Shown piece by piece: positions 1 through 64,000 of a stretch of DNA of 64,000 bases. The notes under the pieces are model-generated. The model ran no database searches and was not told the DNA's origin. It worked only from the letters and a program-made list of their open reading frames with translations. The stretch spans positions 1-64,000 of the forward strand of contig NZ_FRFF01000133.1 of NCBI RefSeq assembly GCF_900143625.1, written 5' to 3'. The translations under genes were made by a program, and so were the position numbers. The stretch's first letter is position 1. Each line of letters begins with the position of its first letter. The stretch is from Nocardiopsis sp. JB363 (GTDB lineage: Bacteria; Actinomycetota; Actinomycetes; Streptosporangiales; Streptosporangiaceae).

Positions 1-386
1 CGTCCGCCACTCCCCCGAAAAGCGAGCCCATGCCCCACGAGAAGCGTCGGCCGCTTCGCGCCCGCATGTTCACCCTGGTGTTGACCCCCAACGCCCCCGG
101 GACTCCCCCACCGGCCACGCCACCGACACCTTCCCCACCGCCGAGGCCCAGGCCTGTCGATCCCACGCAGTCCCCCGCCCGGCACCGCGAGGGCGAACGC
201 ACGATCACCACGACCGGAACACGGAAGGATGATGTCGATGTCGGCGAGCACCGCGGCACGAGGCCTGGCCCTGGGCCAGGAGGGTTCGACCACCCGGCCG
301 CACCGGTCGAGGGGCGACCGGGCGGATCGGGTGTGCGGGGCACGGCGCGCACTGTCGGCGCCGCCACCCGGCAGAGGAGGTCGGGG
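1..386. other. Stretch without a recognisable gene, upstream of the DUF742 gene
   Basis: A forward frame stays open from position 30 into the DUF742 gene, but its translation is Pro/Arg/Gly-rich low complexity with no family resemblance, so I do not call it coding. The only structure seen is a GC-rich perfect inverted repeat (264-271 with 273-280). In conservon (cvn) operons a histidine kinase and a Roadblock/LC7 protein normally precede the DUF742 gene; neither is visible here. Confidence 0.5.
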
Positions 387-758
387 GTGATCCGGCCGCC
401 GTGGCGGGGCCAGGGGTGGTCGGACGAATCGAGTCTGATCCGCCCCTACTCGCTCACCGGGGGGCGTACCCGGCCCACCCGCGCGGACCTGTCGGTGACC
501 ACCCAGGTGGTGGCGGTGCCCTCTGTCGAGCCGACCGAGCTGGACGCGGAGTTGGAGATGATCCTGTCGATGTGCGTGCGTCCGGTGCCGGTGGCCGAGG
601 TGGCCGCTCGTTCGGGGTTCGCTCTGGGGGTGCTGCGGGTGTTGTTGTCGGACCTGGCGGACCAGGGACGGTTGATGGTGCACACCAACGACCGGGATCG
701 ACTTCGCCCCGACGCGGACACCCTGCGTTCGGTGTTGGCGCGGATCAAGGAACTGTGA
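387..758 (+). CDS. DUF742 family protein (CvnC-like), orphan
   Basis: About 123 residues. The segment from SLIRPYSLTGGRTRP to the C terminus is the DUF742 signature: the RPY-x-LTGGRTRP box near residues 16-30, followed by a winged-helix-like region with the PVAEVAARSGFALGVLRVLL helix pair. I chose the GTG at 387 because AGAGGAGG lies about 6 bases upstream and it gives the usual family length of 110-130 residues. DUF742 proteins belong to actinomycete conservons together with a sensor kinase, a Roadblock protein and a GTPase (CvnABCD), which act as membrane-associated signalling complexes. Here no GTPase follows, so the gene looks orphaned. The family call is firm; the role is inferred. Confidence 0.82.
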   Translation: MIRPPWRGQGWSDESSLIRPYSLTGGRTRPTRADLSVTTQVVAVPSVEPTELDAELEMILSMCVRPVPVAEVAARSGFALGVLRVLLSDLADQGRLMVHTNDRDRLRPDADTLRSVLARIKEL

Positions 759-797
759 CTTCCTCATCCCTGCCCTTCAGGGCCGGGATGAGGAAGT
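758..797. terminator. Strong hairpin directly after the DUF742 stop
   Basis: A perfect 13-base inverted repeat (758-770 with 785-797) continues after one mismatch into a 4-bp GCCC/GGGC stem around a TTCA loop. It starts at the last base of the stop codon, so it can end the DUF742 transcript, although there is no T-tract. Its shape and wording (CATCCCTGCCC-TTCA-GGGCCGGGATG) also resemble the subterminal hairpins of actinobacterial IS200/IS605 elements, so a transposon end remnant is an alternative. Confidence 0.5.
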
Positions 798-1013
798 GGC
801 CCCGGTTCAGCTGCTTTCAAAGCTTGGAGGAAACACCCTCGTGCGCCTCGACCAGTCGCTGATGGTCGCCGATGCTCATGGGGTTCCTCGGCCCGGGTGA
901 GGCCCACCGCGGTGGACATGGCGGGCGAGTGCACCGCGCAGCACACGCACGAGCACCTGACCGCGCCGGAACGATCAGGGCCTGGATCGTCCCGGCGCGG
1001 CGAACGGCGGTGG

Positions 1014-1919
1014 TCAGATGCCGATCACGACCTTTCCACGTGTGCGCCCGCGCTCACCGTGCGCGTGGGCGTCCGCGATCCGCTCCAGCGGGTAGGCCCG
1101 CTCGATCCGTGGGGTGTAGCGGCCTTGTCGGCCGAGTTCCGCCGCCGATGCCAGGAGTGCGGAGTCGTTGACCGCGTTGACGATGTGCGTGCCCAGGCGT
1201 TGGGCGTTGGCGTGGTCGGCGATCGTCGATACGCGCGTGGGGGCGCCCGTGATCGCGACGAGGTCGTCCAAGGAGCCGGAGGCCGCGGTATCGAGCACGA
1301 AGTCGACCCCGTGCGGAGCGAGTGCGGCCAGGCGCTCGGCGAGGCCGTGGCCGTAGGTGGTGGGAACGGCTCCGAGGTCGGTCAGGAACTCGTGGTTGCG
1401 TTCACTGGCCGTCCCGATCACGGTGGCGCCTTGAGCCAGCGCGATCTCGACCGCGGCGCTGCCCACGCCTCCGGCGGCGCCCTCGATGAGGAGGGTGCGT
1501 CCGGAGAGGGGGCCGAGCGCGTTCAGCCCGCCCAGCGCGGTCACCGATGCCAGGCCCGCGCCGGCGGATTCCTCGTCGCTCCACGTGGTGGGCGCGTGGG
1601 CCCAGGCGGAGAGTACGGCCAGTTCCGCTGTCGCCCCGGTGACACCGCCCAGGCCGAAGACACGGTCGCCGACCGCTGCCCCTTGGACGCCTTCGCCGAC
1701 CTCGTCGATCACTCCGGCGGCGTCGCGTCCGGGGATGGCGGGCAGTTCTACGGGCAGCAGCCCCTGTAGCGCGCCGGCACGCGCCTTCCAATCGATGGGA
1801 TTGACGCCGGCCGCCGCGACGCGAATACGGATCTCTCCGGGCCCGGGGTGCGGGTCCGGGGCCTGCTCGATCACCAGGTTCTCCACACCGCCGTACTCAT
1901 GGAAGCGAGCTGCGCGCAT
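1014..1919 (-). CDS. NADP-dependent zinc-independent alcohol dehydrogenase / quinone oxidoreductase (MDR family)
   Basis: About 301 residues. The N-terminal GroES-like domain has the AGVNPIDWKARAG and PGRDAAGVIDEVGEGV motifs. The Rossmann domain follows, with the nucleotide loop GAAGGVGSAAVEIALAQGA, and the C terminus ends in RGKVVIGI, typical of QOR-like reductases. No structural zinc Cys cluster is present. The ATG at 1919 is preceded by an AGGTAGGA-type ribosome site; an upstream frame extension is not supported. It diverges from a MerR gene, and a dyad typical of MerR operators lies between them. The gene is therefore probably induced by an electrophile or oxidant sensed by that regulator. 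The substrate is not deducible. Confidence 0.85.
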   Translation of the reverse strand: MRAARFHEYGGVENLVIEQAPDPHPGPGEIRIRVAAAGVNPIDWKARAGALQGLLPVELPAIPGRDAAGVIDEVGEGVQGAAVGDRVFGLGGVTGATAELAVLSAWAHAPTTWSDEESAGAGLASVTALGGLNALGPLSGRTLLIEGAAGGVGSAAVEIALAQGATVIGTASERNHEFLTDLGAVPTTYGHGLAERLAALAPHGVDFVLDTAASGSLDDLVAITGAPTRVSTIADHANAQRLGTHIVNAVNDSALLASAAELGRQGRYTPRIERAYPLERIADAHAHGERGRTRGKVVIGI

Positions 1920-1986
1920 GATGTGCTGTCCTACCTTTCCAGGATGCACCGAAATCCGGTGTTTGTTCGACGCCCGTTACTCTAAA

Positions 1987-2006
1987 ACCTGACGTTGACG
2001 TCAGGT
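1987..2006. promoter_or_regulatory. Putative MerR-family operator
   Basis: The inverted repeat ACCTGAC-GTTGAC-GTCAGGT sits in the 120-bp gap between the divergent oxidoreductase and MerR genes. A dyad of 7-bp arms around a short spacer inside the spacer of a promoter is the usual layout for MerR regulators, which would control both genes from it. Binding is inferred from position and symmetry. Confidence 0.6.
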
Positions 2007-2039
2007 GCAAATCGAAACCGTCGGACGAGGGGAAGACCC

Positions 2040-2405
2040 GTGCGCATTGGTCTGGTCGCCGAGAAGACGGGCGTGAGCGTGAGAGCGCTGCGCTACTACG
2101 AAGAGCAGGACCTGTTGACCTCTGAGCGCAGCTCCGGTGGCCAGCGGCACTACCCGGACACCGCCGTGGGCCGGGTGCGGCTCATCCAACAGCTCTACGC
2201 CGCGGGCCTGTCGAGCAAAATGATCCGCGAGGTGCTGCCGTGCGTGGACACGGGTGTGGCGACACCGGTCATGGTGGACCGGCTGACCGGCGAACGCTCG
2301 CGCATCGACCAGCAGATCACGGACCTGCTCGCCGTGCGCGACCGTCTCGACCAGGTCATCGGCGCCGTGAGGGATTCGACCTCTGACCACGCCCAAGCGC
2401 GGTGA
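2040..2405 (+). CDS. MerR family transcriptional regulator
   Basis: About 121 residues. The N-terminal winged HTH is clear: RIGLVAEKTGVSVRALRYYEEQ and a wing with R-x-YxD. The dimerisation helix has RIDQQITDLLAVRDRLDQVI near the C terminus. There is no Cys-rich metal-binding loop, so it is not a mercury- or copper-type sensor; it resembles the MerR regulators that control oxidoreductases. The GTG at 2040 has GAGGGGAAG about 6 bases upstream and starts exactly at the conserved HTH, so I prefer it to the longer upstream start. It likely regulates itself and the divergent oxidoreductase. Confidence 0.88.
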   Translation: MRIGLVAEKTGVSVRALRYYEEQDLLTSERSSGGQRHYPDTAVGRVRLIQQLYAAGLSSKMIREVLPCVDTGVATPVMVDRLTGERSRIDQQITDLLAVRDRLDQVIGAVRDSTSDHAQAR

Positions 2406-2427
2406 CCGCGCCACCCGCGAGGGTTCC

Positions 2428-4515
2428 TCACCGGAGGTGGGACTCACCGTCCGGCCATCCGTGGGTGGAAATCCCCGCCGATTCCGGCGAGGAGGGCTGA
2501 AGAGCGTGTTCGACGCGCTCCAGCAGATCGCTGACCGGACCCGCGGTGAACAGGCCTCCGGCCGCGCCTGCCTGTTCACCGCGGGCCGGTGTCAGGGCGG
2601 TGTGGGCGCGACGCAGCGCGGGCCGGTGGTCGAGGGTCAGGGCGGCGTGGGCGATGAGTGCCCAGTGGGCCTCCATGAGCAGACCGGGGCCGGGGTCCTC
2701 GAAGCGGTCCAGGGCCAGGGCGGCCTCCTCGGCCCGGTCCTGGGCGAGTAGCCGTGCGGGAAGCGCCCAGGGTGCGTGCGGGCCCCACTCGGTGCCCGGT
2801 TCCTGCGACCAGGGCAGTCCGTGGCGTGACCGTAGGCACGCCAGGGCCAAGGCCAGAAGGCCTTCCTCCAGGCCGGGCATGCCCGCCGAAGCGGTGTGCT
2901 CGGCGGCGGCCCGGTAGGCGTCGGCCACCCGTTCGGGGTCCTGGCCCTGAAGGTCCAGGCGCAGTGCCCGGTACCAGGTGGTGAAGACCTCCACCAGGGG
3001 GCGTTCGTGGCGGCGGGCCAGGGACTCGACCGTCCCCACGTGGTGGTCGGCCCGCTCGACGTCCCCCAGCGCCGCACCCGTCTGCACCCCGATCAGGTGC
3101 CCCAGGATCTCGAAGGAGACGGCCCCTTGGCGGGCGGCCACCCGGACCAGTTCGTCGCCGATCCGCCCTCGCTCGGTGGCCAGCCCGGTGCGGTGGAAGG
3201 TCTGCATCCACCGGCCGTTGAGCGTGAACGCCAGCAGTGCCGGGTCGCCCGACTCGCGGGCCAGTTCTTCGGCTTCCAAGGCGGCCCGGCGTGGGCGTGG
3301 GGAGCGTGCTCCGCGCGATTCCAGGGCGATGGTGGTCAGTAGTCGGGCGCGTACCGCCCGGTGTGCGTCGTGGCCCAGGCCGGTCAGGGTCTGTTCGGCG
3401 GCGGCCACTACGCGCGTGGCCTGGTCGGGGTCGTCGGAGCGGGTCCAGTTGGCGGGTACGTCGAAGGCGCCGATCACTCGGGCGGTGAGTTCGGGGTCGC
3501 CCAGTTCTCGGGCGGCGTCGATGGCCTCCACGCGACGTTCTCGTGCGCCGACGAGTCCTTCGGGGCCGGTCAGGGCCAGGGTGCGCAGTAGGCCCACGGT
3601 GGATTCCAGGCGGGCTCGTGGTCCGGGGCCGGCCCGGTAGGCGCGGGCGGTGCTGTGCCAGAGCCGTTCGACGACGTCGGTGGGGCGTTCGGGTTCGTCC
3701 AGGTGGTCGGCTTGGTGGAGGATGTCGTGTTCGAGGCGGCGTAGGGCCCTGCTCGGGTCCAGGCCCAGGTCGTGGGCGAGCAGGGTGCGGGCGCGGCGCA
3801 GTACCTGGAGTGCCTCGCCTTGGCGGCCGGCCCGGTACAGGGCGGTGGCCAGGAGTTGCCAGGCCTGTTCACGCCAGGGGTGGTCGGCCACGTGGGCGTC
3901 CAGGTCGGCGATGGCCCGGTCGGTGTCGTGGGTGTCCAGGCGGGCTCGGGCCAGGGTTTCCACGGCGCCGAGTCGTAGTTCGCTCAGGCGGGCGCGTTCG
4001 GCCCGGGCCCAGGTGGTGTGGGCGACGTCGGTGTAGGCGGGTCCGCGCCACAGTCCCAGGGCTTGTTCCAGGGTGTGCGCCGTGCGGGCCGGGTCGGTGT
4101 CCGATCGCGCTTCGGTGAGGGCGTGTTCGAACTCGTGGGCGTCCACACGGTGGGTGCGTAGTGCGTATCCGGGGCCTTGGGTGATGAGCAGGCTCGGTGG
4201 GGTGCGGGGGGCGCGGTCGGGTTCCAGGGCTCGGCGCAGGGCCGCGACGAAGGTGCGCAGCGCCCCTACGGCGTCGGCGGGCGGGTCTTCCTCTTCCCAC
4301 AGGTCGTCGACGAGTACTTCGACCGGGACGACGCGGCCGTGGGCGATCAGCAGTCGGGCCAGGACCTGGCGGTGGCGTGGCCCCTTGAGCGGCAGGGTGT
4401 GGCCGTTGCCGTCCCAGGCCCGCACGGGTCCCAGCACCCCCAGTCGCACCGTCACCGGTCCCACCCCCGTCTCCCCCGGCCTGTTCGAACAGGGATCACG
4501 GTACCGCGTGCTCAT
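2428..4515 (-). CDS. SARP/AfsR-type regulator with BTAD domain and TPR-like C-terminal half
   Basis: About 695 residues. An OmpR-like winged helix (LGVLGPVRAWDG, LKGPRHRQVLARLLIAHGRVV) is followed by a bacterial transcriptional activator domain (DAHEFEHALTEAR through LRRLEHDIL). The remaining 430 residues are Ala/Arg/Leu-rich helical repeats with no P-loop NTPase domain, so this is a medium-length SARP rather than a full AfsR. The ATG at 4515 is used here; a GTG at 4455 directly before the conserved VRLGVLGP is a credible alternative. SARPs activate secondary metabolism or local operons by binding heptameric repeats. The divergently transcribed hydrolase is the only obvious neighbour target. 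Confidence 0.85.
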   Translation of the reverse strand: MSTRYRDPCSNRPGETGVGPVTVRLGVLGPVRAWDGNGHTLPLKGPRHRQVLARLLIAHGRVVPVEVLVDDLWEEEDPPADAVGALRTFVAALRRALEPDRAPRTPPSLLITQGPGYALRTHRVDAHEFEHALTEARSDTDPARTAHTLEQALGLWRGPAYTDVAHTTWARAERARLSELRLGAVETLARARLDTHDTDRAIADLDAHVADHPWREQAWQLLATALYRAGRQGEALQVLRRARTLLAHDLGLDPSRALRRLEHDILHQADHLDEPERPTDVVERLWHSTARAYRAGPGPRARLESTVGLLRTLALTGPEGLVGARERRVEAIDAARELGDPELTARVIGAFDVPANWTRSDDPDQATRVVAAAEQTLTGLGHDAHRAVRARLLTTIALESRGARSPRPRRAALEAEELARESGDPALLAFTLNGRWMQTFHRTGLATERGRIGDELVRVAARQGAVSFEILGHLIGVQTGAALGDVERADHHVGTVESLARRHERPLVEVFTTWYRALRLDLQGQDPERVADAYRAAAEHTASAGMPGLEEGLLALALACLRSRHGLPWSQEPGTEWGPHAPWALPARLLAQDRAEEAALALDRFEDPGPGLLMEAHWALIAHAALTLDHRPALRRAHTALTPARGEQAGAAGGLFTAGPVSDLLERVEHALQPSSPESAGISTHGWPDGESHLR

Positions 4516-4584
4516 CGGTTGCTCATCGGGGCCCGACAGGCTGGTCACGTCCGCTTCTTCACCTGTTGTGAGAGGAACTTTCGC

Positions 4585-5463
4585 ATGTCGAGTGTCATGA
4601 CCGGTTTCGAACACCATCGCGTCCCGGTGGCCGAGGACGTGTCGTTGAACGTGGCCGTGGGCGGGTCCGGGCCCGCCGTGGTGCTGTTGCACGGTTTCCC
4701 GCAGACCCATCTGATGTGGCGGCACGTGGCCGCGGAGTTGGCCGAGGAGCACACCGTCATCTGCCCGGACCTGCGCGGGTACGGGGCCAGCGACCGCCCC
4801 GCCGAGAGTGGGCCCCACACCTATTCCAACCGCACCATGGCCGCCGATGTGGTGGCCTTGGCCCGGGCTCTGGGGCATGAGCGTTTCGCGTTGGCCGGAC
4901 ACGACCGGGGTGCCCTGGTGGGGATCCGTGCCGGGTTGGACCACCCCGAGAACGTCACCCATCTGGCCGTGCTGGACGTGCTGCCCGTTCCGGAGATGTG
5001 GGAGGCGTTGCAGGGGGTTCAGGGGGCGGTGGGCTTCCACCTGTATCTGATGGCGCAGCCGCCCGGGTTGGCCGAGGCGATGATCGAGGCCGCCCCGGAG
5101 GTGTTCTTCGGGTACTTCCTGGACCTGTGGGCGAACTCGCCCGAGGCGATCCCCGAGCCGGTCCGCCGCACCTACCTGGAGGCGTGCGCGGGCGCGGTGC
5201 CCTCGATCGTGGCCGACTACCGTGCCTCGGCCGGTATCGACCTGGAGCACGACCTGGCCGATCGCGCCGCCGGCAACCGGCTGAGCATGCCGGTGACGGT
5301 GTTGCAGCAGGACTGGGGCGCCGCGCTGGGGTACGACGCCGCCGCCCTGTGGGGCCGCTGGGCCAAGGACCTGCGCCACGACACGGTGGGATGTGGGCAC
5401 TTCATGGCGGAGGAGGATCCGGCCCTGGTCGTCGAGGAGCTCCGCGCCCTGCTTGGGCGCTGA
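4585..5463 (+). CDS. Alpha/beta hydrolase of the haloacetate dehalogenase / epoxide hydrolase type
   Basis: 292 residues, nearly the full length of fluoroacetate dehalogenases. The oxyanion motif is HGFPQ at residues 36-40. The nucleophile is Asp107 in GHDRG, the acid is Asp131 in AVLD, and the base is His272 in GCGHF. Compared with the known fluoroacetate dehalogenase active site, the first arginine (Arg108), His152 and Tyr212 are kept. The second carboxylate-binding Arg is Leu111, and the halide-pocket Trp is Leu153. The fold call is firm but fluoroacetate is an unlikely substrate; epoxide or ester hydrolysis is possible. The ATG at 4585 has AGAGGAAC 7 bases upstream. It is divergent from the SARP gene. 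Confidence 0.85.
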   Translation: MSSVMTGFEHHRVPVAEDVSLNVAVGGSGPAVVLLHGFPQTHLMWRHVAAELAEEHTVICPDLRGYGASDRPAESGPHTYSNRTMAADVVALARALGHERFALAGHDRGALVGIRAGLDHPENVTHLAVLDVLPVPEMWEALQGVQGAVGFHLYLMAQPPGLAEAMIEAAPEVFFGYFLDLWANSPEAIPEPVRRTYLEACAGAVPSIVADYRASAGIDLEHDLADRAAGNRLSMPVTVLQQDWGAALGYDAAALWGRWAKDLRHDTVGCGHFMAEEDPALVVEELRALLGR

Positions 5464-5492
5464 CCTTCTGCCGGCCTCGCGATGGGCACCCC

Positions 5493-6305
5493 TTACTCGT
5501 GGTCGCGGCGCACCCCGCGCCGGTCCAGTGGCACGATCATCGGGGTGTTGGTCTCGGGGTCGGCGATGATGCGTACCGGCAGCCCGAACACCTTCTCCAC
5601 CAGGTCGGCGGTGACCACGGTGGCCGGGTCGCCCTCGGCCACGATCGCGCCGTCCTGCATGACGATCAGGTGGGTGGCGTAGCGGCAGGCGTGGTTGAGG
5701 TCGTGCAGGACCGCCACCAGGGTGTGGCCCTGGTCGGTGTGCAGGTCCGCGCACAGGTCCAGCATGTCCATCTGGTGGGCGATGTCGAGGTAGGTGGTGG
5801 GCTCGTCCAACAGCAGCAGCGGGGTCTGTTGGGCCAGCACCATCGCCAACCACACCCTTTGGCGTTGACCGCCGGAGAGTTCGTCCACCGACCGATCGGC
5901 CAGCGCGCTCACCCCCGTGGACTCCATCGCCTGGGCCACCACCGCCTCGTCCTGGGCCGACCATTGGCGCAGGAAGCTCTGGTGGGGGAACCGCCCGCGG
6001 GCCACCAGGTCGGCCACGCCGATGCCGTCCGGGGCGATGGAGGTCTGGGGCAACAGCCCCAACCGGCGGGCCACCTCCTTGGCCGGGTAGGAGCCGATGA
6101 CCTGACCGTCCAGCAGCACGTTGCCCTCGGACGGTTTCAGGGTGCGGGAGAGGGCGCGCAGCAGCGTCGACTTGCCGCAGGCGTTGGGGCCCACGATGAC
6201 GGTGAAGGAGTTGTCGGGGATGGTGACGGCCAACTCGCGCGAGATGACCCGCTGGTCGTAGGCGAGGGTCAGGTCATGGCCGGTCAGGCGGGTCTGGTCG
6301 TTCAT
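5493..6305 (-). CDS. Siderophore ABC transporter ATP-binding protein (FecE/FepC-like)
   Basis: 270 residues. Walker A is GPNACGKST near residue 40, the signature is LSGGQRQRVWLAMVLAQQ, Walker B is LLLLDEPTTYLD with the conserved Thr-Tyr of iron/siderophore ATPases, and the switch is LHDLNHA. It is the last gene of a reverse-strand operon with two FecCD permeases and couples ATP hydrolysis to ferric-siderophore import across the cytoplasmic membrane. The divergent binding-protein gene shares the iron-box promoter region. Substrate (hydroxamate, catechol or mixed) cannot be told from the ATPase. Confidence 0.93.
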   Translation of the reverse strand: MNDQTRLTGHDLTLAYDQRVISRELAVTIPDNSFTVIVGPNACGKSTLLRALSRTLKPSEGNVLLDGQVIGSYPAKEVARRLGLLPQTSIAPDGIGVADLVARGRFPHQSFLRQWSAQDEAVVAQAMESTGVSALADRSVDELSGGQRQRVWLAMVLAQQTPLLLLDEPTTYLDIAHQMDMLDLCADLHTDQGHTLVAVLHDLNHACRYATHLIVMQDGAIVAEGDPATVVTADLVEKVFGLPVRIIADPETNTPMIVPLDRRGVRRDHE

Positions 6306-6362
6306 CGTCGCTCTCTTCGAGGTACGCGGGACGTCTGAAGGGTTCGGGGCGAGGGCGTGGGG

Positions 6363-7460
6363 TCAGGCGTGGCCGCTGCGCCACTCGGTGTACAGCAACC
6401 AGATCAGGTAGCTGCCGCCGATGACGGCGGTGACCACGCCCACCGGCAACTGGGTGGGCGCCAGGGCGCGCATGGCCACCAGGTCGGCGATCACCAGCAG
6501 GGTGGCGCCCATGAGCGCGGACCCGATCAACGTGGTGCCGCCGGTGCGCATCAGGCGCCTGGCCAGTTGGGGTGCGGCCAAGGCCACGAACCCGACGGGG
6601 CCGGCCACCGCGATGGCCGCACCGGTCATCGCGCTGGCCGCGGCCAGCGCGATGATCTGGGTGGAGCGGATGTTCACGCCCAACCCTCGGGCGGCGTCAT
6701 CGCCCAGTTCCATGTACCGCAGACGCTGACCCATGATGAACAGCACCGGCGCCAACGCGGCGAAGCCGATCCATACCGCGAGGACCTCGCCCCACCCGCG
6801 TCCGTTCAGGCTGCCGATCATCCAGATCTGCGCGCCCAGGGCGTCGGTGAGTTCGGCGCGGGTCAGCAGGTAGTCGCGTACCGAGGCCAGCATCGCCGAC
6901 ACACCGATACCGATCAGTACCAGCCGGTATCCCTGTACACCGTTCTTCATCGCCAGCAGGTAGACCACGGCGGCGGTGATCAGGCCACCGGCGATGGCGC
7001 CCAGGGAGACCACCAGGCGGCCCGCGCCCAGGATGAGGATGGCGAAGACCGCGCCGGTGGCGGCGCCGGAGGTGAACCCGATGATGTCGGGGCTGCCCAG
7101 GGCGTTGCGCGACAGGCTCTGGAACACGGCGCCGGCGATGCCCAGGGCCGCGCCCACACCGATCGCGGTCAGGGCGCGCGGCAGGCGCACCCCTTGGACG
7201 AAGAACACGTCCAGTCGTTCGCCGTAACCCATCAGCGCGCCGGGGACCGCCGACAGGGGGATCTCGTAGTCGCCGACCGTGACCGAGACGACCAGGGTCA
7301 CCACGCTCACCACGGCCAGGACCAGGCACAGGATCAGGGTGCGCGGGCGCAGCAGGAAGGAGAGGCGTTCGCCCTTGCTGCGCCAGGCCAGGGTGCCGCG
7401 CGGGCGTGGGCGCGGGTGGGTGTGGTCGTCGGTGCGTGGTGGGGCCAGGGTCTTGTTCAC
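6363..7460 (-). CDS. Iron-siderophore ABC transporter permease (FecCD family), second permease
   Basis: 365 residues with a 35-residue cytoplasmic Arg-rich N terminus and about ten hydrophobic segments. FecCD hallmarks are RLPRALTAIGVGAALGIAGA near the N-terminal third, the RNALGSPDIIGFTSGAA loop, and the coupling segment with DDAARGLGVNIRST. The C terminus has the LPVGVVTAVIGGSYLIWLL helix. Its start overlaps the stop of the first permease by 4 bases (7457-7460), indicating translational coupling. The two permeases would form a heterodimeric channel with the ATPase encoded next. Confidence 0.93.
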   Translation of the reverse strand: MNKTLAPPRTDDHTHPRPRPRGTLAWRSKGERLSFLLRPRTLILCLVLAVVSVVTLVVSVTVGDYEIPLSAVPGALMGYGERLDVFFVQGVRLPRALTAIGVGAALGIAGAVFQSLSRNALGSPDIIGFTSGAATGAVFAILILGAGRLVVSLGAIAGGLITAAVVYLLAMKNGVQGYRLVLIGIGVSAMLASVRDYLLTRAELTDALGAQIWMIGSLNGRGWGEVLAVWIGFAALAPVLFIMGQRLRYMELGDDAARGLGVNIRSTQIIALAAASAMTGAAIAVAGPVGFVALAAPQLARRLMRTGGTTLIGSALMGATLLVIADLVAMRALAPTQLPVGVVTAVIGGSYLIWLLYTEWRSGHA

Positions 7461-8491
7461 AGTTGGGCCATCTTTCTACTGCGGACCAGGGCGATGAACA
7501 GGGGTGCGCCCACGAAGGCGGTGATGATGCCGACTTCCAGCTCGGAGCCGGGCAGGATGACGCGTCCCACGGTGTCGGCGGCGGTGAGCAGGATCGCGCC
7601 CAGGACGGCGGAGTAGGGCAGCATCCAGCGTTGGTCGGGGCCGGTGATGACCCGGGCGGCGTGCGGGATGATCAGGCCGACGAACCAGATGGGTCCGGCG
7701 GCGGCGGTGGCGGCCCCGCACAGCAGGATGACGGCCACGGCCGTTCCGGCGCGGATCAGGGGGATGCGGGCGCCCAGGGTGGCGGCCAGGTCGTCGCCCA
7801 GGGCGATCGCGTTCAGGGAGGGGCCCAGGGCCAGGGTGAGCACGATGCCCACGGCCAGGAAGGGGGCGACCTGCCAGAACAGGTCCAGGTCGCGTCCGGT
7901 GAGGGAGCCCACCTGCCAGAAGCGGATGCGGTCGAAGACGAAGTCGTTGAGGACGATGACCCCGTAGATCAGCCCTTGGAGGACGGCGGCCAGGGCGGTT
8001 CCGGCCAGGGCCAGGCGGACCGGGGTGGCGCTGGCGCGTCCGCGTGAGCCCAGGGCGTAGACGGCGATCGAGGCCACGGCGGCGCCGACGAAGGCGGGCC
8101 AGACCAGGCCCGCGCCGCTGAGGCCGAACAGGAACACGGCGATGACCACGGCGGCCGCGGCACCGGAGTTGATGCCCAGGATGCCGGGTTCGGCCAGGGG
8201 GTTGCGGGTCAGTGCCTGCATGAGGGCGCCGGCCATGCCCAGGGCGGCGCCCACGAACACGCCGATGATGGTGCGGGGTACGCGCAGGGTGCGGATGACG
8301 TCGTGGTCGTAGCCGCCGTTGTAGGCGGTCAGGGCGGCCCAGACGTCGGCGGCGGGGATGGATTTGGCTCCCACGGTGACGCTGAGCAGGGCGCAGACGG
8401 CCAGCGCCGCCAGGGCGACGACGAGACCGATGGGGCGGATCACGCGTCGGGTGAGGGTGGGGCGCGTTGGTGTGGGCGCGCGCAGGGCCAC
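7457..8491 (-). CDS. Iron-siderophore ABC transporter permease (FecCD family), first permease
   Basis: 344 residues, ten predicted membrane helices. Conserved FecCD stretches are visible: LRVPRTIIGVFVGAALGMAG, the RNPLAEPGILGINSGAAAAV loop, the GDDLAATLGARIPLIRAGT coupling region and GPIWFVGLIIPHAAR. It is the first gene of the permease-permease-ATPase operon. Its start lies about 110 bases from the iron box at 8603-8621, so the operon should be repressed when iron is plentiful. The family call is firm; the cargo siderophore is not known, and no siderophore biosynthesis genes lie in the window. Confidence 0.93.
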   Translation of the reverse strand: MALRAPTPTRPTLTRRVIRPIGLVVALAALAVCALLSVTVGAKSIPAADVWAALTAYNGGYDHDVIRTLRVPRTIIGVFVGAALGMAGALMQALTRNPLAEPGILGINSGAAAAVVIAVFLFGLSGAGLVWPAFVGAAVASIAVYALGSRGRASATPVRLALAGTALAAVLQGLIYGVIVLNDFVFDRIRFWQVGSLTGRDLDLFWQVAPFLAVGIVLTLALGPSLNAIALGDDLAATLGARIPLIRAGTAVAVILLCGAATAAAGPIWFVGLIIPHAARVITGPDQRWMLPYSAVLGAILLTAADTVGRVILPGSELEVGIITAFVGAPLFIALVRSRKMAQL

Positions 8492-8602
8492 GGCTTCCCC
8501 GTTCTGGTGCGGGTTCGGATGGTGATTGTGGGGGGTGGTGGCGCCGGCGGTGCCGACGACGCATCGTACGGCACCAGGGAAACCCTGACGAACCCCCCTG
8601 GG

Positions 8603-8621
8603 ACAGGTTAGCCTTACCTAC
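8603..8621. promoter_or_regulatory. IdeR/DmdR-type iron box
   Basis: The 19-base site ACAGGTTAGCCTTACCTAC keeps the AGGTTAG-C-T-ACCT core of the actinobacterial iron-repressor palindrome (TTAGGTTAGGCTAACCTAA). It lies between the divergent permease operon and the binding-protein gene, where one DtxR-family dimer pair could repress both. This is a match by eye to a well-known consensus. Confidence 0.8.
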
Positions 8622-8651
8622 GTCATTTTCGCACGGAAGGGTCCCCCAACG

Positions 8652-9665
8652 ATGCCTCGCACACGTTTCTTGCTCACCCTTGTCTGCCTGCCCCTGGCCG
8701 GGGCGCTCGCACTGACCGGGTGCGGGCCCGGCTCGAACGAGACCGGTTCCCAGGACTCGGCGGGCGGGGACACCCGGACCGTGGAGGGGGCCAACGGCGC
8801 GGTGGAGGTCCCGGCCGAGCCCGAGCGCGTGGCCGTGCTGTGGCGCCCCACCCTGGCCGCGGTGACCGGGCTCGGGCACGAGGTGGTGGGCACCATGGGC
8901 ACCCCCGGTTCGGACGACCAGGGGTTGGCGCCGTTCCTGCCCGCCGACGTCGACGGTGGGGCGTTGACGCTGGTCACCAACTCCCCCGTGGAGGACGACG
9001 TCAACATCGAGGAACTGGCCACCGCCGAACCGGACCTGATCATCGGCGTGGACACCCAGATGGGCGCCCAGACCGAGATGCTGGACTCCTTGGAGGCGAT
9101 CGCCCCCACCGTGCTGTTGGAGTGGGAGGGCACCGGTTCCTGGCGCGGGCACCTGGAGGAGGTCGCCGAGGTCCTGAACGCTCAGGAGGCGGCCGAGGAG
9201 GCGTTGGGCGCCTACGACGCCGCCATCGAGCAGGCGCGCACCCGGATCGAGGAGGCGGGTGTGGAGCCGGCCGAGACCGAGGTGTCGCTGGTGCGGTTGC
9301 AGGACGAGAACGAGATCCGGCTGGAGACCCCCGCGTCCTTCCCCGGACAGGTCGTCGACGACCTGGGTTTGGCCCGCCCGGACTCGCAGTTGGAGGCCGA
9401 GGGCGAGAGCGACTTCATCTCGCTCAGCTACGAGAACCTGGAGCAGGGTGATGGCGACGTCGTGTTCGCCCTGGCCGGATCCGGTTTCCCCGGTGCCCCG
9501 GACACGTTCACCGATGGGGTGTGGTCGAACCTGAACGCGGTGGAAGAGGAGCGCATCTACCGGGTGGACCACGACTTTTGGGGTGCGGCCAACCACCACG
9601 GCGCCCACCGCGTCATCGAGGACGTCACCGCGGCCCTGACCGGTGAGATGGACCCGGCGGTGTAG
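8652..9665 (+). CDS. Iron-siderophore ABC transporter substrate-binding lipoprotein (FepB/FecB-like)
   Basis: 337 residues. A lipoprotein signal peptide ends at a lipobox, LALTGC, near residue 24, followed by a Ser/Gly/Glu-rich linker. The periplasmic-binding-protein type III fold begins at EVPAEPERVAVLWRPTLAAVTGLG and has the long central helix characteristic of iron-complex binding proteins. It would sit lipid-anchored on the outer face of the membrane and deliver ferric-siderophore to the divergent FecCD permease pair. GGAAGG lies 11 bases before the ATG, and the iron box lies about 30 bases upstream. The acidic composition is normal for the family. Confidence 0.93.
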   Translation: MPRTRFLLTLVCLPLAGALALTGCGPGSNETGSQDSAGGDTRTVEGANGAVEVPAEPERVAVLWRPTLAAVTGLGHEVVGTMGTPGSDDQGLAPFLPADVDGGALTLVTNSPVEDDVNIEELATAEPDLIIGVDTQMGAQTEMLDSLEAIAPTVLLEWEGTGSWRGHLEEVAEVLNAQEAAEEALGAYDAAIEQARTRIEEAGVEPAETEVSLVRLQDENEIRLETPASFPGQVVDDLGLARPDSQLEAEGESDFISLSYENLEQGDGDVVFALAGSGFPGAPDTFTDGVWSNLNAVEEERIYRVDHDFWGAANHHGAHRVIEDVTAALTGEMDPAV

Positions 9666-9730
9666 GCCTGTTCGTCGACCGCTGAGGATCCACCGCTGAA
9701 CCTTGTGGCGCTCCCTGCTCGATCCTTGTG

Positions 9731-10600
9731 TCAGGTGCGGCGGGCGGCCCAGACCGTGCGTTCGGTGCGTACCGTCAGGTCATCGCGGCGCAGCACGCTG
9801 CCCGGACCGTTGGTGTCGAGGAGCCGGTCGAGCGCGGTGAGGTCCTCGGAGGAGATTCTGTCGGCGATGACACCGCGGATGCGTTGCAGGACGCCGAGGG
9901 CGTAGCAGCCGATCGCCTCGTTGCGGTCGTCTTCGATGTCGACGGCGATGGTGCGTTCGCCTTCTACGGTGAAACCGACGTCGGTCAGCATCGGCCCCCA
10001 GTCGGCACCGCGGCCGGGCATGTGTTCCTTTTGGAGACGGTCGGCCGCGGAATGGACGCGCTCTTCGAGGCCGGGCCGGTCCCTCGGCGCGTTCTCGGGC
10101 AGAAAGCGAGGGTGGCCGGCCAGTTCCACGACGGCGAACAGGGCGCCGGGAGCGAGCGCCTCGTGGACGTTGCGCAGCGCGCGGTCGGGTCGGGCCATGT
10201 GGTGCATCGAGGCCGACGCCCACACCAGGTCGGGTGTGCCGAGGTCGGGCCAGGCGGTTTCGTCGAGGTCGGCCTGTACCGTGCGCACGCGGTCCTGGAC
10301 GCCGAGGGCACACGCCTTGGTGCGCAGGCGCTGAAGGTGTTCGATGGAGGCGTCGACGGCGGTGACGTGCGCGTCGGGGAAGCGGTCCAGGAGGGCGAAG
10401 GTGCCCGTACCGGTACCGCAGCCCAGATCCACGAGATGGTGGGGGGCGGTCTTCAGCGGCAGCCAGGCGGTGATGGAGGCGGTGTGCTCGGCGAGGACCT
10501 CTGCGTCCAGGTCCAGGATTTCCGCCTGGACCTCGGTGTCGGTTCCGGGCGTGTGGTGGGTGTGTGTTTGGTGAGGTGCGTGGGTGTGTGCGTGGTTCAT
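9731..10600 (-). CDS. Class I SAM-dependent methyltransferase with a His-rich N terminus
   Basis: About 289 residues from the ATG at 10600, with a GG-rich site about 8 bases upstream. Motif I, VDLGCGTGTGTFALLDRFP, the acidic VTAVDAS strand end and the ASASMHHM post-motif III region identify a class I methyltransferase of the Methyltransf_25/12 type. The first 17 residues are strikingly His/Thr-rich (HAHTHAPHQTHTHH), a possible metal-binding tail that is absent from most relatives. The gene is convergent with the siderophore-binding gene. The methyl acceptor cannot be inferred. Confidence 0.8.
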   Translation of the reverse strand: MNHAHTHAPHQTHTHHTPGTDTEVQAEILDLDAEVLAEHTASITAWLPLKTAPHHLVDLGCGTGTGTFALLDRFPDAHVTAVDASIEHLQRLRTKACALGVQDRVRTVQADLDETAWPDLGTPDLVWASASMHHMARPDRALRNVHEALAPGALFAVVELAGHPRFLPENAPRDRPGLEERVHSAADRLQKEHMPGRGADWGPMLTDVGFTVEGERTIAVDIEDDRNEAIGCYALGVLQRIRGVIADRISSEDLTALDRLLDTNGPGSVLRRDDLTVRTERTVWAARRT

Positions 10601-10724
10601 GCCTGGCACCTTAGGAGGGCTTTGCGTTCGAAGCCCATCTTCTTGCTGTTTGCGCAAAAAGGTGGGTGGGCGTACTGCTCGACACGCAAGAGCCCGCCGC
10701 TGCGCGAGACCGTGGGCTCGGCCC

Positions 10725-10901
10725 TCACCCGGGGGCGCCCTGGTCGCCGTCGCGCTGGTGGCCGCGGCGGGCGTCGCGGTCGAAGATGCCCAGGATCTCG
10801 CAGGGCCCGCCTTCGACGCCGATCGCGTGCGGCATCATCGTGGGGAACTCGGCCGCCTGGTTGGTCTCGGGGTTTGAGCAGTAACCGAACGGCCGGTCGC
10901 G
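10725..10901 (-). pseudogene. C-terminal remnant of a cupin-type or HTH-cupin protein
   Basis: A reverse frame running from an in-frame TAA to a TGA encodes about 58 residues with a coherent, non-random sequence: NPETNQAAEFPTMMPHAIGV followed by a Gly-rich ILGIFDRDARRGH segment. This resembles the C-terminal end of cupin-fold regulators or enzymes as I recall them. There is no start codon in a plausible position and no ribosome site, so it is read as a decayed 3' end. The surrounding 370 bp hold no other gene. Confidence 0.35.
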
Positions 10902-10970
10902 TTAAGCGGAAGAACCCCGACCGAGAGATCCGGGCCGGGCGAATGCGGTGTCCGTTCGCAGTCGACCTGC

Positions 10971-11171
10971 TCACTCCGAAGTCGACCTGGATGGACGCCA
11001 ATACAGCGCCCCTACCGCGAAGACCACGGCGAGGCACGTGAGCACCCCGAGGGCCCAGATACTGGTCTGCTCATCCGAGCGGAACAGCGATGGGATAAGC
11101 AGGATCAACCCGGAAGCCGATATGGCCATCCCCAGCAGGCTGATCACGAACATCCACGTCTTTTTCATCAT
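10971..11171 (-). CDS. Small two-helix membrane protein
   Basis: About 66 residues from the ATG at 11171 (a second ATG follows at 11168), with GAGG about 5 bases upstream. The sequence has a short Lys-containing N terminus (MMKKTWM), a first hydrophobic helix (VISLLGMAISASGLILLI), a short loop with SDEQTS, and a second helix ending in ALYWRPSRSTSE. That predicts a hairpin with both ends cytoplasmic. I recognise no family. It is probably expressed alone. Confidence 0.55.
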   Translation of the reverse strand: MMKKTWMFVISLLGMAISASGLILLIPSLFRSDEQTSIWALGVLTCLAVVFAVGALYWRPSRSTSE

Positions 11172-11379
11172 GATGACCTCAAAAGCAGCCGGCGACGGCG
11201 GTGATCGACCCTGTTCCGACAGCAGCGTAGGCGCCGATGCAGGCGACACATACCGCCCTACCCACTCCGGGCACCGGACACGAACCCCCACGGGCACTGA
11301 CGAGGAGAGCTGAGAAGGCGCCGCTTACGCCGAGAACCGTCGCGACGCAGGCGGCAGTGGCTCCCCATGGGCGTGCGGG

Positions 11380-12147
11380 TCAGGTGAAGACGTCCCAGCC
11401 CATGCGTACCAGCAGCGCCAGCACCACCACGAGCAGAACGATCCGAATGAACCCGGCGCCCCGTCGCAATGCCATGCGGGCGCCGACCTGCGCGCCGATG
11501 ATGGTGCACACCGCCAAGCCCAGACCCAGCAGCCAGTCGATGTGCCCGCCCAGGCCGAAGACCACCAGGGCACCGATGTTGGTGCACACGTTGATGATCT
11601 TGGCCGCGGCCGAGGCGTGCAGGAAGTCCATGCCCAGCACCGCGGTGAAGGCGATGATGAGGAAGACACCGGTGCCCGGGCCGATGAGCCCGTCGTAGAA
11701 GCTCACCCCCACCCCGGCCAGGGCCAGGACGGCCAGGATCCGGTTGCGGGTGCGCAGTGATGGGTCGGAGGTGGTGCCCATGGTGGGTCGAAAGACCACC
11801 AGCAGGGCCACCCCGGCCAGGACGACCATGATGACGGGCTTGAGGACGTCGGCGGTCAGGGCGGTGGCCAGTCCCGCGCCCAGCCCTGAGCCGATCAGGG
11901 CCAGGGCGCCGGTGGGCACGATGACGCGGTGGTCGAGTTTGACCTTGCGCGAGTAGGCCACGGCGGCGGAGACGGTACCGAAGACCGCGCCGAGCTTGTT
12001 GGTTCCCAGCAGGGTGGCCAGGGGTGTGGTGGGGGCGGCGACCATGAGGGCGGGCAGCAGGAGGAGACCTCCTCCCCCGACCACAGCGTCGACCCATCCG
12101 GCGGCGACGGCGGCCATCAACAACAGGCCGAGGATCTCGGGGTCCAT
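11380..12147 (-). CDS. TauE/SafE family permease (sulfite/organosulfur exporter-like)
   Basis: 255 residues with about eight membrane helices. Family hallmarks are the N-terminal AGWVDAVVGGGGLLLLPAL motif, TTPLATLLGTNKL at the end of the first repeat, and the matching YDGLIGPGTGVFLII in the second half, ending with helices carrying ARMALRRGAGFIRIVLLVVV. Such proteins export or import small anionic compounds (sulfite, sulfoacetate, sometimes others) across the membrane. No sulfur-metabolism neighbour is present to fix the substrate. Confidence 0.88.
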   Translation of the reverse strand: MDPEILGLLLMAAVAAGWVDAVVGGGGLLLLPALMVAAPTTPLATLLGTNKLGAVFGTVSAAVAYSRKVKLDHRVIVPTGALALIGSGLGAGLATALTADVLKPVIMVVLAGVALLVVFRPTMGTTSDPSLRTRNRILAVLALAGVGVSFYDGLIGPGTGVFLIIAFTAVLGMDFLHASAAAKIINVCTNIGALVVFGLGGHIDWLLGLGLAVCTIIGAQVGARMALRRGAGFIRIVLLVVVLALLVRMGWDVFT

Positions 12148-12461
12148 CAGCGGACCTGCACGAGGAGAGAGGGGATCATGGGTTCTTCTTCGGGGCGGGG
12201 AACGGGACGCGTGCCAATCTAGACGGCCGGGCCGAGCGCTTTGTCAGCGGACCGGCGGAACTGTCCCTTTCCGGTTCCGGGGTGCGGCCTCAGTCCCCCA
12301 GCGCGGGTGATCTTGAGTCGAAGGTCGAGGTGTGAACGGATCGTATGAACAGATCAGTCACCTTGACGATGTAGATCTTAAGAAGGGTATGAAGAAGCGG
12401 TGACGTTCAGGTACAGGGAACGCCACCGCCGTTGCACGAGGGCCCAAGGAGGAAGGCCCTC
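12148..12461. terminator. Gene-free stretch with a hairpin after the esterase
   Basis: No gene is seen in 12148-12437; the part around 12350-12400 is less GC-rich than its surroundings. At 12438-12444 and 12455-12461 a 7-bp GAGGGCC/GGCCCTC stem with a 10-base loop lies 5 bases beyond the esterase stop codon, placed as a terminator for the reverse-strand esterase/dioxygenase operon. It lacks a T-tract. Confidence 0.5.
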
Positions 12462-12466
12462 AAGTT

Positions 12467-13099
12467 CTAGAAGCCGGCCCCCGCGAACCACTCGGTGGCC
12501 CGCGCCACCATCTGCGGCGGCAACTGGTGTCCCCCGGAGTGTTCCTCGGCGCGCACGTCCGCACCCCGCTCCCCCAGTTGGGCCGCCACCAGCCGCGCCT
12601 GGTCGATGGTGGTGATCGGGTCGGCCGCCCCGTTACCCAGGAACACCCGGGTCCCCGACAGGTCGACCGGATCGGGCTCGCGCCCCTGCAACGGAGCGCC
12701 ACCGGCGAACAGCGCGGCCCCCGCCACCAGCCCCGGGCGCAGCAACAGCAGCCCCGCCCCGGTGTTGGCGCCGTTGGAGAACCCGCTCACCACGATCCGC
12801 TTCGGGTCCAGGTCGTAGGTGAGGGTGGCGGCCTTGACGAAGTCGGCCAACTCGGCGGTGCGCACGATGAGGTCCTCCACATCGAAGACCCCTTCGCGCA
12901 GGCGACGGAACCAGCGGTTCATGCCGCTCTCGCTGACCTTGCCGCGCGGTGAGAGCAACGCGGCGCCCGGGGCCAGGGCACGACCCAGCGGCAGCAGGTC
13001 GTGTTCATCGGCGCCGGTGCCGTGCAGAAGCAGCAGTGTGGGCGCGTCCGGCACGGTGGCCGGCTCGAAAACGTGGACGAAGTCCTCGGTGGTGGTCAC
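12467..13099 (-). CDS. Phospholipase/carboxylesterase-family hydrolase (MhqD-like)
   Basis: About 210 residues. The motifs are LLLLHGTGADEHDLL (oxyanion region), the nucleophile elbow GFSNGA with Ser108, Asp in NGAADPI and His in SGGHQLPP, forming a complete triad of the carboxylesterase/YpfH family. The GTG at 13099 overlaps the preceding gene's stop by four bases (GTGA), so the two are translationally coupled. In Bacillus the same two families (MhqD hydrolase, MhqO ring-cleaving dioxygenase) form a quinone- and catechol-detoxification operon; that role is the best inference here. The exact substrate is unknown. Confidence 0.85.
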   Translation of the reverse strand: MTTTEDFVHVFEPATVPDAPTLLLLHGTGADEHDLLPLGRALAPGAALLSPRGKVSESGMNRWFRRLREGVFDVEDLIVRTAELADFVKAATLTYDLDPKRIVVSGFSNGANTGAGLLLLRPGLVAGAALFAGGAPLQGREPDPVDLSGTRVFLGNGAADPITTIDQARLVAAQLGERGADVRAEEHSGGHQLPPQMVARATEWFAGAGF

Positions 13100-14046
13100 C
13101 GGGGCACCTCCAGGTGGGGCAGGTTGGCGGCGATCTGGTCCTGGCGGGGCTGTAGCCACGGCGGCAGCTTCAGCGAACGACCCAGATCCATCAGGGGTTC
13201 GTCGTAGTCGAAGCCGGGGCCGTCGGTGGCGATCTCCAGCAGCACGCCGCCGGGTTCACGGAAGTAGATCGAGGTGAAGTAGCTGCGGTCGCGGATCTCG
13301 GTGACCCCCACCCCGTCATCGGCCAAGCGCCGACGCCAGGCGTCCTGGACGGAGGTGTCGGGGGCACGGTAGGCGACGTGGTGGACGGTGCCGGCGGCGA
13401 CCAGGCCGCGCTCGGCCTTGGGGTCGGCCAACACGTCGACGATGGTGCCTACTCCGTCGCCGGAGTCGTTGGTGTGGAAGCGCATCCGGTCGGCGCTCTC
13501 GCTGTGCAGTCGAAAGCCCAACTGGTCGCCGAGCATCTGTGCGGTGCCGTCGGCGTCCTGTTCGGTCAGGGTGACGGCGCGGATGCCGCGAATGGCGCGG
13601 TCGGTGGGGACCGCTCCCCCGTCCCAGGGGTCGGTGTCGTGGTGGTCGGCGCTCGCGGCCAGTTCGATGAGCAGGCCGTCGGGGTCGCGCAGGCTCAGCA
13701 CGTCCTCCTCACCGCGCTCGGTGGGGCTGGTGAAGGGGATGTCGAGCGTGGAGAGGTGGTCGGCCCACCAACTCAGGGAACCTTCGGGGACGGAGAAGGT
13801 CGTGGTGGTGGCCTGGCCCGCACCGATCCTGCCCTTGGGCGCGTCCGGCCAGGGGAAGAAGGTCATGATCGTGCCGGGGTTGCCGGCACGGTCGCCGTAG
13901 TACAGGTGGTAGGTCTCAGGGGAGTCGAAGTTGACGGTGCGCTTGACCAGGCGCATGCCAAGGACGTTGAGATAGAAGTCGGCGTTGGCCTGGGGGTCGC
14001 TCGCGATGGCGGTCACGTGGTGGATCCCCGAGGGGCGCACATCCAT
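13096..14046 (-). CDS. VOC-family ring-cleaving dioxygenase (MhqO/LinE-like)
   Basis: 316 residues made of two vicinal-oxygen-chelate modules. The first begins GIHHVTAIASDPQANADFYL with TVNFDSPETYHLYYGD; the second has VHHVAYRAPD and the metal-ligand Glu in FREPGGVLLEIATDGPGF. The metal triad (two His and a Glu) is therefore present. Family members cleave hydroquinone-type rings using iron. The gene is first in a two-gene operon with the esterase, matching mhqO-mhqD. The ATG at 14046 is the conserved start (MDVRPSGIHHVTAI). Confidence 0.88.
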   Translation of the reverse strand: MDVRPSGIHHVTAIASDPQANADFYLNVLGMRLVKRTVNFDSPETYHLYYGDRAGNPGTIMTFFPWPDAPKGRIGAGQATTTTFSVPEGSLSWWADHLSTLDIPFTSPTERGEEDVLSLRDPDGLLIELAASADHHDTDPWDGGAVPTDRAIRGIRAVTLTEQDADGTAQMLGDQLGFRLHSESADRMRFHTNDSGDGVGTIVDVLADPKAERGLVAAGTVHHVAYRAPDTSVQDAWRRRLADDGVGVTEIRDRSYFTSIYFREPGGVLLEIATDGPGFDYDEPLMDLGRSLKLPPWLQPRQDQIAANLPHLEVPR

Positions 14047-14079
14047 GGGTCCTCATCCTCTCCTGAAGCCGTGGTTCAC

Positions 14080-14095
14080 CAACTCCAACAAGTTG
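14080..14095. promoter_or_regulatory. Possible operator upstream of the dioxygenase operon
   Basis: The short dyad CAACT-CCAACA-AGTTG lies about 35-50 bases before the dioxygenase start. Related quinone-response operons are controlled by MarR-type repressors that bind dyads of similar size near the start codon. No MarR gene is in the window, so this is a weak assignment. Confidence 0.25.
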
Positions 14096-14446
14096 AATCT
14101 TAAACTAATTCCGGGCGGATGTCTGCCCAGCGACACTGCGATTCGCTCTGTTTCTCCTGAGAACGACCGAATCGATCTGCGATCAGTATCGGCCGAGGAC
14201 CACTGATACGTCGGCCGAATCTCCGTTCCCGGATTCCCCGACCCGTGAGCGTCCAAGAGATTCGGAAGTGGATCCGCGAACCGCCGACCTTTCCACGGAT
14301 CGGCGCCGTCTGGACACCGAGCCGTGCGAAGGTCCAGGTGTGGCCCGTGTCGGAGTCGGCGGCTGACACACGGCCGGCCAGGTTCGGCACATGGGCAGGC
14401 CACTCCCCCACCGCCGACGAAGGAACCGGCCGCAGCCACGACCACC

Positions 14447-14743
14447 CGGGCATTCTCCCGAACCGGAGCGGGTCTGCTGATCTGGGTGAACGAACGCGCC
14501 TTGGTCACATGGGTACGGCGCAACGACGCCTTCGTGCAGGTCGTGCCCAGGATCGGCGACCATGTGCCCGATGGCGGCGTGCTCCTGATCGTGCGGTCCA
14601 GGGAAGAGCCGCGAGCCGTCGAGCATGCGACTCGGACACCGCACACCGGGCGGGAGCGGTCCATCTACCAGGCTCTGGCGATTGGTCTACGGCAGATCGT
14701 CGACATCGGTGTGCGCGCCCAGGCGTTCGGCGAGAACAACCAG
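14447..14743 (+). pseudogene. Remnant of a DUF2254 membrane-protein gene
   Basis: About 99 codons read as the soluble C-terminal part of a DUF2254 protein: SRTGAGLLIWVNERALVTW, then RIGDHVPDGGVLL, then GRERSIYQALAIGLRQIVDI. In intact proteins this is followed by SPGINDPTTAV, here degraded to FGENNQTTGG. The membrane-spanning N-terminal half is missing and nothing resembling it lies upstream (14100-14446 has no recognisable gene). The fragment abuts the accessory island and suggests a past deletion or insertion at its edge. Confidence 0.6.
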
Positions 14744-14804
14744 ACCACCGGGGGTTGGGCGGCTGGGAGCGGCTACTGGAAAGTGTCTGAGGAGTGGGGG
14801 CGCC

Positions 14805-15059
14805 TCAGCGGGTGGCGCTGCCCAGCAAAGCGGCCCACTCTGAGGAGGAGAAGGAGAGGTAGCCCAGTTCGCGCTGGGTGGAGTCACGCACAGCGAAGCC
14901 CTGGGGTTCGTTCAAGAAGGGACCGGCTTCGACGCAGCTCCGGTCACCGTTTGGGCTGTAACTGCTGATGTGCCAACCCACCTCGACATACTGGCCACCA
15001 CTGTCAGAGCTGTAGCTACTGGTGCGCCAACCCGCGATCGTCGACGTGTCCCGATGCAT
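14805..15059 (-). CDS. DUF397 protein with two SSYS motifs
   Basis: 84 residues. The family signature W-x-TSSYS-(x)-GG-x-(x)-VEV appears at residues 11-27 (GWRTSSYSSDSGGQYVEVG) and again just after (WHISSYSPNGDRSCVEAG), then VRDSTQRELGYLSFSSSEWAALL, the usual ending. A single copy is normal, so this one seems to carry an internal duplication, and the first copy has lost the usual Cys. It overlaps the stop of the XRE gene by one base (TAATG), the standard XRE-DUF397 operon. Its function is not established; related pairs behave as toxin-antitoxin-like or developmental regulators. Confidence 0.85.
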   Translation of the reverse strand: MHRDTSTIAGWRTSSYSSDSGGQYVEVGWHISSYSPNGDRSCVEAGPFLNEPQGFAVRDSTQRELGYLSFSSSEWAALLGSATR

Positions 15060-15907
15060 TACAGATTCCTCTCCAAGGCCGCGATGAACGCTACCGAGTC
15101 TTCAGGGTCCAAGCTCATCTCGCGCAGCCGATCATAAGAATTGGCCTGCCGCAGGGCGTCATCGGATTCCATGTAGAAACCGCCCGCAGGGCTTACAGCA
15201 TAGGCAATGAGGGAAAAGGGGTCCGACATGTGAAGCAGCATGAACCCACCGTTAGGGCTCACCAGCGCTCCGGCCTCGAAAGGAACCACCCGGATCTCGA
15301 TGTTGGGGCGTTCCACTCGGTTGAGCAAGTGCCGGTACTGGTCCCGCATCACCGTTCGACCGCCGACGATGCGACGGAGAGCTGCTTCTTCCATCACGAT
15401 CTCCAGTTGTACGGCGTTCTCACCTTCCAAGATCTTCTGACGTGACATCCTGAGCTCGACGCCTCGTTCGATCTGAGCAGGTGAATCATGTGGGTTGGCC
15501 GCACGAAAGAGCGCTTCGGCGTACGCGGGTGTTTGCACCAGCCCGTTGATGGGCGTGACATCGAAGGCCTGTATCCGCTCGGCGCGACTCTCCAACCACA
15601 TGTAGTCGACGAACCAGTCGGCCACCTCGGAGGAGTACTTCTCCCACCAGCCGGTCTTGCTGATCTCATTGGCGAGCTTGAGCAGGGCAGAACGCTGCTG
15701 TTCACCCTCGACTCCGTAGAGGTCCATCAAGGCCAGCACCTCAGGCTCGCGGACAGGCAAGGCGCCCGACTCGAACTTGCTGATGGCGGAGAAGCTTCGC
15801 TGTAGGTACTCGGCCGCGTCGGTCAGCTTGAGGCCGTTCTGCTCACGCAGCTCCCTCAGCATCTTCCCCAACCATTGCGCGCGCAGGGTCGGCTTCCGCT
15901 TGGGCAT
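15059..15907 (-). CDS. XRE-family regulator with DUF5753 ligand-like domain
   Basis: About 282 residues. An N-terminal HTH (LRAQWLGKMLRELREQNGLK with DAAEYLQRSFSAISKFESG) is followed by the DUF5753 domain, including the PGLVQT-equivalent INGLVQTPAYAEALFR and the RMSRQKIL and IEIRVVPFEAG segments. AAGGAGG lies 5 bases before the ATG at 15907, so I prefer it to an in-frame TTG five codons upstream. It is cotranscribed with the DUF397 gene. A second XRE/DUF397 pair of opposite orientation lies at 25839-26830. Confidence 0.9.
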   Translation of the reverse strand: MPKRKPTLRAQWLGKMLRELREQNGLKLTDAAEYLQRSFSAISKFESGALPVREPEVLALMDLYGVEGEQQRSALLKLANEISKTGWWEKYSSEVADWFVDYMWLESRAERIQAFDVTPINGLVQTPAYAEALFRAANPHDSPAQIERGVELRMSRQKILEGENAVQLEIVMEEAALRRIVGGRTVMRDQYRHLLNRVERPNIEIRVVPFEAGALVSPNGGFMLLHMSDPFSLIAYAVSPAGGFYMESDDALRQANSYDRLREMSLDPEDSVAFIAALERNL

Positions 15908-15986
15908 CCGGGCCTCCTTCAAGAGGTCTAGGAAAATTGTACAGACAGCTTGACTTCTACTTTGATTCAGCCCACCCTAGCAGTAA

Positions 15987-16098
15987 GTGAGACAGGTCTC
16001 ACCTGGGGCGATCACCCCAGGTAGTGCCTTCCCGCTGACACAAAAGCAGCCGCCCGGGGTGGGAACTGAGATTGGACCCTCTCCCCCACCTCGGGCGG
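15987..16098. other. Three consecutive hairpins in the XRE / hypothetical-gene intergenic region
   Basis: Arms GTGAGAC (15987-15993) and GTCTCAC (15996-16002) form a tight palindrome. ACCTGGGG (16001-16008) and CCCCAGGT (16015-16022) form an 8-bp stem. A 14-bp stem (16050-16063 with 16085-16098, one G-U pair) encloses a 21-base loop that contains ATTGGACCC. The region separates divergent genes, so the big hairpin lies in the 5' leader of the forward gene at 16119 and cannot be a terminator for either neighbour; attenuation or an RNA element is possible. Confidence 0.55.
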
Positions 16099-16118
16099 CC
16101 TGACAGGACGGAGCATCG

Positions 16119-16493
16119 ATGACCGACATCCACGTCCCTCCTCCCATTCTTCCCCAGGGGTGGGACGAAATCGACACCTCCATCGATGACGAGGCGCCGA
16201 CCGCCCTCGACGATGAGCAGTTCCGGCGGTACTGCCTGACCATCCGCGACCTGCTGCGCGCCGCCGGTCTGCGGGTTCGTGACTACGACCGGCGCACCCC
16301 GGACATCCTGAACGTCAACGACGGGGACTTGGACATGCAGATCCAGTTGGACCGGTACCGGACGGCCGACGTCGAGATCCATCTGGGCGAGGCCCTTCCC
16401 GAAACCGGAACCTGTGTGCGGACCGCGAGCCGAATGGTGCGCCTGTTCGAGCTCGCCCGCGCGTTCGACCAGGCCAGGGAGCGGCTCACCTGA
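16119..16493 (+). CDS. Hypothetical protein
   Basis: 124 residues, acidic overall, preceded by GGACGGAG. I recognise no family. The N terminus is Pro/Asp-rich, then a helix-rich centre (LDDEQFRRYCLTIRDLLRAA) and a beta-like segment (DMQIQLDRYRTADVEIHLGE), ending in a basic helix. It follows a long structured leader and is followed by a strong hairpin, so it is likely a single-gene transcript. It resembles the small accessory genes common beside XRE/DUF397 pairs. Confidence 0.55.
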   Translation: MTDIHVPPPILPQGWDEIDTSIDDEAPTALDDEQFRRYCLTIRDLLRAAGLRVRDYDRRTPDILNVNDGDLDMQIQLDRYRTADVEIHLGEALPETGTCVRTASRMVRLFELARAFDQARERLT

Positions 16494-16515
16494 TCCGCTT
16501 CCGATTCGCTCGCCC

Positions 16516-16548
16516 GGAACCCCACCTCACCCCTTCGGGTGGGGTTTC
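16516..16548 (+). terminator. Rho-independent-type terminator after the hypothetical gene
   Basis: AACCCCACC (16518-16526) pairs perfectly with GGTGGGGTT (16538-16546), followed by a short T stretch, 22 bases after the stop of the 16119 gene. Confidence 0.7.
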
Positions 16549-16602
16549 CCGAATCGGTCGCGCCTCCTTGGCAGACAGGGCCAAGGGCATGAGCATGGAG
16601 AT

Positions 16603-17058
16603 ATGGACACGGTGGTGCGTGACGCCGTCCCGGGCGATGGGCCCGGGATCGCCGCGCTGATCACCAAGGAGGCCCCGCACCTCGACTTACAGGGGTATCC
16701 CGATGGTCGATGGCCGGAGTTCCTGGTCGTGCTGGTCGCGGAACGGGCCGGTCGCGTCGTCGGCTGGGCGGAGGGGATCCTCGACGGTGAGTACGAGGGT
16801 TCGGGTGCTCCGGTCCCTCCCCCGCACGGGTACATCCTGGCGACCGTCGTCGACGAGGAGATGCGCCACCAGGGGATCGGCGGCGCACTCATCGAGAAGT
16901 TCATGCAAGAGGCCCTCGCAGCGAAGGTCGAGTGGGTCTTCCTCATCCCCGAAGGGGGCGAGGGGTACGAGGACCGCGTCCGTTTCTTCATCAACTCCGG
17001 CTTCACCCCCACGGAAGTCCTGGACGAGAAACGCCTGATCATGGCCCGCTGGACCTGA
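16603..17058 (+). CDS. GNAT family N-acetyltransferase
   Basis: About 151 residues. The acetyl-CoA-binding motif A is present as VVDEEMRHQGIGGALIEKFM, preceded by the beta4 strand ILATVV. The later FFINSGFTPTEVLDEKRLIM segment is the usual GNAT beta6-beta7 end. The start is uncertain: GGAG lies very close to the ATG at 16603, and the GTG at 16612 is an alternative. It stands alone between the hairpin-flanked hypothetical gene and aroA. Its acceptor is unknown. Confidence 0.82.
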   Translation: MDTVVRDAVPGDGPGIAALITKEAPHLDLQGYPDGRWPEFLVVLVAERAGRVVGWAEGILDGEYEGSGAPVPPPHGYILATVVDEEMRHQGIGGALIEKFMQEALAAKVEWVFLIPEGGEGYEDRVRFFINSGFTPTEVLDEKRLIMARWT

Positions 17059-17330
17059 TCCACCCTCACCTCTACATCCCGACCTACAGCACTGCCCTCG
17101 ACATGCCATGGTCGACCCCCGAAAATACCCGCTCGGCCCCGGTGAAGAGGGCGGCCCCTGAGCGATCCGCCCCACCCCGTGCAGGGCTCACACACCGCTG
17201 GCTTTGACCACATGAAGTACGGTCCCGCCGGGCTTCACCCCCAGCGATCAACACGGCGATGTCACGCTCGGCTTCGATCTCAGCTTCTTCGAGCCGCTGC
17301 GCGGGGTTGCGGGGGAGGGATTTCCTCGGC

Positions 17331-17356
17331 AGTAGGCGGTCACGTGACCGCCTACT
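17331..17356 (-). terminator. 26-base perfect palindrome overlapping the aroA stop codon
   Basis: Positions 17331-17343 are the exact reverse complement of 17344-17356, centred on CACGTG. The palindrome includes the aroA stop codon (17352-17354) and continues past it, so transcript folding would place the stop inside a 13-bp stem. It can act as a terminator in either direction; the adjacent 17059-17330 stretch holds no gene. Confidence 0.6.
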
Positions 17357-18641
17357 CCTCCAGGCTCACAACGGCACCGGAGGCCGCGACCAGGTGCTCG
17401 ACGAAGTCCGGATAGGAGGTGGCTACCGACCCCCACCCGGAGATCGTGGTCTGCCCGTTGGTGCGGGCCACGGCCGCGATGGCAGCCGCCATCGCGATGC
17501 GGTGGTCACCAGCGCTGTCCACCTGCCCGGAGGTGAACGCGGCGTCCCCGCGCCCGTGGATGACCATGCCGTCCGGACGCTCCTCGGCGTGCACGCCGAA
17601 CGCGGTCAGCATCGCCACTGTTGAGGCGACCCTGTCGGATTCCTTCACCCGCAGCTCCTTGGCTCCGGTGATGACCGTGGTCCCCTCCGCCCCGGCCGCC
17701 GCCACAGCCAGAACAGGGATCTCGTCCACGATCCCCGGTACGTCCGCGCCGGTGATCTCCACCCCGCGCAGCGGGGCGGCGACCACGCGCACCGACCCCG
17801 TCGACTCCTCCACCTGCACGTCGGCGCCCATCCTGCGCAGGATGTTCAGGAAATCCGCCCGTCCGAACCCCAGGTACAAGTTCGGCAGCTCGATCTCCCC
17901 GGCCAGGGCCGCGGCCACCGCCCAGAACGCCGCTTGGGAAGGGTCACCCGGAACTGTGTGCTCAGCCGGTGACAGCAGACCAGGGTGCACGGTCACCGCG
18001 GTGTCATCGATTTCGACCCGGCCTCCAGCCGCGAGCAGCATCTCCTCGGTATGACGTCGAGTCGGGTGCGGCTCGATGACCGTGGTGGGCCCCTGGGCGG
18101 ACAGCCCGGCCAGGAGCAGACAGGACTTGACCTGCGCAGACGCTTTCGGAAGCTCGTAGGTGATCCCGGACAGACCGCCCCCGCGAATCACCAGTGGGGC
18201 CAGACGGCCACCGTCACGGGCATCCACTCCGGCGCCCATGAGCCGGAGGGGCTCGGCAACGCGGTCCACGGGGCGCTGACGCAGGTACCGGTCGCCGGTC
18301 AGGACACTGAGCCCTGGGTACCCCGCGCACACCCCGGACAAGAGTCGGATGCCGGTTCCGGCGTTGCCACAGTCGAGCACATCCACGGGCTCGTGCCGCA
18401 GCCCTCCTCGCACGGTCACGGCACCGTCGGCCTGGTCGAGGAATTCCACCCCGAACTGTTCGAGCGCGCCACGGGTGTGGGTGGCGTCCTCGCCTCGGGA
18501 GAGCCCGGAGATGGTGGAGGTCCCCTGGGCGAGCGCGGACAGGATCAGGGCCCGGTGGCTGATGGACTTGTCTCCAGGCACCAAAACGGTGCCCTGGACC
18601 CCGGAGGCCGGGGCGGTGATCGTCAGGACGTCGTTGTGCAT
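17352..18641 (-). CDS. aroA: 3-phosphoshikimate 1-carboxyvinyltransferase (EPSP synthase)
   Basis: 429 residues, full family length. The reaction is transfer of enolpyruvyl from PEP to shikimate-3-phosphate in the aromatic amino-acid pathway. Motifs seen: VPGDKSISHRALILSALAQG (substrate Lys and Ser), the PEP loop CGNAGTGIRLLSG, QRPVDRVAEPLRLMGAG, PHPTRRHTEEML, the catalytic VDEIPVLAVAAA and KELRVKESDR, and AGDHRIAMAAAIAAV. The organisation fits the Bacillus-type subgroup rather than the E. coli type. I start at MHNDVLTI (18641). It lies 50 bases downstream of a plasmid/ICE-type HTH gene in an accessory island, not with other aro genes, so it may be a second, acquired copy. Confidence 0.93.
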   Translation of the reverse strand: MHNDVLTITAPASGVQGTVLVPGDKSISHRALILSALAQGTSTISGLSRGEDATHTRGALEQFGVEFLDQADGAVTVRGGLRHEPVDVLDCGNAGTGIRLLSGVCAGYPGLSVLTGDRYLRQRPVDRVAEPLRLMGAGVDARDGGRLAPLVIRGGGLSGITYELPKASAQVKSCLLLAGLSAQGPTTVIEPHPTRRHTEEMLLAAGGRVEIDDTAVTVHPGLLSPAEHTVPGDPSQAAFWAVAAALAGEIELPNLYLGFGRADFLNILRRMGADVQVEESTGSVRVVAAPLRGVEITGADVPGIVDEIPVLAVAAAGAEGTTVITGAKELRVKESDRVASTVAMLTAFGVHAEERPDGMVIHGRGDAAFTSGQVDSAGDHRIAMAAAIAAVARTNGQTTISGWGSVATSYPDFVEHLVAASGAVVSLEE

Positions 18642-18691
18642 GTTTCTCGATCCAGTTGGTTGGTCCGGCTCGACCACGCTCGGGGACCGGG

Positions 18692-20011
18692 TCAGGTGGC
18701 GGTCTCCCATATCCGGCTGGGATGGCAGCGTGGGCAGGGGCCGAGATCCTCATGGACCTCGGCCATCGGGTTGAAGCGAATGACATGTCGGCGTTGTTCG
18801 TGACAGGAGCGGTCCCCACAATGTTCGGGCGGTGCGGGTGCGGTATCCGGTAGGGCCTCGTCGAGCACACCCATCAGGGCGCCGGCCGGTTCGTCCAAAA
18901 TGGCGAAGGGTCCGGGATCGGGAAGGTCCTCGCACCTGTGGCAGCGAGTGCGCAGGCCGGTGGCGTCGGCGGTCAGGGCGATACCGGGATGGGCCGTGCA
19001 CGTGGGCGGTGCACCTGCCCGGGTGAAGGGATCTCGGTCGGCCATCGGGTCCGGTTCTCGGCGCGGGCGAGGGACCTTGGGCACGGAAGGACCCGGCAGG
19101 CCGCCAGGAGCGCGGTTGCGGGCGACCCAGATCGGCAGCGCCTCAACGAGGTGGCCGGGGCGGCAACGAGTGGACAGGACCGCGTACAGCGACATCGTGG
19201 TGTCGTGGTCCGAGCTCAGCCACTCCAGGAGTTCGGTGGGGCCCACCCGGTCATCGGCCAGCTGCTTGACGGCCCGGAGCGCGGCGGGCAGATGTTCCAG
19301 GACCAGGCGGCGATGCTGCCAGGGTTTGAGCCCCAGGCCGGTCTCCTCGGCGATCTGGGGGATGACGGTGCGTTCCAGTAGGCCGCCCCGGTCGGGGACG
19401 GGCCGTTCAGCTTCGGGGACGCCCCACTGGTCACCGTCGGTGTCGTCGGCGGGGGCGCCGTCGGCATCGGTGTCGGTGTTCGTGGTGGGGAGCTCGCTCG
19501 CGCGCGCCCGCGCGCCCTCCTCCCCCTCCCCTTGTTCTTGTGTATTGGTCTTCTTGTGTTTGGTCTTCTTAGGGGTGCGATTTTCCTCCGTTGGGTTATC
19601 CAACTCTGGAAAATCCCACTTAGGTTCTGACCTGCTGCTTTCCAGGAGGACGAGGTCCTTTCCCTCCAGGGAGCGGGCGAGCTCGGCGACTCGCTCCGGC
19701 AGGGACTCGGGATCGTCGGTGACCACCCAGTAGGCACCACCGAGGCACCCCAATTCGTCGCGGACCCGGTAACGGCGCAGGTAGCCGAAGGCTTCGAGTT
19801 CCTTGAGTCCGGCGCGGACCGCGGCCGCCCCACCAGGTGAGTTGGCGATGAGCTGTTCTAGGCCGATGCCCCACCCTTGACGGTGCGAAGCGATGAAGAT
19901 GAGGAGGCCACGGGCCTTGTAGGACAGGCGTTTGTCGCGGATCGCGGCGTTGAGCACCCTGGTGAATCGATCGCCACCGAACCGGCCTCGGACGATGGTC
20001 GCGTAGCTCAC
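18692..20011 (-). CDS. Helix-turn-helix protein with C-terminal Cys/His clusters (plasmid/ICE-type)
   Basis: 439 residues, GTG start with GGAGGTGA five bases upstream. The first 110 residues form a winged helix (LSYKARGLLIFIASHRQGWG, then VRAGLKELEAFGYLRRYRV), the replication-initiator/DnaD-like type often found on actinomycete plasmids and integrative elements. A Lys/Thr/Gln and Asp/Glu-rich low-complexity linker follows (about residues 140-215, coded by unusually AT-richer DNA near 19540-19620). The C terminus has CTAH...CHRC and HC-x3-SC...CPRCH clusters that may bind zinc. A role in replication or regulation of a mobile element is inferred only. Confidence 0.72.
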   Translation of the reverse strand: MSYATIVRGRFGGDRFTRVLNAAIRDKRLSYKARGLLIFIASHRQGWGIGLEQLIANSPGGAAAVRAGLKELEAFGYLRRYRVRDELGCLGGAYWVVTDDPESLPERVAELARSLEGKDLVLLESSRSEPKWDFPELDNPTEENRTPKKTKHKKTNTQEQGEGEEGARARASELPTTNTDTDADGAPADDTDGDQWGVPEAERPVPDRGGLLERTVIPQIAEETGLGLKPWQHRRLVLEHLPAALRAVKQLADDRVGPTELLEWLSSDHDTTMSLYAVLSTRCRPGHLVEALPIWVARNRAPGGLPGPSVPKVPRPRREPDPMADRDPFTRAGAPPTCTAHPGIALTADATGLRTRCHRCEDLPDPGPFAILDEPAGALMGVLDEALPDTAPAPPEHCGDRSCHEQRRHVIRFNPMAEVHEDLGPCPRCHPSRIWETAT

Positions 20012-20140
20012 GGCGTCACCTCCGGGGAGAGGTGGAACGTGAGGGCGACACGCGAAGCGGTCCCCCTGCTTCGGGCACGGGACGCTGTAGGCTTAGGATG
20101 CACTCCTAGCCGCCTTCCTGGTGTTGCAGGTTGGTGGTCA

Positions 20141-20183
20141 GAGCCCGGCAGGTGTTACCAGCACCGGTCGGGCTCGCTTTTTT
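20141..20183 (+). terminator. Rho-independent terminator with no annotated gene upstream
   Basis: GAGCCCG (20141-20147) pairs with CGGGCTC (20169-20175), an inner GGTG/CACC stem closes the loop, and a run of six T follows (20178-20183). On the forward strand nothing coding precedes it (20012-20140). A TAGGCT/TAGGAT stretch near 20090 could be a -10 element, so the terminator may end a short non-coding RNA of roughly 90 bases. Confidence 0.65.
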
Positions 20184-20474
20184 CGAGTTGTGGGGGTCAG
20201 CCTAGCCTGACCGAACCCGTGTTCGGGGACAGAAGAAGAACCTGCTCAGGACCGTTTCGGCAGGCCCGAGAAACGAGTGCGGGGCCGATTCGTAGCCGAC
20301 CGGACGGTGATTGCTCCCGGATCGACGCGCCCCTCGGCGTGTGCACGCTCCATTCGTAGGCGTCGCGCTTGGATTCCGTCAACAGCGCCTTTGTTCGGAA
20401 AACACTCTTCCCGCGTCTCCCCACGTGCAAGCATGAACAAAGCTCGTGAACGGTTCGGGGAAGAGGGTCTCGGG

Positions 20475-21008
20475 ATGCCCAAGAAGAAGACGAAGAAGTC
20501 GATCAGTGCCAAGGACGCGCGGCGCAAGAAGGCACGGATGTCGGCGATGCAGCGCGCCCGCACCGGCCGGACACATTTCCCGATCGACTTCGGTCCCATG
20601 AGTCCCGATGGGATGAATCCGCAGGCGCTGTCCGAACACCTGCCCCTGGCACCGGCCCACACCCACGTGGACCCGTCCGACGGAAGCAACAATGAGTTGC
20701 CGCGGTCCCCGGCGCGTACCTGGTTGGAGATGTCCAGGGCCGGAGGCGGCGAAGAGGCCCTGGAGGTAGTCGAACGCTGGCCGTTTCGCCTGGTCCGGGC
20801 CGGTCGAACAGTCTCTCCGAACAAGGGCTGGTCCTGCCTGCGGCTGCTGGCGTTGGGGACCAAGGAGAACATGCGCTCGCTCTGCGACGGCCTGATCGAG
20901 CTGGAGGATGCCTCGTTGCAGACCTGGGACCCGCGCACCAACGCTTACGTACTGGCCAAGGACGTTCCGGAAACCAGCCACATGAGCCGAGCCGAAGCCT
21001 TGGTCTGA
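20475..21008 (+). CDS. Hypothetical protein with Lys/Arg-rich N terminus
   Basis: About 177 residues. I chose the ATG at 20475 because AAGAGGG lies 7 bases upstream; an ATG at 20433 lacks such a site. The first 30 residues are very basic (PKKKTKKSISAKDARRKKAR), which suggests nucleic-acid contact. The rest is mixed helix and strand with SAMQRARTGRTHFPIDFGPM and WPFRLVRAGRTVSPNKGWSC. No family is recognised. It is within the accessory island and faces the RiPP-like operon convergently. Confidence 0.5.
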   Translation: MPKKKTKKSISAKDARRKKARMSAMQRARTGRTHFPIDFGPMSPDGMNPQALSEHLPLAPAHTHVDPSDGSNNELPRSPARTWLEMSRAGGGEEALEVVERWPFRLVRAGRTVSPNKGWSCLRLLALGTKENMRSLCDGLIELEDASLQTWDPRTNAYVLAKDVPETSHMSRAEALV

Positions 21009-21140
21009 TGAACGAATGCGCCGGAGCCCGAGTCCAAGAGCCTGCTGCCCACGACCGGGCCAAGGACGCGCTCGCCCCCTCGGTGCCCTCCTAGAACACG
21101 CCCCTTCAGCACGAACGGATACTCATGTCACTCGGGGCGG

Positions 21141-21401
21141 TCAGAGTGTCGAGGCGATGATGTTGGCCGGCTGGTCCAACCAGATGAGCTGCTGCTTCTT
21201 GGACATGGTCATGCCGAACCGGTCATGGTCGGGGCTGCCGGAGTCGAGCCACCACTGGTAGGCCGCTTCGAACTCCTGGAACAGTTCACGGGGTCCATAC
21301 TGGCGGACCTCGTGAGAGGTAGCGCGCGGGTCGACGTGCCAGGAGGCCCAGGAGCCGCTGCCGGGGTCCACCAGGTACACGACGAACCGCTGGTCGGTCA
21401 T
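21141..21401 (-). CDS. Stand-alone domain resembling the C terminus of RiPP-associated O-methyltransferases
   Basis: About 86 residues. The pattern VRQYGPRELFQEFEAAYQWW followed by SGSPDHDRFGMTMS and QQLIWLDQPAN matches my recollection of the C-terminal accessory domain of PIMT-type methyltransferases found in FxLD-lanthipeptide and ATP-grasp peptide systems. The methyltransferase domain itself is absent. It is either a remnant or a free-standing recognition domain. The ATG at 21401 lacks a good ribosome site; a GTG two codons earlier is possible. It is the last reverse-strand gene after the GNAT, about 320 bases further on. Confidence 0.5.
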   Translation of the reverse strand: MTDQRFVVYLVDPGSGSWASWHVDPRATSHEVRQYGPRELFQEFEAAYQWWLDSGSPDHDRFGMTMSKKQQLIWLDQPANIIASTL

Positions 21402-21595
21402 CGTCACCGTCGCTACTGCCTGTTCTCGCCCTGCTTGTGTCAGTTAGTGAAGTTTATCCCCTGGTGTCCCACTTGATCCTGACACAGAGGGGGGCGGGGC
21501 CAGACTGTTACTTCTAGCTCCGCTTCGCGACCGCTACGTCGATGTCATCCCACAGTGAGCCCTCATCGGGGTGGAGGGCTCGGCCAAGGCTGACC

Positions 21596-21623
21596 GGTCC
21601 ATCCCCGCGTGCGCGGCGCTCAC
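21596..21623. repeat. Solitary CRISPR-type repeat
   Basis: These 28 bases differ at one position from the three identical repeats at 26953-27102 and lie in the same orientation. No second full copy is within one spacer length on either side. About 40 bases before it (from 21555) a GTGAGCCC...GGGGTGGA stretch looks like a decayed copy in the opposite orientation. It lies in a 318-bp gap without genes that also holds an 8-bp long-range inverted repeat (21436-21443 with 21479-21486). Confidence 0.75.
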
Positions 21624-21719
21624 TGTCGGGAAACGCTTGGGGGTGCGGTCATGCTTCGCTTTCTGCTTCTCGGGGGGCGGGGGCGGGGAGAGGACGGTCT
21701 CCCCGGCCCCGATCAGTCA

Positions 21720-22238
21720 TCAGGTTCCGGCTGACACACCGAGCTGTTCGAGGTCCAAGCGCTCGGCTCGGCGTGCGAGTAGGTACAGGTGGCCGGCGCG
21801 GCGGTCCTGTTCCTTGACCAGGCTGAACCCCTGGGTCTCGTAGTACTTCACCAGCTCGGGGAAGAAGCACCCGCGTCGAACCCACTGACGTCCCTGCTGG
21901 GTGGCCTGGTCGACAGCCCACAGAGCGATCAGGGTGCCCGGCTTGTGCTTCCGGTATGCCGGGTCGGTCACCGTGGTGAACAGGTACAGGGCGGGTTCGG
22001 CTGCTTCCTCGGGTGTCCAGTCCTTCGGCGGGGCTTGCGTCATGACTGTGGTGCACCCCACGATCCGCTCACCATCCACGAGCACCCACATGGTGCCGCC
22101 CCCGGCCTGCCCAGCGAGATCATCGACCAGGTCCCGCCACGACTCCAACCCCTGGTCCTCTTGCCAGCCGCAGCGGGCTCGGATCATCGACGCGACCCCG
22201 GGTGTATCGGCCGTGGTGGCCTTGCGCATGGTGAACAT
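21720..22238 (-). CDS. GNAT family N-acetyltransferase of the RiPP-like operon
   Basis: 172 residues. The core GNAT strands are visible: MRKATTADTPGVASMIRARC at the start, VLVDGERIVGCTTVM, then the acetyl-CoA region DPAYRKHKPGTLIALWAVDQ, and ELVKYYETQGFSLVKEQ near the end. The pyrophosphate loop is a variant (RKHKPGT rather than RxxGxG/A). GAGAGGA lies about 5 bases before the ATG and overlaps the stop of the asparagine-synthetase-like gene, 9 bases away, so the two are coupled. An acetyltransferase beside a lasso-cyclase-like gene recalls the albusnodin type of acetylated lasso peptide; this parallel is inference. Confidence 0.8.
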   Translation of the reverse strand: MFTMRKATTADTPGVASMIRARCGWQEDQGLESWRDLVDDLAGQAGGGTMWVLVDGERIVGCTTVMTQAPPKDWTPEEAAEPALYLFTTVTDPAYRKHKPGTLIALWAVDQATQQGRQWVRRGCFFPELVKYYETQGFSLVKEQDRRAGHLYLLARRAERLDLEQLGVSAGT

Positions 22239-22247
22239 GGGGTCCTC

Positions 22248-23828
22248 TCAGTGGTTCAGGAAAGCGGTGGCGCTCATGTGCAGGCTCAGGACTTCCAGGA
22301 GTTTGGAGTCCTGCTCTTCTCGGTAACGGGTGGCGGCCAGATGTTCGACCGCAGACCGAAGTCCGTCCGGGTCGACCAGGCCTGCGTCGAACAGGGGCGA
22401 CCCTTCGGTCAGCATACGAGTGAACAACGCGGGGGCGTAGGTGGTCAGGGAATGCTCGATGACCTCGGCGAACGACTCGCGCTCTACGGGGTGGACGACG
22501 TCCTCGCTCATCCCGAGCACCCACAAGCGGCGGCGCTGCAACTGTTTCAGCTCACGCCACGCGAACGGCAGCTGTTCACCCAACTCGACCATGACCGGGT
22601 CGGCGAACGGGTGCATCGGCCAGAGCCCTTCCCTCAGCAGGACCGGCGCGGTGGTCTCCAGCGACAACAACGTCATGGAGTTGACCCGGGCCGGCGGCGC
22701 GATCCCGTCGTCAGCAAACTCCAACACAGCGCGGGCACGAGGCCCCACCCACGGCAGGATCTGAGCATCGGTGATCTCACCCAAACCCTGGTGGGGTTCC
22801 TCCTGCTGGGTGAGGGCGACCATCTCATCACCCCCGAGTCCGGTCACAACGGTGCGGGCCCCGGCCTCGGCGACCGCACGCGCCATCTGAGTGAACGGAT
22901 GATGCAATGGGTCCTCGGTCGGGCTGACCACATCTCCACCCACCCACCGGCACCCGGGTGCCAACGGCGGGAACTCCATAGCGTCGATGACGATGTCGGT
23001 GTCGGCGAACTTCACCCGGTCGCGCATCTCAGCGCGGCGCCGGATCTGTTGCTCCCGGCCCGGCCCGCCGATCAACAGGGTGGCGGTGGGGAACAAGCCG
23101 GGATGGCGCTCGGCCACTCGGGTGGCCACGGTGCCCGAGTCGAACCCGCCCGTCAGGTGGAACAGGGTGGTGTCCTCGGCCCAGGGGCGCCGGTCCATCG
23201 CGGTGTCCATGGTGGTGACGAACGCGCCTAGGACGTCCGCGTCGGGCAACAACTCCCGGGGGGAGAAGTGCAGCGCCGGGGCGGGGTAACTGATCCACAG
23301 GTGCCCGCCGTAGTGCGCGGTGGCCCGTTCCGTGAGCCGGTGTACGCCCTGGAACAGGGTGTCGGTGCTGTACCGGGGCCGATAGATCAGTAGCCGGGCG
23401 GCCTCCTTGGGGTTGAGCCCGGTGGCGTGGTCGCGTAGGTCGGCCATGTCCCATGACCCGAACAGGGATCGGCCGTCGTCGGCGAGGTAGAGCGGCGTGG
23501 TCCGGGCCGACCCTGCGGTGACGCGCACGGGCTGGTCGAGTTCAGTCTCCACGAGTACGTAGTCGGTCGGCCAGTCGGTGACGGCGACGCGCGCCTGGTC
23601 GTACTCGCCGGGGGTGAGTTCACGAACAGTGGGGTCGGCCGCTGGGCGGTCGGCGACACGCTCACGGACCATGATCAGGGTGCGGTGCCCGTCGGTCGCG
23701 GCCAGGTGTTCCACGAGCGGGTGGGTGAAGGGCTCGACACGGCTGCGCTGGTCGAGGGTGCTGTAGCACGCCCCGGACCAGGCCCAGGTCGGGTTGTCGC
23801 TGTAGGGGGTCAGACGCAAGCTCAACAT
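22248..23828 (-). CDS. Asparagine-synthetase-like protein (possible lasso-type macrolactam synthetase)
   Basis: 526 residues. The ATP-pyrophosphatase domain is intact: the PP-loop LTGGFDSGT at residues 225-233 and GLGGDE at 330-335. The N-terminal glutaminase-like half lacks the catalytic Cys at position 2 (it begins MLSLRL), so it cannot use glutamine in the normal way. Loss of that Cys with retention of the PP-loop is what lasso cyclases and other amide-forming homologues show. It lies 41 bases after a 53-residue peptide gene and 9 bases before a GNAT. Asparagine biosynthesis is unlikely; adenylation of a carboxylate on the neighbouring peptide is the inferred role. Confidence 0.82.
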   Translation of the reverse strand: MLSLRLTPYSDNPTWAWSGACYSTLDQRSRVEPFTHPLVEHLAATDGHRTLIMVRERVADRPAADPTVRELTPGEYDQARVAVTDWPTDYVLVETELDQPVRVTAGSARTTPLYLADDGRSLFGSWDMADLRDHATGLNPKEAARLLIYRPRYSTDTLFQGVHRLTERATAHYGGHLWISYPAPALHFSPRELLPDADVLGAFVTTMDTAMDRRPWAEDTTLFHLTGGFDSGTVATRVAERHPGLFPTATLLIGGPGREQQIRRRAEMRDRVKFADTDIVIDAMEFPPLAPGCRWVGGDVVSPTEDPLHHPFTQMARAVAEAGARTVVTGLGGDEMVALTQQEEPHQGLGEITDAQILPWVGPRARAVLEFADDGIAPPARVNSMTLLSLETTAPVLLREGLWPMHPFADPVMVELGEQLPFAWRELKQLQRRRLWVLGMSEDVVHPVERESFAEVIEHSLTTYAPALFTRMLTEGSPLFDAGLVDPDGLRSAVEHLAATRYREEQDSKLLEVLSLHMSATAFLNH

Positions 23829-23869
23829 GGGGGGCTCCGGGGCGTGCGTAGGTCAGCAGATGTGGGTGG

Positions 23870-24031
23870 TTAGCGGGCGGTGGTGTCGTAGGTGTGCGCG
23901 GCATCGGAGGACCCCGAGGACTTCTTGTACTCGTGGCTCTGCTCGGGGCTCTGCACGATGAGGTGTGCCGGGGTGCTGAACAGGTCCACCCACACGGCCG
24001 GGGCCGGTGCGGGGGGCAGGAAGTCGTTCAT
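23870..24031 (-). CDS. Putative RiPP precursor peptide
   Basis: 53 residues with AAGGAG five bases before the ATG at 24031. The N-terminal half is Pro/Ala-rich and hydrophobic (NDFLPPAPAPAVWVDLFSTP), and the C-terminal half is polar with Ser, Lys, Asp and Glu (EYKKSSGSSDAAHTYDTTAR), a leader/core-like split. Acidic residues and two lysines in the second half could serve a cyclase and an acetyltransferase. The canonical YxxP leader motif of lasso precursors is not seen. It heads the peptide / asparagine-synthetase-like / GNAT run. It has no recognised family, and its role is inferred from context. Confidence 0.6.
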   Translation of the reverse strand: MNDFLPPAPAPAVWVDLFSTPAHLIVQSPEQSHEYKKSSGSSDAAHTYDTTAR

Positions 24032-24077
24032 GTTGCTCCTTACGTGGTCACTGGTGGTCTTTGGTAAGGCCACCTGC

Positions 24078-24149
24078 TTACCCTCCGCACCTGCTGCACA
24101 GCCTGCCGGGGCATTCCGCGCCGCATTCGGAGCACGTTCCCTTCTTCAT
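24078..24149 (-). CDS. 23-residue Cys-rich mini-protein, zinc-ribbon-like
   Basis: A full Shine-Dalgarno, AAAGGAGGTGA, lies about 6 bases before the ATG at 24149, and the frame ends with TAA at 24078-24080. The peptide has six or fewer non-polar residues and five Cys in the order Cys6, Cys9, Cys13, Cys18, Cys21, with CSECG and CSRCGG knuckles, as in a minimal zinc ribbon. It is too short for ordinary gene calling. It sits 46 bases before the precursor-like gene on the same strand, between it and the BldC-like gene. It may be a tiny metal-binding regulator or a modified peptide. Confidence 0.6.
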   Translation of the reverse strand: MKKGTCSECGAECPGRLCSRCGG

Positions 24150-24234
24150 TTGCCTCACCTCCTTTCATGTGTTGGTAAGCGGTGCCGCACCCCCCGCCGG
24201 GGAAGAGCTGAGGAGGGAGCGGGGGTGCGGGGGT

Positions 24235-24414
24235 CTATCCGCGTTGGGCTAGGAGGGTACGGATCTCCTCCTGCCGGTAGCGGTGGTGGCCGCCCAGGGT
24301 GCGGATCGAGGTCAGCTTGCCCTCCTTGGACCAACGGGTCACGGTCTGGGGGTCCACCCGGAACAGGGCGGCCACCTCGGCGGGGGTGAGTAGGGGGTCG
24401 GGGAGTCCGTTCAC
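24235..24414 (-). CDS. BldC-like MerR-type mini-regulator (excisionase-family HTH)
   Basis: About 59 residues from a GTG at 24414. The sequence LLTPAEVAALFRVDPQTVTR, then WSKEGKLTSIRTLGGHHRYR and EEIRTLL, is nearly the whole of BldC, the small MerR-like developmental regulator of actinomycetes, minus its short tails. BldC-type proteins bind DNA cooperatively on direct repeats; excisionases share the fold. Its start overlaps the stop of the preceding 44-codon gene by four bases (GTGA). The position in front of the mini-protein and precursor genes suggests local control of this operon or a former excisionase role. Confidence 0.8.
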   Translation of the reverse strand: MNGLPDPLLTPAEVAALFRVDPQTVTRWSKEGKLTSIRTLGGHHRYRQEEIRTLLAQRG

Positions 24415-24545
24415 GGGTTGCCGTTCTTGTCGTCGGGCTCGGTGGTGCCGTACTCCGGCTCCAGGCGGCGGGCCTGGGCGTCCACAGCCGCCTGCTCCTC
24501 AGGGGTGAGTGGGGCGTCCTCATCGTCTGGTCGTCTCGTGGTCAC
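24411..24545 (-). CDS. Small acidic hypothetical peptide
   Basis: 44 residues from a GTG at 24545, with AAGGAAGG about 8 bases upstream. It is highly charged (TTRRPDDEDAPLTPEEQAAV ...), contains no Cys or membrane segment, and is probably helical in the middle. It overlaps the BldC-like gene by four bases, which is the best evidence that it is translated. A run of 14 G and a strong hairpin lie just upstream. I recognise no family. Confidence 0.5.
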   Translation of the reverse strand: MTTRRPDDEDAPLTPEEQAAVDAQARRLEPEYGTTEPDDKNGNP

Positions 24546-24566
24546 GGCGCACCTTCCTTCCCGACC

Positions 24567-24611
24567 GGGGGGGGGGGGGGCTGGCTCTGATTGGACCCAG
24601 AGCCAGCCCCC
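24567..24611. repeat. G14 homopolymer fused to a 14-bp hairpin
   Basis: Positions 24567-24580 are 14 consecutive G. The last five pair with 24607-24611 and CTGGCTCTG (24581-24589) pairs with CAGAGCCAG (24598-24606), enclosing ATTGGACC. The element lies 22 bases upstream of the GTG of the 44-residue gene and after the stop of the 87-residue gene, so it can terminate the upstream transcript. The long mononucleotide run could vary in length by slippage. Confidence 0.65.
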
Positions 24612-24672
24612 ACCTTTGTGGTGAGGTGGTGATGTTCCCCGACCGTCACAGGGTTTCCATCACCTCACCGGT

Positions 24673-24936
24673 CTATGAGGTCTGGTACCGGTCAGGGTGT
24701 CGGGTGAGGAGGTGTCGGACTCCGGATCTGAGTTGGGCCCATTGGGCGGAGTCGAACCGGGCGGCGGCGGCCAGTGCAGCGGCGGACTGGGCGGCTGCCT
24801 GCCGGGCGGCCACCATCTCTAGGAGCGCCAACCCGGTTTGGGCGTCAGCGGCGGCCCGCGCCCGGTGGGCCATCACCGTGGGGGTTTGCTGCTCGGCCCA
24901 CCCCGTGTAGGGGGGCACCCGCATCGGATAGCTCAT
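24673..24936 (-). CDS. Small Ala-rich helical hypothetical protein
   Basis: 87 residues. The middle is a long Ala/Gln/Arg-rich amphipathic helix (from HRARAAADAQTGLALLEMVA to AQSAAALAAAARFDS), the ends contain Pro/Tyr and HLLTRHPDRYQTS. The ATG at 24936 overlaps the stop of the ATPase gene (ATGA), so the pair is coupled. I recognise no family. Small partners encoded after RsbW-like ATPases are common in actinomycete accessory operons. Confidence 0.6.
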   Translation of the reverse strand: MSYPMRVPPYTGWAEQQTPTVMAHRARAAADAQTGLALLEMVAARQAAAQSAAALAAAARFDSAQWAQLRSGVRHLLTRHPDRYQTS

Positions 24937-25424
24937 GGCATCTCCAGGGCGGCGCGCAGAGTGATCTCACCGGCGGGGGTGGAAACCCAGTCCCAGAACA
25001 CGGAGACGTGATCGACCAACAGCATCCCAGACCGGTCGGGGCGCAACTCCGGCAGCGAGGGGTGGACCACCCCAGGCCGGGGACCCTGGTCAGTGACGGA
25101 CAAGTACGCCAGGAACGGGCCACGGCGAATGGTCACCGTGGTCTCCCTACCAGGAAGCCCGGACGCGGTGTGGCGGTGCGCGTTGGAGACCAGGGCGACC
25201 GCCACGGACGCGGCATCACACGCCCTCGCATCACCGCACCGCATGTGCCGCCACTGCTGGTACACCCACCGCTGGACAGCGGTCACATCCCGCTCGGTAG
25301 AGCCGACCACGATCCCGCTGGTGTGGGCGGGCAGGCCGGTGAGCCGCTTGGGGTAAGGGCCGGCCGGTTGGGGTTTGAGAATTGGAATGTCTGGTGTGCG
25401 CGGTCGGGGGACGGTACCATTCAT
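24933..25424 (-). CDS. RsbW-like ATP-binding protein (GHKL/HATPase_c_2 domain)
   Basis: 163 residues. The N-box helix DAASVAVALVSNAHRHTASG carries the Asn and His of GHKL ATPases. The G1 region is LSVTDQGPRPG and the late SGMLLVDHVSVFWDW matches the G2 region of actinomycete anti-sigma-factor-type kinases. Such proteins are numerous in actinomycetes, usually next to DUF397 or XRE genes, and may phosphorylate or sequester regulators. It is the first gene of the reverse-strand run leading to the precursor-like gene. Confidence 0.75.
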   Translation of the reverse strand: MNGTVPRPRTPDIPILKPQPAGPYPKRLTGLPAHTSGIVVGSTERDVTAVQRWVYQQWRHMRCGDARACDAASVAVALVSNAHRHTASGLPGRETTVTIRRGPFLAYLSVTDQGPRPGVVHPSLPELRPDRSGMLLVDHVSVFWDWVSTPAGEITLRAALEMP

Positions 25425-25462
25425 GCTGTCTCACTCCGGTGTGTTCGGGGTGGGGCTACAGT

Positions 25463-25501
25463 CCCGGGCGACCGCCTTCGACTTCGGTCACCGGGGCTTT
25501 T
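25463..25501 (+). terminator. Forward terminator with no coding gene upstream
   Basis: CCCGG (25463-25467) pairs with CCGGG (25491-25495) and GACC (25470-25473) with GGTC (25486-25489), followed by TTTT. It is on the forward strand just outside the divergently oriented ATPase gene, the same arrangement as the terminator at 20141-20183, so a short RNA may end here. Confidence 0.55.
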
Positions 25502-25512
25502 CTTGTGTGGTG

Positions 25513-25720
25513 GTCGACCCGTCTCGCACCGAATCGTTTGAGACGGGTCGACTCTTGCTCCCGCCCCGTGGAGGGCGGGGTGTTCGAGGTGGCCACCCCA
25601 CGGGCCGTGTCACTCGTAGGGTGGCCGGTTCAGCTCAGGAACCCCACATCTCCCCAGACGAAGATCCGCTGAGCTGGTCCCCGATTCAGGTACTCCCCGA
25701 AGCGGGATCGGCACGGTGAG
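25513..25720. other. Hairpin-dense non-coding region, candidate structured RNA
   Basis: Four perfect stems follow one another: 13 bp (25513-25525 with 25540-25552), 7 bp (25560-25566 with 25573-25579), 8 bp (25591-25598 with 25619-25626) and 7 bp (25631-25637 with 25670-25676). The open frames across it look non-protein-like. The run of GC hairpins followed by CAGGAACCCCACAT and GAAGCGGGATC resembles the 3' scaffold region downstream of tnpB genes of IS200/IS605 elements (omega RNA), but no tnpB is present. It may instead be an independent RNA. Confidence 0.45.
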
Positions 25721-25775
25721 GTGCCTGAAAGGGACTCTTCCACTGCTGGCCAGGTTGGTCTATATTCATCGCACA

Positions 25776-25789
25776 GAACGTTTACGTTC
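25776..25789. promoter_or_regulatory. Palindrome upstream of the second XRE gene
   Basis: The perfect dyad GAACGT-TT-ACGTTC lies about 50 bases before the XRE start in a locally AT-rich promoter-like segment. XRE regulators usually bind such dyads to control their own operon, so this is a reasonable operator candidate. No identical copy was noticed before the other XRE gene. Confidence 0.5.
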
Positions 25790-25838
25790 CTATGGCAAGC
25801 GATACAAACTGATAGCCCGGTGATATTGGTGGTGAGGT

Positions 25839-26648
25839 GTGGGATCAAGCGATTCCGCCCGGCAGCGCTTCGGTAAGCTACTCAAGAAATACCGTGCCCT
25901 ATCAGGCATGACGCAACAGGAGCTAGCCAAAGCTGCCGTGATCGCGCAGAGCACCGTCAGCGAACTAGAGGGAGGGAGGAAAGGGACACGACGCGAGCAA
26001 GTGGAACGAATAGACGCAGCTCTTATCGCTCACGGGGTGCTGCTGAACGCATGGGAAGCAGCGTTCTCCCCAACAGGGATGATCGGGTACTTCCGTGAAG
26101 TCGCTGAGGATGAGCAGGTCGCTATCGAGATCCGTGAATACGCGCTCGGGCTTGTGCCTGGACTGGTGCAGGTTGAACAGTACGCGCGGGCGATCAGTGA
26201 GCTTGCGTCCCCCTATGCCTCACCAGGGCAGATTGACCAGATTGTCCAGGCGCGTCTTTTCCGGCAACAGATCCTTGACCGGGAACACCCGCCGATGATG
26301 GTCGTGATACTGGATGAGTCGGTTCTCCGTCGCCGGTTCTCTAACCCCAAGGTGATGCCCGCGCAGATTAGCCACCTATTGGAGCTGAGCTATCGTCCCC
26401 GTATCACCATCCAAATCATCCCAACCGACACCGAGGATCACGCGGGCCTGAGCGGGTCGTTTAGGCTGAGCACTGCCCCTGACAGCAGCCCCTTCGCTTA
26501 CGTCGAGGGCCAAGAGACGGGCATGACCCTCAAGGAACCCGAGATCGTGGCAAGCTATGAGCGAACATTCGCGGACCTGCGAAGCTTCGCTCTGCCTGTG
26601 CCCGCGTCACGATCCCGGATGGAAGAGATTCGAGGAAGCATCACATGA
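25839..26648 (+). CDS. XRE-family regulator with DUF5753 domain, second copy
   Basis: 269 residues. HTH at residues 8-60 (RFGKLLKKYRALSGMTQQEL, then VIAQSTVSELEGGRKGTRRE), then the DUF5753 domain with the typical LGLVPGLVQVEQYARAI, RLFRQQILDREHPP and RITIQIIPTDTEDHAGLSGS stretches. Codon use is less GC-rich than in neighbouring genes, suggesting recent transfer. The GTG at 25839 follows GGTGAGG very closely, so the start is not certain. Its stop overlaps the DUF397 start (ATGA). Confidence 0.9.
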   Translation: MGSSDSARQRFGKLLKKYRALSGMTQQELAKAAVIAQSTVSELEGGRKGTRREQVERIDAALIAHGVLLNAWEAAFSPTGMIGYFREVAEDEQVAIEIREYALGLVPGLVQVEQYARAISELASPYASPGQIDQIVQARLFRQQILDREHPPMMVVILDESVLRRRFSNPKVMPAQISHLLELSYRPRITIQIIPTDTEDHAGLSGSFRLSTAPDSSPFAYVEGQETGMTLKEPEIVASYERTFADLRSFALPVPASRSRMEEIRGSIT

Positions 26649-26830
26649 TGACCGATGGTTGGAAGAAGTCCAGCTACAGCAACGGCCAGGGCGGCAACTG
26701 TGTGGAGGCGCGCAGCGATACGGGCGCTTCCCAGGTGCTCATGCGTGACACCCAGAACCGTGAGCTGGGCCACCTGGAGATGCCCGCGTCGGAGTGGGCG
26801 ACCCTGCTCCGCACCGCAGCACGTGTCTAG
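26645..26830 (+). CDS. DUF397 protein, second copy
   Basis: 61 residues with one canonical motif, WKKSSYSNGQGGNCVEARSD, and the usual ending MRDTQNRELGHLEMPASEWA. It overlaps the XRE stop by four bases, so the pair is an operon. Unlike the copy at 14805-15059 it has a single motif and keeps the Cys. A strong T-tailed hairpin follows. Confidence 0.9.
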   Translation: MMTDGWKKSSYSNGQGGNCVEARSDTGASQVLMRDTQNRELGHLEMPASEWATLLRTAARV

Positions 26831-26851
26831 CGATATCGCTTTGACATGAGT

Positions 26852-26886
26852 CGGACCCCACCAGAGGAGTTGGTGGGGTCCGGTTT
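26852..26886 (+). terminator. Rho-independent terminator of the XRE-DUF397 operon
   Basis: A perfect 12-bp stem (26852-26863 with 26871-26882) with a 7-base loop is followed by TTTT, 21 bases after the DUF397 stop. Confidence 0.85.
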
Positions 26887-26952
26887 TGTGTTCAGCGGGC
26901 ACAGGCTACCCCGGGGGTCTACCGACCACCAGGACCAAAGGCCCGTCACTCC

Positions 26953-27102
26953 GGTCCATCCCCGCGTGCGCGGGGCTCACCAAGAGGGTTGGCGCGGTTA
27001 GATTCGGATTCACGGTCCATCCCCGCGTGCGCGGGGCTCACCCCGCGGCTCCTTTTGATTGACGAAATGGGGTCGGTCCATCCCCGCGTGCGCGGGGCTC
27101 AC
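26953..27102. CRISPR. Short type I-E-like CRISPR array, 3 repeats and 2 spacers, no cas genes nearby
   Basis: Three identical 28-base repeats lie at 26953-26980, 27014-27041 and 27075-27102, separated by two unrelated 33-base spacers (26981-27013, 27042-27074). The CCCCGCG-TG-CGCGGGG hairpin core and the 28/33 spacing match type I-E. By comparison with E. coli repeat polarity the transcript would run on the reverse strand, putting the leader to the right, where 27103-27190 is somewhat AT-richer. No cas gene is in the window, so the array is orphan or served from elsewhere. Confidence 0.93.
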
Positions 27103-27336
27103 AGTTAATGACCTGCGACAACGCGAGACTTTATCTTCGCGTTATCAAGCACTGAGGGGTGCAACTGCTGATGATCCTACGGGAGCTTTTGGCCTGAGAC
27201 AGGTAACGACCATGACCTCTGAGGCTCGCTCACGTTGGCCCCGAACCTGCTCGCTTGGAGTGGGGGTGGCGGCTTCCGGGTCGAGGCGCATCGGGGAGGA
27301 TGCACTTGGCATGACCCCGTTGCGCAGGAGAACTCC

Positions 27337-28116
27337 TTGTCCCAGTCCCAGAACGCCTACTTCGTCCGGACCGGCGCTGACCGTTTCGTTCCCACCGAGC
27401 ACGTCAGCGGCGCTTGGAACACCGCCGAGCAGCACTTCAGCCCGCTGGGCGGTCTCATCACCCACGCCATCGAAACCCACACCGCCGATCGGGGCCTTCA
27501 GCTCTCCCGGATCAGCTTCGACATCCTGGGCACGTTGGCGATGGACGAGTGCCGCATCGAGGTGAACACCATCCGTCCCGGGCGCACCATCGAGTTGGTC
27601 GAGGCGCTGGTGCACATCGGGGACCGCACCGCGGTGCGGGCACGGGCATGGTCGCTCATGGCGGGCGAAACCGGCACGATCGAGGGCGGCGGAGCCGACC
27701 CCCTGCCCGATCCGGAAGGCCTGGCGAAGAAGCCGCTCAGCTCGATCTGGCCCGGCGGGTACATCGCCTCCCTGGACGCTCGCCCGGTCGTCCCCTCCGT
27801 ACCGGGGCGTGGCACGGCGTGGCTCTCCACCGACGTGGAACTGGTGGCCGGCGAGAAGGCCGGCCCGGTGGCCTCCTTCGTCAAACTGGTCGACACCGCC
27901 AACGGTGTCGCGGTGCGCGAATCTCCCCTGGAGTGGATGTTCCCCAACGTCGACCTCACCGTGCACCTGTTCCGGCAGCCGGAGGGGGACTGGGTCGGGC
28001 TGGACACCACGGTGGCCTTCGGCCCCACGGGGCTGGGTCTGACCAGCTCGGCCCTGCACGATCGGCGGGGGCAGGTCGGCCGCGCCGAGCAGAGCCTCAC
28101 CGTCCGCCCCATGTAG
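27337..28116 (+). CDS. Thioesterase family protein (double hotdog, TesB-like)
   Basis: About 259 residues from a TTG at 27337, chosen because AGGAG lies 6 bases upstream and it starts just before the conserved region. The first hotdog has WNTAEQHFSPLGGLITHAIE and ISFDILGTLAMDECRIEV; the second has SSIWPGGYIASLDARP, GTAWLSTDVELVAGE and LTVHLFRQPEGDWVGLDTTV, typical of acyl-CoA thioesterase II-like proteins. It would hydrolyse acyl-CoA thioesters in the cytoplasm. It stands alone between the CRISPR array and the MFS gene. Confidence 0.8.
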   Translation: MSQSQNAYFVRTGADRFVPTEHVSGAWNTAEQHFSPLGGLITHAIETHTADRGLQLSRISFDILGTLAMDECRIEVNTIRPGRTIELVEALVHIGDRTAVRARAWSLMAGETGTIEGGGADPLPDPEGLAKKPLSSIWPGGYIASLDARPVVPSVPGRGTAWLSTDVELVAGEKAGPVASFVKLVDTANGVAVRESPLEWMFPNVDLTVHLFRQPEGDWVGLDTTVAFGPTGLGLTSSALHDRRGQVGRAEQSLTVRPM

Positions 28117-28134
28117 CGGTCACGGGTGGGTGTC

Positions 28135-29364
28135 TCAGGAGGTCGGGAGTCGGCGCAGGCGTAGGGCGCACAGGCCCGCGAGCACGGTGAGGGTCATGGC
28201 CAGGGCGACGGTTCCGTTCCAGCCCACGGCGTCGTAGACCACGCCTCCCAACCACCCGAACAGGCTCGCACCCAGGTAGTAGGCGAGCGTGTAGACGGCC
28301 GTGGCCTGCGCGCGGCCGGTGGTGGCGTGGGATCCCACCCAGGCCGAAGCGGTGGCGTGGGCGCAGAAGAACGCGAAGGTCAGCAGCAACAGGGTGGCCG
28401 GCAGCAGGATGATCGAGGTGGTGAACAGTCCGCCGAGTCCGATCAGGAGCAGGACGGTGGCGGTGGTGAGCACTCCGTAGCGCCCCCAGCGCAGGGTGGC
28501 CGATCCGGCCATCCCTGAGCCGACCATGCCTGCGGTGTAGGACAGGAACAGCAGTGAGGCCACGGCCTGGGACAGGCCGAAGGGTTCGTCGGTGAGGCGG
28601 AAGCCCAGGACGTTGTACACGGCCATGAAGGCGCCCATCAGCAGGAGCGCCTGGGCGTACATGGGCACCAGGCCGGGGGTGGTCATGGCGGCCTTGAGTC
28701 GGCTGCCCATGCCGAGGGTGTCGTCGGTCGAGGCGGGGCGTGTGGCGGGCGCGCCCTTGGTCTGTCGGGGCAGGACGAGGACGAACACCACGAGGGCGAC
28801 CAGGCCCAGGATGGTGTTGGCGGCGATGCCCCACTGCCAGCCGCCGTGTTCGGCGGCGAAGCCCGCCAGGAGGCGTCCGCCCATGCCGCCGAGGGGGTTA
28901 CCGGCGATGTACAGGCCGGTGGCCTTGGGTGCGTCGCGGGGGTGGATCTCCTCGGCGAGGTAGGCCACGGCGGCCGCCGAGACCCCGCCCAGGGCGGCGC
29001 CCTGGAGGGTGCGCAGGAGCAGGAGCGTCCAGAGTTCGGTGGCGAAGGGCGCGGCGGTGCCCAGCACGATGGCCAGCAGGAGGGAGAGGCCGATGACGCG
29101 GGCGCGGCCGATACGGTCGGCGACACCGCTCCAGATGAGGGTGAAGCCGGCGAGGCCGCCGGTGGCCAGGGAGACGGTGAGCGCGGCCTGGCCCGCGGAG
29201 GTGCCGAACCCCGAGGCGATGGCGGGCAGGATCGGCTGGACCGACCACAGTTGGGCGAAGGTGGCGACGGCGGCGGCGATCAGGGCGATGACCGTGCGCC
29301 GGTAGGCGGAGGTGCCGGCCCTGGGTCTGGGGTCGGTCGAGGGTGGCACGCTGGTCACGGTCAT
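28135..29364 (-). CDS. MFS transporter, YnfM-like
   Basis: 409 residues with twelve predicted membrane helices. The first half carries the MFS motif A region (GVADRIGRARVIGLSLLL), FAQLWSVQPILPAIASGFGT near the first helix and AAVAYLAEEIHPRDAPKATG, as in the YnfM/arabinose-efflux group. It is divergent from a LysR gene, 69 bases apart, which is the usual arrangement for this transporter and probably its regulator. The exported compound is not known. Confidence 0.9.
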   Translation of the reverse strand: MTVTSVPPSTDPRPRAGTSAYRRTVIALIAAAVATFAQLWSVQPILPAIASGFGTSAGQAALTVSLATGGLAGFTLIWSGVADRIGRARVIGLSLLLAIVLGTAAPFATELWTLLLLRTLQGAALGGVSAAAVAYLAEEIHPRDAPKATGLYIAGNPLGGMGGRLLAGFAAEHGGWQWGIAANTILGLVALVVFVLVLPRQTKGAPATRPASTDDTLGMGSRLKAAMTTPGLVPMYAQALLLMGAFMAVYNVLGFRLTDEPFGLSQAVASLLFLSYTAGMVGSGMAGSATLRWGRYGVLTTATVLLLIGLGGLFTTSIILLPATLLLLTFAFFCAHATASAWVGSHATTGRAQATAVYTLAYYLGASLFGWLGGVVYDAVGWNGTVALAMTLTVLAGLCALRLRRLPTS

Positions 29365-29399
29365 GGTTCAACGCTAGGAAGCCCGCTTTCATACGTCCA

Positions 29400-29423
29400 A
29401 TGCATGCTTTCACGTTCGTGCAT
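29400..29423. promoter_or_regulatory. Putative LysR-binding dyad
   Basis: ATGCA (29400-29404) and TGCAT (29419-29423) form an interrupted inverted repeat in the 69-bp gap between the divergent MFS and LysR genes, in the position where LysR regulators bind. CATACT at 29421-29426 could be a -10 element about 8 bases before the LysR ATG, implying a leaderless transcript. Confidence 0.45.
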
Positions 29424-29433
29424 ACTGATCTGC

Positions 29434-30366
29434 ATGGATAGCGCTGAGCTGGACGACCTGACCCATGTGTTGGCGCCCCGATTGCGGATGTTGTCGGCCA
29501 TCGCCAGGACCCAGCACATCACCCACGCGGCTGCGTCCCTGGACATGCCACAACCCACGCTGAGCAGGGCTTTGGCCCGACTTCAGGAGGAATTGGGCAT
29601 CGCGTTGATCGAACGCACCGGGCGTGGGATCCGACTGACCCGGGCGGGGCGGACGCTGCTTCCGCACGTGGAGCGGTCGCTGGAGGATCTACGCCAGGGT
29701 GTGGCCGAGCTCACCGGCGCCGAGGAGGGCCGGGTGGCGTTGACGTTCCTGCCCACGCTGGGGGTGGAGGTGGTGCCGGTGTTGCTGCGGGGCTTTCGCG
29801 CCGAGCATCCGGGGGTGCGTTTCACCCTGACCCAGGAGCCGTGGGCGCAGTCGCTGCGGCGGTTGTCGTCGGGAGACGCGGACCTGGCGTTGACCTCTCC
29901 CCTGCCCTCGGGTCAGGGGTTGGTCTCCCAGGTGTTGCAGACCCAGTACCTGCGTCTGGTGGTACCCGAGGGGCATCCGTTGGCGGGGCGGGGCGAGGTG
30001 TCGTTGGCGGCGGCGCGCGATGACTTCATCCTGCTCAAGCCGGGTCGGGGGGTGCGGCACCTGACCGATCGGCTCAGCGATCGGGCCGGGTTCACGCCCA
30101 CGGTGGCGTTCGAGGCCGACGACATCAACACGGCCCGGGGGTTGGTCGCGGCGGGGTTGGGGGTGTCGGTGCTACCGGCCCGCCCCAGGGGCCCGTTGGG
30201 CGGCACGGTGGAGCTGGTCATCATCGATGGTGAGGCCGAACGGCCGGTGGGCATCGCGTGGCCCAGTGCGGGTTCGGGCGGTGGTTACGAACCCCCGGCG
30301 GTGGCGTTGTTCCGCGAGTACGTGTGCCGGGTGGGCCCGAAGGTCCTTCCGAACCTGACCGGGTGA
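29434..30366 (+). CDS. LysR family transcriptional regulator
   Basis: 310 residues. The HTH is MLSAIARTQHITHAAASLDM with PQPTLSRALARLQEELGIAL and RTGRGIRLTRAGRTLL, followed by the periplasmic-binding-like effector domain (VALTFLPTLGVEVVPVLLRG, GVRHLTDRLSDRAGF, GLVAAGLGVSVLPA). The ATG at 29434 starts eleven residues before the conserved region and has no clear ribosome site. It likely controls the divergent MFS gene in response to that pump's substrate. Confidence 0.9.
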   Translation: MDSAELDDLTHVLAPRLRMLSAIARTQHITHAAASLDMPQPTLSRALARLQEELGIALIERTGRGIRLTRAGRTLLPHVERSLEDLRQGVAELTGAEEGRVALTFLPTLGVEVVPVLLRGFRAEHPGVRFTLTQEPWAQSLRRLSSGDADLALTSPLPSGQGLVSQVLQTQYLRLVVPEGHPLAGRGEVSLAAARDDFILLKPGRGVRHLTDRLSDRAGFTPTVAFEADDINTARGLVAAGLGVSVLPARPRGPLGGTVELVIIDGEAERPVGIAWPSAGSGGGYEPPAVALFREYVCRVGPKVLPNLTG

Positions 30367-30419
30367 TCGGGCCACCGGCCGCGTCCGACCCCGCCCACCG
30401 GGTTCACGTCATGACGATG

Positions 30420-30462
30420 TGAAGATTTCTTCAATTAAGCATATGGTGGATGTGATCATCAC
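30420..30462. promoter_or_regulatory. Inverted repeats upstream of the ArsR-type gene
   Basis: TGAAGA-TT-TCTTCA (30420-30433) and GTGAT-C-ATCAC (30452-30462) flank an AT-rich ATTAAGCATATG segment just before the ArsR start. Either can be an autoregulatory operator of the ArsR protein; the AT-richness marks a promoter. Confidence 0.4.
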
Positions 30463-30484
30463 GTCCCCGAACCCGAGGCCTACT

Positions 30485-30811
30485 GTGCACCGTCCCCTCT
30501 ACCAGGCCAAGGCGGAGTTCTTCCGCATGCTCGGCCACCCCGTCCGCATCCGCGTCCTGGAGCTACTCCAGGACGGCCCCAAACCCGTCCGTGAACTCCT
30601 GGCCGACGTGGACGTGGAACCCTCCAACCTCTCCCAACAGCTCTCGGTCCTGCGCCGCTCGGGCATCGTCACCTCCCGACGCGAGGGCTCCACCGTGGTC
30701 TACGAACTGGCCGGTGCCGACGTCGCCGACCTCCTGGGCGCCGCCCGCCGCATCCTCACCGAACTCAGCACCGGCCGTGAGGAACTGTTGGCGGAGCTGC
30801 GTGAGAGCTGA
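30485..30811 (+). CDS. ArsR/SmtB family transcriptional regulator
   Basis: About 108 residues from a GTG at 30485 (GAGG 7 bases upstream), which gives the family start MHRPLYQAKAEFFRMLGHPV. The winged helix is VRELLADVDVEPSNLSQQLS with VLRRSGIVTSRREGSTVVYE. The classic metal-binding CxC of ArsR or SmtB helix alpha3 is absent, so the signal is probably not arsenic or zinc through that site. The stop lies one base before the SulP start, so the pair forms an operon; ArsR-SulP pairs are common in actinobacteria. Confidence 0.85.
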   Translation: MHRPLYQAKAEFFRMLGHPVRIRVLELLQDGPKPVRELLADVDVEPSNLSQQLSVLRRSGIVTSRREGSTVVYELAGADVADLLGAARRILTELSTGREELLAELRES

Positions 30812-30812
30812 C

Positions 30813-32534
30813 ATGACGCAGACGACTCCCGCCCCGGGCATCGGGCGGAGGCTGTGGGCGAACACGCGCGCGCTGTTGCCCCGACGCTCCGACTTCACCA
30901 CCATGCGCCGCTCCCCCGGCCGGGACCTGCTCGCCGGGGTGACGGTCGCGATCATCGCGCTGCCGCTGGCCCTGGGCTTCGGTATCTCCTCCGGACTCGG
31001 CGCTCAGGCCGGGCTGGTCACCGCGATCGTGGCCGGGTTCCTGGCCGCCGTGTTCGGTGGCTCCAACCTCCAGGTATCGGGACCGACCGGCGCCATGACC
31101 GTGGTGTTGGTGCCCATCGTGGCCGTGCACGGGCCCACGGGTGTGCTCATGGTGGGGATGATGGCGGGGCTGATCCTGCTGGCCCTGGCCTGGGCACGGG
31201 GCGGCCGGTACATGCGCTACGTCCCCGCTCCGGTGATCGAGGGGTTCACCCTGGGCATCGCCGTCGTCATCGCCCTCCAGCAGGCACCGTTCGTGCTGGG
31301 TCTGCCCCAACCAGAGGGACACAACGTGCTGGCCGGTGCGATCTCCCTGGTCGTGGACTTCAGCGCCGACCCGGACTGGACGCCCCTGCTCATCGCCCTG
31401 GGCGTGGCCGCGGTGATGCTGGTGGGGGCGAGGTGGCGACCCACGTTGCCCTTCTCGCTGTTGGCGGTGGCCGCCGTGACCCTGTTGGTGCACCTGACCC
31501 CGTTGTCCACGCCCACGATCGGCGCCCTGCCCACGGGTCTGCCCGCGCCCTCGTTGTCGTTCCTGGACCCTTCCGCCGTGGGACCGCTGACGAGCGCGGC
31601 CCTGGCGGTGGCGGCGCTGGCCGCGCTGGAGTCGTTGCTGTCGGCCACGGTGGCCGACGGGATGCGCGTCGACGAACGGCACGACCCCGACCGCGAACTC
31701 TTCGGGCAGGGCGTGGCCAACCTGGTCGCGCCGATCTTCGGTGGTGTGCCGGCGACCGCCGCGATCGCGCGAACGGCCGTGAACGTGCGTTCGGGTGCCA
31801 ACAGTCGTCTGGCCGCGGCCTCGCACGCCCTGGTGTTGGCCGTCGTGGTGCTGCTCGCCGCCCCGTTGGTGGGGATGGTGCCGATGGCCGCGCTGGGCGG
31901 TGTCCTGTTGGCCACGGCCGTGCGGATGGTCGAAGTGGGGTCGGTGCGCGCGATGATGCGTTCCACTCGGGGCGACGCCGTGGTGTTGGTGCTGACCGCG
32001 GTGGCCACCCTGGCCCTGGATCTGGTCACGGCGGTACTGCTGGGGATGGCGGTCACCGCGTTCCTGGCCCTGCGCGCGGTGGCGCGCGATGCCCGCCTGA
32101 ACCGGGTGGAGTTGTCCCAGGGGCCGTCCGGCGACCACGGTGTGCGCGAACGCGCCCTGTTGGACGAGCACATCGTGGCCTACCGGCTGGACGGGCCGCT
32201 GTTCTTCGCTGGAGCGCACCGGTTCCTGTTGGAGTTGACCGAGGTGGCCGACGTGTCCGTGGTGATCCTGCGGATGTCGCGGGTCAGCACGGTGGACGCC
32301 ACCGGGGCGTTGGTGTTGGGCGACGCGATCGAGCGCTTGGAACGACGCGGCATCACCGTGCTGCTCTCGGGGGTGCGGGCCGACCACACGCGGGCTTTGA
32401 CCTCGCTGGGGGCGGTCGCCCGGTTGTTCGAGCGGGGGTCGGTGTTCGGCAGCACCCCCGAGGCGATCGACTTCGCCCACGGCCTGTTGCGAGAGCGAGG
32501 AACCCTGGGCCACGAAGGGACTGCTCCCGCCTGA
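30813..32534 (+). CDS. SulP family inorganic anion transporter with STAS domain
   Basis: 573 residues. About eleven or twelve membrane helices begin with RDLLAGVTVAIIALPLALGF, the SulP signature, then GGSNLQVSGPTGAMTVVLVP and ANLVAPIFGGVPATAAIART. The C-terminal STAS domain runs from about residue 455 (HIVAYRLDGPLFFAGAHRFL) with VSTVDATGALVLGDAIERLE. Members carry sulfate, bicarbonate or other anions. It is cotranscribed with the ArsR regulator. Substrate is not deducible; no carbonic anhydrase domain is fused. Confidence 0.93.
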   Translation: MTQTTPAPGIGRRLWANTRALLPRRSDFTTMRRSPGRDLLAGVTVAIIALPLALGFGISSGLGAQAGLVTAIVAGFLAAVFGGSNLQVSGPTGAMTVVLVPIVAVHGPTGVLMVGMMAGLILLALAWARGGRYMRYVPAPVIEGFTLGIAVVIALQQAPFVLGLPQPEGHNVLAGAISLVVDFSADPDWTPLLIALGVAAVMLVGARWRPTLPFSLLAVAAVTLLVHLTPLSTPTIGALPTGLPAPSLSFLDPSAVGPLTSAALAVAALAALESLLSATVADGMRVDERHDPDRELFGQGVANLVAPIFGGVPATAAIARTAVNVRSGANSRLAAASHALVLAVVVLLAAPLVGMVPMAALGGVLLATAVRMVEVGSVRAMMRSTRGDAVVLVLTAVATLALDLVTAVLLGMAVTAFLALRAVARDARLNRVELSQGPSGDHGVRERALLDEHIVAYRLDGPLFFAGAHRFLLELTEVADVSVVILRMSRVSTVDATGALVLGDAIERLERRGITVLLSGVRADHTRALTSLGAVARLFERGSVFGSTPEAIDFAHGLLRERGTLGHEGTAPA

Positions 32535-32556
32535 GTCCGTCGGGGTGGCCACGGCC

Positions 32557-33453
32557 TCACCGGGTAAGTTGGTGGTCCTGCGGTGGGATGTGCAGGGGGC
32601 GGGGGCGGTAGACGAAGGTCACCAGCACCACGGAGATGATCATCAGCAGCAGCCAGGCGACCAGTTTGGCCGGGGAGACCATCTGCCAGCCGTCGGCCTG
32701 GTGGGGGTAGAGCCAGGATCCGGCGGCGGTGGCGATGTTCTCGGCGATCCAGATGAAGAAGGCCACGCCGCCGAACGCGACCAGGATGGGCATGCGCCGC
32801 CAGGGGCGGGATCGGTGGTTGCGAAAGTGCATGGTGCAGCGCAGGTACAGGGCCACGATGAGGACCAGCAGCACCCAGCGGGTGTCGAACAGGTAGTGGT
32901 GGCCGAAGAAGTTGAGGTAGATCGCCAGGCCCAGCAGGGCGGTGGCCCAACGCGGCGGGTAGTGGTCGAAACGCAGGTCGAACAGGCGGAACACGCGCAC
33001 CATGTACGAGCCCACGGCGGCGTACATGAACCCGGTATACAGCGGTACCCCGGCGATCCACAGCAGCCCGTCGCCGCCGTACTCCCAGGAACCCACGGAC
33101 GTCTTGAAGATCTCCATGGCCGTGCCGACCAGGTGGAACAGCACGATCACCCAGAGCTCGCGTCCACTCTCCAGGCGCAGGATCAGCATGAGCGCCTGGA
33201 TGGCGACCGCTCCGATGACCAGGGCATCGCTGCGCGAGAGCGCGACGCTCTCGGGATACCACAGGTGGGTGGCGATCAGCAGGACGAGCATGGCGGCGCC
33301 GAAGACGCACGCCCAGGCCTGCTTGAGGGTGAAGACGACGAACTCCAGCACTCCCCCGCCCACACGTCCTTGGAGGGCTTCCAGTCGCCTGTTCGCCCAC
33401 GTGTCCAGGCGCCGTTCGAGGGAGGTCAAGGACCGGGGGTGCTCTTTCGTCAT
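32557..33453 (-). CDS. DUF817 family membrane protein
   Basis: About 298 residues. Roughly eight membrane helices with family-typical HFRNHRSRPWRRMPILVAFG, IWIAENIATAAGSWLYPHQA and the FKTSVGSWEYGG stretch. The start MTKEHPRSLTSLERRLDTWA at 33453 fits the family; longer frames upstream are not supported. It is convergent with the SulP gene. The biochemical role of DUF817 is unknown. Confidence 0.85.
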   Translation of the reverse strand: MTKEHPRSLTSLERRLDTWANRRLEALQGRVGGGVLEFVVFTLKQAWACVFGAAMLVLLIATHLWYPESVALSRSDALVIGAVAIQALMLILRLESGRELWVIVLFHLVGTAMEIFKTSVGSWEYGGDGLLWIAGVPLYTGFMYAAVGSYMVRVFRLFDLRFDHYPPRWATALLGLAIYLNFFGHHYLFDTRWVLLVLIVALYLRCTMHFRNHRSRPWRRMPILVAFGGVAFFIWIAENIATAAGSWLYPHQADGWQMVSPAKLVAWLLLMIISVVLVTFVYRPRPLHIPPQDHQLTR

Positions 33454-33623
33454 GCGCTCGATCGTAGGGGCGGCCGCGTGGTGGCCGGGCGCGAGCATCA
33501 GCGCCTTTCGACGCTGGCCGGACCAGGCCCCACGAACTCGCCCCACGGGATCGCCGTGACCCGGCGCGGGCATGGGGAGGAAGATGGGTTGAGGTGACCT
33601 CCCCGTCGGTCTACGGTGTCGGA

Positions 33624-34403
33624 ATGTCGACTCCCCGAGATCCCCGAACCCCCGGAGTCGGCGACTCACGCCCCTTTTCGGAGCGACACCGCCGCCCCCT
33701 TCAGATCATCGCTGCCGTCACCGCCACAGCCGTCGTGTTCACCATCGCCTGGTTCGCCCTCGCACCCGCCCCCGCGGCGCCGGGACCTTGGGACCACGCC
33801 CCGATGGCGGTGTGCTCCGAATCCGAGGGCACGGTGCTGCACGCCGACGTGGACGGCGACGGCCACCTGGACGAGGTCCGCGACCCGGATCGAGAAGGCG
33901 TGATCACCGTCGAGGGCGGCGGCGACGCTTGGCGGACCGACCTCCACGACACCCTGTCCCGTCTGGTGGGCATCGTGCGCGTGGACGATCCGGACCGAGA
34001 GACACGGGGCACGCTCGGGGACTTCGACGGCGACGGCCACGTCGATCTGGCCCTGTTCTGGTCGGCGCCGCACTCGGGCGATGACCCGGTGGAGGACATG
34101 CCGATCCACGAGGTGCACTTCGGACCACTGTCCCGCGACCTGACCAGCGAGAGGGTCGGCCCCCTTCGCATCGACTTCAAGGGGTTCGTGTACGGGATAC
34201 GGGCCGGTGACCAGAACGGTGACGGCCGAGCCGAACTCCAGGTTTTCCAGACCGCGGGCGACGGTGGGGTCGACCAACGCGTCGGCCACTACGACGACGG
34301 CGGTGTCACCGTGGACAACGAGACCATCGATTTCCACGACACTTCGAGCTGGCGCCGAACCGATCTGGGGTGGGATGACATCGAGACCTGCTCCGGCGAG
34401 TAG
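33624..34403 (+). CDS. Membrane-anchored FG-GAP/VCBS-like repeat protein
   Basis: About 259 residues. A cytoplasmic Pro/Arg-rich start is followed by one membrane helix (IIAAVTATAVVFTIAWFALA) and an extracytoplasmic part with three calcium-binding loops: DVDGDGHLDEV, DFDGDGHVDLAL and DQNGDGRAELQVF. These are the DxDGDGxxD motifs of FG-GAP/VCBS beta-propeller repeats, here in reduced number. The start is uncertain: the ATG at 33624 may be leaderless, while a GTG at 33594 has GGAGGAAG upstream. Its function is unknown. Confidence 0.7.
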   Translation: MSTPRDPRTPGVGDSRPFSERHRRPLQIIAAVTATAVVFTIAWFALAPAPAAPGPWDHAPMAVCSESEGTVLHADVDGDGHLDEVRDPDREGVITVEGGGDAWRTDLHDTLSRLVGIVRVDDPDRETRGTLGDFDGDGHVDLALFWSAPHSGDDPVEDMPIHEVHFGPLSRDLTSERVGPLRIDFKGFVYGIRAGDQNGDGRAELQVFQTAGDGGVDQRVGHYDDGGVTVDNETIDFHDTSSWRRTDLGWDDIETCSGE

Positions 34404-34423
34404 GCGCACCCACCCCAAAGCCT

Positions 34424-34456
34424 GGCAAGCGCTTTCTTCTTGGTAAGCGCTTGCAT
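34424..34456. promoter_or_regulatory. Two tandem LacI-family (cre-like) operator sites
   Basis: GGCAAGCGCTTTC (34424-34436) and TGGTAAGCGCTTGCA (34441-34455) each contain the palindrome AAGCGCTT (34427-34434 and 34445-34452), spaced 18 bases centre to centre. A TGATAT -10-like element follows at 34457. Such cores are bound by LacI-family sugar regulators. They lie 170 bases before the ferric-reductase-like gene. Confidence 0.55.
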
Positions 34457-34627
34457 GATATTTTCCCAGCTCACAGGAACCATGCTGCCCGAACAACGAT
34501 GATTGAGCACTCAACAGGCCTGGGCTCGACGTCGACTTTCCGCTAGCGTTCCACTTCGGTCCGTGTTCCCCCGGTCACCCTCCCCTTCCTCGGAACCGGA
34601 TATCCCCACCCCTCACCTGGAGCCGTG

Positions 34628-35734
34628 ATGTCCTCCCCCGCCAGACCGCGACCCCGGCTCGACCGCCGGACGCTGCGCGCAGACCTGCGCACTCTGCTCC
34701 TCGACTCCACCGCCGCCCTGGTGGTGACCGCGGTGATCTTCGTGGTCCTGTACCGGCGCATCGACGACGGCACCTCGGCGACCCTGGAGGTCATGCCCTA
34801 CCTGGCCGACGCTCGGATGTACTGGCTGTACTGGGCGTGCCAGGCCTTCGGCTGGTCGGCGATGCTGTGGGCGTGGATCACCGTCATGCTCGGGCTGTTG
34901 CGCTCGACCCGGCCGGTGTCGTGGTCGCCGGTCTCCCACGCCCGCCTGGAGCTCTGGCACCGGGTCACCAGCATCACCACCATCGGACTGATGTTCGCCC
35001 ACGCCCTGGCGTTCTTCCTGGAACTGCTCCGCCAGAACGAGGACGGCCTGTCCTCGGGACGGCTGGTGTGGTCGGCCTTCGTCGACGTCTTCGTCCCCGG
35101 CGGGTACGCGACCGGCACCGGCCAGGTCGCCATCCTCCTCGGCCTGATCGCCCTCTACCTGGCGATCCCCCTGGGGCTGTCGTTCTACATTCGGGCGTGG
35201 ACGGGTTCGCGCCTGTGGCGGGTGCTGCACCGGTTCGTCATCCTGGTCTACGTCCTGAGCGCGTGGCACACCCTGTTGTACGGCACCAACGTGTGGTTCG
35301 ACGGCTGGTTCCGCACCCTCGTGTGGGGCCTTCAACTTCCGGTGGCCCTGCTGTTCCTGGCCCGGCTGCTGACACCGCTGCGACGCGAGGAGAGGCTCAC
35401 CCGCACCGAACTCGGCGGTGGCGCCGGTCCCCTGCTGCGGCTGGGCGGTCGGCTGCTGGCGGCGGCCGGTGTGGTCGTGGTCCTGCTGGTCACGGTCACC
35501 GGCCGGGACGGCGGCAGGACCCCCGGGCAGGAGTCCGGGGACATGCTCATCACTCAGCCCATGGTCTGGGGCGGGCTCGTGGTCGTGCTGACGGTGATGG
35601 GCGCGGTGGCCCTGGCCGTGAGGTCGAGCGGGGAGCGGGTCTCGCGAACCGAAGGAATCGAACCCGGGTCGCGGCAGAAGGAGTCACCCCTGGACCCCAC
35701 CTCCGATCGAAGTGACTCCGAACACCCGCTGTAG
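34628..35734 (+). CDS. Ferric-reductase-like / heme-binding transmembrane protein
   Basis: About 368 residues from the ATG at 34628. Seven or so membrane helices include conserved histidines suitable for heme ligation: WHRVTSITTIGLMFAHALAF and WRVLHRFVILVYVLSAWHTL. That pattern (two H-x12/13-H pairs) is the ferric reductase-like transmembrane domain. There is no C-terminal FAD/NAD domain; instead a Ser/Arg/Glu-rich tail. Electron donors and acceptors are not known. Two LacI-type operator sites lie upstream. Confidence 0.78.
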   Translation: MSSPARPRPRLDRRTLRADLRTLLLDSTAALVVTAVIFVVLYRRIDDGTSATLEVMPYLADARMYWLYWACQAFGWSAMLWAWITVMLGLLRSTRPVSWSPVSHARLELWHRVTSITTIGLMFAHALAFFLELLRQNEDGLSSGRLVWSAFVDVFVPGGYATGTGQVAILLGLIALYLAIPLGLSFYIRAWTGSRLWRVLHRFVILVYVLSAWHTLLYGTNVWFDGWFRTLVWGLQLPVALLFLARLLTPLRREERLTRTELGGGAGPLLRLGGRLLAAAGVVVVLLVTVTGRDGGRTPGQESGDMLITQPMVWGGLVVVLTVMGAVALAVRSSGERVSRTEGIEPGSRQKESPLDPTSDRSDSEHPL

Positions 35735-35810
35735 GATTTTTCGAAGAATGGTCCGGTGTTCCCCGACGCACGAAGCCATCGGGGAACACCGGAACGATCA
35801 GGGGGATTCG

Positions 35811-36224
35811 TTGGACGCATTGCTCTCGTTCCTGTGGGCGCGCACGGATGAAGGGTGGCGGGGCGCGCTGGCCGCGGGGGCCTCCTCCGCCGCGCGAACG
35901 TGGTCCGCGCGGCCGGACCGCGTGGAGTCCGCCGATGGTGCCACCGTGACGCCGACCTCAGGAGAAGACGCGCGGGTCGACCGCGCGCGCTCGGAGCACA
36001 TCACCCGGAACGACCCCGCGCACGCACTCCGGACCCTGGAGTCCACCCGGCGTCTCCTCGAACAGTACGAACTGCTCCACGCCGATATGGTCGAACATCC
36101 GGAAAGGGAGATCCTGCTCCGCGAGTACGAGGAATTCATTCTTCCCCTGCTCGCCCTTCCGTTCTCCGATCACCCCGATCATCGTCCGGAATGGTCTCCT
36201 CGGGAGGCTCCCCCACGACGGTGA
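35811..36224 (+). CDS. DUF6221 family protein
   Basis: About 137 residues from a TTG at 35811 with AGGGGG 5 bases upstream. The family pattern is LDALLSFLWARTDEGWRGAL at the start and EHITRNDPAHALRTLESTRR with LLEQYELLHADM in the second half. The central part is Ala/Ser-rich and variable. The role of DUF6221 proteins is unknown; they are small, cytoplasmic and common in actinomycete accessory DNA. Confidence 0.72.
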   Translation: MDALLSFLWARTDEGWRGALAAGASSAARTWSARPDRVESADGATVTPTSGEDARVDRARSEHITRNDPAHALRTLESTRRLLEQYELLHADMVEHPEREILLREYEEFILPLLALPFSDHPDHRPEWSPREAPPRR

Positions 36225-36297
36225 GTCCTTTTTCGGCGCCCATGTCCGGGGCCGAGGAATCCCGTGGCGCTCGCCCTCGATCGGTCGCCCGAGCCCT

Positions 36298-37167
36298 TCA
36301 GGCGTCGATGTGCTCCGCGAGTTGGTCGGCGAGTTGGTCGGCGACGCCTCGGGGTTCACGACCGAGGAGTTCGGCCAACAGCGGATCCCGTTCGGCGAAG
36401 TAATCCTCGCGGGTCGCGCGGAACATGGTGAGCATGAAGCGGGCCGCCTGCTCCGGAACACCGTTGGCCACCTGATCGGCGACCCACTGTTCGTCGTCCA
36501 CGACGACGCGTTCGATGGTGCGGCCACTGAGTCGGGAGACGTGAGCGGCGAAGTCGTCGAGGGTGACGGCCTCGCCGGAAATCAGGGTGATGGCCCCGTC
36601 GAAGGAGCGGTCACCGGAGAGAACGACCGCCGCGGCCTCGGCCAGGTCGGCGGGGGCGGTCCACGGGACGGGCCCGTCGGCCGGGGCGGCGATCGCCCCG
36701 GTTCGTCGCCAGGGCCCGAGCAGGGCTTCGAAGTCGTGCCCGAAGAAGCCGTAACGCAAGGAGGTCCACCCGGCCCCCGAACCGGCGAGGATCTCCTCGG
36801 TGGCGGCGTGGATGGCCGCCGGGGGGTAGGGGCCCTCGGCCGCGGCGCCCTGTTGGCTCGTGTACAGGATCCTCCGAGCGCCGGCCGCGACCGCCGCCTC
36901 GATCGCGTTGCGGTGCAGGCCCACCATGTCGGCCGTCGGGTCGTTGCCGGAGACCAGGAGCACCTGGTCGGCGCAGGCGAAGGAGTGGCGCAGCGCGGCC
37001 GGGTCATCGTAGGCGGCCTGTCGTACGCGCACACCGCGGTCCGCGAAGTGCCGCGCCTTGGCGACGTCGCGCACGCTGACGCCGATCCGCTCGGCCGGCA
37101 GGCGCTTGAGGAGGTGCTCGACGGTGGCCCCGTTGAGGGAGCCGGTGGCACCGGTGACGACGATCAT
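36298..37167 (-). CDS. NmrA/QorB-like NAD(P)H-binding protein
   Basis: 289 residues. The Rossmann start MIVVTGATGSLNGATVEHLL has the TGATG-type loop, followed by QVLLVSGND and the RRILYTSQQGA strand where extended SDRs place the catalytic site. Then LRYGFFGHDFEALLG and ITLISGEAVTLDDFAAHVSR, matching QorB/NmrA family proteins. It probably is a redox sensor or quinone reductase. It diverges from a TetR gene, its likely regulator. Confidence 0.85.
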   Translation of the reverse strand: MIVVTGATGSLNGATVEHLLKRLPAERIGVSVRDVAKARHFADRGVRVRQAAYDDPAALRHSFACADQVLLVSGNDPTADMVGLHRNAIEAAVAAGARRILYTSQQGAAAEGPYPPAAIHAATEEILAGSGAGWTSLRYGFFGHDFEALLGPWRRTGAIAAPADGPVPWTAPADLAEAAAVVLSGDRSFDGAITLISGEAVTLDDFAAHVSRLSGRTIERVVVDDEQWVADQVANGVPEQAARFMLTMFRATREDYFAERDPLLAELLGREPRGVADQLADQLAEHIDA

Positions 37168-37264
37168 GTTCGCGGCCCTTCCCTGTGTGCCCGCACTGGC
37201 GTGCGCCTCGGTGGCACACCGTCACGCAAGTTGACCAGTGGGGTCAGTTTCGCATCCGTCGTCG

Positions 37265-37293
37265 ACGGTAGATAACCTGACCTCACGAGTCAA
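37265..37293 (-). promoter_or_regulatory. Putative promoter of the NmrA-like gene with an overlapping dyad
   Basis: On the reverse strand TTGACT (37293-37288) and TACCGT (37270-37265) are separated by 17 bases, a good sigma-70-type spacing. TGAC (37278-37281) and GTCA (37289-37292) form a dyad across the spacer, and a second TGACC/GGTCA dyad lies at 37232-37246. Both could be bound by the divergently encoded TetR protein. Confidence 0.4.
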
Positions 37294-37327
37294 ATTACGC
37301 TGGCGGTAGCGAGGGACGGTAGGGACC

Positions 37328-37915
37328 ATGACAGGTGGGACACCCGCGAAACCTCGGCTGCGCGCGGACGCCCGGCGCAACACTGAGCAGATCCGCCGTG
37401 CCGCGATCGACGCCTTCCAGGGGCGGGGCCTGAGTGTGCCGCTGGAAGAGGTGGCCAGGGCGGCTGGGGTGAGCAAGGGCACCATCTTCAACCGGTTCGG
37501 CGGCCGGGTCGGACTCATCGAAGCCGTCATCGAAGAGGTCGTCGCGAACGAGCTCCACGCCGTCATCGATCACGCGCGCTCCCTCGAAGGAGCTGGAGAA
37601 CGGGTCGCGTACTACCTCACCGCGATCCGCGATCTCCAGTACCGCCAACCCACCGCCAACGACGTCCTGCTGCAGGAATATCCCCACTCAGAACAGCTCA
37701 TGGACATCTGTCGGGCAGCGGGAGAGATCAACGACGAACTCGTCGCGGCGGGTCACGCCTGTGGAACCCTGCGATTCGGGTTCACGACGGACGACCTCCA
37801 CGCGCTCATCGTCGACAACGCGCTCGCCCTCAAACACGGCACCCGCCCGTCCCGGGAGGCGTACGACCGCCGCACCGCCTTCCTCCTCGACGGGATCCGT
37901 GGTCAGCACGGGTAA
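37328..37915 (+). CDS. TetR/AcrR family transcriptional regulator
   Basis: 195 residues. The N-terminal HTH is ADARRNTEQIRRAAIDAFQG, GLSVPLEEVARAAGVSKGTI and FNRFGGRVGLIEAVIEEV, a textbook TetR domain. The C-terminal ligand domain is helical and matches the SbtR-like C-terminal family in layout (ANDVLLQEYPHSEQLMDICR). It most likely represses the divergent NmrA-like gene. Confidence 0.9.
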   Translation: MTGGTPAKPRLRADARRNTEQIRRAAIDAFQGRGLSVPLEEVARAAGVSKGTIFNRFGGRVGLIEAVIEEVVANELHAVIDHARSLEGAGERVAYYLTAIRDLQYRQPTANDVLLQEYPHSEQLMDICRAAGEINDELVAAGHACGTLRFGFTTDDLHALIVDNALALKHGTRPSREAYDRRTAFLLDGIRGQHG

Positions 37916-37926
37916 CGCGGGTAACG

Positions 37927-37966
37927 CGGGTCGTTTCGGGGCCCGGTCGGGCCCCGAAACGACCCG
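37927..37966. terminator. Strong bidirectional terminator between TetR and aldehyde dehydrogenase genes
   Basis: Positions 37928-37945 are the exact reverse complement of 37948-37965 (18 bp, extendable by one pair), with only two bases between the arms. It serves convergent genes on both sides. A short tandem repeat of GGGTAACGC precedes it. Confidence 0.8.
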
Positions 37967-37972
37967 GCCGGC

Positions 37973-39433
37973 CTAGAAGGGGTAGCGGGCGGGGTCGGCC
38001 TGCATGGTCACCCACTGGGTCTCGGTGAAGGCCTCCAGGTTGGCGCGGGTGCCACCGAAGCGCGAGCCCGTACCCGAGTCGCCCACCCCACCGAAGGGCG
38101 CCACCGCCTCGTCGTCGACCGTCTGGTCGTTGATGTGCACGATGCCGCTGGGGATGCGGTCGGCGATCTCCAGCCCGCGCATGGGGTTGGTGGTGATCAC
38201 GCCCAGGGACAGTCCGTACTCGGTGCTCGTGGCCAGCTCGACGAGTTCGTCGATGGTGGAGAAGCGCGCCACCGGGGCGACGGGGCCGAAGACCTCCTCG
38301 GCGTAGGCCTCGGTGGTCGGGGTGACGTGGTCCAGGACGGTGGGCCGGTAGTACAGGCCGTCGTAGGTGCCGCCGGCGCGCAGGAGTGCCCCGGCCTCGA
38401 CGCTGCCGGTCACCAGTCCGTGGATCTTGTCGCGCTGGCCGGCGTCGATGACGGGACCGAGGGCGGAGCCGTCCTGTTCGGTGCTGCCCACCACCAGGGC
38501 CTCGGCCTTGGCGGCGAGCTTTTCGACGTAGGCGTCGGCGATCGCCTCGTGCACCAGGTGGCGGCCGGTGGTCATGCAGATCTGGCCCTGGTGCAGGAAG
38601 GAGCCCCAGGCGCCGATGGAGGCGGCGGCGTCCACGTCGGCGTCGTCCAGGATCACCAGGGGCGAGTTGCCGCCCAGCTCCAGGTGGGCGCGCTTGAGGT
38701 GACGGGCGGCGGCCTCGCCGACCTTGCGGCCGGCGGGTGTGGATCCGGTGAAGGAGATGACGCGCACGGGCGGGGTGGCGACCAGGGCCTGGCCGGCCTC
38801 GGCGCCGCCGGGCAGCACCTGGAAGACGCCTTCGGGCACCCCGGCCTGGCGGAACACCTCGGCCAGGACCGCGCCGCCGCAGACGGCGGTGCGCGGGTCG
38901 GGCTTGAGGATGACGGAGTTGCCCACGGCCAGCGCCGGTGCCACGGAGCGGATGCCCAGGATGAGCGGGACGTTGAAGGGTGCGATGACGCCGACCACGC
39001 CCACGGGCACCTGGCGGGAGAAGCTCAGGCGCGGCTTGGCGGTGCGCAGGATCTCGCCGTGCGGTTGGGAGGCCAGGGCGGCGGCCTCGTAGCACTCCTC
39101 GGAGGCCACGTGTACCTGGAAGCCGGCCATGCCGGCGGCGGCGCCGCCTTCGTGGCTCAGCCAGTAGGAGATCTCCTCGGCGTGGGCGTTGAGGATGTCT
39201 CCGGCGCGGCGCAGGATGGCGGCGCGTTCCTCGAAGGAGGTGGCGGCCCAGGCGACCTGGGCCTTGGCGGCGCGTTCTGCGGCCTCGTGGACGTCGTCGG
39301 CGTCGGCGATGCCGATGCGGCCCAGGACGGTCCCCGAAGAGGGTGAGACGACCTCGGTGTCGCCTCCCTTGGCGGGGGTCCAGGTGCCGGTGAAGACGGC
39401 GGAGGTGAACTTGTCGACGTCGAGCAGGCTCAC
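37973..39433 (-). CDS. Aldehyde dehydrogenase, benzaldehyde dehydrogenase (XylC)-like
   Basis: 486 residues, full family length. Catalytic Glu is in ELGGNSPLVI and catalytic Cys in HQGQICMTTGR; the NAD loop is FTGSTPAGRKVGEAA and the N-terminal domain has GVVGVIAPFNVPL. The HQGQICM wording and the C-terminal GGVGDSGTGSRFGGTRANLE are those of aromatic aldehyde dehydrogenases, so oxidation of a benzaldehyde-like compound to the acid is inferred. It is 50 bases downstream of the ABC operon and probably cotranscribed with it, linking the imported substrate to aldehyde oxidation. Confidence 0.9.
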   Translation of the reverse strand: MSLLDVDKFTSAVFTGTWTPAKGGDTEVVSPSSGTVLGRIGIADADDVHEAAERAAKAQVAWAATSFEERAAILRRAGDILNAHAEEISYWLSHEGGAAAGMAGFQVHVASEECYEAAALASQPHGEILRTAKPRLSFSRQVPVGVVGVIAPFNVPLILGIRSVAPALAVGNSVILKPDPRTAVCGGAVLAEVFRQAGVPEGVFQVLPGGAEAGQALVATPPVRVISFTGSTPAGRKVGEAAARHLKRAHLELGGNSPLVILDDADVDAAASIGAWGSFLHQGQICMTTGRHLVHEAIADAYVEKLAAKAEALVVGSTEQDGSALGPVIDAGQRDKIHGLVTGSVEAGALLRAGGTYDGLYYRPTVLDHVTPTTEAYAEEVFGPVAPVARFSTIDELVELATSTEYGLSLGVITTNPMRGLEIADRIPSGIVHINDQTVDDEAVAPFGGVGDSGTGSRFGGTRANLEAFTETQWVTMQADPARYPF

Positions 39434-39485
39434 GGTGGGCTCCTTGTGTTTCGTTGGTGATGCGGCCGTTCAGAGGGGGCAGGCT

Positions 39486-40322
39486 CTAGGCGGCGGGCGC
39501 GGTGGTGCCCTTCTTGGCCTGTTGGATCTGGGCGTAGACGTGGGCGCGCAGTTGGGTGAAGCGTTCGTCCTGGCGGGTGGTGAGCTGGTCGCGTTCGGCG
39601 GGCAGGTCGACGGTGATGTCGTCCTGGACGACTGTAGGTGAGTTGGACAGCACCAGTACCCGTTCGCCCAGGTAGACGGCTTCGTCGATGTCGTGGGTGA
39701 CGAACAGGACGGTCACGCCCAGGCGCTTCCAGAGTTCGCGGACCAGGTCCTCCAGGTCGGCGCGGGTCTGGGCGTCCACGGCGGCGAAGGGTTCGTCCAT
39801 GAGCAGTACCTGCGGCTCGTAGGCGACGGCGCGGGCGATGGCCACGCGCTGTTGCATGCCGCCGGAGAGCTGCCAGGGGTAGGCGTCGGCGAATTCGGTC
39901 AGGCCGACCGCGGCGAGTGATTCGGCGACGAGCTCGGCTCGGCGGGCCTTGGGAAGCTTCTTCTCCTTGAGCGGGAGTTCGACGTTGTCGCTCACGCTCA
40001 TCCAGGCGAAGAGGCTGCGCCCGTATTCCTGGAAGACCACGGCCATGCCCGGTGGGGGTGAGAGCACTGGCTGTCCGGCGAGTTCGACGGTGCCGTCGGT
40101 GGGGGCCATGAGCCCGGCGATGCATTTGAGCAGGGTGGTCTTGCCGCAGCCCGAGGGCCCCACGAGGCAGACCAGTTCACCTTCGGCGAGTTCGAAGGTC
40201 AGGTCGCGCACGGCCTCCACCGCCGTGGCGCCCCCGTTGTAGATCTTCTGCAGACCGGTGACCTTGAGCATGGCGGAGCGTTCTCCCAGGTGGTGCGGGG
40301 TGTGTTCGTGGGTGGTGGTCAT
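39486..40322 (-). CDS. ABC transporter ATP-binding protein (SsuB/TauB/nitrate-type)
   Basis: 278 residues. Walker A GPSGCGKTTLLKCIAGL, signature QLSGGMQQRVAIARAVA, Walker B VLLMDEPFAAVDAQTR and switch FVTHDIDEAVYLGERVLVLS are those of the nitrate/sulfonate/taurine importer ATPases. It follows the two permease genes (3 bases after the second) in a reverse-strand operon headed by two binding proteins. It energises uptake at the cytoplasmic face. Confidence 0.92.
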   Translation of the reverse strand: MTTTHEHTPHHLGERSAMLKVTGLQKIYNGGATAVEAVRDLTFELAEGELVCLVGPSGCGKTTLLKCIAGLMAPTDGTVELAGQPVLSPPPGMAVVFQEYGRSLFAWMSVSDNVELPLKEKKLPKARRAELVAESLAAVGLTEFADAYPWQLSGGMQQRVAIARAVAYEPQVLLMDEPFAAVDAQTRADLEDLVRELWKRLGVTVLFVTHDIDEAVYLGERVLVLSNSPTVVQDDITVDLPAERDQLTTRQDERFTQLRAHVYAQIQQAKKGTTAPAA

Positions 40323-40325
40323 GAG

Positions 40326-41237
40326 TCACTCTCCCCGGTGTGCGGCGCGCAGGCCGCGGTACCAGCCCAGGACGCGACCTTCGACGAGTTCGAACAGGGA
40401 CGACAGCACGAAACCGATGATGCCGAGCAGGACCATGCCGGCCCACATCTCGGGGATGGCGAAGGTGCGTTGGAACTGCACGATGGCGAAGCCGAGGCCG
40501 CTGGAGCTGGCGAACATCTCGCTGATGACCATGAGGATGATGGCCAGGGCCAGTGCCAGGCGCAGACCGGCCATGATCTGAGGGCTGGCCGAGCGCAGGA
40601 TGAGCACGCGAAGGCGGGTGGTGCCGGTGATGCCGTAGCAGCGCGCGGTGTCGGACAGGACGGGGTCGACGGCGCGCACGCCTTCGACGGTGTTGAGCAG
40701 GATGGGCCACACGCACCCGAAGACGATGACGGTGATCTTCATGGTGTCGTCGATGCCGGCGAGCATGATCATCAGCGGCACCAGGACGGGCGGCGGGATG
40801 GCGCGCAGGAACTCCAGGACGGGTTCGATGGTGGCGCGTACGCGGGCGTCCAGGCCCAGCAGGACGCCGAGGCCGACTCCGATGAGGGCGGCCAGGGCGA
40901 AGCCGACGGCGAGGCGTCCCAGGCTGGGCAGGACGTCGACGAAGAAGCGGTCGGAGAACCACAGTTCGACGAAGGCCGTACCGATGGCGGCCGGGGTGGG
41001 CGTGTAGAAGCCGGCGCCGGGTTGTGCGGTGAAGGCCCAGTACACGCCGATGAGCACGGCGGGCAGGAGCAGGACGTGCGCGGTGCGCAGGGCCGCTCCG
41101 GCCGGTCCGCGGTTGCCGGGGCGGCGCCGCCGGGTGCGGGCCACGGGGCTCTCCTGTTCGGTCGGGTCCGCCTTGGGAGACGGGGTGTGGGTGTTCTCGG
41201 GCGTGGGCTGTGCCTGGCCGAGGGTGGTGCGGCTCAT
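40326..41237 (-). CDS. ABC transporter permease (SsuC-like), second permease
   Basis: About 303 residues. A long Thr/Pro/Arg-rich cytoplasmic N terminus (residues 1-50) precedes six membrane helices. The EAA-type loop that contacts the ATPase is DTARCYGITGTTRLRVLILR. The ATG at 41237 overlaps the stop of the preceding permease (ATGA). Two distinct permeases, rather than one homodimer, make this importer a heterodimer, which is uncommon but known for the family. Confidence 0.9.
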   Translation of the reverse strand: MSRTTLGQAQPTPENTHTPSPKADPTEQESPVARTRRRRPGNRGPAGAALRTAHVLLLPAVLIGVYWAFTAQPGAGFYTPTPAAIGTAFVELWFSDRFFVDVLPSLGRLAVGFALAALIGVGLGVLLGLDARVRATIEPVLEFLRAIPPPVLVPLMIMLAGIDDTMKITVIVFGCVWPILLNTVEGVRAVDPVLSDTARCYGITGTTRLRVLILRSASPQIMAGLRLALALAIILMVISEMFASSSGLGFAIVQFQRTFAIPEMWAGMVLLGIIGFVLSSLFELVEGRVLGWYRGLRAAHRGE

Positions 41238-42073
41238 GTGTCGGCCTCCCCGCGCACCGAGGTGTGCCAGCGCAGGACGCGGCGTTCCAGGGCGCGCACA
41301 CCGATGTTGATGACCACGCCGAGGATGCCGGTGGCGATGATCCAGGCGTAGACCAGGGCGATGGCGTTGCCCTGTTGGGCGGTGGTGATCTGTTGTCCGA
41401 TGCCGGGTGAGCCGATGATGAGCTGGGCGGTGATGGACAGGATGAGCCCGACGGCGGCGGCCAGGCGCAGCCCGGTCATCAGGTAGGGCAGCGTGGTGGG
41501 CCACACGACGTAGCGGATGCGGGCCAGGCGGCCCAGTCCGTAGGAGCGGGCGGTCTGTTCGGCGACCGGGTCGACGTCGGCCACCCCGTAGAGCACCTGG
41601 ATGTAGATGAGCCAGAAGCAGGCGTAGATCACCAGGAGCAGGGTGGAGCGGATGTCGGTGCCGTACATGAGCACGGCCAGCGGGATGAGCGCCACCGACG
41701 GGATGGGGCGTAGGAAGTCGACGGTGGAGGTGGTGAAGGCCCGCACGCGCGGTGCCGCTCCCAGGGCGAAGCCCAGGAGGACGGCGGCGACGAAGGCGAT
41801 GGCCAGACCCAGGGCCCATCCGTACAGGGTGTGTCCCACGGCCTCCCAGAACGGGGCGGTGAGCGCGCGTTGGGCGAGGGTGAGCAGGACTTCGGAGACG
41901 GGCGGGAAGTAGCGTTCGGGCACTACTCCCAGGCGGGGTGTGGCCTCCCACAGCAGGAGGAAGGCGGCGATGCCCAGGAGGCCAAGCAGGGGCCGGTTGG
42001 GTGCGGTGCGCGCCCGAGCGCCCGGGCGGCGGGTGCCGCCCGGGGTCGGGGCCGTCGTGGTGGCGGTGCTCAT
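41234..42073 (-). CDS. ABC transporter permease (SsuC-like), first permease
   Basis: 279 residues, six membrane helices after a Pro/Arg-rich start. The EAA loop is EQTARSYGLGRLARIRYVVW and the C-terminal helix carries YAWIIATGILGVVINIGVRA. Its start overlaps the stop of the binding-protein gene by four bases and its stop overlaps the next permease, so translation is coupled along the operon. Confidence 0.9.
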   Translation of the reverse strand: MSTATTTAPTPGGTRRPGARARTAPNRPLLGLLGIAAFLLLWEATPRLGVVPERYFPPVSEVLLTLAQRALTAPFWEAVGHTLYGWALGLAIAFVAAVLLGFALGAAPRVRAFTTSTVDFLRPIPSVALIPLAVLMYGTDIRSTLLLVIYACFWLIYIQVLYGVADVDPVAEQTARSYGLGRLARIRYVVWPTTLPYLMTGLRLAAAVGLILSITAQLIIGSPGIGQQITTAQQGNAIALVYAWIIATGILGVVINIGVRALERRVLRWHTSVRGEADT

Positions 42074-43038
42074 CGGATGAGGGTGTCCAGGTCGGGATCG
42101 GCGTCGATGATGCCGTCGGTGACCATCAGGTCGGCGAGGGTGGCCACGGCGTCACCGTCGATGTCGGTGGGGAAGCGCGGCCAGCGCAGGTCGTCGATGA
42201 TCGCCTCGTCGATCTCGGTGTAGGTGGTGAGGATCTGGGCGGTCTCCTCGGGGTTGTCCTCGGCGTAGGTCAGGGAGGCGTCCATGGCCTCGCTGAAGGC
42301 GTCGACGGTCTCGGGGTCCCCTTGGATGAGTTCCTCGCCGGTGAAGTACGCGGCCACGGACAGGTCCTCGTGCAGGTCGACGAAGTTGCCGGCGATCTCG
42401 GTGGCGCCCTGTTCCAGGGCGATGGTCAGGAAGGGCTCGACCACCCAGGCGGCGTCGACCTGGCCGTTGCTCAGTGCGCTGGGCATGTCGGGGAAGGCGA
42501 GTTCGATGAATTCGAGGTCGGTGGCGTCGCCGCCGTCCACGCGCACCGAGTTGCGCACGGAGGTGTCACCGATGTTGTTGAGGTTGTCGATGGCCACGGT
42601 GGCGCCGTCCAGGTCGGCGGCTCCGGTGACGTCGCTGTCGGGCGGAACGACCAGGGCGCTGTAGTCGGTGGCGGCGTCGCCGGTGGTGGTCATGCCGTTG
42701 GCGACCAGGGTCAGGGGCAGGCCCTGTTCGCGGGCGATGATGACGGAGGCCAGGTTGCCAAAGGCGAAGTCGAGTTCGCCGCTGACCACGCGGGGCACGG
42801 TGGTGGCGCCACCGCCGCCGGTCTCGATGGTCACGTCCAAGCCCTGTTCTTCGAAGAGGCCCTGTTCCACGCCGAGGTAGAGCGGGGCGACCGCGGTGAT
42901 CGGCAGTACGCCCACGCTGACGGGGGTGAGTCCACCCTCGTCGGCGGCGCTGTCCGTCTCGCCGCCACAGGCGGTGACGGTCAGGGTGAGTGCGGCGCCG
43001 GCGGCGAGCACCCCCAGGCTGGTCTTGTTCGCGGTCAT
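42070..43038 (-). CDS. ABC transporter substrate-binding lipoprotein (SsuA/NMT1-like), second of two
   Basis: 322 residues. The signal peptide ends at the lipobox TVTAC (Cys24), then the NMT1/SsuA fold: VSVGVLPITAVAPLYLGVEQ, GLFEEQGLDVTIETGGGGAT and FAFGNLASVIIAREQGLPL. The protein is strongly acidic. It is closely related to the next gene upstream (43106-44062), with shared stretches such as LNNIGDTSVR, DLSVAAYFTGEE and TYTEIDE. The tandem duplication implies two related ligands or two affinities served by one importer. Confidence 0.92.
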   Translation of the reverse strand: MTANKTSLGVLAAGAALTLTVTACGGETDSAADEGGLTPVSVGVLPITAVAPLYLGVEQGLFEEQGLDVTIETGGGGATTVPRVVSGELDFAFGNLASVIIAREQGLPLTLVANGMTTTGDAATDYSALVVPPDSDVTGAADLDGATVAIDNLNNIGDTSVRNSVRVDGGDATDLEFIELAFPDMPSALSNGQVDAAWVVEPFLTIALEQGATEIAGNFVDLHEDLSVAAYFTGEELIQGDPETVDAFSEAMDASLTYAEDNPEETAQILTTYTEIDEAIIDDLRWPRFPTDIDGDAVATLADLMVTDGIIDADPDLDTLIR

Positions 43039-43105
43039 GTGTTCTCTCCAGGGACAGGGACAGGGACGGGGACACTGGCAGCGGGGCGGGGGGTGGTTCA
43101 GGGGA

Positions 43106-44062
43106 TCAGGGAAGGAGCGCGTCCAGGTCGGGTTCGGAGTCGATGAGGCCGTCGGTGACCATCAGATCCGCCAGGGTCTGGACGGATTCGTCGTTGATCT
43201 GCGCGGGGAATCGGGGCAGGACCATCTGTTCGATGACCTGCTCGTCGATCTCGGTGTAGGTGCCGAGGATGCGTCGGACCTCGTCGGGGTTGTCCTCGGC
43301 GTAGGCCAGGGATTCCTCCAGCGCGGCGGTGATGTCGGCGAAGAGTTCGGGGTCCTGGGCCAGGCGGTCCTCACCGGTGAAGTACGCGGCCACGGACAGG
43401 TCGGGGTGGGTGTCGACGAAGTTGGAGGCGATCTCGCGGTGTCCGGCCTCGCGGATGGTGGAGGCGAACGGTTCCACGGCCCACACGGCGTCGATCTGGC
43501 CGGTCTCCAGTGCGGCGGGCATGTCGGGGAAGGGCAGTTCGACGAAGTCGACCGCGGTGGGGTCGCCGCCGTCGGCGCGCACGGACTGGCGGACGGTGGT
43601 GTCGCCGATGTTGTTGAGGTTGTTGGCGGCCACGGTCAGACCTTCGAGGTCCGCGGCGCCGTTGACGTCGCTGTCGTCGAGGACGAACACGCCGCCGAAG
43701 TCGGCGCCTTGTTCACCGGCGCTGGTGACGCCGTTGGTGAGCGCGGTCAGTGGCAGGCCCTGTTCGCGGGCGACGATGAGCGAGACGACGTTGCTGAAGG
43801 CGAAGTCGAACTCGCCGCTGATGACACCGGGGACGATGGCGGCGCCGCCGGAACCGGACTCCAGTTCCAGGTCGATGCCGCGGTCGCTGAAGAACCCCTG
43901 GTCGACACCCAGGTAGATGGGCGCGACGTCCACGATGGGGATGACGCCGGCGGTGACGGTGGTGAGCTCTCCTTCGTTCGTGCCCTCCTCGGAGGGGGAA
44001 CAGGCCGCGGTGGCCAGGAGCGCGGCGGAGGCGGCGACCGCGAGTGCCGGGGACAGACGCAT
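43106..44062 (-). CDS. ABC transporter substrate-binding lipoprotein (SsuA/NMT1-like), first of two
   Basis: About 318 residues from the ATG at 44062 (GGAG 6 bases upstream), with a lipobox ending LLATAC. The fold markers mirror the next gene: VTAGVIPIVDVAPIYLGVDQ, GFFSDRGIDLELESGSGGAA, ISGEFDFAFSNVVSLIVARE. It is the first gene of the operon; the promoter region carries two palindromes and lies opposite a GntR regulator. The ligand is unknown, but the aldehyde dehydrogenase downstream suggests an aromatic or related organic acid or aldehyde. Confidence 0.92.
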   Translation of the reverse strand: MRLSPALAVAASAALLATAACSPSEEGTNEGELTTVTAGVIPIVDVAPIYLGVDQGFFSDRGIDLELESGSGGAAIVPGVISGEFDFAFSNVVSLIVAREQGLPLTALTNGVTSAGEQGADFGGVFVLDDSDVNGAADLEGLTVAANNLNNIGDTTVRQSVRADGGDPTAVDFVELPFPDMPAALETGQIDAVWAVEPFASTIREAGHREIASNFVDTHPDLSVAAYFTGEDRLAQDPELFADITAALEESLAYAEDNPDEVRRILGTYTEIDEQVIEQMVLPRFPAQINDESVQTLADLMVTDGLIDSEPDLDALLP

Positions 44063-44107
44063 GGGATCTCCAACAGGGGGCGCGACACACAGGGATGTAC
44101 GCTTTGC

Positions 44108-44148
44108 GAACACGTGTTCTTAAAGTGAACATAAGTGATCCCGATCAC
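44108..44148. promoter_or_regulatory. Two palindromes upstream of the ABC operon, GntR operator candidates
   Basis: GAACACGTGTTC (44108-44119) is a perfect 12-base palindrome, and GTGATC-CC-GATCAC (44135-44148) is a second perfect dyad. They lie 45-90 bases before the first binding-protein gene and are separated by about 27 bases centre to centre. The divergently oriented GntR/FCD protein is the natural candidate to bind one of them. Confidence 0.5.
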
Positions 44149-44311
44149 CAGGTCAAGGCGTGCATGAGGCACATTTCAGACACGTGAACAGCGAAAAGGT
44201 CGGATGACCGAGCCTGGGCAGCACCTTCGGAGGGGCGCGCGAGAGGAATGGGCGCCGCGAACGAGCGCGGGCGTCAAGAAGGGCCGGGGCGCCCTGAGAG
44301 AATCGAAGAGC

Positions 44312-44346
44312 CCGTGGTCCGGGTCAGGACGGGACCCGGACCACGG
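44312..44346. other. 14-bp perfect hairpin in a divergent intergenic region
   Basis: Positions 44312-44325 are the reverse complement of 44333-44346 with a 7-base loop. There is no T-tract and no gene ends nearby: the flanking genes start at 44062 (reverse) and 44476 (forward). It may insulate the two promoters or belong to a short unannotated transcript. The rest of 44149-44475 shows no gene, only small palindromes such as CCCCGTACGGGG near 44358. Confidence 0.5.
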
Positions 44347-44475
44347 AGTCGAAACCCCGTACGGGGCCCCATATTCGACCCTGTGTTGTCCCAATGTCAA
44401 CATTTGTACATCGAAGCGGTACTGAGACCCGAAAGATTCGTGTCCACGGTCGCGTACGCCGTACACTTTTGCGAC

Positions 44476-45180
44476 GTGGCACGAGACGATGGCGGTAACA
44501 GCGGAATGCGACGAGTCCGCAGGCGAGGCCTGGCCCACGAGGCGGCCGACCGTATTCGGGAGTCCATCCTCGACGGACGGGTCTCCCCCGGCTCTCCCCT
44601 GCGCGAGGTCGAACTGGCCGCCTCCCTGGACGTGAGTCGCGGGTCGGTACGCGAGGGACTGGCCGTCCTCGAACGCGAGGGGCTCGTGCGCAGCGAGTGG
44701 CACCGCGGCGCTCGGGTGATGGACCTGCGCTCCCGGGACGTCGACGAGGTCTACACCGTGCGGGCCGCCTTGGACCGGCTGGCCACCCTCAGCGCCGCCT
44801 CCCGCATCGTCCCGGCCCAGCTGGCCGAACTGGAATCACTGGTCCAGGCCATGGGGCGGGCCTTGGAGGGCGACGCCGACGGACTGACGCTGATCGCCCT
44901 GGACCTGGCCTTCCACGACCGTGTCTACGCCATCGCCGACAACAGCCGTCTCACCGACGCCTGGCACGGCGTGCGCTCCCAGGTGCGCCTGATCCAGCTC
45001 ACCCGCATCGAACACGACCAGGCCCACTACCGCGACCTGTTGGTCGGCGAACACCACGAACTGGTGCGCCTGATGAGTCGTGGCCCCAGCGAGGCACTGG
45101 CCCGGGCCGCCGAGGAGCACGTGGACTCGGCCCGCCGCGCCCTGATCCACCTGCTCGGCCAAGCCCCCCGGGGCCGCTGA
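44476..45180 (+). CDS. GntR family regulator, FadR/FCD subfamily
   Basis: About 234 residues. The winged helix is LAHEAADRIRESILDGRVSP, GSPLREVELAASLDVSRGSV and REGLAVLEREGLV. The C-terminal FCD domain carries DLAFHDRVYAIADNSRLTDA and the metal-binding-type GEHHELVRLM. I take the GTG at 44476, because TACACT (44462-44467) is a -10-like element that would give a leaderless transcript; the ATG at 44506 is the alternative. It probably represses the divergent ABC/aldehyde dehydrogenase operon until an organic acid binds. Confidence 0.88.
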   Translation: MARDDGGNSGMRRVRRRGLAHEAADRIRESILDGRVSPGSPLREVELAASLDVSRGSVREGLAVLEREGLVRSEWHRGARVMDLRSRDVDEVYTVRAALDRLATLSAASRIVPAQLAELESLVQAMGRALEGDADGLTLIALDLAFHDRVYAIADNSRLTDAWHGVRSQVRLIQLTRIEHDQAHYRDLLVGEHHELVRLMSRGPSEALARAAEEHVDSARRALIHLLGQAPRGR

Positions 45181-45199
45181 GGCGCCCGCGCCCGGCACG

Positions 45200-45240
45200 G
45201 GTCGGGGCCCGGCCTCCTCCTGCGAGACCGGGCCCCGACC
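45200..45240. terminator. Bidirectional terminator between GntR and LPMO genes
   Basis: A perfect 13-bp GC-rich stem (45200-45212 with 45228-45240) with a 15-base loop lies 20 bases after the GntR stop and 50 bases beyond the LPMO stop on the other strand, serving both convergent genes. Confidence 0.75.
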
Positions 45241-45290
45241 CTCCGGAGAGGGTCTTGAACCGACGGGATCCGACGGGATCCGGACGCTAC

Positions 45291-45956
45291 CTAGTCGAAG
45301 ACCACGTCGGAGCAGTTGTAGAAGGCCTCGGGGCTGTCGGAGCGCTCCCAGACCACATAGACGAGGTGCTGCCCCGAGCGCTCGGGCAGGTCGACGTCCC
45401 AGCGGTACTCGGCGCCCTCGACCCCGCCCTCGCTCAGCGGCGGGTCGGTGACCTCGCTGATCAGCTCCAGGTCGGACCAGTTCAGCGGGGAGTCGGGTGA
45501 CCAGCCGGTGTTGGTGACGTAGGTGTAGAAGGTGCCGGGGTGGTGGGCCCAGGCGTTGTGGTGGAACTCGACCGTCTGGCCCGAGGGCAGCGACGTGGTG
45601 GGCCAGTCCGAGCGCACCGCGTTGAACGCGGCGAAGTCGGGGGTGGGCCCGCACAGCTCACCGTCGGCCACGACCTCCTGGTGCCGGCCGTCGGCGTCGC
45701 TGATCAGGTTGCCGAACCAGTTCCAGAACGGGTAGCTGCCGCCCTCGTCCAAGGCGTCGGCGCAGGCGGGGTTGGTGGGTTCGACGTTGCCGCCCTGGCC
45801 GCCCTCGATGCCATCGGCATAGCAGGCGTAGGTACGGCTGGCCGGGTAGGTGAAGGCGCCGTGCGCCTCGGCCGACTCCGCGCTCAGAGTCAGGGCCAGG
45901 CCGCCGACGAGGGCGGCCGAGGCGGTGAGAGCTCCGGTCCTGGCGAGGGTTCTCAT
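45291..45956 (-). CDS. Lytic polysaccharide monooxygenase, family AA10
   Basis: 221 residues. The secretion signal ends at AEA/H, so mature protein begins with His32 (HGAFTYPASRTY), the first ligand of the copper histidine brace. The second is His138 or His139 in NAWAHHPGTF, and Phe near GTFYTYV supports the site. Several Cys form the expected disulfides. There is no cellulose- or chitin-binding module, so it is a single-domain enzyme. It oxidatively cleaves crystalline polysaccharide outside the cell. It lies 57 bases after the mannanase gene on the same strand, so joint expression is likely. Confidence 0.92.
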   Translation of the reverse strand: MRTLARTGALTASAALVGGLALTLSAESAEAHGAFTYPASRTYACYADGIEGGQGGNVEPTNPACADALDEGGSYPFWNWFGNLISDADGRHQEVVADGELCGPTPDFAAFNAVRSDWPTTSLPSGQTVEFHHNAWAHHPGTFYTYVTNTGWSPDSPLNWSDLELISEVTDPPLSEGGVEGAEYRWDVDLPERSGQHLVYVVWERSDSPEAFYNCSDVVFD

Positions 45957-46013
45957 GGGGGGTGTCCTTTCGAGGGGGGTACGCGGGGTTCGGTGGTGAA
46001 CGGAGCGCGTTCC

Positions 46014-46991
46014 TCAGCCGCCGGTGGCGATGCCGTTGGGGCCGTGGAAGAGGCGCTCTCCCCATTCGGTGATCCGGTCGGCGTCGAAGTCCTCGACGAT
46101 GTCGAGGTACTCCACGCCGCCGCTGTTGCCGCTCCAGGACCAGCCGATGTAGCCGAGTCCCAGGCGGTCGGCGTGGGCCATGATGGCGTCCTCGTCGGGG
46201 TCGCCGTCGCTGTGCTCGTGGCCGAACTCGCCGATGATCAGGGGCAGTCCGGCGTCGGTGAAGTGCTCCAGGTAGTCGACGACGGTCGACTCCTGTTCGT
46301 AGACGCCGTACATGTGGATGGAGAAGACGGTGTTGTCGTGGGGGTCGACGTCGGCGACCTCGGGGGCGGACTCGCGCATGGAGCCCTGCCAGTCCTGGCC
46401 CCAGTTGGGGGCGTCCACGACCAGCATGTGGTCGAGGCCGGCCTCGCGCAGGCGCACGATCGCGTCGGAGGTGTCGGCGGCCCAGTACTGGTTGGTGGCC
46501 TCGTCGTTGCCGTAGGGCTCGTTGCCGATGTTGACGATGATGTGGTCCTCGGCGCCGTCGAGGGCGCTCTGGACGTCGAGCCAGTAGTCGACGGCCTGGT
46601 CCAAGGTGGCGGCCTCGGGCTCTTCGCCGTAGCCGGTGGTGTCGTGGACCTCCAGCACGCACACCAGGCCCAGGTCGGCGCACTGGGCGACGAGGTCCTG
46701 GATCTGGCCTTCGTCGGTGCGGTCCCAGCGGTCGCCGCTGCTGAGGACGACGCGCACGGTGTTGGCGCCCAGTCCGGCGATGTCGGCCAGGGCGGTGGGG
46801 GTGCGGTCGGTGAACCAGGCGTGGGGGTGACTGACACCCCGCATGATCAGGTCGGTGCCGTCGGCGTGGGTCAAGCGACCCTGGTCGTCGACGTGCAACC
46901 CGGTCTCGGCCGCGGCGGGGGCGGCGTGGGCCAAGAGGGGAAGGGTCAGGGCGAAAGCCGCCAGGGACACCAGTGAGCGGGGTCGGTGCAC
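46014..46991 (-). CDS. Secreted endo-beta-1,4-mannanase, glycoside hydrolase family 5 (GH5_8-like)
   Basis: About 325 residues from a GTG at 46991 with GGAG 7 bases upstream. A Sec signal peptide ends around AHAAPAAAET (residue 29). Catalytic acid/base is Glu158 in VNIGNEPYGN and nucleophile Glu255 in IIGEFGHE. The stretches RGVSHPHAWFTDRT, VCVLEVHDTTGYGE and VVDAPNWGQDWQGSM match actinomycete GH5_8 mannanases. No carbohydrate-binding module follows. A near-consensus CebR/CelR operator lies 49 bases upstream. Confidence 0.9.
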   Translation of the reverse strand: MHRPRSLVSLAAFALTLPLLAHAAPAAAETGLHVDDQGRLTHADGTDLIMRGVSHPHAWFTDRTPTALADIAGLGANTVRVVLSSGDRWDRTDEGQIQDLVAQCADLGLVCVLEVHDTTGYGEEPEAATLDQAVDYWLDVQSALDGAEDHIIVNIGNEPYGNDEATNQYWAADTSDAIVRLREAGLDHMLVVDAPNWGQDWQGSMRESAPEVADVDPHDNTVFSIHMYGVYEQESTVVDYLEHFTDAGLPLIIGEFGHEHSDGDPDEDAIMAHADRLGLGYIGWSWSGNSGGVEYLDIVEDFDADRITEWGERLFHGPNGIATGG

Positions 46992-47039
46992 TGTGCTTCT
47001 CCGTCGGTCTTTGTGACTACCATTCGCGAGAACACGATT

Positions 47040-47053
47040 TGGGAGCGTTCCCA
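47040..47053. promoter_or_regulatory. CebR/CelR-type operator upstream of the mannanase
   Basis: TGGGAGCGTTCCCA differs by one base from the 14-base palindrome TGGGAGCGCTCCCA bound by the LacI-family cellulose regulators CebR (Streptomyces) and CelR (Thermobifida). It lies 49 bases before the mannanase GTG, a suitable position for repression released by cello-oligosaccharides. No cebR gene is in the window. Confidence 0.8.
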
Positions 47054-47215
47054 TGGCGCTTGTGGTGCAACTTAACAAGAGAAAAACCCCGCCACAATAG
47101 GGTTTCGGGCTGATCTTTCACTCACAGCTCAACTGAGCACACGTTAAGTTAACTGGACACTCAGCGCCGGAACCATCACGAGCTGCGTTGACACCGACTG
47201 ATCACACCAATAAGT

Positions 47216-47248
47216 GGGGGCGGGGGACCGTTTCGGTCCCCCGCCCCC
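47216..47248. terminator. 15-bp hairpin after the Ser/Thr kinase gene
   Basis: Positions 47216-47230 pair perfectly with 47234-47248 around a TTT loop. It lies 36 bases beyond the kinase stop and faces away from the mannanase promoter, so it probably ends the kinase transcript and shields the mannanase promoter. Confidence 0.75.
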
Positions 47249-47284
47249 CCCTTCGGCCGGTTCGATTCTGTCCGGTACCGGGCC

Positions 47285-49108
47285 TCAGGCCCAGAAACCG
47301 AAGCTGTACAGCAGCCCGTTGGTCGCCGCGATGACCCCCATCGCCAGCACCGCGCCGGTCACGTACGAGGTCCGCAGCGAGCGCACCAGGAACTCCAGCG
47401 CCACCAGGTTGTTCAGGATGAAGTAGCCCAGCATGGTCGCGTGCCAGAAGGAGTCCATGCTCCAAGGCTCGAAGTAGTACGAGGCACCCGTCCACACGTC
47501 GGTCTCGGTGGTGAACCACGACCACCCCAGCGCCGCCCCGTAGCCCAGCGGGATCTGGATCAGCGGCAGGATCAACAGCGGCAACACCTTGACGAAGCCC
47601 CACAGGCCGGGCTGGTCCGCGCGGCGGGCCTCCGACTGCGCCCGACGGGCCGCGTCCTGTTCGGCGCGCATCCGGTCACGATGGGCACGTTCGGCCTCTT
47701 GGCGGCGCCGCTGCTCCTCACCCTGTTGCCGGGCGCGCTGTTGCTCCTCCTGCTGCCGGCGTTGCTGCTCCATCTGCCGGCGACGCTGTTCCTCGGCCTG
47801 CCTCCGCTGGTCCTGGCGCGGGTCGGTCGCCCCACGTCGCTCCCCGTACAGGTCCGCGTAGGGGTCGTCTCCCCCGGGCTGCTGGTGCTGCCGCGTGGCG
47901 TCGTAGCCCCCGGTGGCCGGAGGGCCGCCGGGCTGCTGCTGAGTGCCCGGGAACTGCTGGGTGGGCTGGTAACCCTGCTGATATTGCTGGGTGGGCTGGT
48001 AGCCCTGACCGGTCTGCTGCCCCTGGTTCCCCAGGACCGAGGTCGCCCCGGCCGAGGGGTCCTGCCCCTGTCCGCTCGCGGGGGCCACCCGGGTGGACTG
48101 GTCATCGCTCAGCGCGCCGGCCGCGGCGGCTCCGGCGGCCGCACCGGCCACCCCGCCCAGGGCGGCGGCGCCTCCGGCGCCCAGCCCCTCGGTGCGCTGG
48201 TGATCACCGGTGGCACCGGGATCGACGGGCGAAGTCGCCAGGGCCTTGTTGATCTTGGCCACCTGTTCCTGCACGCCCATCATCACCGCGGGCGGGAGCC
48301 AGGCCTGGCCGACGTGCACGTCGCCCAGGTAGTCCAGGATCTCGCCGGGGCTCGGGCGACCCTTGGCGTCCTTGGACAGGCAGGCCGCCAACAGGTGCCG
48401 TAGCGACTCGGGCACACCCGACAGGTCGGGTTCCTTACTGATGATGCGCATGACCATGGTGGGCATGTTGCCCTCGCCGAAGGGCCCGCCCCCCGAGACC
48501 GCGTGGGCCAGTACCGCCCCGTAGGCGAACAGGTCGCTGGCGGGGGTGAGCGGCTCGCCCTGGACCTGCTCGGGGCTCATGAAGCCCGGGGTGCCGATCA
48601 CCGACTGGGTGGCGGCGGTGCCGTCGGTGGCCCGCGCGATCCCGAAGTCGATCACCCGCGGCCCGTCCTCGGCCAGCAGGACGTTGCCGGGCTTGAAGTC
48701 GCGGTGGATCAACCCCACCCGGTGGATCTCGACCAGCGCCTCGGCCAGACCGGCCGCCAGCACCCGCACCGATGCCTCCGGTAGCGGGCCGTGCGCCTCC
48801 ACGGCCTCGTCCAGGGGAAGCGAGGGGACGTAGGAGGTCACCAGCCACGGCACCTCGTCGTCGGGGTCGGCGTCGATCACCGGTGCGGTGAACGCACCAC
48901 TGACCTGGCGGGCCGCGTTCACCTCGCGGGCGAACCGCTCCCGGAAGGAGGTGTCCGCCGCCAGGTGCGGGTGAATGCGCTTGATCGCGACGGCGCGGCC
49001 GCCGGCCGAGCGTCCGAAGAACACCTGACCCATGCCACCGGCGCCCAAGCGCCCGATCAGCCGGTACCGGCCGATTCGCTCCGGATCAATGCTCTCTAGC
49101 GGCCCCAA
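47285..49108 (-). CDS. Serine/threonine protein kinase with coiled-coil linker and C-terminal membrane helices
   Basis: 607 residues. The kinase domain (about 14-270) has the Gly loop LGAGGMGQVF, Lys43, HRDFKPGN (Asp136), DFG (Asp153) and the SVIGTPGFMSPEQ activation segment. An Ala/Gly-rich linker follows, then QGYQPTQQ repeats, a long Gln/Arg/Glu coiled coil (about 430-500) and three or four membrane helices at the C terminus. There is no PASTA or other extracellular sensor. The TTG start at 49108 follows AGAGGA closely. It divides from the P450 gene by a 280-bp gap. Targets are unknown. Confidence 0.9.
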   Translation of the reverse strand: MGPLESIDPERIGRYRLIGRLGAGGMGQVFFGRSAGGRAVAIKRIHPHLAADTSFRERFAREVNAARQVSGAFTAPVIDADPDDEVPWLVTSYVPSLPLDEAVEAHGPLPEASVRVLAAGLAEALVEIHRVGLIHRDFKPGNVLLAEDGPRVIDFGIARATDGTAATQSVIGTPGFMSPEQVQGEPLTPASDLFAYGAVLAHAVSGGGPFGEGNMPTMVMRIISKEPDLSGVPESLRHLLAACLSKDAKGRPSPGEILDYLGDVHVGQAWLPPAVMMGVQEQVAKINKALATSPVDPGATGDHQRTEGLGAGGAAALGGVAGAAAGAAAAGALSDDQSTRVAPASGQGQDPSAGATSVLGNQGQQTGQGYQPTQQYQQGYQPTQQFPGTQQQPGGPPATGGYDATRQHQQPGGDDPYADLYGERRGATDPRQDQRRQAEEQRRRQMEQQRRQQEEQQRARQQGEEQRRRQEAERAHRDRMRAEQDAARRAQSEARRADQPGLWGFVKVLPLLILPLIQIPLGYGAALGWSWFTTETDVWTGASYYFEPWSMDSFWHATMLGYFILNNLVALEFLVRSLRTSYVTGAVLAMGVIAATNGLLYSFGFWA

Positions 49109-49388
49109 CGTCCTCTACCTCCGGCCTGTACAGCGTTGTCCTATGTGGAACGAGGCCCCAGTCTAGGGCGTGGTGCCCCCACCCGAACCACCGTCGACGA
49201 GTGTGATCCGGTGCCGGGCCAGGGTGTTCGCGCCGCCACCGGCAGGACGGGTGGAAGGGCACGGGGAACGAGCAGGACCGGGCCCATGGTTCCCACCTGG
49301 CCACACACGGCCAACCATGCGAGCGAAGGGGCCCGAGGGGGAAGGCCGACTTAGTGTCCAAGGACATCACCGACAGGATGAGGCGCCC

Positions 49389-50642
49389 GTGAAGACTCTC
49401 GACACCCTGCGTACCGACGCCCAGTTGCGCACGGCCCACGGCGTGTCCTGGGTGGTGGCCCAGACCGGGGACCATCCCAGTCGGCTCCTGCACTGGCCCT
49501 GGCGGGAGAACCCCTTTCCCACCTACCGGCGTCTGCGCGAGCGGGGTCCGGTGGTCCCCAGCCGGCTGCCCTTCCTCACCGCCACCACCCGCGCCGCGAT
49601 CGAGAAGATCCTGCGCAGTCGCGACTTCGGGGTCCGCCCACACGGCGACTTCAATGTCGCCGAGCAGTTCAACGTGATGGATCTGTCGTTCCTGCAACAA
49701 GACCCTCCCGACCACACCCGGTTGCGCAAGATGGCCCGCCCGGCGTTCTCCCCGCGTCGGATGGAGGGGTACCGCGTCGAGATCGAGAAGATCACCGAGG
49801 ATCTCCTCGACCGCGCCCTGGAACGCGGTGAGTTCGACCTGATGCGTGACTTCGCCCAGCCCCTGCCCATCATCGTGATCAGTGGCCTTTTGGGCGTTCC
49901 CGAACGTGATCAGGCCGATTTCGACCGCATCGGCAACGTCATCGGCACGGCCCTGGACGGGGCCCGTTCGGCGCGTCAACTGCGCCAGATCCAGAAGGCG
50001 ACGGCGGAGTTGGACATGTTGATCGAGCGTTTGATGGTCGAACGTCGAGCCGACCCGCGTGAGGACGTGCTCTCCGACCTGGTCGCCCAGCATGATGACG
50101 GACGAATGAGCGCGACCGAGCTGGGCGCCATGTTCCGATTGTTGCTGGTGGCCGGGTTCGAGACCACGGTGAACCTGATCGGAAACGGGGTGATGGCGCT
50201 GTTGCGCCACCGCCACGAGTGGGAACGTCTGGTCGCCGATCCGGAACTGGCCGGCGGTGCCGTGGAGGAGGTTCTGCGTTACGACTCACCGGTCCAACTC
50301 ACCGGGCGTTGGGCGCACCACGACACCGAGGTCGAAGGCGTTCCGATCAGCGCCGGCCAACAGGTCATGTGCCTGATCGGGTCCGCCAACCGCGACCCCG
50401 GACACTTCACCGAACCCGACCGCTTCGACATCACCCGCGCCAACGCCGCCGAGCACCTGTCCTTCTCCGGCGGGGCGCACTACTGCCTGGGAGCTCCGTT
50501 GGCCCGGCTGGAGGGCGTGATCGCCCTGCGAGCTCTGAGCCGGCGGGTTCCGGGGCTGCGGCCCACGGCGATGCCCACCCGACGCGACACACTGACCGTT
50601 CGTGGACTGGCGACGTTCCCGGTCACCACCGGGGAGCGGTAG
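49389..50642 (+). CDS. Cytochrome P450
   Basis: 417 residues. I-helix LLLVAGFETTVNLIGN (residues 251-266), ExxR in EEVLRYDSP, and the heme loop FSGGAHYCLGAPLARLE with Cys366. The layout is that of soluble class I bacterial P450s. The GTG at 49389 has GATGAGG 5 bases upstream. No ferredoxin or reductase gene is adjacent and the xylanase 18 bases downstream is functionally unrelated, so the substrate cannot be guessed. Confidence 0.93.
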   Translation: MKTLDTLRTDAQLRTAHGVSWVVAQTGDHPSRLLHWPWRENPFPTYRRLRERGPVVPSRLPFLTATTRAAIEKILRSRDFGVRPHGDFNVAEQFNVMDLSFLQQDPPDHTRLRKMARPAFSPRRMEGYRVEIEKITEDLLDRALERGEFDLMRDFAQPLPIIVISGLLGVPERDQADFDRIGNVIGTALDGARSARQLRQIQKATAELDMLIERLMVERRADPREDVLSDLVAQHDDGRMSATELGAMFRLLLVAGFETTVNLIGNGVMALLRHRHEWERLVADPELAGGAVEEVLRYDSPVQLTGRWAHHDTEVEGVPISAGQQVMCLIGSANRDPGHFTEPDRFDITRANAAEHLSFSGGAHYCLGAPLARLEGVIALRALSRRVPGLRPTAMPTRRDTLTVRGLATFPVTTGER

Positions 50643-50660
50643 AGGAAGCGGAGGCGGCGG

Positions 50661-51791
50661 GTGCGGAAGACGACCGAGAGGCGTCGGCGCACGGCCACAC
50701 GCGGGCGAGGTGTACTACTCGCGGCGGGGGCGGTGTGCGTGGTGATCTTCGTGGTGGCGGCGGTATTGGCCCTGGTCCTACCCGGGCCGGCCGAGGAACC
50801 CGGAAGCGACCTGCCCGGGTTGGCCGAGTCGCACGGCATCAAGCTGGGCGTGGCCGTGGCGGTCGACCCGCTGCGGGACGACTCCGACTATCAGGACATC
50901 GTCACCGACCACTACACGTCGGTGACGGCCGAGAACACCATGAAGTGGGAGCACGTCCAGCCCGAGCGCCATGAGTTCGACTGGAGCGGCCCCGACACCA
51001 TGGTCGACTTCGCCGAGGACCACGGCCTCGACATGCGCGGACACACCCTGTTGTGGCACAACCAGCAGCCCGAGTGGCTGGCACAGGGCTTCTACGACTC
51101 CGACGAGCTGCGCGAGGTCATGCGCGAGCACATGGAGGCGCTGGTGGGCCGCTATCAGGGGCGGATCGACTCCTGGGACGTGATCAACGAACCCTTCGAG
51201 GACGGCGGCCCCGAGCTGCGCGACAACCTCTGGTACCAGACGCTCGGCGAGGACTACATCGCCGAGGGGCTGCGGATGGCGCACGAGGTCGACCCCGACG
51301 CGAAGCTCTACATCAACGAGTTCGGGATCGAGGGCGGCGGGGACAAGGCCGACGCCCTGTACGAGCTGGCCTCCGGGCTGTTGGAGGAGGGGGTTCCGCT
51401 GCACGGCATCGGTTTCCAGGGGCACTTCGTGCACGGCGACGTGCCCGAGGACCTGGCCGAGAACATGCGACGTTTCGCGGACCTGGGGCTCGACGTGGAG
51501 ATCAGCGAACTGGACGTGCGCATCGCCGAACCGGTCACCGACGAGGCCATCTCCGCCCAGGCCGAGGAGTACCGGCGGGCCGTGGAGGCGTGCCTGGACG
51601 TGTCGCGTTGTGTGGGCGTGAGCGTGTGGGGGGTGACCGACGCCCACTCGTGGATCCCCGAGTGGTTCCCCGGCTATGACTCGGCGCTGCCCTTCGACGA
51701 GGACTACCAGGGCAAACCGGCGCTGGGCGGGATGGTCGAGGCGCTGCGACGGGACCGACGGTCACCGGGTCGACCGGCGCCCGGAAGGTGA
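50661..51791 (+). CDS. Membrane-anchored glycoside hydrolase family 10 (xylanase-type)
   Basis: 376 residues, GTG start with GGAGGC upstream. A basic start and one membrane helix (residues 18-40) anchor the enzyme outside. The GH10 domain runs from about residue 55: TAENTMKWEHVQPERHEFDW, HTLLWHNQQPEWL, acid/base Glu177 in WDVINEP, nucleophile Glu283 in EISELDVR, and WGVTDAHSW. There is no signal-peptidase site or binding module seen, so it is probably a surface-held xylan-degrading enzyme. Confidence 0.92.
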   Translation: MRKTTERRRRTATRGRGVLLAAGAVCVVIFVVAAVLALVLPGPAEEPGSDLPGLAESHGIKLGVAVAVDPLRDDSDYQDIVTDHYTSVTAENTMKWEHVQPERHEFDWSGPDTMVDFAEDHGLDMRGHTLLWHNQQPEWLAQGFYDSDELREVMREHMEALVGRYQGRIDSWDVINEPFEDGGPELRDNLWYQTLGEDYIAEGLRMAHEVDPDAKLYINEFGIEGGGDKADALYELASGLLEEGVPLHGIGFQGHFVHGDVPEDLAENMRRFADLGLDVEISELDVRIAEPVTDEAISAQAEEYRRAVEACLDVSRCVGVSVWGVTDAHSWIPEWFPGYDSALPFDEDYQGKPALGGMVEALRRDRRSPGRPAPGR

Positions 51792-51857
51792 GAAGCGGGT
51801 GCGGGCAGGGGCCCGTACCCGCCATCCTGGGTCGCACCCGACCCGAGGAGCACCTCC

Positions 51858-52778
51858 ATGGACAACGATTCCGTCCGCCCCGTCAGCGTGCCGGACGCCC
51901 TGGTCGAGACCGTCACCTCCTTCTTCGGCCCCGAGTGGGCGCGTCGGCTGCCCGCCCTGGCGATGGAGCGGATCGACGGGTGGGGGCTGACCGTGGCCGG
52001 CGAGAGCATGCACGGGGCGGTGGCCCTGGTGGTGCCGGTGCGTCGTGCCGACGGCACGTCGGCGGTGCTCAAGATCCAGCCCCAGGACCCCGAGACCGAG
52101 GGGGAACCCCTGGCCCTGCGCGCTTGGAACGGTGCCGGCGCGGTCCGACTGTTCGATCACGACCCCCGGACCGGGGCGATGCTGCTGGAGACCCTCGACG
52201 CGGGTCGACGTCTGGACGACGAGCCCTTGGAACCGGCCCTGGAGGTCATCGGTTCCCTGGTGGCGCGGCTGACCGCCCACCCGGGGCCGGAGGGGCTGCG
52301 CGGACTCGGGCCGCTCACCCGCGACATCGCCGTCCGGGGGCGGGCCGGGGTCGCCCGGATGGCGGAGTCCTGGCGACCGGTGTTGGAACGCTGGGCGGCC
52401 ATCGCCGACGAGTTGTCCGCCGATCCGGGCGATCGTCTCCTGCACTGGGACCTGCACTACGAGAACGTGCTCGCGCCGTTGGAGGGCACCGATCGGGGCG
52501 ATTGGTTGGCGATCGACCCCAAGCCGCTGGTGGGCGATCCCGGTTTCGAGCTGTTGCCGGCGTTGCGCAACCGTTGGGCCGAGGCGGAGGAGACCGGCGA
52601 CCCCGTGCGAGCCACCAGGCGCAGGTTCGACCTGCTCACCGAGGTCGCCGGGCTGGACCGGGAACGGGCTCGGGCCTGGACGCGGGTGCGGCTGCTCCAG
52701 GACTGCCTGTGGATGCAGGACGCACGCCACCGTGTGCCGCGCGTGCACGCCCTCATCGACCGGGCGTTGAACGGCTGA
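51858..52778 (+). CDS. Aminoglycoside/hydroxyurea phosphotransferase family protein (APH(6)-like)
   Basis: 306 residues. The catalytic loop is LLHWDLHYENVLA (Brenner-type HxDxxxxN) and the metal motif is LAIDPKPLVGDPGFELLPAL, the wording of streptomycin 6-kinase relatives. The N lobe has VLKIQP (ATP Lys). GAGGAG precedes the ATG. The family includes true resistance enzymes and many orphan kinases; no streptomycin-type gene cluster is near, so resistance is possible but not shown. Confidence 0.85.
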   Translation: MDNDSVRPVSVPDALVETVTSFFGPEWARRLPALAMERIDGWGLTVAGESMHGAVALVVPVRRADGTSAVLKIQPQDPETEGEPLALRAWNGAGAVRLFDHDPRTGAMLLETLDAGRRLDDEPLEPALEVIGSLVARLTAHPGPEGLRGLGPLTRDIAVRGRAGVARMAESWRPVLERWAAIADELSADPGDRLLHWDLHYENVLAPLEGTDRGDWLAIDPKPLVGDPGFELLPALRNRWAEAEETGDPVRATRRRFDLLTEVAGLDRERARAWTRVRLLQDCLWMQDARHRVPRVHALIDRALNG

Positions 52779-52887
52779 GGGGTCGGGGCCGAGGACTTCG
52801 ACGCTCGGGTCGGGGCCCCGAACGGGGTCCGATGTCGCTTTCGGTAGGGTTCCGCCACCTCAGTGATCCCTTTGCGGAAAGGCCCCG

Positions 52888-53859
52888 ATGTCCATTCCCC
52901 GCCCGCCCTTCGACCCCGAACTGTTGCCCGCCCTGGCCCGGGTCAACGCCGAGATGCCTCCGGGCATCGGCCCGGAGCAGATCGACGCGATGCGCGTCCG
53001 CGCCGCCCGTCTGGCGCCCGGGGACGAGACCGACATGACCCTGGGCGGGGTCTTCACCGAGTCCGAGCACACCGCGCCGGGGTCGGAGGGACACGCGGTT
53101 CCGTTGCTCGTGTGGCGGCCGAGGGAGACCACCGCGACCACCGGTGCGCTGTACTGGATCCACGGCGGCGGGATGATCGGCGGGACCCACCGTGGCGGCG
53201 AGATCCCCGAGCTGCTGGAGATCGCGCACGAGCTGGATCTGATCGTGGTGTCGGTGGACTACCGGTTGGCCCCCGAGCATCCGCATCCCGCCCCGGTGGA
53301 GGATTGCTACGCGGGGTTGGTGTGGTCGCACGAGAACGCCGCCGAGCTGGGTGTGGACCCCGAGCGCATCGTGGTGGGCGGCGCCAGCGCCGGGGGCGGT
53401 TTGGCCGCCGCCGTCAACCTGCTCGCCCGGGACCGCGGCGGTCCGGCCCTTCGAGCGCAGCTGCTGCTCTACCCCATGTTGGACGACCGCAACGCTTCGG
53501 TCTCCGCCCACCAGATGGCGGGTGTGGGCACGTGGGACCGCACCTCCAACGACACCGGGTGGGGCTGCCTGCTCCAAGGCGCGCACGGCGGTCCGGACAC
53601 CTCGCCCTACGCGGCGCCGGCCCGGGCGGAGGATCTGTCGAACCTGCCCCCGACCTATCTGGAGGTGGGGACGGCGGAGACCTTCCGCGACGAGGTCGTC
53701 GAGTACGCCTCCCGGATCTGGAAGGCCGGTGGTCGGGCGGAGTTGCACGTGTGGCCGGGCGGCTACCATTCCTTCGACGCCATCGCCCCCGACGCGGCCC
53801 TCAGCCGGAGCGCGCGGGGTCAGCGGCTACCGTGGCTGCGCCGCGTCCTGACCGATTGA
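52888..53859 (+). CDS. Alpha/beta hydrolase of the hormone-sensitive lipase (HSL) family
   Basis: 323 residues. The oxyanion motif is YWIHGGGMIGGTHRGG, the nucleophile is the Ser in VGGASAGGGLAAA, the acid lies in EVGTAETFRDEVVEYA and the His in WPGGYHSFDAIAP. DYRLAPEHPHPAPVEDCYAG is the classic HSL segment. It is probably a cytoplasmic esterase for short acyl esters. Its last 59 bases overlap the convergent methyltransferase gene. Confidence 0.92.
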   Translation: MSIPRPPFDPELLPALARVNAEMPPGIGPEQIDAMRVRAARLAPGDETDMTLGGVFTESEHTAPGSEGHAVPLLVWRPRETTATTGALYWIHGGGMIGGTHRGGEIPELLEIAHELDLIVVSVDYRLAPEHPHPAPVEDCYAGLVWSHENAAELGVDPERIVVGGASAGGGLAAAVNLLARDRGGPALRAQLLLYPMLDDRNASVSAHQMAGVGTWDRTSNDTGWGCLLQGAHGGPDTSPYAAPARAEDLSNLPPTYLEVGTAETFRDEVVEYASRIWKAGGRAELHVWPGGYHSFDAIAPDAALSRSARGQRLPWLRRVLTD

Positions 53860-54628
53860 TCCTGTTTCCACGGTTTCGAGGCCGGTGGGCCTCCACCAGG
53901 AAGCGGTGCGCGGTGCAGACCAGGGCACCTTCGACGAGGATGCGTTCGTGCACACGCCGTAGGGCCTCCCACGTACGTGCGACGTCGAAATCCTGTGTCT
54001 GCCAGGGAACGCGGCGTAGGTGGAACACGAGCGCGCCCACATCGTGGAAACGCAGGGGCGACCGTGCCTCCTCGGCCGTGGTGACAACCAGGCCGGCCCG
54101 CTCCAGGTCCGCCGCCGCCTCGCCCACGTCCCACCGATCAGGCCGTGCCGGCGGGGCCAGACCCAGAGCGTCGTTGATCTCCAATCCGTCGTCGGCGCCG
54201 ACCTGTTGGGTCAGGAACCGTCCGCCGGGACTCAGGAGACGGTGGACCTCACCGGGTGTGTAGGAGGAGTGCCGGTTCAGCACCACGGGGAACCGCGCAT
54301 CGGGCAGCGGGACGGCGTCGTTCTCCTCGGGCCTGACCACGGTCACCCCCAGCGAAGCGAGCCGAGTGCGCGCGGCGACGACATTGGGCGGCCAGTCCTC
54401 GGTGGCGATCGAACCCGGAGGTAGCGGCGCGAGTTCGGCCAGAACCTCCCCTCCCCCGGTGCCCAAATCCAGTACGGGGCCGGTGGCCGCACGCACCAGC
54501 GAGTGGGCGTGATTCCCATAGGACCAGGGCGGGTCCTCTTGGACCATGCGCCCCTTGACGAAGGAGAAGTCCCAGCCCCGCAGGGGTTGCGTCCGAGCCT
54601 GTTCTACCAGGGCGATGAAGTCGTCCAT
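53801..54628 (-). CDS. SAM-dependent methyltransferase
   Basis: About 275 residues from the ATG at 54628 (GGAAGG about 7 bases upstream; a GTG two codons earlier is possible). Motif I is VLDLGTGGGEVLAELAPLPP, followed by VTVVRPEENDAVPLPDARFP and VLNRHSSYTPGEVHRLLSPG, the loops of a class I methyltransferase. Its 3' end overlaps the neighbouring hydrolase gene on the other strand by 59 bases. The acceptor is unknown. Confidence 0.82.
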   Translation of the reverse strand: MDDFIALVEQARTQPLRGWDFSFVKGRMVQEDPPWSYGNHAHSLVRAATGPVLDLGTGGGEVLAELAPLPPGSIATEDWPPNVVAARTRLASLGVTVVRPEENDAVPLPDARFPVVLNRHSSYTPGEVHRLLSPGGRFLTQQVGADDGLEINDALGLAPPARPDRWDVGEAAADLERAGLVVTTAEEARSPLRFHDVGALVFHLRRVPWQTQDFDVARTWEALRRVHERILVEGALVCTAHRFLVEAHRPRNRGNRINRSGRGAATVAADPARSG

Positions 54629-54798
54629 CCGCACACCTTCCGGGAAGAGGAGGAGGCCAGATTAGAGCGGATCGGGCCGGGACCTCCACCGGGTTTTGCC
54701 GTCCCTTGAAGCGGAAGCGAACTCGGGGTGCGTCCGGAGGAGGCCTACTCCGTGCTGACCCGGGATCGCTGACCGATCTGTCCCCACCGACCGGGGCG

Positions 54799-55764
54799 TC
54801 AGGATTGAGACACCAGGGCCGGGGTCTCCATCGACCTTCGGCGGCGGTGAGCGGTGGGGGTGGTGCCGCGAACGCGTTTGAAGGCGGCGCTGAGCGCGAA
54901 GGCGGTCGAGTAGCCGACCCGACGGGCGATGGTGTCCACGGTCTCGTCCGTGGTGCGCAACCGCTCGGCGGCCATGCACACCCGCCACTCCGCCAGGTAG
55001 GTCATGGGCGGGGTACCGACCAGGGCCGCGAAGGTGCGGGCCAGGGCCGCCCGGGAGACCCCGCACCGTTCGGCCAGTTCGGCCACCGTCCAGGGGTGGG
55101 CGGGTCGGTTGTGCATCAGGCGCAGGGCGCGACCGACCACCGGGTCGCCCATGGCGGTGTACCAGGCGGGCGGTTCCACTCCGGGTAGGGAGAACCAGGC
55201 GCGCAGCTTGGTGATCAGGGCCAGGTCCAGCAGTCGATCCAGGACCAGCTGTTGGCCGGGGGCGGCGCAGGCGACCTCGGCCTCGATCATCGCGCCGAGT
55301 GGGTCGTAGCACTCGTCGGCGGGCACCACCAGGACCGGGGGCAGGGCGGAGAACAGGTAGGGGCCGAGGTCGTCACTGACCTCGTAGGAGCCGCTCAACA
55401 ACAGGTCGGGGGCGTCCGAGGTGTCACCGTAGGTGCGCGCTCCCAGGGTGGTCTCCTCGCTCAAGCGTTCGCCGTCCGGGCCCAGGCACAGGTCCGCGTC
55501 CACCACGGTGCAGCTGATGGAGGCGTCGACGGGGTGGGCGATCGTGTGGGGTCCTGGTGCGCGCAGCAGGGCGGTGTCACCCGGGCCCAGGGCGAGTGGT
55601 TCGGTGTCGGCGAGGGCGATCCAGGCGTGGCCGCGCACCATGGTGACCAGGGTCAGGGGCGAGGTCTGATCGAAGCGCACGGCCCAGGGCGGTGTCATGA
55701 CGGACCGGCTGAACAGGGCTCCGCGGGAACGGACCCCTTCCAGGAGGTCGGCGAGTGCGTCCAT
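54799..55764 (-). CDS. AraC family regulator with cupin sensor domain
   Basis: About 321 residues from the ATG at 55764. The N-terminal cupin_6-type domain (LADLLEGVRSRGALFSRSVM, HTIAHPVDASISCTVVDADL) precedes two HTHs at the C terminus (WTVAELAERCGVSRAALART, then DTIARRVGYSTAFALSAAFK). It diverges from an NmrA-like gene; this AraC/NmrA pairing is common and suggests that the regulator controls the oxidoreductase. Confidence 0.9.
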   Translation of the reverse strand: MDALADLLEGVRSRGALFSRSVMTPPWAVRFDQTSPLTLVTMVRGHAWIALADTEPLALGPGDTALLRAPGPHTIAHPVDASISCTVVDADLCLGPDGERLSEETTLGARTYGDTSDAPDLLLSGSYEVSDDLGPYLFSALPPVLVVPADECYDPLGAMIEAEVACAAPGQQLVLDRLLDLALITKLRAWFSLPGVEPPAWYTAMGDPVVGRALRLMHNRPAHPWTVAELAERCGVSRAALARTFAALVGTPPMTYLAEWRVCMAAERLRTTDETVDTIARRVGYSTAFALSAAFKRVRGTTPTAHRRRRSMETPALVSQS

Positions 55765-55846
55765 ACACCTCAGCGTAGACGCTCGGATATCGATTCGAGC
55801 TTTTCGGCCATGGAACGTCTCGGCCATGCGGGGTTGACTCGGTGAC

Positions 55847-56701
55847 ATGACAGAGAACACGACACGGCGACCGGTCCTGGTGACCGGCGCGAGCGGAATG
55901 ACCGGACGGCGGGTCCTGGCGGGGCTGCGGAACCTGGGGGTGGCCACGCGCGCGGCCTCGCGGTCCTCGGAGTGGCGCTTCGACTGGCAGGACCGGAGCA
56001 CCTGGGACCGGGTTCTGGACGGCGCGGGGTCGGTGTACCTGGTGCAGTACGACCCCGAGCCGTTGACCGAGGCGTTCGTGGAACGCGCGGTCGCGCACGG
56101 GGTGGAGCGGATCGTGCTGCTGTCCGCCCGCGGGGCGGATCGGCCCGGTTACTTCGAGGGCGTGGACGAACCCGTCACACACCTGTTGAGCGAGGAGGCC
56201 GTGCGCACGAGCGGTCTGGAGTGGACGATCCTGCGCCCGGGGTGGTTCGCGCAGAACTTCGACGAGGGGGTGCTGGCCGACGGGGTGCGTGAGGGGGTGC
56301 TGCGTCTGCCCACCGGCGAGGGCGCGGTGGCCTGGATCGACGCCGAGGACATCGCCGCCGTCGCGGTGGCCGCCCTCACCGAAGAGGGTCACCACGGGCG
56401 CGCCTACGAACTCAGTGGGCCACGCGCCCTGACCCTGACCGAGGCGACCGCCGAGATCTCCACCGCGTCGGGGCGCCCGGTGCGCTATGAGGCGGTGTCG
56501 GTTCAGGACTACGTCACCGAACGCCTCGCGGCCGGTTGGTCGCGCGGGGACGCGCTCCTGATGACCTCGTCGCTCTCCGCCATCGCCAAGGGCCGGGAGG
56601 AGCGCCCCTTCCCCGGGGTCCGCGAGGCCTTGGGGCGCGAACCACGCGGGTTCGCCGAGTTCGTCGAGGAGGCCGTCGCCGCCGGGTCGTGGGTTCGCTG
56701 A
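55847..56701 (+). CDS. NmrA-like NAD(P)H-binding protein
   Basis: 284 residues. The Rossmann loop is PVLVTGASGMTGRRVLAGLR and the downstream ERIVLLSARGADRPGYF strand and LEWTILRPGWFAQNFDEGVL are NmrA-type. Next come AVAWIDAEDIAAVAVAALTE and YELSGPRALTLTEATAEIST. The protein is probably a cytoplasmic quinone- or aldehyde-related redox protein or sensor. It is the presumed target of the divergent AraC regulator. Confidence 0.88.
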   Translation: MTENTTRRPVLVTGASGMTGRRVLAGLRNLGVATRAASRSSEWRFDWQDRSTWDRVLDGAGSVYLVQYDPEPLTEAFVERAVAHGVERIVLLSARGADRPGYFEGVDEPVTHLLSEEAVRTSGLEWTILRPGWFAQNFDEGVLADGVREGVLRLPTGEGAVAWIDAEDIAAVAVAALTEEGHHGRAYELSGPRALTLTEATAEISTASGRPVRYEAVSVQDYVTERLAAGWSRGDALLMTSSLSAIAKGREERPFPGVREALGREPRGFAEFVEEAVAAGSWVR

Positions 56702-56708
56702 ACCCGCC

Positions 56709-56736
56709 GGGGCGGGGTCTGCGACGTCCCCGCCCC
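56709..56736. terminator. Bidirectional terminator
   Basis: GGGGCGGGG (56709-56717) pairs with CCCCGCCCC (56728-56736) in the 44-base gap between the convergent NmrA-like and pentapeptide-repeat genes. Confidence 0.65.
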
Positions 56737-56745
56737 TCGGCTCGC

Positions 56746-57450
56746 CTACTCGGTGACGGTGATACCCAGGGAGGCCAGGATCAGCCCGGCCTGGACGGGG
56801 CCGATGGTGGCGCCTCGTAGGTGACCGGCCAGTTCCAGGGGCACCTCCCCCAGGTCCGCGCCGCGCAGGTCGGCCCCGGCGAACTTCGCCCCCACCAGGT
56901 GCGCGCCGCGCAGACGCGACTCCACCCACACCGTCTCGCGCAGATCCGCCGCCGCCAGGTCGGCCTCGTCCATGCGCAACCCCTCCAGGGTCTGTCCGCG
57001 CAGGACGATCCCCTTGCACCGGGCCAACATGAGGTTGCACTGGACGAAGGTATAGCCGATGCCGCGCAGCGAGGTGAGCCCCGCACCGGTCATCCGGCAC
57101 CCGGAGAACACGGTGTCGGTGAGCAGGGCGCCCTGCCAGCGGGTGTTGGCCAGGTCCACCCGCTCGAAACGGGTGTCGGTGCAGTCGGAGTGGTTCAGGG
57201 AGGCGCCCGAGGCGCTGCCGCCGGTCACGACCGCGCCCTCCAGTACGGCCCGTTCCAGGCGCGCGCCGTCCAGTCGACAGTCGACCAGGCGGGCGTCCAC
57301 CAGGTAGGCGTCGCGCAGGTCGGCCCCGCTCAGGTCACAGCGGGTCAGGACACGGGGCGAACCCACGTCGTGGGACAGCGCCTCGCGCAGGTCGAGTTCG
57401 GACAGGTCGGCGTCGGTGGTCTCGGCGGTGGCGAGAAGGTCGGTGCTCAC
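56746..57450 (-). CDS. Pentapeptide repeat protein
   Basis: 234 residues. Repeats of the A(D/N)Lxx form run through most of the sequence: CDLSGADLRDAYLVDARLVD, CRLDGARLERAVLEGAVV, MDEADLAAADLRETVWVESR and FAGADLRGADLGEV. They form a right-handed beta-helix. An acidic N terminus (TTDADLSELDLREAL) begins the coil. Some family members mimic DNA and protect gyrase from quinolones; others have no known role. Neighbours give no clue. Confidence 0.92.
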   Translation of the reverse strand: MSTDLLATAETTDADLSELDLREALSHDVGSPRVLTRCDLSGADLRDAYLVDARLVDCRLDGARLERAVLEGAVVTGGSASGASLNHSDCTDTRFERVDLANTRWQGALLTDTVFSGCRMTGAGLTSLRGIGYTFVQCNLMLARCKGIVLRGQTLEGLRMDEADLAAADLRETVWVESRLRGAHLVGAKFAGADLRGADLGEVPLELAGHLRGATIGPVQAGLILASLGITVTE

Positions 57451-57486
57451 GCCGAGGAGACTAACGGCCGGTGCCGACAGGCGCGG

Positions 57487-59067
57487 TCAGTCCCGCAGTT
57501 TGAGCGCCAGGAACAGGTCGACGCGGTGTTCGAGGTTGCTCAGGTCGCGCCCGGTCAGCTGTTCCACCCGGCCGATGCGGTAGCGCAGGGTGTTGACGTG
57601 GACGTGCATGGCGGCGGCGCAACGCTGCCAGGACCCGGAGTGGTCCAGGAACCGTTCCAGGGTCTCCACCAGATCGGAGCGGTGGTCGCGGTCGTAGGCG
57701 AAGAGCGGGCCCAGCAGACGCTCGCGGTAGGAGGTCTGCACCTCCTCGGGGACCGACGCCAGCAGGAGTTCGTGGGAGTCGATCTCGGCGCCGGCGATGA
57801 CGCGGGAGCGTCCACCGCGCAGTTCGGCCAGGCGCCGGGCGTGGCGGGCCTCGACGGCGGCGCCGCGCAGTTCGCCGATGCCTCGGGTGGCCGAGCTCAG
57901 GCCGATGGCCAGCCGGTAGTCGAGCAGGCCGGGTTCCAGGACGCGGGCACGGTGGACGAGTTCGGTGCGCAGGGACTCGCCCCGGGCCCGGGCCTGCTCG
58001 TCGGGGCCCTCCACCGGAATGACCGCCAGGGTGTCGTTGTCGCCGGTGACGACGGCGCCGGGGTGGTCGGCGAGCAGTTCGGCGACCACGCGGCGGGCGA
58101 GGTCGGGCACCCGGGGCTCGGGCAGCATCATGGCGCTGACCACCACGTGGGCGCGGTCGTCGGGGGCGGGCCTTTCGCCGGTGCCGTGCAGCAGCGCGGC
58201 GACCTCGTCGAAGCGTTGGGCGGCGAGCAGGCGTGGCAGGCCCTCCAGATGGCGGGCCGTGGTCAGGGCGCGTTCCTCTTCGCGGCTGCGGGACAGGACA
58301 CCGATGGAGACGAGTTCGGCGACGGTCTCGTGTTCCTCCTCGCTCCAGGCGTCGTGGTCGCCGGTGACCACCAACAGCCAACCGGACAGCGGGTGCGACT
58401 CCTTGGCCCGTACGGGAAGGACCGTGACGGCGCGGCCGCCGTCGTTCTCCCCTGGAAGGCGGGTGCCGTGGGGGAAGGAGGACCAGGTGAGGGCTTTGGT
58501 GGCGAGGTGTTCACGTTCGTGGGGGGAGAGCGGATCGTCGACGGAGGCGATGGTGCGACCGGTGGAGGAGAGTACCCAGGCCCGGAGCCCGGCCTGGGTG
58601 GCGGCCGAGGCGAACGCCCGGGGGAAGTCGGCGCCGGAGGCGACGTCGGCCATGAGGCGACGGTGTCGGTCCCGGGTCTCGGCGATGGTGGTGAACCGGC
58701 GCTGGGTCAGTGAGCGCAGGACCTCCTCGGTCACGGCGCCGAAGGAGGTCTCCGCGGGGATCTCCACGAGGGGGACGTCGTGGGCGCGACACGCGGCGAT
58801 GAGGTCGTCGGGGATCTCGCCCAGTGCGGTTCCGGCGCCCACGGCCACGGAGCCGGCGCTCAGGATCGAGGAAACGAAGGTCTCGGAGTCCTCGGGGCGG
58901 GTACGCCACATCATCCCCGTGAGCACGAGTTCACCGCCGCGCAGGTAGCGCGCGGGTTCGAGCAGGTCAGTGGTGTAGGCCCACCGGATGTCGCGGTGGG
59001 CGTGCTCCGCCCCCGTCAGGAACCGCAGGTGCAGTCTCTTGACGGCGAGCAGGTCACTGATCTGCAT
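57487..59067 (-). CDS. PucR family transcriptional regulator of purine catabolism
   Basis: 526 residues from the ATG at 59067 (AAGGAAG upstream). The PucR N-terminal domain is MQISDLLAVKRLHLRFLTG to AVTEEVLRSLT, with the SVAVGAGTALGEIPDDLIAA segment; a GGDEF-like middle follows, and the C-terminal HTH is CAAAMHVHVNTLRYRIGRVE with LTGRDLSNLEHRVDLFLALK. It diverges from the xanthine dehydrogenase operon, where PucR proteins typically act. A 15-base palindrome lies in the shared promoter region. Confidence 0.92.
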   Translation of the reverse strand: MQISDLLAVKRLHLRFLTGAEHAHRDIRWAYTTDLLEPARYLRGGELVLTGMMWRTRPEDSETFVSSILSAGSVAVGAGTALGEIPDDLIAACRAHDVPLVEIPAETSFGAVTEEVLRSLTQRRFTTIAETRDRHRRLMADVASGADFPRAFASAATQAGLRAWVLSSTGRTIASVDDPLSPHEREHLATKALTWSSFPHGTRLPGENDGGRAVTVLPVRAKESHPLSGWLLVVTGDHDAWSEEEHETVAELVSIGVLSRSREEERALTTARHLEGLPRLLAAQRFDEVAALLHGTGERPAPDDRAHVVVSAMMLPEPRVPDLARRVVAELLADHPGAVVTGDNDTLAVIPVEGPDEQARARGESLRTELVHRARVLEPGLLDYRLAIGLSSATRGIGELRGAAVEARHARRLAELRGGRSRVIAGAEIDSHELLLASVPEEVQTSYRERLLGPLFAYDRDHRSDLVETLERFLDHSGSWQRCAAAMHVHVNTLRYRIGRVEQLTGRDLSNLEHRVDLFLALKLRD

Positions 59068-59122
59068 GGACTTCCTTCGGTGTTCGGGTGGGCGTGTCTC
59101 CACCTGGGATGACTCCGGGTCA

Positions 59123-59137
59123 GGACACAGTGTGTCC
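59123..59137. promoter_or_regulatory. Palindrome in the PucR / xanthine dehydrogenase divergent region
   Basis: GGACACA-G-TGTGTCC lies 55 bases beyond the PucR start, 245 bases before the first xdh gene. The 313-bp gap 59068-59380 holds no other gene. The dyad is a candidate PucR operator, by position only. Confidence 0.4.
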
Positions 59138-59380
59138 CACGATGAGCGCGTCGCACACCCGAGGCGGAGTACTCGATGTTCTCACCGATGTCATTTGGAG
59201 GAAACGACCAACCACCGCTGTTCGTTCCCCGATCACTTCATGTCATCGACGCCTGGTCGGGTCCGGATTTCCAGTGGTGTACTTCACAAGATCGCCCCCT
59301 ATTCACCGGGTCCCCCGGTTTCAATGAGGGTCCGCGTCGACGAGGACGCGGTCGGACCACAGCGCAGGACGAGGACGAGC

Positions 59381-60250
59381 ATGGAATTCCTGAGGCCCTC
59401 CACGTTGGTGGAGGCCCTAGAGGCCAGGAGCGCCCACCCCGACGGTGTACCCATCATGGGCGGCACGGACGTGATGGTGGCCCTCAACTTCGACAAGAGC
59501 CGACCTTCGGCCCTGATCGACCTGACCCGGGTCCCGGAGCTGACCGAGTGGGGCACCGACGGTGACCACGTCCGTCTGGGCGCCGGGGTCTCCTACACCG
59601 AGGTCATCGAGAGCCTCAGCGGTGCCGCGCCGGCGCTGGCCAAGGCCTCCCGATCGGTGGCTTCGCCACAGATCCGCAACCGGGGCACGGTCGGCGGCAA
59701 CCTGGGCGGGGCCTCCCCCGCCGGGGAGTCGCACCCGCCGCTGCTGGCCACGGACGCCGAGATCGAGCTGGCGTCGGTGCGCGGCACCCGCAAGGTCAAG
59801 GCACGCGACTTCTACCGGTCGTTCCGCAAGACGGCCCTGAGCGAGGACGAGCTGATCACCGCGATCCTGCTCCCCCGCGCCACCGGGCCACAGCAGTTCG
59901 CCAAGATCGGCACCCGCAACGCCATGGTCATCGCCGTGACCTCCTTCTCCCTGGCGCTGGACACCGAGAACCGGAAGGTGGGCACGGGGGTGGGCTCGGC
60001 CGGGCCGACACCGCTGCGCGCCGAGGCCGCCGAGGAGTTCTTGGAGGCCGAGTTCGATTGGGAGGACGGTCGTCCCCTGGCCGAGTCGGTGGTGCGCCGC
60101 TTCGGCGACCTGGTGGCCGCGGCCGCCCGCCCCATCGATGACCAGCGCGGCAGCGCCGACTACCGCAAGCACGCCCTGTCGGTCATGGCGCGCCGTGCGC
60201 TGAGCTGGTCCGTCACCGACTACCGGAAGGAGTCCTCGCGATGCGCGTGA
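59381..60250 (+). CDS. xdhB: Xanthine dehydrogenase FAD-binding subunit
   Basis: 289 residues, ATG preceded by a GAGGACGAGC purine-rich site. The FAD_binding_5 domain has VPIMGGTDVMVALNFDKSRP and the flavin loop QIRNRGTVGGNLGGASPAGE; the CO-dehydrogenase flavoprotein C-terminal domain ends with YRKHALSVMARRALSWSV. It passes electrons from the Mo centre through 2Fe-2S clusters to FAD and NAD. The stop overlaps the next gene by ten bases. It is the first gene of the operon. Confidence 0.9.
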   Translation: MEFLRPSTLVEALEARSAHPDGVPIMGGTDVMVALNFDKSRPSALIDLTRVPELTEWGTDGDHVRLGAGVSYTEVIESLSGAAPALAKASRSVASPQIRNRGTVGGNLGGASPAGESHPPLLATDAEIELASVRGTRKVKARDFYRSFRKTALSEDELITAILLPRATGPQQFAKIGTRNAMVIAVTSFSLALDTENRKVGTGVGSAGPTPLRAEAAEEFLEAEFDWEDGRPLAESVVRRFGDLVAAAARPIDDQRGSADYRKHALSVMARRALSWSVTDYRKESSRCA

Positions 60251-60756
60251 ATTTCAAGGTCAACGGTGAGGACGTCACCGCCGACAACGTCTGGCCGGGC
60301 GAGAGCCTGTTGTACGTGCTGCGTGAGCGCTTGGGTCTCCCGGGCAGCAAGAACGCCTGTGAGCAGGGTGAATGCGGTTCGTGCACGGTCTACTTCGACG
60401 GTGTGACCGCCTGTTCGTGCATGATCGCCGCCGGGCAGGCCGAGGGACGCGAGGTCGGCACCGTGGAGGGTCTGGCCAAGGAGCCGGGCAAGGGCGGTGA
60501 CCGCACCCTGGGCGACGTGCAGGAGGCGTTCGTGGAGGCGGGCGCCGTGCAGTGCGGTTTCTGCACCCCCGGGCTGCTGGTGCAGACCGACGACCTGCTG
60601 GAGCGCACCGTGGGCTGCGGCAAGGACGCTCCGGCCGACGCCGAGATCCGTGAGGCGCTGGCGGGGAACCTGTGCCGCTGCACCGGGTACGAGAAGATCA
60701 TCGACGCGGTGCACCTGGCGGCCGAGCGCCGCGCCGAGGCCGGGAGCGCCTCATGA
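60241..60756 (+). CDS. xdhC: Xanthine dehydrogenase 2Fe-2S subunit
   Basis: 171 residues. The plant-type cluster ligands are Cys40, Cys45, Cys48 and Cys60 (NACEQGECGSC ... CSC), and the second cluster ligands are Cys105, Cys108, Cys145 and Cys147 (QCGFCTPG and LCRCTGYEKI). It is a complete molybdenum-hydroxylase small subunit. It overlaps genes on both sides (ten bases upstream, ATGA downstream), so subunits are made in step. Confidence 0.93.
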   Translation: MRVNFKVNGEDVTADNVWPGESLLYVLRERLGLPGSKNACEQGECGSCTVYFDGVTACSCMIAAGQAEGREVGTVEGLAKEPGKGGDRTLGDVQEAFVEAGAVQCGFCTPGLLVQTDDLLERTVGCGKDAPADAEIREALAGNLCRCTGYEKIIDAVHLAAERRAEAGSAS

Positions 60757-62111
60757 GCAGGGTCATCGTGATCGAGGGCGCCCACGTGGTGACGGTGGAG
60801 GGCCCCGAGTACGCCGACGGGCACGTCGTGGTGCGCGACGGGCGTATCGCCGCCGTGGGCGCGGGCCCCGCCCCCGCCGTGGAGGGCGACTTCGAGCGCG
60901 TCGACGGCCGCGGGTGCGTGGTCACGCCCGGTCTGGTCAACACGCACAACCACCTCTACCAGTGGGCGACGCAAGGGTTGTTCGCCGACGGCACGCTCTT
61001 CGAGTGGTTGGTGGGTTCCTACGAGATCTGGCACCGTTTGGACGCCGACGTGGTGTCGGGGACGACGTCGGCGGGGCTGACACACCTGGCGCTGTCGGGG
61101 TGCACGACCGCCTCCGACCACCACTACATCTACCCGGCCGGGCGCGGCGACATCGTGGCCGCCGAGGTGGAGGCCGCCCGCGAGGTGGGCATCCGTCTGG
61201 ACCTGGCGCGCGGTTCGATGGACCGCGGCCACAGCCAGGGCGGTCTGCCCCCGGACAGTGTCGTGGAGACCTTGGAGGGCGCCCTGGCGGGGACCGCCGC
61301 GGCGATCGACACCCATCACGACGCGTCCTTCGATTCCTTGACCCGGATCGCGGTGGCGCCCTGCTCGCCGTTCTCGGTCTCGCGGGAGTTGATGGTGGAG
61401 GCCGCGGTGCTGGCCCGCGCCAAGGGGGTGCGACTGCACACCCACCTGGCCGAGACCCTCGACGAGGAGGAGCAGTGCCTGGCCGAGTTCGGGTGCACCC
61501 CCGTGGAGTACGCCGAGAAGCTGGGCTGGCTGGGCGATGACGTGTGGTTCGCGCACGCGGTGCACCTGTCGGACTCCGCGATCGGTCGGATCGCGGCCAC
61601 CGGCACCGGTGTGGCGCACTGCCCCACCTCCAACGCCCGTCTGGGCGCGGGCATCTGCCGGGTGCCCGAACTGCTCGACGCCGGCGCCAAGGTCGGTCTG
61701 GGGGTGGACGGTCCGGCTTCCAGCGAACTGTCCACGATGGCCGGCGAGATGCACCAGGCGCTCTTGATGGCCCGGGCCCGCAAGGGGCCGCAGGCGCTCA
61801 CCGCGCGGCAGTCCCTGGAATTGGCCACGTTGGGCGGGGCCCGTGTGCTGGGCCGTGACCGCGAACTGGGGTCGTTGTCGGTGGGCAAGCTCGCCGACCT
61901 GGCCCTGTGGCGGGTGGACGGATTGGGTTACGACGTCATCGACGATCCGGTGGTGGCGATGGTGTTCGGCCCGACACCGCCCCTGGAGCGTCTGTTGGTC
62001 GGCGGGAACACCGTCGTCGACCGTGGAGAAATGCGCACTTTGTCGGCCGAGACCGCCGCCACGCGCGGCCGTGCCGCACACCGGAGTCTGATCCAGGAGG
62101 TGAGCCGCTGA
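60753..62111 (+). CDS. Amidohydrolase, 8-oxoguanine/guanine deaminase-type
   Basis: 452 residues. Metal ligands of the amidohydrolase superfamily are NTHNHLYQW, HTHLAETLDEEEQCLAEFGC, the His in FAHAVHLSDSAIGRIA and Asp in GVDGPASSELSTM. The wording and length match the 8-oxoguanine deaminase/SsnA-like group. Deamination of guanine or 8-oxoguanine would feed xanthine or urate to the pathway. It lies inside the xanthine dehydrogenase operon, with an ATGA overlap upstream and a one-base overlap (TGATG) downstream. Confidence 0.88.
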   Translation: MSRVIVIEGAHVVTVEGPEYADGHVVVRDGRIAAVGAGPAPAVEGDFERVDGRGCVVTPGLVNTHNHLYQWATQGLFADGTLFEWLVGSYEIWHRLDADVVSGTTSAGLTHLALSGCTTASDHHYIYPAGRGDIVAAEVEAAREVGIRLDLARGSMDRGHSQGGLPPDSVVETLEGALAGTAAAIDTHHDASFDSLTRIAVAPCSPFSVSRELMVEAAVLARAKGVRLHTHLAETLDEEEQCLAEFGCTPVEYAEKLGWLGDDVWFAHAVHLSDSAIGRIAATGTGVAHCPTSNARLGAGICRVPELLDAGAKVGLGVDGPASSELSTMAGEMHQALLMARARKGPQALTARQSLELATLGGARVLGRDRELGSLSVGKLADLALWRVDGLGYDVIDDPVVAMVFGPTPPLERLLVGGNTVVDRGEMRTLSAETAATRGRAAHRSLIQEVSR

Positions 62112-64000
62112 TGGCGGCGACGACCCGTACCGTCACGGACCTTTCCAGCACGACCAAGGACGGCGTGGGCGCCAGCCCGCGCCGCCCGGACGGCACGCTG
62201 AAGGTGACCGGCGAGTTCGCCTACTCGTCGGACATGTGGATGGAGGACATGCTGTGGGGCGCCACCCTGCGCAGCCCCCATCCGCACGCGAAGATCCTCG
62301 GCATCGACATCACCGAGGCCCTCAAGGTGCCCGGTGTCCAGGCGGTGCTGACCCACGAGGACGTTCCCGGCGAGAAGCGCTACGGCCTGGAATTCCAGGA
62401 CCAGCCGGTGCTGGCCTACGACAAGGTGCGCTACAAGGGCGAAGCGGTGGCGATCGTCGCCGCCGACCACCCCGAGACCGCCCGGCGGGCGATGGAGCGT
62501 ATCAAGGTCGACTACGAGGTGCTGGCCCCGGTGAGCGACTCCCGGCGCGCGGCCCTGGACCCCGACTACCCGCTGGTGCACGACAAGGGCGATCTGCCCG
62601 AGCACCCCGAGTACAACCAGAGCGGCAACCGGGTGCGCTACCAGCCCATCCGCACGGGTTCGTTCGTGGGCGGGGCCGCCTCCGCCCAGGGGCGCGAGGA
62701 GACCCTGGAGCGGCTGCGCTCCGAGGCCGACGCCGTGGTGTCCACCGAGTACGAGGTGGGCATGCAGGACCAGGCGTTCCTGGGCCCGGAATCGGGCATG
62801 GCGGTCCCGGCCGAGGACGGCGGGGTGGACCTGTACGTGGCCACCCAGTGGCTGCACGTGGACCAGAAGCAGATCGCGCCGGCCCTGGGCCTGCCCCAGG
62901 ACAAGGTGCGGCTGACCCTGGCGGGCGTGGGCGGCGCGTTCGGAGCCCGTGAGGACCTGTCGATGCAGGTCCACGCGTGCATGCTGGCGCTGCACACCGG
63001 CAAGCCGGTCAAGTTCGTCTACAACCGGGAGGAGTCCTTCTACGGACACGTGCACCGTCACCCGGCCAAGATGCGCTACGAGCACGGCGCCAAGGCGGAC
63101 GGCACGCTGCTGTACGCCACCCTGGAGATCATCGTGGACGGCGGCGCGTACGCGTCGGCGACCCCCGCGGTGGTGGGTGTGGCCTCCTCCCTGGGCATCG
63201 GCCCCTACGAGGTTCCGAACGTGCTGGTGGACGCCTACGGGGTGTACACCACCAACCCGCCGTGCGGGGCGATGCGCGGTTTCGGCGCGGTGCAGGCCTG
63301 TTTCGGCTACGAGTCGCAGATGGACAAGCTCGCGGAGAAGCTGGGGTTGCACCCGGTGGACCTTCGGCTCAAGAACGCCATGGCGCAGGGCTCCCGGATC
63401 ATCACCGGGCAGGAGATCGACATGCCGCTGCCCATGGCGGAGATGTTGGAGCGATGCCGTGACCTGCCGATGCCGGTGGAACGCACCGAGTTGGAGGACC
63501 CGACCGACCAGCGCACCCTGCCCGGCGGCGTGGCCGGAACCACCCGCGGCGAAGGTGTGGTGCGCGGCGTGGGCTACGGCGTGGGGCTCAAGAACCTGTG
63601 CTTCTCCGAGGGGTTCGACGACTACTCCACCGCCCGTGTCCGCATGGAGGTGGTCAACGGCGAACCGGTGGTGCTGGTGCACACCGCGGCCGCGGAGGTC
63701 GGCCAGGGACTGGTGACGGTCAAGGGCCAGATCGCCCGCACCGAGTTGGGTGTGGAGAAGGTCGTGATCGCGCCCTCCGACACCCAGGTGGGTTCGGCCG
63801 GCTCCTCCTCGGCCTCGCGCCAGTCGTACATGACCGGTGGCGCGGTGCGCGCGGCGTGCGCGTCGGTGCGCGCCGAGGTGTTCGAACTGGCCCGGGGCAA
63901 GGGATTGGTGCCCGCCGGGGTCGAGGACACCGAGCTGGCGCTGGACGGCGGCAAGCTCGTCTCCGCCACCGGCGATGTGCTGGCGTCGCTGGCCGGCCTC
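62111..64000 (+). CDS. xdhA: Xanthine dehydrogenase molybdenum-binding subunit (3' end cut off)
   Basis: The frame starts at the ATG 62111 and runs off the window after 630 codons. The small domain begins RRPDGTLKVTGEFAYSSDMW with GATLRSPHPHAKI. The Mo-binding half has QDQAFLGPESGMAVPAEDGG, the VGGAFGAREDLSMQVHACML loop, NPPCGAMRGFGAVQACFGYE and TAAAEVGQGLVTVKGQIART. It hydroxylates hypoxanthine or xanthine in the cytoplasm with the FAD and 2Fe-2S subunits. The catalytic Glu near the C terminus lies beyond the window. Confidence 0.92.
   Translation, partial: MAATTRTVTDLSSTTKDGVGASPRRPDGTLKVTGEFAYSSDMWMEDMLWGATLRSPHPHAKILGIDITEALKVPGVQAVLTHEDVPGEKRYGLEFQDQPVLAYDKVRYKGEAVAIVAADHPETARRAMERIKVDYEVLAPVSDSRRAALDPDYPLVHDKGDLPEHPEYNQSGNRVRYQPIRTGSFVGGAASAQGREETLERLRSEADAVVSTEYEVGMQDQAFLGPESGMAVPAEDGGVDLYVATQWLHVDQKQIAPALGLPQDKVRLTLAGVGGAFGAREDLSMQVHACMLALHTGKPVKFVYNREESFYGHVHRHPAKMRYEHGAKADGTLLYATLEIIVDGGAYASATPAVVGVASSLGIGPYEVPNVLVDAYGVYTTNPPCGAMRGFGAVQACFGYESQMDKLAEKLGLHPVDLRLKNAMAQGSRIITGQEIDMPLPMAEMLERCRDLPMPVERTELEDPTDQRTLPGGVAGTTRGEGVVRGVGYGVGLKNLCFSEGFDDYSTARVRMEVVNGEPVVLVHTAAAEVGQGLVTVKGQIARTELGVEKVVIAPSDTQVGSAGSSSASRQSYMTGGAVRAACASVRAEVFELARGKGLVPAGVEDTELALDGGKLVSATGDVLASLAGL

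Follow-up and report, generated by a model that had tools for sequence, protein, structure and literature searches.

The DNA analysed (the window, a stretch of 64,000 nucleotides from Nocardiopsis sp. JB363) carries on its minus strand, at or beside the positions given in a first-pass annotation, predicted ORFs for a short peptide, an asparagine-synthetase (AS)-like protein, a GNAT acetyltransferase and a frame resembling a methyltransferase C terminus. The precursor peptide gene (23870..24031) encodes 53 aa, MNDFLPPAPAPAVWVDLFSTPAHLIVQSPEQSHEYKKSSGSSDAAHTYDTTAR, and was recognised from an ORF with a ribosome-binding site (ATG start, AAGGAG 4 nt upstream), from homologues and from its position in the locus. 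The peptide contains a leader recognition-like motif, F-x7-V-Q (residues 18-27; 23951..23980), and a presumed core segment, YKKSSGSSDAAHTYDTTAR (23873..23929), with conserved K3, G6, D9 and D15 and the spacing K-x5-D; Lys37 of the peptide is core position 3 and Asp43 is core position 9. The AS-like gene (22248..23828) encodes a putative amide-forming enzyme of 526 aa with the PP-loop GGFDS, assigned from PF00733, an AF2 model and homologues. The GNAT gene (21720..22238; 172 aa) starts 9 nt after it and was assigned from this adjacency, from a GNAT fold, from scores over two Pfam acetyltransferase cut-offs and from related copies that occur without the enzyme.

The methyltransferase-like frame (21141..21407, open from 21443) had been proposed as a fourth operon gene, a stand-alone C-terminal domain. 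It matched TIGR04188 only at profile positions 294-361 of 363, or 280-361 for the stretch 21141..21443, and this profile had 21 matches in the JB363 genome, several of them partial. Among the 58 loci, counting the window, only 11 have a related ORF within their flanks, and its distance and strand vary. The four-gene operon was rejected, the methyltransferase C terminus being a fragment whose relatives are not fixed neighbours; the stretch 21141..21443, like the C terminus of a RiPP-type PIMT-like methyltransferase, is probably a remnant outside the unit.

The peptide, AS-like and GNAT genes do form a real unit. GNAT adjoins the enzyme gene in 58/58 loci, and the peptide is present in 48/48 loci (the window and 47 named loci) in which the enzyme gene is not 5'-truncated and the upstream stretch is readable. 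The peptide gene lies just upstream of the enzyme gene in 47 of the 57 named loci; the remaining 10 comprise one with a masked upstream stretch and nine with 5'-truncated enzyme genes. Peptide homologues were also found directly upstream of the enzyme in all four distant relatives read. Distances among the three components ran in parallel (Mantel r: enzyme-peptide 0.89, enzyme-GNAT 0.86, GNAT-peptide 0.75; n=48; 0/2000 permutations each), a pattern that shared descent alone would also give. The distribution of the enzyme locus is patchy (in the Streptomyces set, 24/246 genomes). A phylum-wide search found the enzyme in 2 of 396 genomes, JB363 included, which is a weak negative because only three candidates were scored per genome.

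The AS-like protein lacks the glutaminase Cys and keeps the PP-loop, as had been claimed from the sequence: residue 2 is Leu, and GGFDS and GLGGDE are present. The protein had 224 homologues at E <= 0.001 and matched PF00733 above cut-off, over residues 208-338 only. Its TIGR01536 score was 19.1 bits (cut-off 267.1), and the sole PDB sequence match at E <= 1 was beta-lactam synthetase, an intramolecular amide former. The AF2 model (pLDDT 92.9) was matched over its length by TsnB9, carbapenam synthetase, AsnB and beta-lactam synthetase. On TIGR01536, PDB match and fold comparison, the protein stays outside the glutamine-dependent asparagine synthetases. As modelled, the enzyme has the full AS/beta-lactam-synthetase fold, with both domains and the PP-loop and without the glutaminase Cys. 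In a sequence alignment, RESF of the enzyme lies close to the lasso-cyclase motif that contains Lys; the catalytic residues of beta-lactam synthetase were not confidently mappable.

A profile of the peptide retrieved 60 database proteins at E <= 0.01, and the named precursor matches in two database listings were annotated "hypothetical protein" or "uncharacterized". Conservation of the peptide among homologous loci, on which the first-pass proposal depended, was found: the peptide is kept with the enzyme, and K3, G6, D9 and D15 occur in 52/52 inner-group peptides, a set collected with a motif containing K3..G6..D9. The leader motif F-x7-[VILT]-[PQAVT] is present in 67/67 precursors, of which the 15 outer ones were chosen by a version of the motif itself. 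The distance from leader to Lys is variable (16 to 19 in 62/67 precursors); that from Lys to Asp is constant. K-x5-D was found in 94 of 97 profile-found database homologues (59/60 in the first set and 35/37 in the second), and no other K-D spacing was near-universal in both sets (60 and 37 peptides); the search profiles contain the Lys and Asp columns and thus favour peptides keeping both. D9 and D15 are the sole acidic residues from position 1 onward in 38/52 inner peptides, and in one peptide (locus L029) K3 is the sole Lys from position 1 onward. In L029, KVDGDSDSPRNYDE has some resemblance to an EF hand, an idea that was dropped, the pattern being missing from most relatives. The C-terminal residue and the length of the peptide vary, and pN/pS of the core is only 0.66 within Nocardiopsis.

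An outer group in Streptomyces, with enzymes 33-40% identical to the queries, comprises 18 loci. GNAT is absent from these loci, and a methyltransferase stands in its place in 14/18. The outer peptides are very different in sequence (KMPGGGDNNGDHCS, KPAGSEDQGYRDEND, KPQESSDQGRFED); K-x5-D is kept and residue 1 is not. All 15 outer peptides chosen by leader alone have K-x5-D, these peptides being few in kind (one core is common to 12/15). At two of the 18 loci (L167 and L174) no peptide was found, and at L177 it was recognised by eye only.

The first-pass annotation had proposed either a new lasso branch or another amide-forming RiPP. The latter is favoured and the former less so, because the Lys and Asp spacing is fixed and the would-be N-terminal residue varies. 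In our preferred reading, to which we give a probability of roughly 0.48, this is a minimal RiPP-type locus whose AS-like enzyme would form a macrolactam by linking the side chains of the invariant Lys and Asp. The enzyme would bind the precursor leader via the F-x7-[VI]-[PQ] motif and, to judge from the chemistry of its family, may use ATP to adenylate the invariant Asp at core position 9 on its side-chain carboxylate. As the conservation of K-x5-D suggests, the Lys amine (core position 3) would then attack, giving a 7-residue side-chain-to-side-chain isopeptide macrolactam, and the leader would be trimmed later by a protease, probably a shared one. Because the nucleophile would be Lys rather than a freed N terminus, no linked B1/B2 would be needed. 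Another acceptor is possible, since inner-group peptides keep D15 as strictly as D9 and K-x11-D occurs in 60/60 peptides of the first database set (24/37 of the second). A 10-residue ring from G6 to D15 was disfavoured: the three peptides carrying Thr at position 2 would have only two residues after it, and the outer group keeps neither G6 nor D15. Modification of the C terminus was likewise disfavoured, the peptide ends being variable. We advance still more tentatively the wider proposal of a new actinomycete RiPP class in which an AS-family enzyme, not an ATP-grasp ligase, would make Lys-Asp isopeptides in K-x5-D cores without prior leader removal, accompanied by an exchangeable GNAT or methyltransferase and by GNAT immunity genes in enzyme-free relatives.

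The GNAT would acetylate a remaining amine of the product or an intermediate, and gene distribution suggests that it probably serves mainly in self-resistance and possibly in tailoring. This reading rests on GNAT genes that belong to the same clade and are intact although their genomes give no match to the enzyme; the search for the peptide covered only the surroundings of these genes. Of 14 copies fetched away from the enzyme, 12 are intact. The copies away from the enzyme nest within the clustered clade, a placement that forces at least 6 label changes, and the four tested had pN/pS of 0.20-0.40 against clustered copies. GNAT was also kept (split or shortened in two) in 9/9 loci in which the peptide and the enzyme start are deleted; these loci were found through C-terminal enzyme motifs, so that losses of the opposite kind are partly missed. 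The stand-alone genes, constrained where tested, and the survivors of these deletions both argue against a GNAT that is a tailoring enzyme, acetylating the peptide during maturation, and not a resistance gene. We consider that alternative unlikely, though it is the best placed of the rivals: the GNAT is always adjacent to the enzyme, its replacement by a methyltransferase in the outer group looks like a swap of tailoring steps, and acetylation of albusnodin is surmised, in the part of the source available, to be needed early in formation (PMC9266682). GNAT is present at the three loci whose peptides have Thr at position 2, L029 among them; since the L029 peptide has no Lys besides K3, the GNAT there would have to use the N-terminal amine.

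A lasso, or an unthreaded head-to-side-chain lariat, has perhaps one chance in five or slightly better. Here a protease, possibly B1/B2 encoded elsewhere, would free an alpha-amine, the AS-like enzyme would close a ring of 9 residues (Tyr35 to Asp43) or of 7 (from Lys37), and the GNAT would acetylate Lys. The dimensions are lasso-like, the core counted from Tyr35 having 19 residues in 49 of 52 inner peptides and 17 in three, with Asp at position 9, and acetyltransferases are described as accompanying albusnodin, triculamin and lariocidin. Profile-profile comparison related the enzyme to lasso cyclases of the genus (probability 95.8, over part of the enzyme); however, the NCBIfam lasso-cyclase models NF033535 and NF033561 did not match it at E <= 1, yet among seven genus lasso cyclases used as controls NF033561 matched 7/7 (4 over cut-off) and NF033535 5/7. 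Across the family, the residue that would start a 9-residue ring can be Y, T, S, L, R, D or E, whereas the Lys two residues later is kept.

The first-pass remark that B1 and B2 were not seen held for B2 nearly throughout the family. Among the 58 inner loci a B2 profile had a match in the flanks of one, L059, at a distance of about 5 kb; it matched 0/4 distant and 0/18 outer loci, against 8/8 controls; this home-made profile is not clean, three of its nine rows coming from the wrong strand. For the RRE the remark is less secure: a one-sequence search again found only L059 (1/58 inner, 0/18 outer), and it is insensitive, since it recovered only 2/8 control loci. The JB363 genome has a single PF13471 match and a single PqqD match, together on another contig, which could supply the activities of a lasso pathway, but this pair has methyltransferase genes of its own beside it, together with a ThiF-like frame (ThiF by eye). 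A PF13471 protein occurs in 8/8 same-genus genomes with a close enzyme match versus 17/29 others; this co-occurrence (about 0.03, calculated by hand and uncorrected) is no more than suggestive of B1/B2 acting in trans. Together with the B2/RRE pair at L059, it makes a peptidase in trans possible.

We regard as improbable a third reading, in which the AS-like enzyme does not cyclise the peptide but converts Asp side chains or the C terminus to amides, as TsrC and ScdTA do, or attaches a small-molecule amine. AS-like enzymes of RiPP pathways are described as amidating C termini or forming nitriles (PMC13060819), and the invariance of both D9 and D15 in the inner group would suit side-chain amidation; against this, the glutaminase Cys is missing, the C terminus varies in residue and length, and the kept Lys would be left unexplained. 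Least probable is that the locus lies outside natural-product biosynthesis, its peptide being an intracellular regulator, a molecule like a cofactor, or a subunit of the enzyme: the core varies unusually little for an antibiotic, and inspection by eye recognised no transporter among the recurrent neighbours of the locus, but the leader/core split with exchangeable cores, the patchy distribution and the GNAT genes without enzyme all speak against it.

Among known systems, graspetides are made by ATP-grasp ligases and need no prior leader removal. They share side-chain macrolactam or macrolactone links, as described in the available part of PMC13097080, and the Lys/Asp pair at fixed core spacing found here is a further likeness; however, no ATP-grasp ligase is present, the AS-fold protein being the only large enzyme of the unit. 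Canonical lasso clusters (A, B1, B2, C) likewise place an AS-family enzyme beside a short leader/core precursor, with Asp as the likely acceptor. They differ in their linked B2, in cyclases found by the lasso models, in conservation of an N-terminal residue instead of Lys, and in the penultimate leader residue: before Tyr35 it is Thr in 0/52 peptides here (H 34, N 8, Y 4, F 4, D 1, E 1), although other start points are possible. Albusnodin-type lassos resemble the locus in an acetyltransferase coupled to an AS-like cyclase, but albusnodin is described with a canonical albB gene, and the NF033561 model fails to match the enzyme here.

Likenesses to triculamin and lariocidin, as these are described, are a KK-containing core with an Asp acceptor and a GNAT linked to self-resistance, a role that is putative here, where linked GNAT genes and copies in genomes without the enzyme were found. 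The core sequences differ, an SKKxxxGDG-like core being absent and K-x5-D present instead, and lariocidin is described with B1B2C. Locus L040 comes from S. triculaminicus, and identity with triculamin was rejected: the triculamin core, located from the sequence given in the available part of PMC13192320, is at another locus of that genome with another architecture. There the core stands between the start Met, which has its own ribosome-binding site, and a follower stretch; its neighbours are an AS-like protein of 424 aa and an ABC transporter, and a separate AS/RRE/B2 set, which may or may not take part, lies about 4 kb upstream. With the enzyme profile, the AS protein beside triculamin reached no better than E 0.21.

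Beta-lactam and carbapenam synthetases share the fold and are AS-like enzymes turned to intramolecular amide formation, but they act on small molecules and are 11-17% identical in structural alignments, whereas the enzyme here is associated with a ribosomal peptide. TsrC, ScdTA and PesC are AS-fold enzymes on ribosomal peptides; in the portion available of a 2026 preprint they amidate or nitrilate the C terminus, and PesC uses glutamine or ammonia, unlike the present family without the Cys (PMC13060819).

The system was undescribed in the open-access literature searched (most subscription papers lay outside this scope), and none of the core fragments tried from both groups occurred there; the gene set in Nocardiopsis- and Streptomyces-type bacteria is apparently undescribed. 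AS-family enzymes are little explored as RiPP modifiers beyond lasso peptides, and about 300 uncharacterised RiPP-linked members are counted in the available part of the same preprint. A lasso genome-mining rule, as given in the accessible text of PMC13289728, requires PF13471 with an AS domain, or micJ25 or mcjC; its first branch would therefore miss this enzyme family. The gene set in these soil bacteria looks like a production line for a new kind of cross-linked natural peptide. If the model is true, an AS fold can cyclise a peptide without release of its N terminus, an attractive property in an enzyme for stapling peptides within fusion proteins, and the enzyme-free GNAT genes would suggest a product that relatives need to detoxify.

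The unit in the window consists of three consecutive genes on the minus strand: a precursor peptide of 53 aa (23870-24031), an asparagine-synthetase-like (AS-like) enzyme of 526 aa (22248-23828), and a GNAT of 172 aa (21720-22238), separated by gaps of 41 and 9 nt. A small frame on the same strand (21141-21407) begins 312 nt after the GNAT; its match to the TIGR04188 methyltransferase model is confined to the final part of the model. The closest named relatives, judged by the enzyme and among the matches listed, belong to Nocardiopsis and Marinactinospora. TIGR01536 gave nothing above cut-off in the 7.07-Mb JB363 genome, and a glutamine-dependent asparagine synthetase was not found there. Upstream of the unit lie a BldC/excisionase-like HTH protein (24235-24414, minus strand) and, on the plus strand, an XRE-DUF5753 and DUF397 pair (25839-26645 and 26645-26827); the ORF family containing this XRE gene was represented in the flanking sequence of 16/58 loci. 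Directly upstream of the precursor, a 23-residue frame (24077-24149, minus strand) carries four Cys as two CxxC pairs (MKKGTCSECGAECPGRLCSRCGG); no counterpart was noticed among the upstream ORFs listed for other loci. A short CRISPR-like array is present at 26952-27103, in which a 30-nt repeat (CGGTCCATCCCCGCGTGCGCGGGGCTCACC) occurs three times with a spacing of 61 nt.

Scoring of 7994 candidates yielded 224 enzyme homologues at E <= 0.001. The best 120 of these came from Nocardiopsis, Streptomyces, Actinomadura, Frankia, and others, under the names 'asparagine synthase(-related)', 'asparagine synthetase B', or hypothetical. Species genomes were scanned with two enzyme motifs, both from its C-terminal half, and 57 named loci were obtained; losses at the C-terminal end of the enzyme would be missed in this collection. 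ORF clustering over flanks of up to 8 kb per locus revealed three families at nearly all loci: enzyme, GNAT, and peptide. The GNAT adjoined the enzyme in 58/58 loci including the window (same strand in 35, opposite strand in 23), and the peptide lay upstream of the enzyme in 47 of the 57 named loci, among them L033 and L079, whose enzyme frame appears shifted close to its start. One of the other 10 loci is N-masked upstream. In the remaining nine (L051, L070, L071, L073, L074, L077, L083, L084, and L086), the enzyme start and the precursor are deleted, the enzyme match starts somewhere between residues 184 and 403, and the GNAT is retained (split in L073, cut short in L086). Enzyme, GNAT, and peptide were all present in four more distant relatives (33-41% identity). 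Of the candidate RiPP operon proposed in the first-pass annotation, the peptide, enzyme, and GNAT form a real, recurrent RiPP-type system.

In five loci (L042, L052, L053, L054, and L080) the precursor was preceded by a gene like those of M20-family peptidases/deacetylases (Pfam check for L053 only), whose product might act in peptide trimming or in deacetylation. One database protein, P0055, is a truncated enzyme running into a PF13471-like tail and is probably a broken or chimeric gene. Its contig and that of precursor P0129 are both 25,857 long.

The core was numbered from Tyr35 of the window peptide, so that Lys37 is K3 and Asp43 is D9. K3, G6, D9, and D15 were invariant in 52 inner-group peptides; the invariance of the first three arises partly by selection, because the collecting motif contains them. 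A motif-free ORF list gave the same peptides. Other positions were nearly constant: S8 and Y14 (50/52 each), K2 (49/52), S7 (48/52), and Y1 (46/52). In 38 of the 52, no acidic side chain other than D9 and D15 occurred from position 1 onward. Core pN/pS was 0.66 among seven Nocardiopsis peptides and 0.27 among twelve Streptomyces peptides; by this measure, constraint on the peptide is clear in the latter and weak in the former.

Of 246 genomes from the same genus as S. triculaminicus, 24 had an enzyme match at E <= 1e-20. The outer group, 18 lower-identity Streptomyces loci that were read (L161-L178), contained no GNAT at E <= 1e-4 (0/18); in 14 of these loci a methyltransferase gene overlapped or closely followed the enzyme gene, and both products tested scored above Pfam methyltransferase cut-offs (2/2). 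Peptides were picked by the leader motif F-x7-[VIL]-[PQ] alone, which gave one in 15/18 loci and none in L167 and L174; a sixteenth, in L177, was found by eye. The outer cores, KMPGGGDNNGDHCS(K), KPAGSEDQGYRDEND, and KPQESSDQGRFED, the first of them in 12 loci, are unlike those of the inner group. K-x5-D was present in all 15 leader-picked peptides, whereas each of the alternative Lys-to-Asp spacings between 0 and 13 occurred in at most 12/15. A set of 5.8 billion proteins, searched twice by profile, yielded 60 and then 37 new peptides, with K-x5-D in 59/60 and 35/37; these are less independent than the 15, because Lys and Asp are among the columns of the search profiles. The exceptions were P0213 (one residue deleted), P0214 (a shifted-looking end), and P0174 (Asp lost).

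Linked genes for lasso-type B2 (PF13471-type leader peptidase) were rare. A B2 profile self-built from genus sequences, three of whose nine rows had been read from the wrong strand, matched 8/8 controls, 1/58 inner loci (the window plus the 57 named loci), 0/4 distant loci, and 0/18 outer loci. The single inner match, L059, was the sole inner locus with B2 and an RRE-like frame in its flank, ~5 kb from the enzyme. A one-sequence search for the RRE protein (lasso-type B1) matched only 2/8 control loci. The JB363 genome has a single PF13471 match and a single PqqD match, found together on a different contig (C77). Within the genus, PF13471 occurred anywhere in the genome in 8/8 genomes with a close enzyme match vs 17/29 others. 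A separate RiPP-like locus of JB363 (L089; contig C77, 1-12000) combines a PqqD-type RRE, a PF13471 peptidase, two TIGR04188 methyltransferase matches, and, by eye, a ThiF-like frame.

Triculamin, reported as cyc(SKKSKPGD)GIRGKGVRG (PMC13192320), was located in S. triculaminicus at L113; L040, the locus of the present family in that genome, is separate. At L113 the core is preceded by an ATG with its own AAGGAGG, and a follower stretch comes after the core. Next come genes for an AS-like protein of 424 aa and for an ABC transporter, and a GNAT gene lies close by on the opposite strand; ~4 kb upstream are a second AS-like gene, an RRE-like frame, and a B2 frame.

For triculamin and lariocidin, acetylation of Lys is a reported means of self-resistance (PMC13352647). 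Among 100 relatives, 22 had the GNAT (E <= 1e-15) and 15 an enzyme match (E <= 1e-3), two of them weak. Fourteen GNAT copies lying apart from the enzyme were retrieved, 12 of them intact; no enzyme match or core-like motif was found in the stretches read around them, several of which end near a contig end. In a tree of 74 rows, from which GNATs with stops or < ~140 aligned residues were left out, lone copies sat among clustered ones, requiring 6 or more label changes across supported branches. pN/pS of four lone GNATs against clustered copies was 0.20-0.40. In the Streptomyces set, the GNAT was present in 10/246 genomes at E <= 1e-20, two of which (G244 and G260) had no enzyme match. The methyltransferase in place of the GNAT in the outer group argues for a tailoring role; however, the GNAT distribution, as read from these genomes, is that of a resistance gene, as indicated by the lone intact copies and the two Streptomyces genomes without an enzyme match.

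AS-fold enzymes are described as adenylating a carboxylate (PMC13060819). Common to all core types are the carboxylate of D9 and, as amine, a Lys six residues earlier; position 1 is not conserved, and the distance from leader to Lys is variable. Because D9 and the Lys are kept while position 1 varies, a Lys-Asp isopeptide is the simplest reading. For such a side-chain bond no alpha-amine has to be freed, in keeping with how seldom B2 is linked. Judging from this conservation, the enzyme of this apparently undescribed peptide-enzyme-GNAT system would join the Lys and Asp side chains as an isopeptide.
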